Source: Anaerolinea sp.
GTDB lineage: Bacteria; Chloroflexota; Anaerolineae; Anaerolineales; Villigracilaceae
Reading direction: 5' to 3'
NCBI GenBank assembly: GCA_020720965.1
Contig: DYNS01000002.1
Span: 1 to 34,539, forward strand
DNA length: 34,539 bases
Shown here: positions 1 through 34,539 of the stretch, piece by piece
Layout: each line of letters begins with the position of its first letter
Position numbering within the stretch: the stretch's first letter is position 1
Position numbers and translations under genes: made by a program
Notes under the pieces: generated by a model
What the model was told of the DNA's origin: nothing
The model's input: the letters and a program-made list of their open reading frames with translations, nothing else
Databases searched by the model: none

Positions 1-2
1 CC

Positions 3-341
3 GAAAACGCCGCCCGCGCCGCCCAAGAGATTGCCCTCCCCGCCCCCGGCGCAACCGTGTTAACAGAAGGCAACGTTCACCAGATGATTGCCAACGCCAG
101 CGTAGTCATCACCCAACAATCCACCGCCACCTTTACCGCAGTGGGACTAAACAAAGAAACCCACACCTATTTGGACGTTTCCGAACTACGCCGGCTCCTC
201 CCCATTCAAAACGGCGGCATGTCGGCATACTACATCGCTTCTATTGCGAGGCGGGTTCTGCATACCCCCATGCACATCCTCGAACAAATCCGTAAGGGCT
301 ACCGCCCCCGCCCCCGTTGGGAAAAAGCAGACGCCTTCTAA
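3..341 (+). CDS. C-terminal part of a glycosyltransferase/surface-carbohydrate-biosynthesis-like protein (5' truncated by window edge)
   Basis: Open frame from base 3 with no stop before TAA at 341; contains MIANASVVITQQSTATFTAVGLNKETHTYLD, reminiscent of glycosyltransferase C-termini. Family assignment is weak. Confidence 0.45.
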   Translation, partial: ENAARAAQEIALPAPGATVLTEGNVHQMIANASVVITQQSTATFTAVGLNKETHTYLDVSELRRLLPIQNGGMSAYYIASIARRVLHTPMHILEQIRKGYRPRPRWEKADAF

Positions 342-355
342 TCCCGTTTGGCGCG

Positions 356-361
356 TATAAT
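356..361 (+). promoter_or_regulatory. Candidate -10 box (TATAAT) for the cyclase-family gene
   Basis: Exact TATAAT 38 nt before the ATG at 399; no convincing -35. Confidence 0.4.
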
Positions 362-398
362 ATCGACATTCCTCCCACCCCCAGAAAGGACGCGCCTC

Positions 399-1157
399 AT
401 GCAATTTGTAGATTTATCCTCCACCATCGCCAACAGCCCGGAGGGAACCCCTCCCTATCTGCGTACCGAGATTGCCTACAGCGCCCATGCCGAAGGCGCT
501 GCCCAAGCCCAGGCACTCCTCAAAGTCCCGCCGACCGTTTTCCGCCACAGCGAAGGGTGGGCGACTGAAACCATCAAAAACCTCGGCACTCACGACTCCA
601 CCCACATAGACGCGCCCTGGCACTACAACAGCCAAATTCAGGGCGAACCCGCCGCCACCATAGACCAATTACCCTTGGAATGGTTCTTTGGCAATGGCGT
701 AGTCTTGGATATGTCTCACAAAGCCGATGGCGAAGCGATGGACGTAGCCGACATTGAACAGGAACTTACCCGCATCGGGTACACCCTCAAACCGTTGGAT
801 ATTGTCCTCGTCCGCACCGGGCGCGACAGCCTCTACAACCAACCCGACTACCTCTTTCACGGTCCCGGCGTGACCGCCGCCGCCACACGCTGGCTCTTCG
901 AGCAGGGCATCCGCGTCATGGGCATCGATGCCTGGGGCTGGGACCAACCCCTGGACAAACAAGCCCGCGAAGCCCTCACAACTGGCAAAGACGGCGTTTT
1001 TTGGGCAGCCCACCAGGTGGATTTACCCTACGCCCAAATTGAGCGCCTGATGAACCTGGCGGCTCTGCCCTCCTTTGGCTTCCAAGTCTCCTGCTTCCCC
1101 CTAAAAATTAAAAACGGCAGCGCCGGACCCGCCCGCGTAGTCGCCATTTTGCCCTAA
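399..1157 (+). CDS. Cyclase family protein / kynurenine formamidase-like hydrolase
   Basis: MQFVDLSSTIANSPEGTP... with the HDSTHIDAPWH metal-binding motif typical of the cyclase (PF04199) family; start trimmed from 348 to ATG 399. Confidence 0.85.
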   Translation: MQFVDLSSTIANSPEGTPPYLRTEIAYSAHAEGAAQAQALLKVPPTVFRHSEGWATETIKNLGTHDSTHIDAPWHYNSQIQGEPAATIDQLPLEWFFGNGVVLDMSHKADGEAMDVADIEQELTRIGYTLKPLDIVLVRTGRDSLYNQPDYLFHGPGVTAAATRWLFEQGIRVMGIDAWGWDQPLDKQAREALTTGKDGVFWAAHQVDLPYAQIERLMNLAALPSFGFQVSCFPLKIKNGSAGPARVVAILP

Positions 1158-1170
1158 AGAAAAAAGAATC

Positions 1171-1202
1171 AAAAAAGCGCGGAGATGAACTCCGCGCTTT
1201 TT
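1171..1202. terminator. Bidirectional intrinsic terminator between the convergent cyclase and leuS genes
   Basis: aaaaaagcgcggag-atgaa-ctccgcgctttttt: perfect stem with A tract on one side and T tract on the other. Confidence 0.85.
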
Positions 1203-1210
1203 GTTTTGGC

Positions 1211-3739
1211 TCAGACCACAATATTAATCAGCCGTTTTTGCGCCACAATTACTTTCTTGGGCGTTTTACCTTCCAAATGGCGCTTCACCGCCTCGCTTGC
1301 CAGCGCCAGCGCCTCAATTTCCGCTTCGCTCGCCTCCGCCGGAACAGTGAGCCTATCCCGCAATTTACCGTTCACCTGCACAGGGATGGTAATTTCATCG
1401 TCTTTGGCGGCTGCCTCATCCACCTCGCGCCAGGGCTGCGCGTGAATGCTATAGGGCTTGCCCAGGGCTTCCGTCCACAATTCTTCGGCAATGTGCGGGG
1501 TCACAGGAGCCATCATCAGCAGGTACACTTCCAGGGCTTCGCGCCAGGCAGCCGCATCCGCATTTGCCGCCTCGCGGGCTTTGTACATTTCGTTCAGCAA
1601 AGTCATCAGCCCGGAAACAATGGTGTTGAACTCGAATTCCTGATAATCGCGGCTGATTCGCTTCAGCGCCTGATGCACCTTCCGGCGCAGCTCGCGGGAG
1701 CCTGCTTCCGTACCCGCGCCGACTCTGCCCTCAGAGAGGTCACCCGCCACCTCCGTCATCAAAGTCCACACCCGGCGCACCCAGCGCACCGTGCCTTCAA
1801 TACCCTTACTATCCCAGGGAGCGCCCATATCCCAACGCGCAAAGAACATCAGGTAAGCGCGGACAGTATCCGCGCCATAGACGCTCACCAGGTCATCCGG
1901 CGCAATCACATTCCCCTTGCTCTTAGACATCTTATCGCCATCTTCACCCAACACCATGCCCTGGTTACGTAATTGCACCATCGGCTCTCGCCCTTTGGTG
2001 ATACCGGCATCGCGCATGGCTTTGTGGAAGAAGCGGGTGTACATCAGGTGCATGTTGGCATGTTCAATGCCACCGGTGTAGGTATCAACCGGCATCCAGT
2101 AATCGTACTCTTGCGGGTCAAAGGGACCCTTGTCGTAGGTGGGAGAGAGATAGCGCAAGTGATACCAGGACGAACACATAAAGGTATCCATCGTATCGGT
2201 TTCCCGCTCGGCTGCCCCGCCGCAAACCGGGCAGGCGGTGTTCTTCCAGGTCGGGTGCAGTTTCAGTGGGCTTTCACCGGTGGGCTTCCACTCCACATCT
2301 TCCGGCAGAGTGATGGGCAACTGCTCCTCCGGAACAGGGTTCCAGCCGCATGTCTGGCAGTGAATCATCGGGATGGGCGAACCCCAATAGCGCTGACGGC
2401 TTATCAGCCAGTCGCGCAGTTTGTAGGTGACTGCCAGTTTGCCAATGCCCTTTTCTTCCAGCCAACCCGCAACCGCCAAAATACCGGGGTTTTCTTTGCC
2501 TTTTTTGTCGTTCACCTGCGTTCCGCTAAACCGAGCAGAGTTCACCATCACGCCCCCGCCGGTATAGGCTTCGGTCATGGTCGCTCCGTCCAGGTCGGGT
2601 TCGCCTTCGGGTTGAATCACCGGGATGATGGGCAGGTTAAATTTTCGGGCAAAAGCAAAATCGCGCTCATCGTGGGCAGGCACAGCCATAATTGCGCCCG
2701 TGCCGTAACTCATCAGCACATAATCCGCCACCCAAACAGGGATTTTCGCCCCGTTGACCGGGTTAATGGCGTAACCGCCGGTAAATACGCCGGTTTTTTC
2801 CTTATCGACTGCCTCGCGCTCAATGTCGCTTTGGCGGGCGGCTGCCAGTTTGTAGGCATGGATGGCGGCTTTATTCTCCGGGGTGGTCAGCACATCCACC
2901 AGCGGGTGTTCCGGCGAGATGACCATAAAAGTCGCACCCCACAAAGTATCTGGTCGGGTGGTGAAGATGGTCATTCGATATTCGTTATTGGATGCTCCGG
3001 CTTTTGATGTATCGTTTATCGAATCCGGGGCAATCTCAAAGTAAACTTCCGCGCCTTCGCTTTTGCCAATCCAGTTGGTTTGCAGCACCCGCACCCGCTC
3101 GGGCCAATCCATGCCCTCGTAAGAAAGCAGGTCATCCGCGTAGGAGGTGGTTCTAAAGAACCACTGCTCCAGGTCTTTTTTGATGACCGGGGTGCTGCAA
3201 CGCTCACAATGGCGGTCATCGCCCCAAACCTGCTCTCGCGCCAGAGTAGTATTACAATGCGGGCAAAAATCCACCGGCGATTTTTTGCGGTACGCCAACC
3301 CGTTTTTATACAGTTGGATAAAGAACCACTCCGTCCACCTGTAATACTCAGGCTCACTGGAGACGGCTTCGCGCCGCCAGTCGAACATTGCCCCCATGGA
3401 GCGCAGTTGCTGACGCATCCGCACCACGTTATCGCGGGTGCGAATCATCGGATGAATGCCGCTTTTAATGGCGGCATTTTCGGCGGGCAGCCCAAAAGCG
3501 TCAAACCCCATCGGAAAAAGGACGTTGTACCCTTTCATCCGCATATACCTCGCCCGCGCATCCGAGGGGGTCATGGCATACCAGTGACCGATGTGCAGGT
3601 CGCCGCTGGGGTATGGCAGCATGGTGAGGGCGTAATACTTGGGTTTAGAAGGGTCTATGTTGGCATGGTATAGCCCATCGGCTTCCCATTTTTGTTGCCA
3701 TTTTGCTTCAATTTCTTTGTGATTGTATGCTTTGCTCAT
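1211..3739 (-). CDS. leuS: Leucyl-tRNA synthetase
   Basis: 842 aa; HIGH-type motif (LHIGHWYAMT), KMSKS (DKMSKSKGNV), CP1 editing domain (TTRPDTLWGATF). Confidence 0.98.
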   Translation of the reverse strand: MSKAYNHKEIEAKWQQKWEADGLYHANIDPSKPKYYALTMLPYPSGDLHIGHWYAMTPSDARARYMRMKGYNVLFPMGFDAFGLPAENAAIKSGIHPMIRTRDNVVRMRQQLRSMGAMFDWRREAVSSEPEYYRWTEWFFIQLYKNGLAYRKKSPVDFCPHCNTTLAREQVWGDDRHCERCSTPVIKKDLEQWFFRTTSYADDLLSYEGMDWPERVRVLQTNWIGKSEGAEVYFEIAPDSINDTSKAGASNNEYRMTIFTTRPDTLWGATFMVISPEHPLVDVLTTPENKAAIHAYKLAAARQSDIEREAVDKEKTGVFTGGYAINPVNGAKIPVWVADYVLMSYGTGAIMAVPAHDERDFAFARKFNLPIIPVIQPEGEPDLDGATMTEAYTGGGVMVNSARFSGTQVNDKKGKENPGILAVAGWLEEKGIGKLAVTYKLRDWLISRQRYWGSPIPMIHCQTCGWNPVPEEQLPITLPEDVEWKPTGESPLKLHPTWKNTACPVCGGAAERETDTMDTFMCSSWYHLRYLSPTYDKGPFDPQEYDYWMPVDTYTGGIEHANMHLMYTRFFHKAMRDAGITKGREPMVQLRNQGMVLGEDGDKMSKSKGNVIAPDDLVSVYGADTVRAYLMFFARWDMGAPWDSKGIEGTVRWVRRVWTLMTEVAGDLSEGRVGAGTEAGSRELRRKVHQALKRISRDYQEFEFNTIVSGLMTLLNEMYKAREAANADAAAWREALEVYLLMMAPVTPHIAEELWTEALGKPYSIHAQPWREVDEAAAKDDEITIPVQVNGKLRDRLTVPAEASEAEIEALALASEAVKRHLEGKTPKKVIVAQKRLINIVV

Positions 3740-3759
3740 TCATGCCTCGTTTAGAATAA

Positions 3760-4027
3760 AAAAAGCCTTCGTCCCACACTGGGACGAAGGCAAAACTTCG
3801 CGGTACCACCCGGTTTCGACAGTTTTCACTGCCGCACTTTGGTTGCGATAACGGGCAAACCCGGTGCAGGCTACCCGCGCCCTGGGGCGCATATCACCGA
3901 CACAGCCCCCCAAAAAGGGGATGATAAGCGAGTTCAGCCTGTGCGCTCCCTATGGGCGCTGCGCTGGGCTTTCACCTCGCTTTCCCAACTCGCTAAAGGG
4001 ATGGCTTACTACTCTTATCCTGGCTTT
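3760..4027 (-). promoter_or_regulatory. T-box leader (tRNA-Leu-responsive) upstream of leuS
   Basis: Minus strand: Stem I GGATAAG-AGTAGTAA-GCC...AGCGAGTTGGG...GGTGAAAGCCC...GGC-TGAACTCG-CTTATC, with loop-E strands AGTA/GAA and candidate specifier CTC (Leu); conserved CCGTTATC; T-box core CCGGGTGGTACCGCG; terminator GCCTTCGTCCC-AGTGT-GGGACGAAGGC-TTTTTTT. Confidence 0.95.
3762..3792 (-). terminator. T-box regulated terminator hairpin
   Basis: Perfect 11-bp stem GCCTTCGTCCC/GGGACGAAGGC followed by a T run on the minus strand. Confidence 0.92.
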
Positions 4028-4034
4028 TAAGCGC

Positions 4035-4056
4035 AGAACAGGCTTGCGCCTGTTCT
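4035..4056. other. Inverted repeat/hairpin between tRNA-Ala and the leuS T-box leader
   Basis: AGAACAGGC-ttgc-GCCTGTTCT, 9-bp perfect stem; no T run on the minus (tRNA/leuS) side. Confidence 0.65.
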
Positions 4057-4067
4057 GTTTTGTTGTG

Positions 4068-4140
4068 TGGACCCAGAGGGATTCGAACCCTCGGCCTCCT
4101 CAATGCCATTGAGGCGCGCTCCCAACTGCGCTATGGGCCC
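4068..4140 (-). tRNA. tRNA-Ala (anticodon GGC)
   Basis: Minus strand GGGCCCATAGCGCAGTTGGGAGCGCGCCTCAATGGCATTGAGGAGGCCGAGGGTTCGAATCCCTCTGGGTCCA folds as a 73-nt cloverleaf; anticodon loop ATGGCAT; CCA not encoded. Confidence 0.95.
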
Positions 4141-4245
4141 ATCTTTTTGCTCAAGGCGAAGCCGATTTTACAACACCTTTTGGGTTTCGTCAATAAAAAT
4201 GTCCGATTTTGGTCTCGGTTGAAAACCATCCGGCGCTAGAATCGC

Positions 4246-4274
4246 GAGAGCCGGGGACGCCGACCCCGGCTCTC
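4246..4274. other. Strong hairpin/inverted repeat upstream of tRNA-Ala
   Basis: GAGAGCCGGGG-acgccga-CCCCGGCTCTC, 11-bp perfect stem; no gene directly ends here. Confidence 0.6.
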
Positions 4275-4411
4275 TCAAAAGGAGGAGAAGAGAAATCACC
4301 TTACGCCAATACTTTATCATGCTGCGCGTAACATAACTTGACGTTTCCCCTACGCTTGCCCTACGCTTGCCCATCATTACAAAAGTGCAAACCCAACCGT
4401 AAGATTACCGC

Positions 4412-4417
4412 TATAAT
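4412..4417 (+). promoter_or_regulatory. -10 box (TATAAT) immediately upstream of the phosphodiesterase start
   Basis: TATAAT-gcccgc-ATG: only 6 nt between the -10 box and the start codon. Confidence 0.5.
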
Positions 4418-4423
4418 GCCCGC

Positions 4424-5629
4424 ATGAACCCAAATTTTGTAAAACCTACCTATCAGTATGGCGGCTTTGCCAGCCTGCCTGGCATTATCAGCGGTTTGTT
4501 TAAGCAGCAAAACCCTTTTCCGGTTGCCCTGCAAGGCGAGTACGATAACGTCATCCTCGGCTTTGTGGATGGATTTGGGTGGAGGCACATGCAGACCTTT
4601 GGAACGCACCCGCTCCTTCAGCGCTTTGGGCGCGAGGGCGCTGCCGAAAAGTGGACATCCCAATTTCCCTCCACCACCAGCGGGCATGTGACCTGCATCC
4701 ACACCGGTTTGAACGTGGGGGAAAGCGGAGTCTTTGAGTGGAATTACTATGAGCCGCTGCTGGATGCAATGATTGTCCCGCTTTTGTTCTCTTTTTCCGG
4801 CACGGTGGAACGCGACCAGTTAAAGCAGACCGGCATCAGCCCCAAAGCCTTGTACCCATCCCAAACCCTTTATCAGACCCTGAAAAAGCAAAAGGTGAAG
4901 TCGCAGGTGTTTCAGCACCGGGAATACACGCCCTCCACCTATTCCGACCTGGTTTTTCGGGGCAGCAAGGCGCGGGGGTTCAAATCACTGCCAGAGATGT
5001 TCATCAATCTCGCGCAGGCGGTGCGCGATGCGGAAGGGAAGAATTATTTTTTCTTCTACTACGACAAAATCGACTCGATTAGCCACGAATACGGTCCCGC
5101 CTCGCCGCAGGCACAAGCCGAAATTGAGATGTTTCTCTTCTCATTGGAGCGTTTCCTCCTGCAAAATGTACCCGCCAAGGGGCGCACCCTCCTGCTTCTC
5201 ACCGCCGACCATGGGCAGGCGGAGGTGTACCCGGAGACGACCATTTACCTGAATCAGGCTTTTCCCGGCATAGAGCGCTTCATCAAAACCAACCAGGCGG
5301 GGCAGTTGCTCGTGCCGGGCGGCTCCTGCCGCGATTTGTTCACCTACATTCACGAAGATTTGCTGGATGAAGCCCATCAAATGGTAAGCGAAGGCTTGCA
5401 AGGCAAAGCAGATGTGCTAAAAACCGAAGAGCTCCTCCGCGATGGTTATTTTGGTCCCGATGTTTCGGCGCGGCTGCGCGAGAGGGTGGGCAACCTGTAT
5501 ATTCTGCCCTACCTGGGCGAGGCGGTTTGGTGGTACGAGAAGGGCAAGTTCGAGCAGAAGTATTACGGGCATCACGGCGGGCTTACCCCGCAAGAGATGG
5601 AAATTCCGCTTTTAGGGTTAAGGCTCTAA
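4424..5629 (+). CDS. Alkaline phosphatase family / type I phosphodiesterase-nucleotide pyrophosphatase-like protein
   Basis: 401 aa; YDNVILGFVDGFGW, TSGHVTCIHTG, LLLTADHGQAEV, YYGHHGGLTPQEMEIPLL typical of this superfamily. Confidence 0.85.
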   Translation: MNPNFVKPTYQYGGFASLPGIISGLFKQQNPFPVALQGEYDNVILGFVDGFGWRHMQTFGTHPLLQRFGREGAAEKWTSQFPSTTSGHVTCIHTGLNVGESGVFEWNYYEPLLDAMIVPLLFSFSGTVERDQLKQTGISPKALYPSQTLYQTLKKQKVKSQVFQHREYTPSTYSDLVFRGSKARGFKSLPEMFINLAQAVRDAEGKNYFFFYYDKIDSISHEYGPASPQAQAEIEMFLFSLERFLLQNVPAKGRTLLLLTADHGQAEVYPETTIYLNQAFPGIERFIKTNQAGQLLVPGGSCRDLFTYIHEDLLDEAHQMVSEGLQGKADVLKTEELLRDGYFGPDVSARLRERVGNLYILPYLGEAVWWYEKGKFEQKYYGHHGGLTPQEMEIPLLGLRL

Positions 5630-7338
5630 GGCTCAAAACCCAGTTCCGAGAGCAATTTTCCCTCGGTCTTTCTGCCCCTGTCCCCCAGCAGTTCGCGCCA
5701 AAACTGGTCATCGTAGCGGCGCGAGCGCACGGGCAGGGGCATTGGCACGCCCCAGCCCAAAAGCAGGACTTCTTCTTTGGGTTGCAAACGCGCCAGCATC
5801 CCGCGCAGTGAATCTCTACCGGAAAGACCGGAGAGAGCCGCCTGAATATCCAGGTCGTCCCCCAGCCAGCCGCAGATGCGGGTTCCGAGTTGAGACATCA
5901 CCTCGTCATAAATTTGGGAGGGGCGCTGGTCCACAATCAGCAGGGTGACGTAATATTTGCGGAGTTCCCTGGCAATGGTGGCGAAGGCTGTTTGAGCAGC
6001 CATCTCCCGGCTGAGTAGTTTGTGGGCTTCTTCCACCACAATCACCAGAGGGTGAGGTTCTCTGGCAAAAGACTCGCCGCGTGAGCGAAACTGATTGGTG
6101 CGCTCTTCCCAGGCAGCGCGGATTTTGCGGGTGAGCAGGTTGGAGACGAAGAGATAGTCTAAATCTTGTTCGTAGTCGCCAAACGAGAGGATGACATGCT
6201 GACCGGCATCCAGGGCGCGGATAATTTCGGCAACGCCATCCTGGGCGGGGGTTTCCACCAGGTAGGGCTTCTCAAACAGACGGCGAAGTTTGTCGTGCAG
6301 GGCTTCGGCTGCCATCACGTTTACGCCGCTTGCCAGCGCCCAGGCAGCGACACTCTCCGGGTGGGGAATCTTCTTCACTTTTCCGGTGCGCTCGTCTTCC
6401 AGTTCCACTTCTTCGCGGTTCATGGCGCGGAATTTGGCAAACCATCCGGTGCGGAAACTGCTGAAGAGGGCGCTCAGGACAGTGGGGGAGGTGTCGCGCA
6501 GGTTTAGTTCCCGGCTCAGGGTTTCCACATCTCCGGTGTGAATTTCGCTCAGGGGGATTTCCAGGTTAAAGGAGGGGACTTGCCCCCGAATCTTTGCTCC
6601 GGCTCCCAAGCCAACGACCTGTACCCGGCTCTGGAATTTGGATTTTAGCCCGATAACGCGCATTTTCGTATCGGAGGCAATGTCGTCGAAACCGTATTCG
6701 TTGTGCATATCCAACACCAAAACGGAGGCTTTGTTATGGTGCATTAAACCCGCCAGTACAATGCGGGTGAGGAAGGATTTTCCCGTGCCGGTTGCGCCAA
6801 ACACCCCGGCAGAGCGTTGCACAAATTTATCCAGGTTGATGCAAACGGGATGCCCCTGCTCGCGGGTGTAGCCAATGATGAAGTTCCCGTCTTTGTCGGG
6901 GTCGCCAAAAATGGCGGCGATGTCTTCCTGGTTGGCAAGGAAAACCTCGGCGTGATGTTGAGGGACGGTTTTGACGGGGATGGGGCGCGGGTCTTCGGGG
7001 TGTTGGCTGCGCCAGGTTTTGTATTCGGCGGAGGCGGGGTCGGGTCCGCGCTCCAGCATAAGAGCGGGGAGGATTTCTGCGTTGGTGTAAAGGGTTTGCC
7101 CGTGCAGGGCTTTTGCCAGGGCAGGGGGCAGGCGGCTTTCGGTTTGCTCGTCCGCAAAGCGGGGGTCGGTTGCGCCGAGTTGCAGGTCTGTAACCAGCCC
7201 GTAAAAGCGATAGTCGCCGCTATCCGCCACCACAAAGCCGCCTTCTTGCACGCTGAGGGGGTTGACGGTGAGGCGGGCAGAGAAGGATTCTTTTAGCCCG
7301 CCACCGATGATGTAGCCGATTTTTTGGTTTGTGCTCAT
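5626..7338 (-). CDS. herA: HerA-like ATPase/helicase (DUF87, HAS-barrel N-terminus)
   Basis: Walker A FGATGTGKSFLTR, DMHNEYGFDD, Walker B PLVIVVEEAHKLLS, LLIVDQRPSQIYDEVMSQLGTRI; follows a NurA-type gene. Confidence 0.9.
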   Translation of the reverse strand: MSTNQKIGYIIGGGLKESFSARLTVNPLSVQEGGFVVADSGDYRFYGLVTDLQLGATDPRFADEQTESRLPPALAKALHGQTLYTNAEILPALMLERGPDPASAEYKTWRSQHPEDPRPIPVKTVPQHHAEVFLANQEDIAAIFGDPDKDGNFIIGYTREQGHPVCINLDKFVQRSAGVFGATGTGKSFLTRIVLAGLMHHNKASVLVLDMHNEYGFDDIASDTKMRVIGLKSKFQSRVQVVGLGAGAKIRGQVPSFNLEIPLSEIHTGDVETLSRELNLRDTSPTVLSALFSSFRTGWFAKFRAMNREEVELEDERTGKVKKIPHPESVAAWALASGVNVMAAEALHDKLRRLFEKPYLVETPAQDGVAEIIRALDAGQHVILSFGDYEQDLDYLFVSNLLTRKIRAAWEERTNQFRSRGESFAREPHPLVIVVEEAHKLLSREMAAQTAFATIARELRKYYVTLLIVDQRPSQIYDEVMSQLGTRICGWLGDDLDIQAALSGLSGRDSLRGMLARLQPKEEVLLLGWGVPMPLPVRSRRYDDQFWRELLGDRGRKTEGKLLSELGFEP

Positions 7339-7356
7339 AAAATTAAACCTTTGGGG

Positions 7357-7953
7357 TTACAGGGCTTCGCCCAGGGCGCTGAGGACGCTCATCAGGGTTG
7401 GGTAGTCGTCTCGCAGAAGGGTGATGACTTCTTGCACGGCTTTTTCCTTCCAGGCGGGGGGTTGAACCTCGCCCGCAAGCCGCAGATGGGCGGCGAGAAC
7501 TTCGCCAATGGGGGCATCGGCGGCGCGGAGGATGTGCCGGAAATAACCAAATCTGCCCGCGCCGGTGAACTGAATCAGTTCCTGGGCATCACACAGGGAA
7601 ATGGCATCCAGGCTGAGGGGAGGGCGGGGCGGCAAAAGGTGGAAGATGCGTCCCTGCGCCTGATACCCCACCGAAAGTACCGACATTTCCACCGGAACAA
7701 TCCGGCGCTCGCGGTTATCGCGCATCACCTCCGCCGAAACATTTTCGGCGGTGACGAGTTGGCGCACCAGCCCGTCATCGTCTATGTGGATGTCGGTGAT
7801 GAGTCCGTAGATGGTGTAATCCTGCCCCGGGTTGGGGCTGGCGCTGACGAGCGCCCCCAAAGAGGGGACATTGAATTGGGAGACAGAGCAACCGGCAACG
7901 AACCCGGTTGTTCCGGCGCGAAGCAGGCGACCGATTTCTAGCGAAGTGGGCAT
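7357..7953 (-). CDS. Small HAS-barrel-like protein between nurA and herA
   Basis: N-terminal region (IGRLLRAG...YTIYGLITDIHIDDDG) resembles the HerA N-terminus in this window (IGYIIGGG...YRFYGLVTDLQLG). Confidence 0.65.
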   Translation of the reverse strand: MPTSLEIGRLLRAGTTGFVAGCSVSQFNVPSLGALVSASPNPGQDYTIYGLITDIHIDDDGLVRQLVTAENVSAEVMRDNRERRIVPVEMSVLSVGYQAQGRIFHLLPPRPPLSLDAISLCDAQELIQFTGAGRFGYFRHILRAADAPIGEVLAAHLRLAGEVQPPAWKEKAVQEVITLLRDDYPTLMSVLSALGEAL

Positions 7954-7963
7954 GGGGTTTGTC

Positions 7964-9157
7964 CTAATAACTGCGTTTGCCGGGCAGGTCTTTGGCAGAT
8001 TGCTTGAAGGATGTTTCGTCCATCTCTGCCCCGGCGCGGGTCATCTCTAACTGAAGCATTTTCTCTACCTGATATTTTTCCTCGTGGGTGACGACCGCCG
8101 TTTCGTGGGCGCGGTGCAGGAGATAAGGATAGGGCTTGGAGCCCATCATGCGGGCTTGTTCCACCAAAACGGCGTGCAGGGCGTTAATTTTTTGGGGGTC
8201 ATCCGCCACCCATTGAGGAATTTCCACCCGCGCCAGCCAGGGGTGTTGAGCGCTGCCGACATTGAGATAAAAGAAATGCAGAGCAAGGTCGCCGCTGTAT
8301 TCTTTTTTGGTTTTGGATTGCAAGGCAAATACGGCAGAACGCTGACCGCCTTCCAGCAAGGGGTTATGTTTTTCGCCAAAGAGCCAGCGGTCGGTTACGC
8401 CGCGAAAGGGATGCTCGTTGCGCGGGGCTTTTTGTTTTTGGGGGTCGGCGCTCAGTTGCAAAAGTTCCAGCAGGCGCACAACCAGGTCGGCGGAGGGCTT
8501 GTCCACGTACCCGGCGGTGGTGACTCCGTTGCTTTGCAGGCGGGAGAGGACGGTTTTGTAGGTTTGCAGGCTTTTGCCAAAGGAGGCGTCTTGCGCGTCT
8601 TTTGCGCCCCAGAGTTCGATGGGACCATCCGTAAAGGTGATGACGGGGGCAGGGTACTGGCTGGAGAGTTCGTCCAGCTTGCGGCGCTCGTCCAGGTCGC
8701 GGCGCAGGGCGAGGAGTCCTTCGGTGAGTGGGTTGCCTTCCGGGGTGAAGAGTTCGTCTTCGTAGAGCAGTTGGCTATCTGTTACGATTTTGGGGGCGCT
8801 GCCGGAACCAACTTGCAGGATGATTGCCCCGACATTGACCAGCCCATATTGCACCGCGCCGTGCCTATCCGGGTAGATTTGAGAGCCATCGGCGGCGATG
8901 ATGGTTGCGTTTAACGGCGAAACAGGCGCAGGGTGGTGGGCATCCAGGGCTTCGTGGCGGGGGAGAGCGCAGCGGGTGGAGGGGTCTGCTTCGGTGGCGG
9001 CTTCTACAGCGGCGCGAAGAGTATCCAATTCCCCGGCGTAGGTGCGGAAGAGGGCGCGGGCTTGGCGGCGGCGTTCTTCCAGGCGGGCGTTGCGCTGCCG
9101 AAAGGTTGCGCCGATTTCTTGTATTTTGGTGTAGATTTGTTGGAAGTCCAGGCTCAT
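7964..9157 (-). CDS. nurA: NurA-domain 5'-3' nuclease
   Basis: 397 aa; IIAADGSQIYPDRHG and ITFTDGPIELWG acidic motifs of NurA; in operon with herA. Confidence 0.85.
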   Translation of the reverse strand: MSLDFQQIYTKIQEIGATFRQRNARLEERRRQARALFRTYAGELDTLRAAVEAATEADPSTRCALPRHEALDAHHPAPVSPLNATIIAADGSQIYPDRHGAVQYGLVNVGAIILQVGSGSAPKIVTDSQLLYEDELFTPEGNPLTEGLLALRRDLDERRKLDELSSQYPAPVITFTDGPIELWGAKDAQDASFGKSLQTYKTVLSRLQSNGVTTAGYVDKPSADLVVRLLELLQLSADPQKQKAPRNEHPFRGVTDRWLFGEKHNPLLEGGQRSAVFALQSKTKKEYSGDLALHFFYLNVGSAQHPWLARVEIPQWVADDPQKINALHAVLVEQARMMGSKPYPYLLHRAHETAVVTHEEKYQVEKMLQLEMTRAGAEMDETSFKQSAKDLPGKRSY

Positions 9158-9268
9158 AGTTTAGAACATTTGTTAGATTTTAACCGATTTCGCTTGTTTG
9201 GGGAACTTTTGGAGGCGATGGGGCGTTTAGGGAGAGAACAGTTTATTTCACAAAAGGAGAAAAAAACA

Positions 9269-9964
9269 ATGCGTAACAAATTTCTATTCGTTCTTATTTT
9301 GGCGGCTGCCCTGGCTTTAAGCGCCTGCGGAGCCGCTCCCCAGGCGGCGCGGACGGTGAGCGTGAGCGGGGTTGGCGAGGTGGCTTTGCAACCGGATATT
9401 GCTCACATTTACATTGGCGTGCATACCGAGAATAGCAGCGCAACCCAGGCCGTTGCCGAGAATAATGCCAGCGCCCAGGCGTTGATTGCGGCGCTGACGG
9501 CGGCGGGGGTTGCGCCGGAGGATATCCGCACCAGCAATTTCTCTATCTGGATGAATACCCCCTATGGCACGGACGGGTTGCCCGCTTCGCCAGTGTATGT
9601 GGTAGATAACCTTGTGTACGTCACAACCAGGGATATTGCCGGGCTTGGCAGCCTGTTGGATGCTGCCGTGCAGGCGGGCGCGACCAACATCAACAGTATT
9701 GAGTTTGATGTGGCGGATAAGACAGCGGCGCTTGCCCAGGCGCGGAGTGCAGCGGTGCAGGCTGCCGCCCAGCAGGCGCAGGAATTGGCAAAAGCCGCCG
9801 GAGTGACGCTTGGGCAGGTTCAATCCATTGAATACTTTGATGCAGAGCCTTACCCCATGTATGCCAACCGGGCAATGGGCGGGGGCGCGGCTGCAGAAGT
9901 ACCCATCAACCCCGGCACGATGCAGGTTTCCGCTACGGTGACTCTCTCTTACGAAATTAAGTAG
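9269..9964 (+). CDS. SIMPL domain (DUF541) lipoprotein
   Basis: Lipobox (LALSAC), VSVSGVGEVALQPDIAHIYIGVHTE..., typical SIMPL sequence; start trimmed to ATG 9269 after AAAGGAG. Confidence 0.9.
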   Translation: MRNKFLFVLILAAALALSACGAAPQAARTVSVSGVGEVALQPDIAHIYIGVHTENSSATQAVAENNASAQALIAALTAAGVAPEDIRTSNFSIWMNTPYGTDGLPASPVYVVDNLVYVTTRDIAGLGSLLDAAVQAGATNINSIEFDVADKTAALAQARSAAVQAAAQQAQELAKAAGVTLGQVQSIEYFDAEPYPMYANRAMGGGAAAEVPINPGTMQVSATVTLSYEIK

Positions 9965-9982
9965 CGCAACAAGCTCCAACCC

Positions 9983-10025
9983 AACCCGCCCCCAGGGAGG
10001 ATTTTCTCCCCAGGGGCGGGTTTTT
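9983..10025 (+). terminator. Intrinsic terminator after the SIMPL-domain gene
   Basis: aacccgcccc...ggggcgggtt followed by TTTTT. Confidence 0.8.
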
Positions 10026-10042
10026 GATGGTTTGGATGTAAT

Positions 10043-12022
10043 TTATTTGATGCGTTCTGCCACAATCTCCGCCACGTCTTTGACGGGTAAGCCGTTTTCT
10101 TCGGCTTTGCTGGCATCTGTCAGCATGGTGAGGCAGAAGGGGCAGCCGACTGCCAGGGTTTCAGCGCCGCTGGCTTTGGCTTCGGCGTAACGGGTCTGGT
10201 TCACGCGGGCTGTGCCGGGCTCTTCTTCCTTCCACATTTGGGCGCCGCCTGCGCCGCAGCAGAAGGATTGGGCTTCGTGATGGGGCATTTCCGTCAGGTT
10301 GGCTCCGGCGGATTGGAGGGCAAGGCGAGGGGCTTCGTACACGCTGTTGTGCCGCCCCAGGTAGCAGGGGTCGTGGAAGGTGAGGGAGGCGGGTTCGGCG
10401 TCCAATTGCAGTTTTCCGCTGCCGACCAGTTCGTTAATCAGTTGGGTGTGATGAATCACTTCGTAGTTTCCGCCAAACGCGGGGTATTCGTTTTTGATGG
10501 TGTGGAGGCAGTGCGGGCAGGTTGTAACAATGCGCTTGGGGGCGACCTCGTTGAGCAGTTCTACATTGGCGGTTGCCAAACCAAAGAAGATGTCTTCGCG
10601 CCCGGCGCGGCGGGCAGAGTCGCCGGTGCATTGTTCGCTGCGCCCCAAAACGGCAAAGTTTACCCCGGCGGCATTGAGAATTTTGGCAAAAGCCTGGGCG
10701 GTTTTTTGGGCGCGGGCATCGGTTGAGGGGGCGCATCCCACCCACCAGAGCAGGTCTGGTTCCGGGTTTTTCTCAATGGTCGGCACGTTTAGACCAGAAG
10801 CCCATTTGAGACGGTCGGCGGGGTTGACGTTCCAGGGGTTGGCGTTGCGTTCCATGCCCTTGAAGGCGGTTTCCAACTGCTTGGGGAAGGCGCTTTCCAT
10901 CATCGCCAGGTTGCGGCGGATGGAGAGAATATCCCGCATGGGTTCGTTGCCAACGGGGCAGACATCTACACAGGCGCCGCAGGAGGTGCAAGCCCAAACC
11001 GCTTCTTCGGGGATGAGTTCCAGCAGGGGTTTGTCGGTTCCGCCCCCGGCGTTGAAGTTGTAGCGTTTGTTAATTTCCAGCGCCGCCGGGCTGAGAATTT
11101 TGCCGGTATTGTAGGCGGGGCAGACTTCCTGACAGCGGAAGCACATGATGCAGGCGTAAGAATCGATGATTTGCTCGTAGCCCAGGTCGCTGACCTTTGC
11201 CGCGCCAAATTGCTCTATGCTTTCGTCTTCCAGGTTCACATAGTCCAGTGCGCCCATGGAGGGACGCTCTGGTTTGAGGGCAAAGTTGATGGGAGCAAAG
11301 AAGAGATGCAGGTGTTTGGAGTAGGGGAAGTATGGCAGAAAGGCGACAACCGCGCCAACCGAGAGCCAGAACATGAGGTGCTCGCCCGCTTCCAATAGTC
11401 CGGGGTTCATCCCCAGCCACAGGGTGGAAACGGCTGAGATGAACGGCTGCCATGAATCGGTGTGGGCGTGCGCCGCCAGGTGGAAGGATTCTCCCAGTAA
11501 ACGGGCAGAGTTGTGCAGGAGGATGAATCCGGCTACGATGGCGGAATCACGGCTGATGCCGAGGCGGGCTTTGGGGTCCAACAGGGTGGTGTCTCTGGTA
11601 GAGAGGGTGGCGGGGCGAAAGAGGAAGCGGCGGATTGCCATTGCCGCCATGCCGACCAGGATGAGGACGTTGACCACGTCTGCCAGAAGGCGGTAGAGTT
11701 CGCCAAAGAGACCGGTGTTGTCTAACATGCGCCAGTCGGTGTAGGCGTAGATTAAGTCGGAAAGGTTGATGAGCAGGAATGCCAGAAAACCCCAGCCAAT
11801 CATCCCATGCAGGAGGCTGGGGATGAGGCGAAAGCGGAAAACGGGCTGAAAAGTGATGAATTTGAAAAGAGCGCCCCCCGCTTTTTTAAGGACGACCTGC
11901 CAGTTGGGCTTGCCCTGCCCGCTACCAATGTTGTGGATGATGCGCTTTACACCTCCCCAGGTGTAATAGAGCGAGACAAGGACGGCGAGGGCAAAAAGAA
12001 TTTTCTCTACCAGTGTGAGCAT
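10043..12022 (-). CDS. HdrD-like membrane (Fe-S)-binding oxidoreductase (NarI-like TM region + 4Fe-4S + two cysteine-rich CCG domains)
   Basis: 659 aa; ferredoxin motifs CIMCFRCQEVCP and CTSCGACVDVCP; CCG-type motifs TTCPHCLHTIKNEYP, FHDPCYLGRHN, SFCCGAGGAQMW, VGCPFCLTML. Confidence 0.9.
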   Translation of the reverse strand: MLTLVEKILFALAVLVSLYYTWGGVKRIIHNIGSGQGKPNWQVVLKKAGGALFKFITFQPVFRFRLIPSLLHGMIGWGFLAFLLINLSDLIYAYTDWRMLDNTGLFGELYRLLADVVNVLILVGMAAMAIRRFLFRPATLSTRDTTLLDPKARLGISRDSAIVAGFILLHNSARLLGESFHLAAHAHTDSWQPFISAVSTLWLGMNPGLLEAGEHLMFWLSVGAVVAFLPYFPYSKHLHLFFAPINFALKPERPSMGALDYVNLEDESIEQFGAAKVSDLGYEQIIDSYACIMCFRCQEVCPAYNTGKILSPAALEINKRYNFNAGGGTDKPLLELIPEEAVWACTSCGACVDVCPVGNEPMRDILSIRRNLAMMESAFPKQLETAFKGMERNANPWNVNPADRLKWASGLNVPTIEKNPEPDLLWWVGCAPSTDARAQKTAQAFAKILNAAGVNFAVLGRSEQCTGDSARRAGREDIFFGLATANVELLNEVAPKRIVTTCPHCLHTIKNEYPAFGGNYEVIHHTQLINELVGSGKLQLDAEPASLTFHDPCYLGRHNSVYEAPRLALQSAGANLTEMPHHEAQSFCCGAGGAQMWKEEEPGTARVNQTRYAEAKASGAETLAVGCPFCLTMLTDASKAEENGLPVKDVAEIVAERIK

Positions 12023-12082
12023 ATTTCTCCTCCGGATGTTGGGTTTACAGCCGCTCCTGGGCGGCTGAAGGTTCCAGGCTGA

Positions 12083-13036
12083 TTATTTTTGCGCGGGATG
12101 AGAAATACCAGTAAGGCTTTGGAGCATATCCAGGTTGAGTTTTTCGCGGTGTTGTTGCACAAAATCCCAAAATTTAGATTCGGCACGGGTGAAGGTTGCG
12201 CCGGTGTGGCGGCAAAGGTAAATGCGCTGGGTGTTTTCCAGCCCGTCTATATCCACTTTGCAGATACGCCCCAGTGCCAAGCCTCGTTCCGCCACCAATT
12301 CCGAGACGAAGGAGATGCCCATGCCGCGTTCCACTGCCAGGGCACTGGCTTCGGCGTTGCCGAGTTCCATCACTACATTGAGCATTTCCGGGGTGATATT
12401 GTGGTGTTTTAGGCCTTCAAAGAGAATTTCGGCGGTGGCGGAGCCGTCTTCGCGGCGGATGAAGGGCTGCTCCAGCAGGTCGGCGGGCATGGCTCGCCCA
12501 TATTTTGCCCAGGGGTGTTCAGCGGGGACGATGAGGATGACTTTGTCTTCAAAGAGCAGGCTGCATTCAATGTCGCGGTGTTCCACCCGTTTGCTGACGA
12601 CACCCAAGCCCAGGGTTTGGTCGAGGAGGTGTTCCAGCACGGTGGCGCGACTCATCACACTGACGCGGGTGTGGACGCGAGGGTATTCTTTGCGGTAGGC
12701 AGAAAGCAGATTGGGGATGAGATATTTGCCGGTAGTGGTGGAGCAGCCAATGACCAGTTCCCCGGCGACTTCGCCTTTGATGTTGATGAGCGAGTCTTCC
12801 AGCAGGCGGACAGAGGCAAGTACCTCCCGCGCAATGGGCAAAATTGCCTTGCCCGATTCGCTCAGCTGCACCGAGCGCCCGTGCCGGACGAATAATTCCA
12901 CCCCGTAGGCAACTTCCAGCGATTGAATGTTCTGGCTGACAGCGGATTGAGAGAGTCGCAGGCGCAAGGCAGCGCGGCTGAAGTTGAGTTCTTCGGCGGC
13001 GGCGACAAAAACCCTTAACTCGGAAAAGTTAATCAT
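12083..13036 (-). CDS. LysR family transcriptional regulator
   Basis: N-terminal HTH (LRVFVAAAEELNFSRAALRLRLSQSAVSQNIQSLE) and LysR substrate-binding domain. Confidence 0.95.
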   Translation of the reverse strand: MINFSELRVFVAAAEELNFSRAALRLRLSQSAVSQNIQSLEVAYGVELFVRHGRSVQLSESGKAILPIAREVLASVRLLEDSLINIKGEVAGELVIGCSTTTGKYLIPNLLSAYRKEYPRVHTRVSVMSRATVLEHLLDQTLGLGVVSKRVEHRDIECSLLFEDKVILIVPAEHPWAKYGRAMPADLLEQPFIRREDGSATAEILFEGLKHHNITPEMLNVVMELGNAEASALAVERGMGISFVSELVAERGLALGRICKVDIDGLENTQRIYLCRHTGATFTRAESKFWDFVQQHREKLNLDMLQSLTGISHPAQK

Positions 13037-13167
13037 ATAAAGCCTCGTCCCTGTTGGGGCAGCCCAAACAGGCTGCCATCTTCCACAATGATTCAGTATA
13101 AGCGAGGCTGAACGTCATTCATAAGTGACATTAATCATCATTATCGATGAAGATTTGCCGCGCTGGT

Positions 13168-14850
13168 TTAAGGATAGGGAACGGGGGTCGGTTGGGGAGA
13201 AGGGGCTTGGCTAATATCTTCCACGTAGCCTTTTGCTCCGGCGCAGGCAGGCGAGAGGGCATTGGCAACCATGTCCCAGTTGAGGGCGGGGTCGGAGCCG
13301 GGTTGGTAGGCGGCTTGCGCCGCCGAGGAAAGACAGCCAGAACCTGCGTTGTAATTGACAAGGGTCAATTTCCACAGGTCTTCGTAAGAGAGGGTTTTAC
13401 CCGGTGCTTTGCCGGTGATGTTTTGGACAATTTTGCCGGTTTGTTCGCAATTGGCGAGCAGGGTACGCCCAAAGACGGCAACGCTAAAATTGGCGCGGGA
13501 AATATCCAGCCCCAGGGGGCAGGTTTCGCAGGTGGCATCTACGCTGTTGACGAGGGCAGCCCGCAGGATGACGCGGTTTTCTTCTGGCTGATTGGCGTAG
13601 CCTTTCGCAGCACAGGATTCTTCCAAAAGCACCAGAGGGCAAAATTCCGCGTAAAAAGCCGGGTTCCAGAGCAGGAGGGTATCCGCCCCATCCTCGGTCA
13701 GTTGCCCCAATCCCACATCTTCGCCGTCCCTAAAAACGCCGGGCCAAAATTGACTCTCGCGGCTGAACAGGTTTTTTAGCAGTTGGGCAGGAACCTGAGT
13801 CTTTTGGGCAATATCCACAATGAGAGTGTCGAACTGGTCTTGCCAGGCATCCACCTGGGGGCGGGCAGCGCTCATGCCACAGGCAGAGGCGGCACCCGTT
13901 TCGGTCAGCCCACCATCCGGGCAGGCGCTGGCATCCACCACGCCCTGGGTGATGAGGTTGCCCGCCAGGTAAGCGTAGGGGATGTTGGATTGCAGGTTTT
14001 GATGGTCTTCGGGGGTTTGCAGCCAGGCGGGCAAGCCCTCGGTGGGAGGGAAAGCATCCCAGGTAATGGAACAGGATGCCAGGTTTTCACCCTGCCATTG
14101 AGAGCTGAGAACATCCACGTACCAGCGCGGCACGAGGCGCTCGCCCTCGCTTTCGCCGCCCTGCTGCAACACCCGCACCTCGGCGGTGAAGGCGGGACTG
14201 GTATCTCCGTAGGTGGAATTTGCCCAAAACTGCAAAGAGATACCTTCGGAATCGGTGGCTTGAAGGTTAAATTCGCAGGTTTCACCCTCGCAAAAGAAAG
14301 GGTCACTGCCCGCAAAGCCCTGAATGGATGTTATCGATTCGTTGGGAAGGGGGTCTTCGCCGCGCAAAAGCAGGGTGGGAGGGGTGGAACACCACCCGTC
14401 TGGGTCTGGGTTGCAGTTTTGCAGGCTGACCCACACCTGGGGCGGAGGCAATTTGACGACAATCTGCCGGGTGGAGGGTTGCTGGCTGACGTTTTGCAGG
14501 TAATAACCGGGGCAGGAGGATACTTCTGGGGCGGTGCAGGCGGAGGAGTAGGAAATCCATTCCACATACACATCATCAGAGCAGGCGGAATAGATTTCTT
14601 CGTTGGTGGGCAAGCCCTCGTGTTCCGAGAAAAAAGAACAGTAGACATCATTATCTGCCCAGGCGATGAGCCACCATTCGCGCAGGGTGATGTCTACTGT
14701 GACGGTTGTGTAGCGGTCGGGTCCGTTGGGGGTAGGGGAGGGGGTTGAGGTGGCGGCGTGAACCTTTCCGGCGCCTACCATGTGGAGGATTGCCAGGAAA
14801 AAGCCGAGGGCTGCCGCCCCTGTCCATATCCACCAGAATTTTTTTGCCAT
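13168..14850 (-). CDS. Secreted cysteine-rich protein with C-terminal lytic transglycosylase (SLT/lysozyme-like) domain
   Basis: N-terminal signal/TM; FSRESQFWPG..DVGLGQLTEDGADTL..LVNYNAGSGCL resembles SLT motifs (E-S, GxxQ, YNAG). Confidence 0.75.
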   Translation of the reverse strand: MAKKFWWIWTGAAALGFFLAILHMVGAGKVHAATSTPSPTPNGPDRYTTVTVDITLREWWLIAWADNDVYCSFFSEHEGLPTNEEIYSACSDDVYVEWISYSSACTAPEVSSCPGYYLQNVSQQPSTRQIVVKLPPPQVWVSLQNCNPDPDGWCSTPPTLLLRGEDPLPNESITSIQGFAGSDPFFCEGETCEFNLQATDSEGISLQFWANSTYGDTSPAFTAEVRVLQQGGESEGERLVPRWYVDVLSSQWQGENLASCSITWDAFPPTEGLPAWLQTPEDHQNLQSNIPYAYLAGNLITQGVVDASACPDGGLTETGAASACGMSAARPQVDAWQDQFDTLIVDIAQKTQVPAQLLKNLFSRESQFWPGVFRDGEDVGLGQLTEDGADTLLLWNPAFYAEFCPLVLLEESCAAKGYANQPEENRVILRAALVNSVDATCETCPLGLDISRANFSVAVFGRTLLANCEQTGKIVQNITGKAPGKTLSYEDLWKLTLVNYNAGSGCLSSAAQAAYQPGSDPALNWDMVANALSPACAGAKGYVEDISQAPSPQPTPVPYP

Positions 14851-14886
14851 GCTCTCCTCGCTAAAGCAAGTATAGCAGAAGTTTTT

Positions 14887-15039
14887 TTACCCGCCAGTCT
14901 CTAATTCTTCCAGGGCTTGCTCTTCCTTCTGGAGATTTTTCCAGCGTAGGGCGAGGCTGAGGAGGTACAACGCCATGACGAGGCTAAAGACGACATAGCC
15001 GCCGATGAGGTAGTCGAGGGTATTGGGGGTGGTTTCCAT
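14887..15039 (-). CDS. ccmD: CcmD-like small membrane protein
   Basis: METTPNTLDYLIGGYVVFSLVMALYLLSLALRWKNLQKEE...: 50 aa with one TM, immediately after ccmC. Confidence 0.75.
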   Translation of the reverse strand: METTPNTLDYLIGGYVVFSLVMALYLLSLALRWKNLQKEEQALEELETGG

Positions 15040-15047
15040 GAGTTTTC

Positions 15048-15737
15048 CTATTGCATTACCTGTAGTTTGCGCTGCTCCACCTTTTCGGCGTATTGCGCCA
15101 GGCGGATGCGATGCCAAAAGAGGGTGATGAAGATGACGGTGAAGGCGGCGATGTGGAAGAACATGGTGTGGAGCATTTCATCGGTCATGCCCATGGATTC
15201 GCCGCCGCCAGAGCCAATAAGCACCGGGTGAATGGTGCGGAAGAGGCGGATGGATAAGAAGGTGAGCGGGACGCTTAAGCCGCCCAAAATGGTGTAGATT
15301 GCCCCAAAACGGGCGCGGCGTACCGGGTCTTCGATGCCCTGGCGCAGAAGGAGGTAGGCGAGGTAAATCATCCCCAGGATGGCGGCGGTGGTAAGGCGCG
15401 GCTCCCAGGTCCACCAGGTTCCCCAGGCGGGGCGCGCCCAGATGGAGCCAAGCACAACGGCAACAAAGAAGAAGACCAGGCTTAGTTCCACTGCCGCCAA
15501 GCCGATGGCATCCCACTTGAGGTCTTTGGTTCTGAGATACACTACCGCAAGCACGGCAGCGACAACGAAGCCCAACATGCCCACCCAGGCGGTAGCGACA
15601 TGAACGTAAAAGACTTTTTGCACCAATCCCATCACTTTTTCGGTGGGGGCGTAGAAGAATACCAGCAGGGTGGAGGCGACGAGCAGGAGCAGTGAGACAA
15701 GGTTGAGAATTTTGAGGGTGCGGGGTTGAGGAGACAT
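15048..15737 (-). CDS. ccmC: Cytochrome c maturation protein CcmC (WWD family)
   Basis: KVFYVHVATAWVGML..., RPAWGTWWTWEPRLTTAAIL WWD-type segment; between ccmB and ccmD. Confidence 0.92.
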   Translation of the reverse strand: MSPQPRTLKILNLVSLLLLVASTLLVFFYAPTEKVMGLVQKVFYVHVATAWVGMLGFVVAAVLAVVYLRTKDLKWDAIGLAAVELSLVFFFVAVVLGSIWARPAWGTWWTWEPRLTTAAILGMIYLAYLLLRQGIEDPVRRARFGAIYTILGGLSVPLTFLSIRLFRTIHPVLIGSGGGESMGMTDEMLHTMFFHIAAFTVIFITLFWHRIRLAQYAEKVEQRKLQVMQ

Positions 15738-15758
15738 AGCGATTCCTTTGGGAAGGGG

Positions 15759-16436
15759 TTATTCTTCCACCACGTAATCAAAAACCATAAACGCGGCGGC
15801 AAGGAAGATGATGTCGTACACCAGTAAGAGGTTGAGCCAGGGTGATATTTCCGTGAAGGCATCGGCGGCGAGAAAACCGCCAGAGGCTTTGACAGCGGCA
15901 ACGATGACGGGCAAAACCAGGGGAAAGAGCAAGACCGGCAAAAGGACATCCCTGGTGCGGGTTTGCACCGACATGGAAGCCAGCAAAACACCCACTGCCA
16001 CGTAGCCAACCGAGCCAAGCAGGGTGACGAGTAATAAGCCGCGGTTGAACAGGTTGATGTTGTAAAGCAGGCTGTATGCCGGGATGACGATAACTTCTAC
16101 AATGAGCATGAATGCCAGGTTGCTGAAAAATTTGCCAAAGTAAATGGCAGACCTATCCAACGGGGCGAGGAGCAAACCATCCAGACAGCCCTGGTCTTTT
16201 TCGGCGGACATGGTGCGGTTTAAGCCCAAAGTTCCGGCAAAAGAGAAAGTGACCCAAAGCGCTCCGGCGGTGATGGCGGTGCGGGCTTTTACGTCCAGTT
16301 CCAGGGCAAAATAGAAGATGAGGACAACCAGCACGGCAAAGACGAGCATGGCGGGGATGAGTTCGCGGGAGCGAAATTCCGCCGCCAGGTCTTTGCGGAA
16401 AACTGCCCAAACAGCGCGCAGGTAGGGGTTCTTCAT
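15759..16436 (-). CDS. ccmB: Heme exporter protein CcmB
   Basis: 225 aa; FRKDLAAEFRSRE...LLAPLDRSAIYFGKF; ATGA overlap with ccmA. Confidence 0.93.
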   Translation of the reverse strand: MKNPYLRAVWAVFRKDLAAEFRSRELIPAMLVFAVLVVLIFYFALELDVKARTAITAGALWVTFSFAGTLGLNRTMSAEKDQGCLDGLLLAPLDRSAIYFGKFFSNLAFMLIVEVIVIPAYSLLYNINLFNRGLLLVTLLGSVGYVAVGVLLASMSVQTRTRDVLLPVLLFPLVLPVIVAAVKASGGFLAADAFTEISPWLNLLLVYDIIFLAAAFMVFDYVVEE

Positions 16437-17140
16437 GCGGCTTTCTCCAGGGCTTGTTTGTAAAAGGTCAGCAGGTTGTTGCTGCCAAGTTGGGCGGGGG
16501 TGGCGGATGCCACAATTTGCCCGCGAGAGAGGACATCAAAACGGGTGGCGAGGTTTTCGGCGCGTGCCAGGTCGTGCGAGGTCATTACGACTGCGTGAGG
16601 TCCCTGCGTGGCGACATTTTTCAGGACGGTATCCAGCATTTCGGAGGCATCCTGGTCCAAACCGGTGTAGGGTTCGTCAAAGAGCATCACTTCCGGGTTG
16701 TGCAAAACGGCGCGGGCAATGGCAAGGCGCTGCTGCATTCCGCGTGAGAAGGTGCGAACCAGGTCACGGTGGCGGTTGGCAAGCCCCACCAGGCGCAGGA
16801 CTTCCTCGATGCGGCGGGCAGGTTGAGGCAGGTCGTACAGGTCGGCGTAGAAAGCCAGGTTTTCGGCGGCGGTCAGGTCGCCGTAGAGCAGGGGTTGGTG
16901 CGAAACAACCCCCAACCGGCGGCGGACGGCGGCAGCCTGGGCAGGCAGGTTGTACCCGGCGATTCTGACCACCCCCAAACTGGGGCGGGAAAGGGAAGCG
17001 AGGATACGCAAAAAGGTGGTTTTGCCCGCCCCATTGGGACCCAACAGGGCAACAAACTCGCCGGGCTGAACGGTGAAGTTCAGCCCGCGCAGAATGGTCT
17101 TTGCGCCAAATCGCTTTACGAGTTTGGTTACTTCTATCAT
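16433..17140 (-). CDS. ccmA: Heme ABC exporter ATP-binding protein CcmA
   Basis: Walker A GPNGAGKTTFLR, signature TFSRGMQQRLAIARA, Walker B VMLFDEPYTGLD. Confidence 0.93.
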   Translation of the reverse strand: MIEVTKLVKRFGAKTILRGLNFTVQPGEFVALLGPNGAGKTTFLRILASLSRPSLGVVRIAGYNLPAQAAAVRRRLGVVSHQPLLYGDLTAAENLAFYADLYDLPQPARRIEEVLRLVGLANRHRDLVRTFSRGMQQRLAIARAVLHNPEVMLFDEPYTGLDQDASEMLDTVLKNVATQGPHAVVMTSHDLARAENLATRFDVLSRGQIVASATPAQLGSNNLLTFYKQALEKAA

Positions 17141-18984
17141 TTCCGCAGTTTTTCCTTCAGGTCGGCGCGGCGAGCCTGGTAGGCTTCTTGTTTTATCTTT
17201 CCGGCGCGGAATTGGTCATCCAGGGCGATGATGGCATCCAGAATCTCGCCTTCGTCCGTTTCCTCGTCATCTTCATCTTCTTCGTCCTGCTCTTCTTCCA
17301 ATGCGGCGCGGCGGCGGTCTCGCAGGTAAAAGGCGATTCCTACCCCTAACAGGGCGAAGCCCAATGCGCCAACCCCGATGATGATTGCCTGGGTGTTATC
17401 CACCCCGGCGGCGGAGGATGAATCGGCGTTTTTGGGCGCGCCGGACACCACAAAAGTAACCTGCCGATTGGCGGTGGCAAAGGTGGATGTCTGGAAGTTG
17501 CCGTTTTCGCCCATGGGGCGCAGTTCACCGGTTGTCAGCCCCTCGCCTTCGGCTTTCATGCCCTCTGGCACAATGATTGTGCCGGAAGTGACATTGAGGA
17601 CGAAGTCTTGCCGCACTTCCACTTCTTTGTCGTAAGGCAGGGTAAAGAGCGCCACAATGCCATATTGCTGCATGGAGGGCGGAATGACGAAGCCGGTTTC
17701 GGCGGGCAGGAATTGCCCACCCATGCCTGCATCTTCAAAACTGACGTTTTGCGCGCCCGCCGGGACGGTGATGAAGGGGATGGTCGTGCCGTCTGTTTCC
17801 ACCAGGACCGAGTTAGGCGAGCCGTTGGCAAAGGCGTACACCACCGAAACAGGAATCTGCCCGTTGGATGGGGTATCGAAGAAGAAGTGAATCTGCTGCA
17901 TTTCCAGGGTGGCGGTATCCGTCACCGTCTCGAAAACGGAAAGAGTGGGGAAACTCAGTTCAGTTTGACCCTCCTCCACCGTCAGCGGTTCGGTTTGGTA
18001 GGGAACGGTGAGGTAGGAGACTTCTGCGATGTACAGTTGCCCGGCAACCGGCTCTATGCCGGTGAAGCGGAATGCGCCGTTTTCAATTTTCGACTCCTGA
18101 TGAAAGGCTTCGGCAAAGGAGCCGGTTGTCATGTCGTGGTCGAAGGCGCGAAGGGTGACGGTTAGCCCCTCCGGCAGGATTCCGGTGCTGAGGTTGGATA
18201 CGGTGCCGCTAAAGGTGACTCCGCTGGGGGCTTGGGTCGGTTCTGCGGCAGCGGATTCGGTAGCGGGGGTTTCTTCGGCGGCGGGGGTGGCAGGCTGAGG
18301 TGTGGCGGTGGCTGCCAGAGCCGGGGCGGGGGCAAAGGTAAAGGCGCGGACGTAATCCGCTACGGCGTAGGCTTCTTCTTCTGCCAAGCCGCTGGCGGGC
18401 ATTTGGGGCGGTATGCCCTTTTGGATGAGGCTCACCAGGTCTTGCTGGCTAAGGGCTGCCAGGGTTTGCTGGTCTTGCAGGTTGGCGTTGGACAGGGCTG
18501 CGCCATCCGCACCGTGACATTGGGCGCAGGTGGATTGGTAGAGCGCCTCGCCCTGTGCCGGGTTGAGGCTAAGGGTGTAAGCGTAGGCGACTACGTCCCA
18601 GCGTTGTTGGTCGGTGAGGCTGGTGAAGCCGGGCATGAAGTTTTGAATGTTGCCCTGGCTGACAATGGTGAACCACTGCGCCGGGGAGGCTTTACGGGCA
18701 ATATCTGCCACGCCCAAGGGAGGGACGTTGACGGGCAGTTGGGCGGCTTGAGCGCCATCACCCATGCCTTGCTCGCCATGACAGGCGGCGCATTTTTGGG
18801 CGTAAATCTCGGCTCCGGCGGCGGCGTTGGGGGCAGCGGAAGGGTAGAGAGCGCCCAACGTGGGGGCAGGGGTGGGCGGCTGATAGTTGGGCGGGGGGGT
18901 AATATCTTCTGCCAGGGAGAAGTTGCAGGCAACGAGGAGGAAGGGCAGGAGAAGAAGAAGGAGGATGGAGGAGCGCAATTTCAT
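17137..18984 (-). CDS. Di-heme c-type cytochrome lipoprotein with large ectodomain, C-terminal TM and acidic cytoplasmic tail
   Basis: Lipobox LLVAC; two CxxCH motifs (CAACH, CAQCH); Ig-like/beta-rich region; TM IIIGVGALGFALLGVGIAFYL; tail EEEQDEEDEDDEETDEGEILDAIIALDDQFRAGKIKQEAY. Start trimmed to ATG 18984. Confidence 0.85.
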   Translation of the reverse strand: MKLRSSILLLLLLPFLLVACNFSLAEDITPPPNYQPPTPAPTLGALYPSAAPNAAAGAEIYAQKCAACHGEQGMGDGAQAAQLPVNVPPLGVADIARKASPAQWFTIVSQGNIQNFMPGFTSLTDQQRWDVVAYAYTLSLNPAQGEALYQSTCAQCHGADGAALSNANLQDQQTLAALSQQDLVSLIQKGIPPQMPASGLAEEEAYAVADYVRAFTFAPAPALAATATPQPATPAAEETPATESAAAEPTQAPSGVTFSGTVSNLSTGILPEGLTVTLRAFDHDMTTGSFAEAFHQESKIENGAFRFTGIEPVAGQLYIAEVSYLTVPYQTEPLTVEEGQTELSFPTLSVFETVTDTATLEMQQIHFFFDTPSNGQIPVSVVYAFANGSPNSVLVETDGTTIPFITVPAGAQNVSFEDAGMGGQFLPAETGFVIPPSMQQYGIVALFTLPYDKEVEVRQDFVLNVTSGTIIVPEGMKAEGEGLTTGELRPMGENGNFQTSTFATANRQVTFVVSGAPKNADSSSAAGVDNTQAIIIGVGALGFALLGVGIAFYLRDRRRAALEEEQDEEDEDDEETDEGEILDAIIALDDQFRAGKIKQEAYQARRADLKEKLRK

Positions 18985-18995
18985 ACAGGTAACTT

Positions 18996-19505
18996 TCAGG
19001 AAATGGGTTTGCCGCAGGAGGGGCAGAAGCGGTCGGATTGGAGGACGGGTTTGCCACATTTGGGGCAGAACCCGCCAGACTTTTCTTTGCGGTTGGCGCG
19101 GCGGGCAGCAATGCGCTCTTCCAGGTCGTCTTCGCTGAGAGGGGAGGCATGGGCGGCAGAGTCGGCACGGCGGGCGGCGATGGCGGCTTCGATTCGGCTT
19201 TCCGCGTCTGAGGCGGGGGAGCCTGCCTGGGCTTCGTCCAGTTTTCTCAGGGTTTCGGATGCCATGCGGAGCAGTTCGGCACGCATGTTGGGGTAGTCTT
19301 CAGCGGGGATTTTGCCGAGGGTGTGGTCAAAGTCCAGTTCTTGCAGGGCGGTAAGTAGGCGGTCGCGTTCTGCCAGGAGGGAGGAGAGTTGATGTTCCTC
19401 GGCAGAGACAGAGCGGGCGCGGCGGTCTTCCCAAAAGGGGCGGGTGATGAACAAGCCGGTGATTACGATGACGGATAGGGTGAGAAAGATTGCTCCAAGT
19501 TCCAT
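18996..19505 (-). CDS. CcmI-like membrane protein with C-terminal double-CxxC zinc ribbon
   Basis: One TM, helical segment LLTALQELDFDHTLGKIPAEDYPNMRAELL resembling the CcmI N-terminal region, CPKCGKPVLQSDRFCPSCGKPI; sits between ccmG and the cytochrome gene. Confidence 0.7.
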   Translation of the reverse strand: MELGAIFLTLSVIVITGLFITRPFWEDRRARSVSAEEHQLSSLLAERDRLLTALQELDFDHTLGKIPAEDYPNMRAELLRMASETLRKLDEAQAGSPASDAESRIEAAIAARRADSAAHASPLSEDDLEERIAARRANRKEKSGGFCPKCGKPVLQSDRFCPSCGKPIS

Positions 19506-19512
19506 GCTGCCT

Positions 19513-20088
19513 CTATTTGAGAAGGGGGTCTATGATGGCGTGAATTTGGGCTTCGGATGAGAAGGGACCGACCTGCACGTACACCAGTTTGCCTTGCTGG
19601 TCTATGAAGTAGGTCTCTGGCACGCCTTTGATGCGAAAGAATTGGGAAATTTTGGTGCCGAGGTCGGGTCCGTTGGGGTAGGTGATGTCGAATTTTTGCA
19701 GGTAGCCGCGTGCTTCGGGTTCGGTATCCACATAGTCTGCGCCGAGGAAGACGACCTGCCCGCCGGGTTGGTAGGAACGCCAGGCGGCTTCCATATCGGC
19801 GGCTTCTTGTTCGCAGGGTTTGCACCAGGAAGCCCAAAAGTTGATGACTACGACCTTGCCGCGCAGTTCAGCAAAGCTGACCTGGGATTTGCCCTCGTAG
19901 GTGTAGCCGTCAAAGAGGGTGAGGGTGAAGTCTGGAATTTCGTCACCGGGTTGGACAGTTCCCTGTTGGGCGCGGCGCAAGCCCATTGCCACAATGGCAA
20001 GCAAGGCAAGCAGGGCTGCCCAAATGGTCACTTGCACCCAAATGGGGACTCCCCGGCGGGGGGCGGCAGTGTTGGGTTGAGTCGTCAT
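19513..20088 (-). CDS. ccmG: CcmG/DsbE/TlpA-type thiol-disulfide oxidoreductase
   Basis: TM plus thioredoxin fold VVVINFWASWCKPCEQE; FRIKGVPETYFIDQQGKLVY. Start trimmed from 20463 to ATG 20088. Confidence 0.9.
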   Translation of the reverse strand: MTTQPNTAAPRRGVPIWVQVTIWAALLALLAIVAMGLRRAQQGTVQPGDEIPDFTLTLFDGYTYEGKSQVSFAELRGKVVVINFWASWCKPCEQEAADMEAAWRSYQPGGQVVFLGADYVDTEPEARGYLQKFDITYPNGPDLGTKISQFFRIKGVPETYFIDQQGKLVYVQVGPFSSEAQIHAIIDPLLK

Positions 20089-20102
20089 GTCGCTTTCTCC
20101 TC

Positions 20103-20588
20103 TTACTTGCGTTTGTTCAGTTCTTCTTCCACCCGGCGCAGGTCGGCATCGCTGAGGCTGGGGGAGGCGGGGGGCTGGGCTTCGTCTGCTTCGAGGGGCA
20201 GGGGTTGGCGCATAGATTGGTAGGCGCGGTACAAGATGAAGATGCCAACCCCAAAGAGGGCAACCGGCATGAGGTAGATGAGCCAGTACCAACCCTGGCG
20301 CGGAGGTTCCGCCAAAACGCGAGCGCCGTACTGCTCCACGAAGTAATCCTGAATTTGTTCTTTGCTCCAGCCTTCCGAGAGTTTGAGCCGAATCAGTTCG
20401 CGCCATTGCTTGCAGGCTTCGGTGGGGCAGACATCCAACGGGGTGTTCTCGCAGACGGGGCAAAAGAGTTCTTTGGCAATGGCGTTCACTTCGTCATCGC
20501 TGGGGGTGGTTGCCTGGGCGGAGGCTACGCCAACCCAAAGGTTGAAGAGCAAAAAGACGAGCAGAAAAACGGCGAGGGGTTTCTTCAT
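20103..20588 (-). CDS. ccmH: CcmH-like cytochrome c maturation protein
   Basis: Signal peptide, ELFCPVCENTPLDVCPTEACKQWRELIRLKLSEGWSKEQIQDYFVEQYGARVL, C-terminal TM. Confidence 0.9.
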   Translation of the reverse strand: MKKPLAVFLLVFLLFNLWVGVASAQATTPSDDEVNAIAKELFCPVCENTPLDVCPTEACKQWRELIRLKLSEGWSKEQIQDYFVEQYGARVLAEPPRQGWYWLIYLMPVALFGVGIFILYRAYQSMRQPLPLEADEAQPPASPSLSDADLRRVEEELNKRK

Positions 20589-20594
20589 GGGGGC

Positions 20595-22703
20595 TTAGTC
20601 TCCGGGTTGGTATGCCGGGCGAGATTTGCGGGCGCGGGCGGGGGCGTGTTCCGGTTCTTCATCGGGCCAGGCGGCGATGAGGGTTCCGGCGATGAAGATG
20701 AATGAGCCGAGCCAGAGCCAGTTCACCAGGGGGTTGTGATAAACCTTGAAGGGCGCAATTTGGGAGGTTACGCCCTCCCAGTTGACGAGCAGGACATAGA
20801 GGTCATCTGCCAGGGTGGAGCGCACGCCGGGGATGGTCATGGGCTGCCCATCGGCGTATACGTCATAGCGAGGGTACAGTTCGGTGATGAATTTTCCGTC
20901 TCTAAAGACGCTCATCACGGCGCGAGTGACCCAGCGCCCGTCCTCCGCCTGAAATTGGGCAAGCGAATCGTATTGGACGGTGTACCCGGCGAGGGTGATG
21001 CTTTCTCCAACAGAGAGGCTTTGCTGGGTTTCGGTTTGGAACATCTCGATGCCGATGATGCCAATCGCCATCAAAATCACGCCCAGGTGAATGACGTAGC
21101 CGCCATAACGGCGGCGATTGCGACCTGCCAAACGCCACAGGGCAAGGAAAAAGTTCTCTTTTTGGGCGCGGCTGCGGGCGCGGGCGGCACGCCAAAATTC
21201 GTACAGGGTGATGGAGGTGGTGAGGGCGACAAAGGTCAAGCCGATGAGGGCGTAAATGTTACGGATGCCGAGCAAGAGCAGGGCAATGAGGGTGAGAACG
21301 GCAGGGATGGCGGGCTTCCAGAGCAGGCGGGCAATGCCCAGGGCGTAGCGTTTTTCCATCTCCATGCCGTTTTGGTTTGCCAGGTTGCTCAGGCTGACAT
21401 GACCCCAGGCGGAAAGGGGCGCAATGCCCATGAGAAGGACGAGGGCGGCAAAAAGAGGCCCGGCGGCGCGTTCATAGTAGGGTGGACCTACGGTCACTTT
21501 GGCGCCGGTTGCCAGTTCACTCACCAGGGGCGAGATGACCCCCCAAAAGCAAATGCCGAGGATGCCCATGAAGAGCAGGTTGTTGAGCAAAAACAGGGCT
21601 TCACGCGAGAACATGGAGTGCATTTGCCCCTCGGCTTTCAGGCTGTCCCAGCGGTAGATGAGCAAGGCAACCGAGATGACGAAGGTCGCGCCGATGAAGA
21701 TGAAGAAAGCCGGACCAATGGCGCTTTTGGCAAAAGCGTGAACCGAAGAAAGCACGCCAGAACGGGTGAGGAAGGTGCCAAAGACGACCAGGGCATAGGT
21801 GAGGATGACGAGAATCATGTTCCAGTGCTTCAGCATCCCGCGCTTTTCTTGAATCATCACCGAGTGCAGGAAGGCTGTGCCGGTGAGCCAGGGCATGAAA
21901 GCCGCGATTTCCACCGGGTCCCAGCCCCAGTAGCCGCCCCAGCCCAAAACGTCATACGCCCAACGCCCGCCCAGAACCAGCCCCAGGGAGAGGAAGACCC
22001 AGGCAACGAGAGTCCAGCGGCGGGTAATGCGAATCCAGCGGTCATCGGTGCGCCCGGTGACGAGGGCGGCAATGGCGAAGGCATAGGGAATGACGAAGGA
22101 GACGAATCCCAGATAGAGCATGGGGGGGTGAATAATCATGCCGGGGTGACGCAGGAGGGGATTCAGCCCGTTGCCGTTTTCCGGGGTAAAGGCAATGCCG
22201 TTTTCCGGCTTGAAGGTGTAGGCGGCTACGCCCTCAAAGGTTTGCCAAAAACGGGCAAAGGGATTCTCAAAAAAGACGTTTAGCCCCAAAAAGAAAGCCA
22301 TCGTTACCGAGGAAACCAGGATGACCCAGGGCAGGAACTCGCGGTCTCTATCCCACTTGCGGAGGGTGACGGCGGTGGTGAAGGCTGCCATGAGCCAGGA
22401 CCAGAAGAGAAGCGAGCCAGATTGCCCGCCCCAGAGCGCGGTCACTTTGAGGTAGGTGGGCATATCCAGGCTGGTGACTTCGTAAACGAATTTGACGTTG
22501 AAATCTCCGGTGGCGAGGAGGTAGGTTAAATCCAACGCCGCCAGGGTGAGGAGGGGGAAGGAAAGCAACATGGCTAGGCGGGCGCTTTCCACCCATTTGG
22601 GCTGGGCGGCAAAATGACCGTAAAGCGCCGCAGCGATGGTGTAAATGGCTAAGACAAAGGTTATGACTAAAATGGCGAAACCAAAATCGGCTAACATACT
22701 CAA
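20595..22703 (-). CDS. ccmF: Heme lyase CcmF
   Basis: 702 aa; WWD-type WGGYWGWDPVEIAAFMPWL, GTFLTRSGVLSSVHAF. Confidence 0.97.
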   Translation of the reverse strand: MSMLADFGFAILVITFVLAIYTIAAALYGHFAAQPKWVESARLAMLLSFPLLTLAALDLTYLLATGDFNVKFVYEVTSLDMPTYLKVTALWGGQSGSLLFWSWLMAAFTTAVTLRKWDRDREFLPWVILVSSVTMAFFLGLNVFFENPFARFWQTFEGVAAYTFKPENGIAFTPENGNGLNPLLRHPGMIIHPPMLYLGFVSFVIPYAFAIAALVTGRTDDRWIRITRRWTLVAWVFLSLGLVLGGRWAYDVLGWGGYWGWDPVEIAAFMPWLTGTAFLHSVMIQEKRGMLKHWNMILVILTYALVVFGTFLTRSGVLSSVHAFAKSAIGPAFFIFIGATFVISVALLIYRWDSLKAEGQMHSMFSREALFLLNNLLFMGILGICFWGVISPLVSELATGAKVTVGPPYYERAAGPLFAALVLLMGIAPLSAWGHVSLSNLANQNGMEMEKRYALGIARLLWKPAIPAVLTLIALLLLGIRNIYALIGLTFVALTTSITLYEFWRAARARSRAQKENFFLALWRLAGRNRRRYGGYVIHLGVILMAIGIIGIEMFQTETQQSLSVGESITLAGYTVQYDSLAQFQAEDGRWVTRAVMSVFRDGKFITELYPRYDVYADGQPMTIPGVRSTLADDLYVLLVNWEGVTSQIAPFKVYHNPLVNWLWLGSFIFIAGTLIAAWPDEEPEHAPARARKSRPAYQPGD

Positions 22704-22780
22704 CTCTCCCGAAAAACAGGTGACAGTTGCCTGGCAACTGTCACCCTTGTTTGGAATGGATGCGGGGGCAGCCCCTCGCT

Positions 22781-23272
22781 TTAGTTTTCGCTCGCCGCTT
22801 GTTCCGGCACGGCTTCTTCATATTTGGTGGGGCATTTTAGCAGGAGTTCATCGGCGTAAAAAATGCCATCCTCGCCCAAGTGACCGGTCATAATTGCCTG
22901 GGCTTCATCGCGCAGCAGGTCGGGTTTGGGACCGGTGTAGGCAACCTGCAAGCGGGCGCGGGAGGGGTCTATAACCGCCTGGTGCAACACCTCCGCCAAA
23001 CCGCCTTGCAGTTCAATTTCGGCGTTGTTGCCGGTAACGTGGGCGACTGTAAAACTCAGCCCCAGGGTTTCGGGGTCGTAGGCAACGCTATCCCCCATCA
23101 CCGCGCCAGAGACGCGGATGTTCTTCCCCTGCACTTCGGCGCTTTTGGCGTTTAGTTCTTCCACCGTCATAAAGTATTGAGCGCTCGCCTGGGTGGACGA
23201 GACAATCAGATAAACCACAGCGGCGAGCATGAGAACGCCGCCCAGAATAAATTTGGTGCGAGGCGATTGCAT
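22781..23272 (-). CDS. ccmE: Cytochrome c maturation protein CcmE, cysteine (CxxxY) type
   Basis: TM then OB-fold VQGKNIRVSGAVMGDSV...; C-terminal LLLKCPTKYEE, with Cys where canonical CcmE has the heme-binding His. Start trimmed to ATG 23272. Confidence 0.9.
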   Translation of the reverse strand: MQSPRTKFILGGVLMLAAVVYLIVSSTQASAQYFMTVEELNAKSAEVQGKNIRVSGAVMGDSVAYDPETLGLSFTVAHVTGNNAEIELQGGLAEVLHQAVIDPSRARLQVAYTGPKPDLLRDEAQAIMTGHLGEDGIFYADELLLKCPTKYEEAVPEQAASEN

Positions 23273-23376
23273 AAGGTTTTCTCCTGAGTAAAAATGGGGC
23301 GTGTAAGACAAAGCAAGGACGTTAAGGATTCTACACACTTAGATTAAGGCTTGCTGAAAAGCCCCCCACGTCCTAA

Positions 23377-23390
23377 GTGACAAATGTCAC
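23377..23390. promoter_or_regulatory. Candidate CRP/FNR-superfamily palindromic operator upstream of the ccm operon
   Basis: GTGACAAATGTCAC is a near-perfect dyad; minus strand reads TGTGA-CATTTG-TCACT, matching TGTGA-N6-TCACA at 9 of 10 positions. Confidence 0.45.
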
Positions 23391-23403
23391 AAAATTTGTA
23401 TTA

Positions 23404-23443
23404 TTTAGCCCTCACCGGGGTAAAGCAAAGGGTGAGGGCTAAA
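23404..23443. other. Inverted repeat between the zinc-ribbon membrane protein gene and the ccm operon
   Basis: tttagccctcacc...ggtgagggctaaa, 13-bp perfect arms; lacks a canonical downstream T run on either strand. Confidence 0.6.
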
Positions 23444-23460
23444 AAACAGTTGACCTACGT

Positions 23461-24342
23461 CTAATTCGCCCGAATCTTGGCTCCGCAAGCGCGACAGAAG
23501 CGGTCTCCGGCTTGGGCGCGTTTGCCGCACTGAGCGCAATATGCCTGCCCGGCAGGCTCTGCCCCGCCGGAATGTCTGCGCCGCTCTACACGGGAGGCGG
23601 AGGAGGAAGAGCGCCCGGAGAGCCAGTACCACACGCCCCCGCCCACAATCAGCAGCACGCCCAAAGTTCCCAAAACCCAGGGAATTACCGTCATCAGCGA
23701 GGATTGCCCACTGACGGGTTCATCCAGCGGAGCGGTGGGCTGCACCCCTAGAGAATCGGCACTGAGGCGGTTTTCCGGGTTATCGTAGGAAATTTCAAAC
23801 GAGGGCGCTTTGCCCGAAGCAAAAGACCCCAACGAGGCGGTGAAATACGAAAAACCATCCGGCTCTGGACCCACCCGCTGAAGCGCGGGCGAAATGGACA
23901 TGCCCTGCGCCCCAACCGGCTCTTGCACTCGCAAAGTCGCCGCGTTGACGGCGTAACCGCCGGGCAGGCTAAATGTAAAGCGGCGCTCTGTACCAGAGAG
24001 GCTGTAGGGGTAATAATATTCGATGTGATATATAGACCGGTCGGAAAGACTGAGCGTAACCGAGCCATCCGGGTTGGTCTTCCAGCCGTCCACGTTCATC
24101 AACGCACCGGCTTCCGAGCGGGCTACCGCCAACAGGCGCGCGCCCTGCGGCAGGGGCAGAGTCATTTGCGCGGGGAGGCTAACGCCCTCCGCCGCCGAAA
24201 AATCGTAAATAACCAGCACTTCCGCCGCGTCATAATCGGGCCACACCTGCACATCCAGGGTTGCCAGGGTCACTTCCGCCTGGGCGCGGACACTGCCAAA
24301 CGAGGCAAGCAGCAAAGCAAGGGTGAGAAAGAACTTTCGCAA
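23461..24342 (-). CDS. Secreted/membrane protein with beta-rich ectodomain, TM and C-terminal zinc ribbon
   Basis: Probable TTG start at 24342 preceded by GGAGGT; signal peptide LRKFFLTLALLLASFGSVRAQA, TM IPWVLGTLGVLLIVGGGVWYWL, CAQCGKRAQAGDRFCRACGAKI. Confidence 0.75.
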   Translation of the reverse strand: MRKFFLTLALLLASFGSVRAQAEVTLATLDVQVWPDYDAAEVLVIYDFSAAEGVSLPAQMTLPLPQGARLLAVARSEAGALMNVDGWKTNPDGSVTLSLSDRSIYHIEYYYPYSLSGTERRFTFSLPGGYAVNAATLRVQEPVGAQGMSISPALQRVGPEPDGFSYFTASLGSFASGKAPSFEISYDNPENRLSADSLGVQPTAPLDEPVSGQSSLMTVIPWVLGTLGVLLIVGGGVWYWLSGRSSSSASRVERRRHSGGAEPAGQAYCAQCGKRAQAGDRFCRACGAKIRAN

Positions 24343-24385
24343 AGGAGTACCTCCAGGTAGGGTAAAAACAAACAGGGGGATGTTA

Positions 24386-25294
24386 TCACGAAACCGGCGG
24401 GGCGGAATGCGCGCGCACCACCTGCCACATGACCCAGTTCCGCGCCGCCTCCAGCCCAACTTTTTGCGCCTCGCGCCAAACTGCGCCACTTATCGCGTCA
24501 ATTTCGGTGGGCGCGCCCCGGCGCAGGTCTTGCAACATGGACGAGGCGTTGAGGGCGGTCTTTTGCGCCACCTCCTGCACGGCGGCGGAGGCATCTTCGT
24601 AGGGCAAGGCAACCCCACAGGCGCGGGCAACCTCGGCAGTTTCTTCTGCCAGGGCAAAGACCAGGGCACGGGCAGAGGGATTCTCCATCAGCTCGCCGTT
24701 ACGCAGCCCCAGCAGCGCCGATGGCGGGTTGATGGCGGCATTGAGAACGAGTTTTCCCCAGACCAGGGCGGCAAAGTTGGGGATGGAGCGCAGCCGAAAG
24801 CCCGCCCGCCCCAAAAGCGCCTTTACCCGACCTGTCTCCGGCTTCGCTTCGAGGAACACTTCCCCTTCTCCGGCGGGTTGCGCCAAACCCGGCGCGGCGA
24901 GAAATGCCCCGTAGGTGACAACCCCCGCCAAAACCCGTTCCGCGCCCAGACGCTGCGCCAAAATCTCGCGGTTGCCCAGCCCGTTTTGCAGGCTTATCGC
25001 CAAGCCTCCCGGCGCAAGGCAGGCGGCAAGTTGTTCGGCGGCTCGCGCCGTCTGCCAGGATTTGACCAGTACCAGCGCAAGTTGCACCGGCGGGCAATCG
25101 TCCGGGGAGGCATAAACGGTAACAGGGGCGCTTTCCACCTGCCCATTGGGCAAAATTTGCCTGGCGCCCTGGGTTTGCAGGGCTTGCAAGGCGACTTGCC
25201 AACTGCCCAACAGGGCAACCGGTTCTCCGGCGCGGGCAAGGCGATGGGCAAAGAGGGTGGCGAGGGCGCCGGTTCCCACTATCAGGGTGGTCAC
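24386..25294 (-). CDS. panE: 2-dehydropantoate 2-reductase
   Basis: TLIVGTGALATLFAHRLARAGEPVALLG Rossmann motif, ISLQNGLGNREIL, GKLVLNAAINPPSALL; probable GTG start at 25294 overlapping the panB stop (GTGA). Confidence 0.92.
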   Translation of the reverse strand: MTTLIVGTGALATLFAHRLARAGEPVALLGSWQVALQALQTQGARQILPNGQVESAPVTVYASPDDCPPVQLALVLVKSWQTARAAEQLAACLAPGGLAISLQNGLGNREILAQRLGAERVLAGVVTYGAFLAAPGLAQPAGEGEVFLEAKPETGRVKALLGRAGFRLRSIPNFAALVWGKLVLNAAINPPSALLGLRNGELMENPSARALVFALAEETAEVARACGVALPYEDASAAVQEVAQKTALNASSMLQDLRRGAPTEIDAISGAVWREAQKVGLEAARNWVMWQVVRAHSAPPVS

Positions 25295-26157
25295 GGTTGG
25301 TTTTCCAGCAAGGCTGCCCATTCTTCCGGGGGCATGAGCAGGGAATGCTGAGGCGAGGGAAACTGCCCGGTTTGCACCTCCGCCACATAAGCCCGGAAGG
25401 CTTTTTCCATTTCATCGCCCAGGTGGGCGTATTGTTTGGCAAATTTGGGGGTAAACCGCTGAAAAATGCCCAGCAAATCGTGAGTCACCAGCACCTGACC
25501 ATCGGTCTGCGCCCCTGCGCCAATGCCAATGGTGGGGATTTGCAGTTTTTGGGTAAGGTAGCCCGCCAACTCTGCCGGAATTGCCTCCAGCACCAGGGCA
25601 AAGCACCCGGCTTCTTGCAGGGTGAGGGCATCTTGCAGCAGGCGGCGGGCGGCTTGGGCGGTTTTTGCCTGGGCGCGAAAGCCGCCCAACTGATGCACGG
25701 ATTGAGGGGTAAGCCCCACATGCCCCATCACCGGTATTCCGGCGCGGACAATGGCGGCGACTGTTTCGGCACGTTCCTGCCCTCCTTCCAGTTTTACGGC
25801 ATCCATGCCGCCCTGCTGCAAAAAACGCCCGGCGTTGGCAACCGCCTCCGCTGCCGAAATTTGGTAGGAGAGAAAGGGCATATCTCCGATGAGCAGGGCG
25901 TTTTTTGCGCCCCGCGCTACAGCTTTGGCATGGTGAATCATTTCGTCCATCGTCACTGGCAGGGTGTTTTCGTAGCCCAATACGACCATCGCCAGCGAGT
26001 CGCCGACCAGGATGGCATCCACCCCGGCGGTATCCAACGCTAGGGCAGTGGGGTAGTCGTAAGCGGTGAGGATGGTTATTTTTTCTCCGCGCTCTTTTTT
26101 TTGTCCCAAAGTGAGCGTGGTTGTTTTTTTGCCCGCAGGCAGAGCAGTGGCAGACAT
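25291..26157 (-). CDS. panB: 3-methyl-2-oxobutanoate hydroxymethyltransferase
   Basis: TAYDYPTALALDTAGVDAILVGDSLAMVVLGYENTLPVTMDEMIHHAKAV, GHVGLTPQSVHQLGGFRAQ; ATG 26157 preceded by GGAGG. Confidence 0.96.
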   Translation of the reverse strand: MSATALPAGKKTTTLTLGQKKERGEKITILTAYDYPTALALDTAGVDAILVGDSLAMVVLGYENTLPVTMDEMIHHAKAVARGAKNALLIGDMPFLSYQISAAEAVANAGRFLQQGGMDAVKLEGGQERAETVAAIVRAGIPVMGHVGLTPQSVHQLGGFRAQAKTAQAARRLLQDALTLQEAGCFALVLEAIPAELAGYLTQKLQIPTIGIGAGAQTDGQVLVTHDLLGIFQRFTPKFAKQYAHLGDEMEKAFRAYVAEVQTGQFPSPQHSLLMPPEEWAALLENQP

Positions 26158-26240
26158 GGAAGTACCCTCCAATAGGTAGAGTCTTGCGTGGGATGGTGAG
26201 TAGGCAGGTCGCGTTCTGTGCAGATACGCGCCGGAGGGCG

Positions 26241-26246
26241 ATTATA
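26241..26246 (-). promoter_or_regulatory. Candidate -10 box (TATAAT, minus strand) for panB
   Basis: ATTATA on plus = TATAAT on minus in the divergent panB / YtxH-like intergenic region. Confidence 0.4.
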
Positions 26247-26272
26247 CGTCAATCTTTTTGGCTCTTGTTTGC

Positions 26273-26278
26273 TATAAT
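26273..26278 (+). promoter_or_regulatory. Candidate -10 box (TATAAT) for the YtxH-like gene
   Basis: Exact TATAAT 40 nt upstream of ATG 26318. Confidence 0.4.
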
Positions 26279-26317
26279 TTTGAGGTCTTGCCCATCTTTT
26301 GCCCGGAGGAACCCCTG

Positions 26318-26539
26318 ATGAAACGAATTTTTGGCTTTTTAATTGGTCTGATGGTTGGCTGGTTGTTTGGCTCTACCATTTCGCTGTTATTTGCCCCGGA
26401 AAGCGGCGAGGAGTTACGCGCCGAACTGCGCTCCCGCGCCAACGCCCTGAAGGGCGAGGTGGAATCTGCCGCCCGCCATCGCCGTCAGCAGTTGGAAGAC
26501 CAGCTCGCCGCCCTGCGCGCCCCCAAACTGGAATCTTGA
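26318..26539 (+). CDS. YtxH-like/gas-vesicle-like small membrane protein
   Basis: MKRIFGFLIGLMVGWLFGSTISLLFAPESGEELRAELRSRANALK: glycine-rich TM followed by FAPxSGxELR typical of the YtxH family. Confidence 0.8.
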   Translation: MKRIFGFLIGLMVGWLFGSTISLLFAPESGEELRAELRSRANALKGEVESAARHRRQQLEDQLAALRAPKLES

Positions 26540-26553
26540 GTCTCGTTATCGCC

Positions 26554-28080
26554 TCAGGCGTTTTGCTTGGGGCGATATTGCAACGCCTCTGCCAGGTGAG
26601 GGGCGAGAATTTTCTCGCTGCCCGCCAAATCTGCAATCGTCCTCGCCAGTTTGAGGGTACGGTGATAGGCGCGGGCGGAGAGGTTGAGTTGACTCATGGC
26701 GGCGCGGATGAGGTTGTCGCCGGTTTCGTCTAACTGGCAAAACTGACGCACCTCCGCCACCCGCATATCTGCATTGCAGACAATGTTCGCCGCTTCGATG
26801 CGGGCAAAACGCTCCAGTTGGCGCTGCCTCGCCGCCTGCACCCGCTTGCGAATTTCGGCGGAGGCTTCTCCCAGCCGGGCGCTGGAGAGTTTGGCGTAAT
26901 CCACCCTCGGCACCTCAACGTGAATATCTATCCGGTCCAGCATGGGACCGGATATTCGTTTTTGATACTTGGTGACGGTGGAGGGGGCGCAGGTGCAGGC
27001 TTTTTGCGCGTCTCCGTAGTAGCCGCAGGGGCAGGGGTTCATGGCGGCGATGAGTTGAAAATTGGCGCTAAAAGTCAGCGAGCCTTGCGCCCGGCTAATG
27101 GTGACGAGTTTGTCTTCCATCGGTTGGCGCATGACCTCGATGGCGCGGCTGCTGAATTCGGGAAATTCATCCAAAAACAGCACGCCGCGATGGGCGAGGG
27201 AAATTTCTCCGGGGTGGGGAATGTTTCCGCCGCCGACAAGCCCGGCGTGGCTGATGGTGTGGTGCGGGGCGCGGAAGGGTCTCTGGCGGACGAGGGGGGT
27301 CCCCGCCGGGAGGGCATCTGCCACCGAGTAGATTTTGGTCACTTCCAGGGCTTCTTCAATGCTCATTTCCGGCAGAATGCCGGGCAGGGCGCGTGCTAGC
27401 AGGGTTTTGCCCGCGCCGGGGCTGCCGCTCATCAATACGTTATGCCCCCCGGCGGCGGCGACTTCCAGAGCGCGTTTGACATGCTCTTGCCCCTTAATCT
27501 CCGCAAAGTCGGTGGGGGTGTAGAGGGGCGGCACGTCTTCCAGGACAGGTTGGTAAGGGGCGATGAGCCGCCGACCAGAGAGGTGCAGGTACAAATCTGC
27601 CAGGGTTTTAACGGGGATAACTTCCAGGTCTGGTATCAGCGCCGCTTCAGCGGCATCCGCTTCCGGCACAATCATCCGCTTAAAGCCCTGAGCGCGGGCG
27701 GCGGCGGCCATGGGCAGAACGCCTCGGGCGTGCCTCACCAAGCCATCCAGCGAAAGTTCACCGATGATGATGGTTTCCTGCAAAATGGGCGTGGGCAGAG
27801 AGCCATCCAAGCCGATAACCCCGATGGCGATGGGCAGGTCGTAGGCGGGTCCTTCTTTGCGGACGGTGGCGGGGGCGAGGTTGACGACAATGCGGTGGCG
27901 CGGAAAATGCAGCCCGGCGTTTTTGATGGCGGTCTGCACCCGCTCGCGGCTTTCTTGCACGGCGGCATCGGGTAAGCCCACAATCGTCACACCCGGCTGA
28001 CCGTTGCTATAGTCCACTTCCACTTCCACAATAACGCCTTCCAAACCGAGTACAGCGCAGGAATAAATTCTGGAGAGCAT
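26554..28080 (-). CDS. comM: YifB/ComM-family Mg-chelatase-like AAA+ ATPase
   Basis: 508 aa; MSGSPGAGKTLLARALPGILP, GVLFLDEFPEFSSRAIEVMRQPMED, MNPCPCGYYGD, SARAYHRTLKLARTIADL. Confidence 0.95.
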   Translation of the reverse strand: MLSRIYSCAVLGLEGVIVEVEVDYSNGQPGVTIVGLPDAAVQESRERVQTAIKNAGLHFPRHRIVVNLAPATVRKEGPAYDLPIAIGVIGLDGSLPTPILQETIIIGELSLDGLVRHARGVLPMAAAARAQGFKRMIVPEADAAEAALIPDLEVIPVKTLADLYLHLSGRRLIAPYQPVLEDVPPLYTPTDFAEIKGQEHVKRALEVAAAGGHNVLMSGSPGAGKTLLARALPGILPEMSIEEALEVTKIYSVADALPAGTPLVRQRPFRAPHHTISHAGLVGGGNIPHPGEISLAHRGVLFLDEFPEFSSRAIEVMRQPMEDKLVTISRAQGSLTFSANFQLIAAMNPCPCGYYGDAQKACTCAPSTVTKYQKRISGPMLDRIDIHVEVPRVDYAKLSSARLGEASAEIRKRVQAARQRQLERFARIEAANIVCNADMRVAEVRQFCQLDETGDNLIRAAMSQLNLSARAYHRTLKLARTIADLAGSEKILAPHLAEALQYRPKQNA

Positions 28081-28227
28081 GGCGGGTTCTTTCTACAAAC
28101 AAGGGAATTTGCAAAAATTGTACCCGCATTTTGTGTTAACCGAACTCTTATCTGCCCCGACTGGACAAAACCCCTCCAACATGGCAGAATTGCCGGACTC
28201 TGACCGCCCCCGAAAGGATACTGTACC

Positions 28228-28932
28228 ATGAGCAAACGCCAGGAACTGAGAGAGAAACGCCTGAAACAAGAGCGGACGCAAAGACTCCTTATCATTGCAG
28301 GGGTAGCCGTTATTGGGCTTGCCATTGCGCTCGCGCTCATTCTACCTTCGCTGCAACCGGTAGGCGAAATTAACATGCCCGCCGCCATCTCCCGCCCCAA
28401 TGTGAACTTTAACGGCATGGGCGACCCCAACGCGCCGGTAAAAATTATCGAATACTCCGACTATCAATGCCCATACTGCGCCCGCTTCACCGAAGATACC
28501 GAGCCTTCCATCATCGAAGCCTACGTTGCCACCGGCAAGGTTTACTTTGAATACCGCTCCTTTGGCGAATTTATCGGACCCGAATCTGCCCGCGCCGCCG
28601 AGGCAACCTACTGCGCCGGAGACCAGGGCAAGTTTTGGGAGATGCACGACATCATCTTCGCCAACCAAACCGGCGAAAACGTGGGCGCCTACACCGATGC
28701 CCGCCTGCGTACCTTTGCCGAAAAACTGCAACTGGAAATGGCAGCCTTCAACGACTGCTTCGACAGCAACAAATACCGCAGCCGGGTAGACCAGGACGGT
28801 AACGACGCTCTCGCCGCCGGAATCAGCGCGACTCCCTCCTTCGTCATCAACGGCAAACTGCTGGAAGGCGCACAACCCTTCGGCGTTTTCCAATCCGAAA
28901 TTGAAGCCGCCCTCGCCGCCGCCGGGCAATAA
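28228..28932 (+). CDS. Membrane-anchored DsbA-family thioredoxin-fold protein
   Basis: N-terminal TM; VKIIEYSDYQCPYCARFTEDTEP (CPYC), ISATPSFVINGKLLEGAQPF. Confidence 0.92.
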   Translation: MSKRQELREKRLKQERTQRLLIIAGVAVIGLAIALALILPSLQPVGEINMPAAISRPNVNFNGMGDPNAPVKIIEYSDYQCPYCARFTEDTEPSIIEAYVATGKVYFEYRSFGEFIGPESARAAEATYCAGDQGKFWEMHDIIFANQTGENVGAYTDARLRTFAEKLQLEMAAFNDCFDSNKYRSRVDQDGNDALAAGISATPSFVINGKLLEGAQPFGVFQSEIEAALAAAGQ

Positions 28933-28962
28933 GCGCGTTCATCCCCACCCGGAACCACAAGC

Positions 28963-28988
28963 GCCGCGCCTTCGGGCGCGGCTTTATT
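28963..28988 (+). terminator. Intrinsic terminator after the DsbA-like gene
   Basis: gccgcgcc-ttcg-ggcgcggc followed by tttatttt. Confidence 0.75.
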
Positions 28989-28996
28989 TTCTGCGG

Positions 28997-29002
28997 TACA
29001 AT
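28997..29002 (+). promoter_or_regulatory. Candidate -10 box (TACAAT) for radA
   Basis: TACAAT about 35 nt before ATG 29037. Confidence 0.35.
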
Positions 29003-29036
29003 CCCGCCTCAGCCACCCCAACCGAAAGGGAAACCG

Positions 29037-30461
29037 ATGTCTAAAGCCATCAGCCGTTATGTATGTCAGCAATGCGGGCGGGTCGCCGCCTCCTACATGG
29101 GTAAATGCCCCCAATGCGGCTCCTTCAACAGCATGGTGGAAGAGATTGAACAAACCGCCCCACCCGCCAAAAGCCCCAATGCCCTGCGCAGCCTCACCGG
29201 GCGCACCTCTCCCCGCCCCATTGCAGAATTTGGCAGCGCAGAAGAATTTCGCCTACCCGTCCCCATCGGAGAATTCTCCCGCGTCCTGGGCGGCGGCATC
29301 GTCCCCGGCTCCATCGTCCTCATAGGTGGCGACCCCGGCATCGGAAAATCCACCCTCATGCTGCAAATGACCCTCGTCATGGCGGCTTCGCGGCGAGTAC
29401 TCTATGTCTCCGGTGAAGAATCGGAACGCCAAATTAAAATGCGGGCAGACCGCCTGCGCGAACAGACCAAAACCCCCTTCCCCACCGAACTTTACCTCGT
29501 CACCGAAACCAACCTGCAAACCATCCTGGAGCAGGTTCGAGAGTTGAAACCCGAACTTCTCATCATAGACTCCATCCAAACCATTTACCTGCCAGAGTTA
29601 GATTCCTCGGCCGGTTCCGTCTCTCAGGTGCGGGAATGCTCATCCCAATTACGGGAACTCGCCAAATCGCAGGGAATCAGCGTCTTCATCATTGGTCACG
29701 TCACCAAAGAAGGAGCCATTGCCGGCCCCCGGGTGCTGGAACACATTGTGGATACCGTTCTCTACCTGGAAGGCGACCGGTTTCAATCCTACCGGCTGCT
29801 GCGTTCCGTTAAAAATCGGTTTGGCGCCACTGCGGAGGTGGGCGTATTTGAAATGCGCGGCGATGGCTTGGCAGAAGTCCCCAACCCCTCCGAAGCCTTT
29901 CTGGCAGAACGCATGGTCAACGCCCCCGGCTCCGCCATCGCCGTGACGATGGAAGGAACACGCCCCCTGTTGGTGGAAATGCAAGGACTTACCTCCCCCA
30001 CCCAATTTGGCAACGCCCGCCGCACCCCCAACGGGGTGGACTACAACCGCCTGTTGATGATAGCCGCCGTCCTCACCCGCCGGGTCGGCGTTAAACTCAC
30101 CGAACAAGACATCTTCGTCAACGTAGTCGGCGGCATGAAGATAGACGAACCCGCCGCCGACCTCGCCATCGCCGCCGCCGTTACATCCTCCATGAAAGAC
30201 CTACCCATCCGCGCCGATGCCGCCCTGATTGGCGAAATTGGCTTGGCAGGCGAACTGCGCCTGCCGGGGCAAATGCCCGTCCGCCTGCGGGAAGCCCAAA
30301 AATTGGGGTTCAAAACCGCCATCGTCCCCAAGCGCCTGCGAAAAGCCGAACCCTGGACTCAAGACCTGCGCATCATCGAATGCCGCTCGGTGCAAGAAGC
30401 CCTGGAAATCGCCTTCGCTATCGAAAGGCGGGAAAGCCCTCAGGGCAGGCAGGTTGCTTAA
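29037..30461 (+). CDS. radA: DNA repair protein RadA/Sms
   Basis: N-terminal zinc finger CQQCGRVAASYMGKCPQCGSFNSM, Walker A GGDPGIGKSTL, KNRFGATAEVGVFEM (KNRFG motif), Lon-like C-terminus. Confidence 0.98.
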   Translation: MSKAISRYVCQQCGRVAASYMGKCPQCGSFNSMVEEIEQTAPPAKSPNALRSLTGRTSPRPIAEFGSAEEFRLPVPIGEFSRVLGGGIVPGSIVLIGGDPGIGKSTLMLQMTLVMAASRRVLYVSGEESERQIKMRADRLREQTKTPFPTELYLVTETNLQTILEQVRELKPELLIIDSIQTIYLPELDSSAGSVSQVRECSSQLRELAKSQGISVFIIGHVTKEGAIAGPRVLEHIVDTVLYLEGDRFQSYRLLRSVKNRFGATAEVGVFEMRGDGLAEVPNPSEAFLAERMVNAPGSAIAVTMEGTRPLLVEMQGLTSPTQFGNARRTPNGVDYNRLLMIAAVLTRRVGVKLTEQDIFVNVVGGMKIDEPAADLAIAAAVTSSMKDLPIRADAALIGEIGLAGELRLPGQMPVRLREAQKLGFKTAIVPKRLRKAEPWTQDLRIIECRSVQEALEIAFAIERRESPQGRQVA

Positions 30462-30463
30462 AC

Positions 30464-30500
30464 AAAAAAAGACCGGGCGCTGAAGCGCCCGGTCTTTTTT
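30464..30500. terminator. Bidirectional intrinsic terminator between radA and rplT
   Basis: aaaaaaagaccgggcgc-tgaa-gcgcccggtctttttt. Confidence 0.9.
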
Positions 30501-30502
30501 AT

Positions 30503-30847
30503 TTACTTGTTGGCTTGCGCCACAACGGCGGCAAACGCTTGCGGGTCACGCACGGCGAGGTCTGCCAGCATTTTGCGGTTGATGGTGATGTTCGCCTTCT
30601 TCATCGCTGCAATCAGACGGCTATAGCTCATGCCGTTGAGACGGGCAGCGGCGTTGATGCGGACAATCCACAACTTGCGCAGGTCGCGCTTGCGGGCTTT
30701 GCGGTCGCGGGTTGCGTACCACAGGCTTTTCAGCATCGCCTCTTGAGCACGGCGGAAGAGCAAATGGCGGGAGCCACGCTGCCCTTTGGTAATTTTCAAA
30801 ACTTTCTTGTGACGAAGATGTCCTTGCGGACCACCTTTTACGCGCAT
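30503..30847 (-). CDS. rplT: 50S ribosomal protein L20
   Basis: [67 protein letters not shown]. Confidence 0.98.
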
Positions 30848-30962
30848 AATTCAAAACCTCCTGCAAACCTTCGGGCGTCGGGGCGGTGCGTTACGTCTAA
30901 ACGTCCAGCCTGCCAGTTGAGTACACCCGATAGTCGCAATAAAAACGGACGGATACGATAGC

Positions 30963-31190
30963 CTACTTCAGGTTCGGCACGAGACGGCGAATGCGTTTGA
31001 TAAGCTTGCGCCCTTTGACGGGAATCATCTCAGAGAGCAGCGCTTTGGTGCGGTCGGAAGTGCGGCGGCGCAAGTGGCTTTTGCCGCCCTTCGTGCGAAC
31101 CAACTCACCAGACCCGGTCAGACGAAAGCGTTTGGACGTAGCCTTATGGGTCTTGAGTTTGAACTTTCCAGTTCTTGGTTTCTGTGGCAC
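30963..31190 (-). CDS. rpmI: 50S ribosomal protein L35
   Basis: KLKTHKATSKRFRLTGSGELVRTKGGKSHLRRRTSDRTKALLSEM. Confidence 0.95.
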   Translation of the reverse strand: MPQKPRTGKFKLKTHKATSKRFRLTGSGELVRTKGGKSHLRRRTSDRTKALLSEMIPVKGRKLIKRIRRLVPNLK

Positions 31191-31260
31191 AGGGTTTGTA
31201 CTCCTTTCAGACGGTTTAACCGCGCCGTTCTTGCTGCGCGGGACTTCATAAAAATGGGGG

Positions 31261-31809
31261 TTACTCAGCCTCGGAGGCTTTTTCCTTCTTCACCTTCACC
31301 TTGGCTGGACCCAGCACAACGAGCATGGTACGCCCCTCAATCATCGGGGCTTGCTCTATCACGCTCACATCCGCCAAAGACTGAGCAATTTCTCGCAGGT
31401 CTTCCAGCGCAATTTCGGGGTAATCCATTTCTCGACCTCGAAACCGCACGCTGACCCGTACCTTATGCCCCTGTAGCAGCCAGCGGCGGGCATCTTCCAC
31501 CTTAAAGCCGCGATGGTGTTCATTGGTTTTGGGGCGCAGACGAATTTCTTTCACCTCAATCTTCGTCTGGGCTTTTTTGGCTTCGCGCTCTTTCTTTTCG
31601 CGCTCGTACAAAAACTTTCCAAAATCCAAAACACGACAAACCGGCGGCGCAGCGTTGGGTGAGACCTCCACCAAGTCCAATTCGGCATCGCGGGCAATTT
31701 GCAACGCCTGTCGAATGGACACCACGCCTACGTTATCACCGTTGGGTCCAATAAGACGCACTTCGGGAACCCGAATTGCTTCATTTACGCGGAATTCTTG
31801 CTCGGCTAT
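31261..31809 (-). CDS. infC: Translation initiation factor IF-3, probable AUA start
   Basis: IF-3 sequence NEAIRVPEVRLIGPNGDNVGVVSIRQAL...; the frame extends upstream of the ORF-track start to AAGGAG-tacctc-ATA-GCC-GAG (IAEQEFRVNEAIRVPEV). Confidence 0.9.
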   Translation of the reverse strand: MAEQEFRVNEAIRVPEVRLIGPNGDNVGVVSIRQALQIARDAELDLVEVSPNAAPPVCRVLDFGKFLYEREKKEREAKKAQTKIEVKEIRLRPKTNEHHRGFKVEDARRWLLQGHKVRVSVRFRGREMDYPEIALEDLREIAQSLADVSVIEQAPMIEGRTMLVVLGPAKVKVKKEKASEAE

Positions 31810-31862
31810 GAGGTACTCCTTGAACAGAAAATGGGGGATTGAGCCAGTTTTTTAGCGGGCAG

Positions 31863-31892
31863 ATGATACCACAGAGACTTGCTTTCCGTCAA
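31863..31892 (-). promoter_or_regulatory. Sigma-70-type promoter for infC-rpmI-rplT
   Basis: Minus strand TTGACG - 18 nt - TATCAT, about 54 nt upstream of the infC start. Confidence 0.6.
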
Positions 31893-31912
31893 ATTGGGTT
31901 TCTCGCGCAGGC

Positions 31913-31940
31913 TTGACAGAATCCCTAATCGGCATAGAAT
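31913..31940 (+). promoter_or_regulatory. Sigma-70-type promoter for the NCS2 permease leader
   Basis: TTGACA (31913-31918) - 16 nt - TAGAAT (31935-31940). Confidence 0.75.
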
Positions 31941-31948
31941 TGGGCGAA

Positions 31949-32029
31949 ATGTCTACACAAAGAGCCTTGCCCGAACCAATTCACGAACAACCCTGCCGAG
32001 GAAAAGGTGTTTTTGTTTTTCAAAAATGA
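31949..32029 (+). CDS. Putative 26-aa leader peptide upstream of the NCS2 permease (MSTQRALPEPIHEQPCRGKGVFVFQK)
   Basis: ATG 8 nt after the -10 box, 26 sense codons, U-rich 3' end GGTGTTTTTGTTTTTC, TGA at 32027-32029 overlapping the first base of the terminator stem. Too short for the ORF track. Confidence 0.5.
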   Translation: MSTQRALPEPIHEQPCRGKGVFVFQK

Positions 32030-32057
32030 GAGTCGCGTTTAGCGGCTCTTTTTTTTT
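32029..32057 (+). terminator. Intrinsic terminator/attenuator in the NCS2 permease 5' leader
   Basis: AGAGTCGC-gttta-GCGGCTCT followed by TTTTTTTT, between the promoter and the permease ATG at 32095. Confidence 0.85.
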
Positions 32058-32094
32058 GCCTGTATCCCAATTTTTTTTCATCAAGGAGAGAGAA

Positions 32095-33447
32095 ATGTCC
32101 CCCAAACCTACCCCCAAGCCCCGTGTAATGGGCTTCCTACCCGCCGACACCCCGCCCTGGGGCGCGATGCTTTCGCTCGGCTTTCAACAAGTGCTGACGA
32201 TGTTCCCCGCCACCGTGCTGGTTGCCATTCTGACCAAGTTTGACGTGGGCGTTACCCTGCTGGCGAGCGGCGTTGGCACCATCATCGCCTTGCTCGTTTC
32301 GCAGCGCAAAATCCCCATGTATTACGGCTCCTCCTTCTCGTATATTGCAGTTGTCGTCACCGCCATGAGCCTGTATGCGGGCGACTGCTTCAGTGACCCC
32401 GCCACCGTGTACTGTGCAGACGGAGTCCGCCTGGTGCAAGTCGGCATCATCGGCACCGGCTTGGTCAATATCCTGGTCGGGTTGTTGATTATGCGCCTGG
32501 GCAAAGCCGCTCTGGATAGAATCCTGCCTCCCATCGTCACCGGCTCGATGGCGGTTGTCATCGGCGTAGCCCTCTCTGGCGCGGCGTTGAACATGGCTGG
32601 CGCCAACTGGCTGGTTGCCTTCATCACCCTCATTGCCACCATCCTCTTCTCGGTTTACCTGCGCGGAAAGGGTTTGCTGGGGATGCTGCCCATCCTCTTC
32701 GGCGCAATAGTCGGCTACGCCACCTCCGCCGCCCTGGGGATTATTGACTACTCTGCCATCAGCAGCGCGGAATGGCTGCGAATGCCCGCCCTTACCCTGC
32801 CCGCCTTCACAGACCCCCGCGCCTGGGGCTTGGTTCTCAGCATTGCTCTTATCGCCATTGCCACCGTTCCAGAGTCCACCGCACACCTGTATCAGATGAG
32901 CCTCTACATAGACGAACTGGCGCACGAATTGGGGCGCAAACCCCTCAATATTAAAGAACTGATTGGCTTAAACCTGGTCGCAGACGGCACAGACGACATC
33001 ATAGTCGGCTTTTTGGGCGGCGCGGCAGGCACCAACTACGGCGAAAACAACTCGCTGATGGCAATTACCCGCAACTACTCGGTGCCGGTGCTGATGACGG
33101 CTGGGGTTATCGCCATTTTGCTGGGGTTTGTGGGCAAACTGGCAGGGATTGTCAACAGCATCCCCGTAGCAGTTACCGGCGGGCTTGCCATTTACCTCTT
33201 CGGAGTCATTGGAATGCAAGGCTTGGCGCTGATTCAATCCGAGAAGGTGAATCTCTTCGACCCGAAAAACCTCGCAGTCGGAGCAGTCATCCTCGTCACC
33301 GGCATTGGCGGCAACCTGGCGCTCAAAGACGGCTTATTCCCCTTCAATGTCCCGGTTTTCTTCCCGGCAGGCATCCCTGCCATTGTTTTTGCCGCCATGC
33401 TGGGAATTTCCATCAACCTGATTTTCGTCCTCTTCAAAACGGAGTAA
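32095..33447 (+). CDS. Uracil/xanthine permease family transporter (NCS2)
   Basis: PPWGAMLSLGFQQVLTMFPATVLVAILTKFDVGVTLLASGVGTII..., ILPPIVTGSMAVVIGVALSGAA, GTNYGENNSLMAITRNYSV; start trimmed to ATG 32095 after AAGGAG. Confidence 0.93.
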   Translation: MSPKPTPKPRVMGFLPADTPPWGAMLSLGFQQVLTMFPATVLVAILTKFDVGVTLLASGVGTIIALLVSQRKIPMYYGSSFSYIAVVVTAMSLYAGDCFSDPATVYCADGVRLVQVGIIGTGLVNILVGLLIMRLGKAALDRILPPIVTGSMAVVIGVALSGAALNMAGANWLVAFITLIATILFSVYLRGKGLLGMLPILFGAIVGYATSAALGIIDYSAISSAEWLRMPALTLPAFTDPRAWGLVLSIALIAIATVPESTAHLYQMSLYIDELAHELGRKPLNIKELIGLNLVADGTDDIIVGFLGGAAGTNYGENNSLMAITRNYSVPVLMTAGVIAILLGFVGKLAGIVNSIPVAVTGGLAIYLFGVIGMQGLALIQSEKVNLFDPKNLAVGAVILVTGIGGNLALKDGLFPFNVPVFFPAGIPAIVFAAMLGISINLIFVLFKTE

Positions 33448-33509
33448 ATGAAAAGTGAAAGGCGAGAAGCGGGTGGTAGAAAGTGGGCAGTGAGTGATGT
33501 ATAGTAAAA

Positions 33510-33546
33510 GCGGGAAGCGGTAGTTGGGTGTTTTACCGCTTCCCGC
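33510..33546. other. Long inverted repeat after the NCS2 permease (probable terminator or intergenic stem-loop)
   Basis: gcgggaagcggta...taccgcttcccgc, 13-bp perfect arms; downstream sequence is C-rich rather than a clean T run. Confidence 0.55.
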
Positions 33547-33586
33547 CTTCCCCCCCCTTTACCCTGTTCCACCGCCCGGAGAAACC

Positions 33587-34539
33587 ATGAAAACCCTACA
33601 CGTTCTCACCCTCCTCAGCCTGCTCTTCACCGCTGCCTTTGCCCCGGCTCAGGCGCCCAACCCCCAACCCCCTGCCGAACCCGTCAAACTCATCTTCATT
33701 CATCACTCCACTGGCGGCAACTGGCTAGCGGATTCTGAAAGCAACGAACTGGGCGGCGACCTGGGCAAAGCCCTTGCCCAAAATAACTACTACGTCAGCG
33801 CCACCAACTACGGATGGGGACCCGATTCCATCGGCGACCGCACCGACATTCCCGACTGGCTGGAATGGTTCCGGGGAGAAAACAGCCCCACCTACCTGCA
33901 AGCCCTCTACACCGAAAACAGCCAAAACATCGGCGATTTTGGCAATTGGCAGCGCCTGCCCCAAGACCCCGGCGGCGAAAATCAAATCATCGTCTTCAAA
34001 TCCTGCTTTCCCAACTCCGCCCTGGAGGGTAGCCCCAACGACCCGCCCGACCCGGAAGGCTGGCTGAGTGTAGGACACGCCAAATACGTTTACAACCAAC
34101 TCCTCACCTACTTCGCCACCCGCCCCGATAAACTCTTCGTCATCATCACCGCCCCACCCCTCTCCGACCCCGCCCTCTCTGCCAACGCCCGCGCCTTTAA
34201 CAACTGGCTGGTACACAACTGGCTAAGCGAAAACAACTACACCCTCCCCAATGTCGCCGTGTTCGACTACTACAACGTCCTCACCGCACCAGACAACCAT
34301 CATCACCTTGCCAACGGACAAATACAACACGAAGTAAACGAAAACCGCAACACCCTGCACTACCCATCCGGTGACGACCACCCATCGCGGGCAGGCAACC
34401 AAAAAGCCACCGCCGAATTTATCCCCCTGCTTAACGCCTTTTACCAGCGTTGGAAGGAAAACGCCCCCGCGCCCCTGCCCCTACCCGCCGCCGAAAACCC
34501 CACCGCCCACGCCCCCCCACCGCCCCCGGCGCTGAGCGT
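33587..34539 (+). CDS. Secreted SGNH/GDSL hydrolase-like protein (3' truncated by window edge)
   Basis: ATG 33587 after GGAG; signal peptide MKTLHVLTLLSLLFTAAFAPAQA; KLIFIHHSTGGNWL, QIIVFKSCFPNSALEG, HPSRAGNQKATAEFIPLLN. No stop before the window end, so absent from the ORF track. Confidence 0.55.
   Translation, partial: MKTLHVLTLLSLLFTAAFAPAQAPNPQPPAEPVKLIFIHHSTGGNWLADSESNELGGDLGKALAQNNYYVSATNYGWGPDSIGDRTDIPDWLEWFRGENSPTYLQALYTENSQNIGDFGNWQRLPQDPGGENQIIVFKSCFPNSALEGSPNDPPDPEGWLSVGHAKYVYNQLLTYFATRPDKLFVIITAPPLSDPALSANARAFNNWLVHNWLSENNYTLPNVAVFDYYNVLTAPDNHHHLANGQIQHEVNENRNTLHYPSGDDHPSRAGNQKATAEFIPLLNAFYQRWKENAPAPLPLPAAENPTAHAPPPPPALS

Follow-up and report, generated by a model that had tools for sequence, protein, structure and literature searches.

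A predicted leaderless leader peptide in a candidate pyrBI-type attenuator of pyrimidine genes in Anaerolineales

The window, the 34,539-nucleotide stretch of DNA analysed here, belongs to a genome assembly of 3.3 Mb in 641 contigs, whose named relatives are MAGs of the Anaerolineales (Chloroflexota). An NCS2 permease gene occupies positions 32095-33447 of the plus strand, beginning with an ATG at 32095 that is preceded by a Shine-Dalgarno sequence, AAGGAG, at 32083-32088. The first-pass annotation had placed this start, with its own Shine-Dalgarno sequence, downstream of a terminator, as is indeed the case. By homology the permease is of the uracil type (uraA-like). Among solved structures the uracil permeases are its nearest (E 7e-48), and the uric acid-xanthine permeases reach only ~1e-7. 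The substrate is likely to be uracil. The initial label, uracil/xanthine permease, stands as to NCS2 and uracil and loses xanthine, the solved uracil permeases being closest. An infC-rplT cluster is divergent from the permease gene. Its infC (IF3) lies at 31261-31809 on the minus strand, and by eye seems to start with ATA (31809-31807) after AAGGAG, which would be another rare infC start codon. A scan of the whole window with Rfam returned only a tRNA, the leader of the permease gene itself being without a match.

The leader begins with a promoter (31913-31940, plus strand; match 11/12) that was read from the sequence and recovered by a consensus scan. Its -35 element, TTGACA (31913-31918), is separated by 16 nt from the -10 element, TAGAAT (31935-31940). 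An ATG at 31949-31951, 8 nt past the -10 box, opens an ORF of 26 codons (31949-32029; MSTQRALPEPIHEQPCRGKGVFVFQK, then the stop). All of these elements had been described at first pass, and all were confirmed in the sequence. From the spacing of the -10 box and the ATG, the transcription start together with the leader ATG would fall within 31947-31951, and we infer a 5′ UTR of about 0-2 nt, which has no room for a Shine-Dalgarno sequence.

The same arrangement recurs in relatives. Thirty-six distinct permease leaders were drawn from loci bearing orthologues of the permease, and every one keeps the 16-nt promoter spacer and a -10 element of the form TA(G/A/T)AAT; their ATG comes 8-11 nt past that element. 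As an independent check, leaders standing before the permease or pyrC were selected anew by promoter and terminator alone, without reference to the ORF. In all 92 distinct leaders so obtained the ATG lies 8-11 nt past the -10 box, so the 5′ UTR hardly exceeds a few nt; the distance implies a predicted length of roughly 0-4 nt. The distance is 19 nt in a variant leader before pyrB (L246) and near 15 nt in a few leaders of other families, from which it follows that strict leaderlessness is not essential everywhere. Five leaders of other families have no ATG at the usual spacing; by eye, two of these (L285, L305) have GTG there.

Within the leader ORF of the window, just before its stop as first reported, is a U-rich tract, GGTGTTTTTGTTTTTC, at 32006-32021, the proposed site of a UTP-sensitive slowing of RNA polymerase. 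An intrinsic terminator, the putative attenuator, follows at 32028-32057. It consists of a 9-bp stem (32028-32036/32042-32050) closed by the loop GTTTA and a run of nine T (32049-32057). A strong terminator stem at the TGA had been noted at first pass. The TGA (32027-32029) does overlap the 5′ arm of the stem, as claimed, by its first two bases and not by one. Across the leaders 98% of the stem cells are paired, with compensatory changes in alignment A1.

The leader ORF has been maintained. All 36 permease leaders have an ATG frame that runs open as far as the terminator; the other two frames do so in 20 and 14 of them. After shuffling of the nucleotides an open frame was found in 12.8 on average and in 23 at most. 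Most ORFs have 20-33 codons. In the set selected by promoter and terminator alone, the frame is open in 92/92, against 38 and 45 for the other frames. In other families it is open in 32 of 33 leaders (other frames, 5 and 15); because the leader sequences are related, none of these counts are of independent events, though many genera and several families carry the leader. Loss of the ORF or its stop in relatives that keep the terminator had been named as evidence that would speak against an attenuator of this kind. When this was tested, relatives proved to retain, besides the terminator, the ORF with its start, the U tract, and the relation of stop to terminator. That relation is kept with a variable position: in the 92 leaders some stops precede the stem by 0-7 nt, others fall within the stem or its loop, and others are past the terminator; 7 nt is the greatest distance by which any stop precedes the stem. 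A terminating ribosome would thus always cover the 5′ arm of the terminator, or stand further on.

The U tract appears to be selected as RNA. In the permease leaders, positions -20 to -8 relative to the stem are 60% U, rising to 92% at position -10. In the last nine leader codons valine is encoded by GTT in 35 of 43 cases, compared with 309 of 1534 in the permease genes, and phenylalanine by TTT in 47 of 65, compared with 330 of 947. U is therefore enriched at the wobble positions of the tract, and selection favors U itself, or the RNA, and not the amino acids only. The tract of some pyrC leaders is rich in C and U, not in U alone (25% C), and CTP or pyrimidine NTPs generally could be the signal.

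The leader peptide is poorly conserved. Its C-termini vary widely (GVFVFQK, TDFVF, RFCF, FPFVH, ...ESRF), with a VSVF-like ending that recurs. Between close relatives, substitutions are distributed 54/34/29 by codon position, a mild third-position bias, and 58 codon changes are non-synonymous and 29 otherwise. The bias and the recurrent VSVF-like ending leave some room for a role of the peptide. An arrest peptide resembling tnaC or speFL, in which ribosomes would be halted by a pyrimidine metabolite as they finish a hydrophobic peptide and so block the terminator, would accord with the usual position of the stop codon on the terminator, the recurrent C-terminal motif rich in Val, Phe, Ser and Ile, and the slight third-position excess. 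We consider it unlikely. A tnaC-like peptide, with a constant C-terminal sequence and one stop position, was not found: the C-terminus varies, stop positions run from -7 to past +80 as counted from the stem, the codon changes are mostly non-synonymous, and a peptide signal has no need of U at wobble positions.

To map the distribution of the leader, a covariance model, R1, was made from 30 leaders, all of them of the permease, and used to search 152 genomes from the family. Matches occurred in 99 of the 152, including genomes without a detected orthologue of the permease. Of 103 matches at E<=1.4e-4, two are at contig ends (L166, L195), and all of the remaining 101 precede either the permease or dihydroorotase (pyrC), the latter in dozens of genomes. 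One of them, L029, stands before a divergent NCS2 permease of 30% identity. Where loci were inspected further downstream, pyrC was followed by pyrB, which encodes aspartate carbamoyltransferase, and some genomes have separate leaders before the permease and pyrC (L173, L174; G142, G169). The weakest matches, with E above 1.4e-4, include two before argG and one before an isopropylmalate/homocitrate-synthase-like gene. When R1 was run over 396 genomes sampled from the class, only three matches outside the family passed 1e-4, two before pyrC and one, a divergent leader, directly before pyrB. When 399 genomes of the order were searched with a second model, R2, to which pyrC leaders were added, 139 had matches. 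Forty newly fetched R2 loci, nearly all from other families, comprised 36 before pyrC, one before the permease, two (L273, L302) before OMP decarboxylase (pyrF, which by eye is fused with pyrE) followed by pyrD, and one (L303) before chorismate mutase. A leader common to the permease, pyrC(-pyrB) and pyrFE-pyrD gives independent support for pyrimidine sensing. In the window's own genome a contig ends 25 bp from pyrB (G000:C254:11427-12407), and the assembly yielded no close pyrC; the pyrC leader of this genome probably lies in an assembly gap.

Permease genes that have no such leader often carry a near-perfect extended Shine-Dalgarno sequence (AAAGGAGGTG) ~80-120 nt before the permease start (L004, L005, L024, L026, L054, L055, L062, L079, L108). 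In some cases a frame that opens with a rare start codon (ATC, ATT) comes after it, and this is possibly another kind of leader.

The association with pyrimidine genes bears on two other explanations. A small independent gene with an ordinary terminator, unrelated to the permease, would present the same promoter, ORF and terminator if these were all that could be seen. That explanation is extremely improbable given the association with pyr genes across families, the poor conservation of the peptide, and a consensus scan that found no promoter between the terminator and the permease. Terminators that depend on coupling respond to whatever changes the speed of the ribosome or the polymerase (PMC4824070), and on that ground the leader might sense the general state of translation or growth, through charged tRNA, ppGpp or ribosome supply, instead of pyrimidine nucleotides. 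We give this little credence, since the leader stands almost exclusively before pyrimidine genes and has a U/C-rich tract in which codon choice favors U and not any single amino acid.

Control of the terminator by PyrR or a similar protein, or by a riboswitch, would make the ORF incidental. In Firmicutes PyrR commonly regulates pyr genes through terminators, and the sequence of the terminator stem is well conserved here. This too is very improbable. The PyrR RNA site (RF00515) was found in 0/31 genomes of relatives, and a PyrR protein over the cut-off in 0/41, in line with the first-pass suggestion that regulation is independent of PyrR; moreover, the leader has no Rfam match, its frame is kept in 92/92, and the terminator is its only conserved helix.

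No conserved antiterminator was found, the terminator being the sole conserved or predicted helix in the leader alignment, and so there is none for a stalled ribosome to release. An alternative pairing of 31957-31968 with the U tract in the window's leader was rejected, as it is not conserved in relatives. A hairpin of the pause type just before the tract was found in 2/92 leaders of the window's family, which is not above the control (2.4), and such a hairpin is for that reason not counted as part of the window's device. In other families a G+C-rich hairpin of differing sequence, like a transcription pause hairpin, lies directly before the U tract; it was found in 9/37 leaders compared with a control mean of 3.2 (L274, L277, L278, L280, L282, L287 and L305 among the carriers).

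The leaders of these pyrimidine genes have a terminator, an ORF that reaches it, a U-rich tract before it and no competing antiterminator helix, all features of the pyrBI/pyrE type. With the other evidence, the failure to detect PyrR RNA or protein in relatives makes this the explanation that fits best. It had been proposed at first pass, and is supported by the conserved layout of ORF, tract and stop and by the same leader before other pyrimidine genes. Positions 31913-32057 are thus probably a pyrimidine-responsive transcription attenuator that works like those of E. coli pyrBI and pyrE with a leaderless or nearly leaderless leader; the UTP signal, the slowing of the polymerase and the start site are inferred from sequence, UTP being suggested as the ligand by the U tract and the regulon. 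Transcription would begin at the leader ATG or 1-2 nt before it, and a ribosome would initiate right at the 5′ end of the emerging transcript. With UTP in good supply, the polymerase would clear the U-rich tract before the ribosome could catch up, the hairpin at 32028-32050 would fold, and transcription would end. When UTP is low, the polymerase would presumably slow in the tract and the ribosome close up; on reaching the stop codon on the 5′ arm the ribosome would keep the hairpin from folding, and the uracil permease would be transcribed. In a published test in E. coli, a stop codon shifted to 5 bp upstream of a terminator reduced termination from ~90% to <10%, and this effect depended on translation (PMC4824070).

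The distance from stop to terminator separates this leader from those of amino-acid attenuators, in which the terminator is >20 bp from the leader stop, whereas the pyrBI terminator is inside the leader ORF (PMC4824070). An attenuator of the trp or his type was rejected for the window: its stop is not >20 nt upstream and no antiterminator was found. Leaderless leader ORFs of amino-acid genes do occur in the same clade, and their stops are 21-38 nt before the terminator, compared with -2 nt in the window. The leaders of argG (L228:100-440, L229:100-340) are leaderless and rich in arginine codons (MFSFFALPRTRRPKPTSLRRLG..., MFIKFVLPRTRRPEPTSQRRLG...; RTRRP...RR), with the terminator 21-25 nt past the stop, and are candidate arginine attenuators. 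At L303 (G032:C53:18149-18332, minus strand) there is a leaderless, Phe/Tyr-rich leader ORF, MANKSFRLYFSSFYYGFHSVAVGCA, ending in a stop. This leader (FRLYFSSFYYGF) precedes chorismate mutase (aroH) and a DAHP-synthase-like gene (aroF), has its stop 38 nt before the terminator, and is a candidate aromatic amino-acid attenuator. In the window's own genome (L115:1501-1745, contig C390) a strong promoter is followed by the leaderless leader ORF MFATLATPFEAKVKRLPTSALRFGIVGFSGLSEAMAD, ending in a stop, with the terminator 26 nt past it, before an isopropylmalate/homocitrate-synthase-like (leuA-like) gene. A similar promoter and terminator stand before that leuA-like gene in a relative, L227.

The closest parallel is pyrBI (pyrL) of E. 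coli and Salmonella, where likewise the leader ORF reaches the terminator, there is a U-rich tract and no antiterminator is needed (PMC4824070, PMC5021804). Both involve control of aspartate carbamoyltransferase, since in several relatives the leader is followed by pyrC and then by pyrB. There are differences: here the ORF starts at or near the 5′ end without a Shine-Dalgarno sequence, has mostly 20-33 codons compared with 44 in pyrL, and also stands before the uracil permease and pyrFE-pyrD; the phylum is different and there is no evidence of common descent. In the E. coli pyrE attenuator (orfE/rph) the ORF upstream stops shortly before the stem of the attenuator. That ORF is a full gene, unlike the minimal leaderless ORF described here. 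The PyrR-dependent pyr attenuators (RF00515) also control pyrimidine genes, including uracil permease, by terminators; they need PyrR and its binding RNA, neither of which was found here.

Leaderless genes with such -10 boxes have been reported in 4 of 12 Chloroflexi genomes, at about 4.7% of genes (PMC3160421). Leaderless leader peptides are also known. In Sinorhizobium meliloti the RNA of the trpL attenuator leader ORF starts with ATG (PMC7298713); trpL is leaderless like the leader in the window, but belongs to an amino-acid attenuator of the trp operon and does not sense UTP. In mycobacteria, leaderless polycysteine short ORFs act as cysteine-responsive attenuators (Canestrari 2020, as cited in PMC13236596), and are described there as translation attenuation, unlike the putative transcription attenuator of the window. 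The first-pass remark that a leaderless leader is undescribed for such attenuators holds in one respect: leaderless leader peptides as such are known (trpL, polycysteine), and no leaderless one of pyrBI type was found in a partial coverage of the literature. For the mycobacterial ORFs we know of no U tract. A search for pyrimidine attenuators in Chloroflexi, within the same partial coverage, gave only one unrelated paper. The new point appears to be the use of a leaderless leader peptide in a pyrBI-type switch; to the extent of that coverage, pyrBI logic was not previously known in Chloroflexota.

A broader proposal, to which we assign about even chances, is that much of the pyrimidine pathway of the order (uptake, pyrC-pyrB and pyrFE-pyrD), with PyrR apparently absent, is governed by a single class of attenuators, leaderless, sensitive to UTP and coupled to the ribosome, which would have arisen independently of enterobacterial pyrBI and in which direct loading of ribosomes at a 5′ AUG would set the timing of the sensor. 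This raises the question whether a ribosome on a leaderless nascent RNA couples to the polymerase within ~80 nt, fast enough to decide termination. The covariance models can mark pyr operons in unannotated genomes of Anaerolineales. A design like that of pyrBI has probably arisen, or been retained, in a lineage distant from the enterobacteria, apparently joined here with leaderless initiation, and it offers a system of pyrimidine control for a phylum whose tested relatives showed no PyrR.
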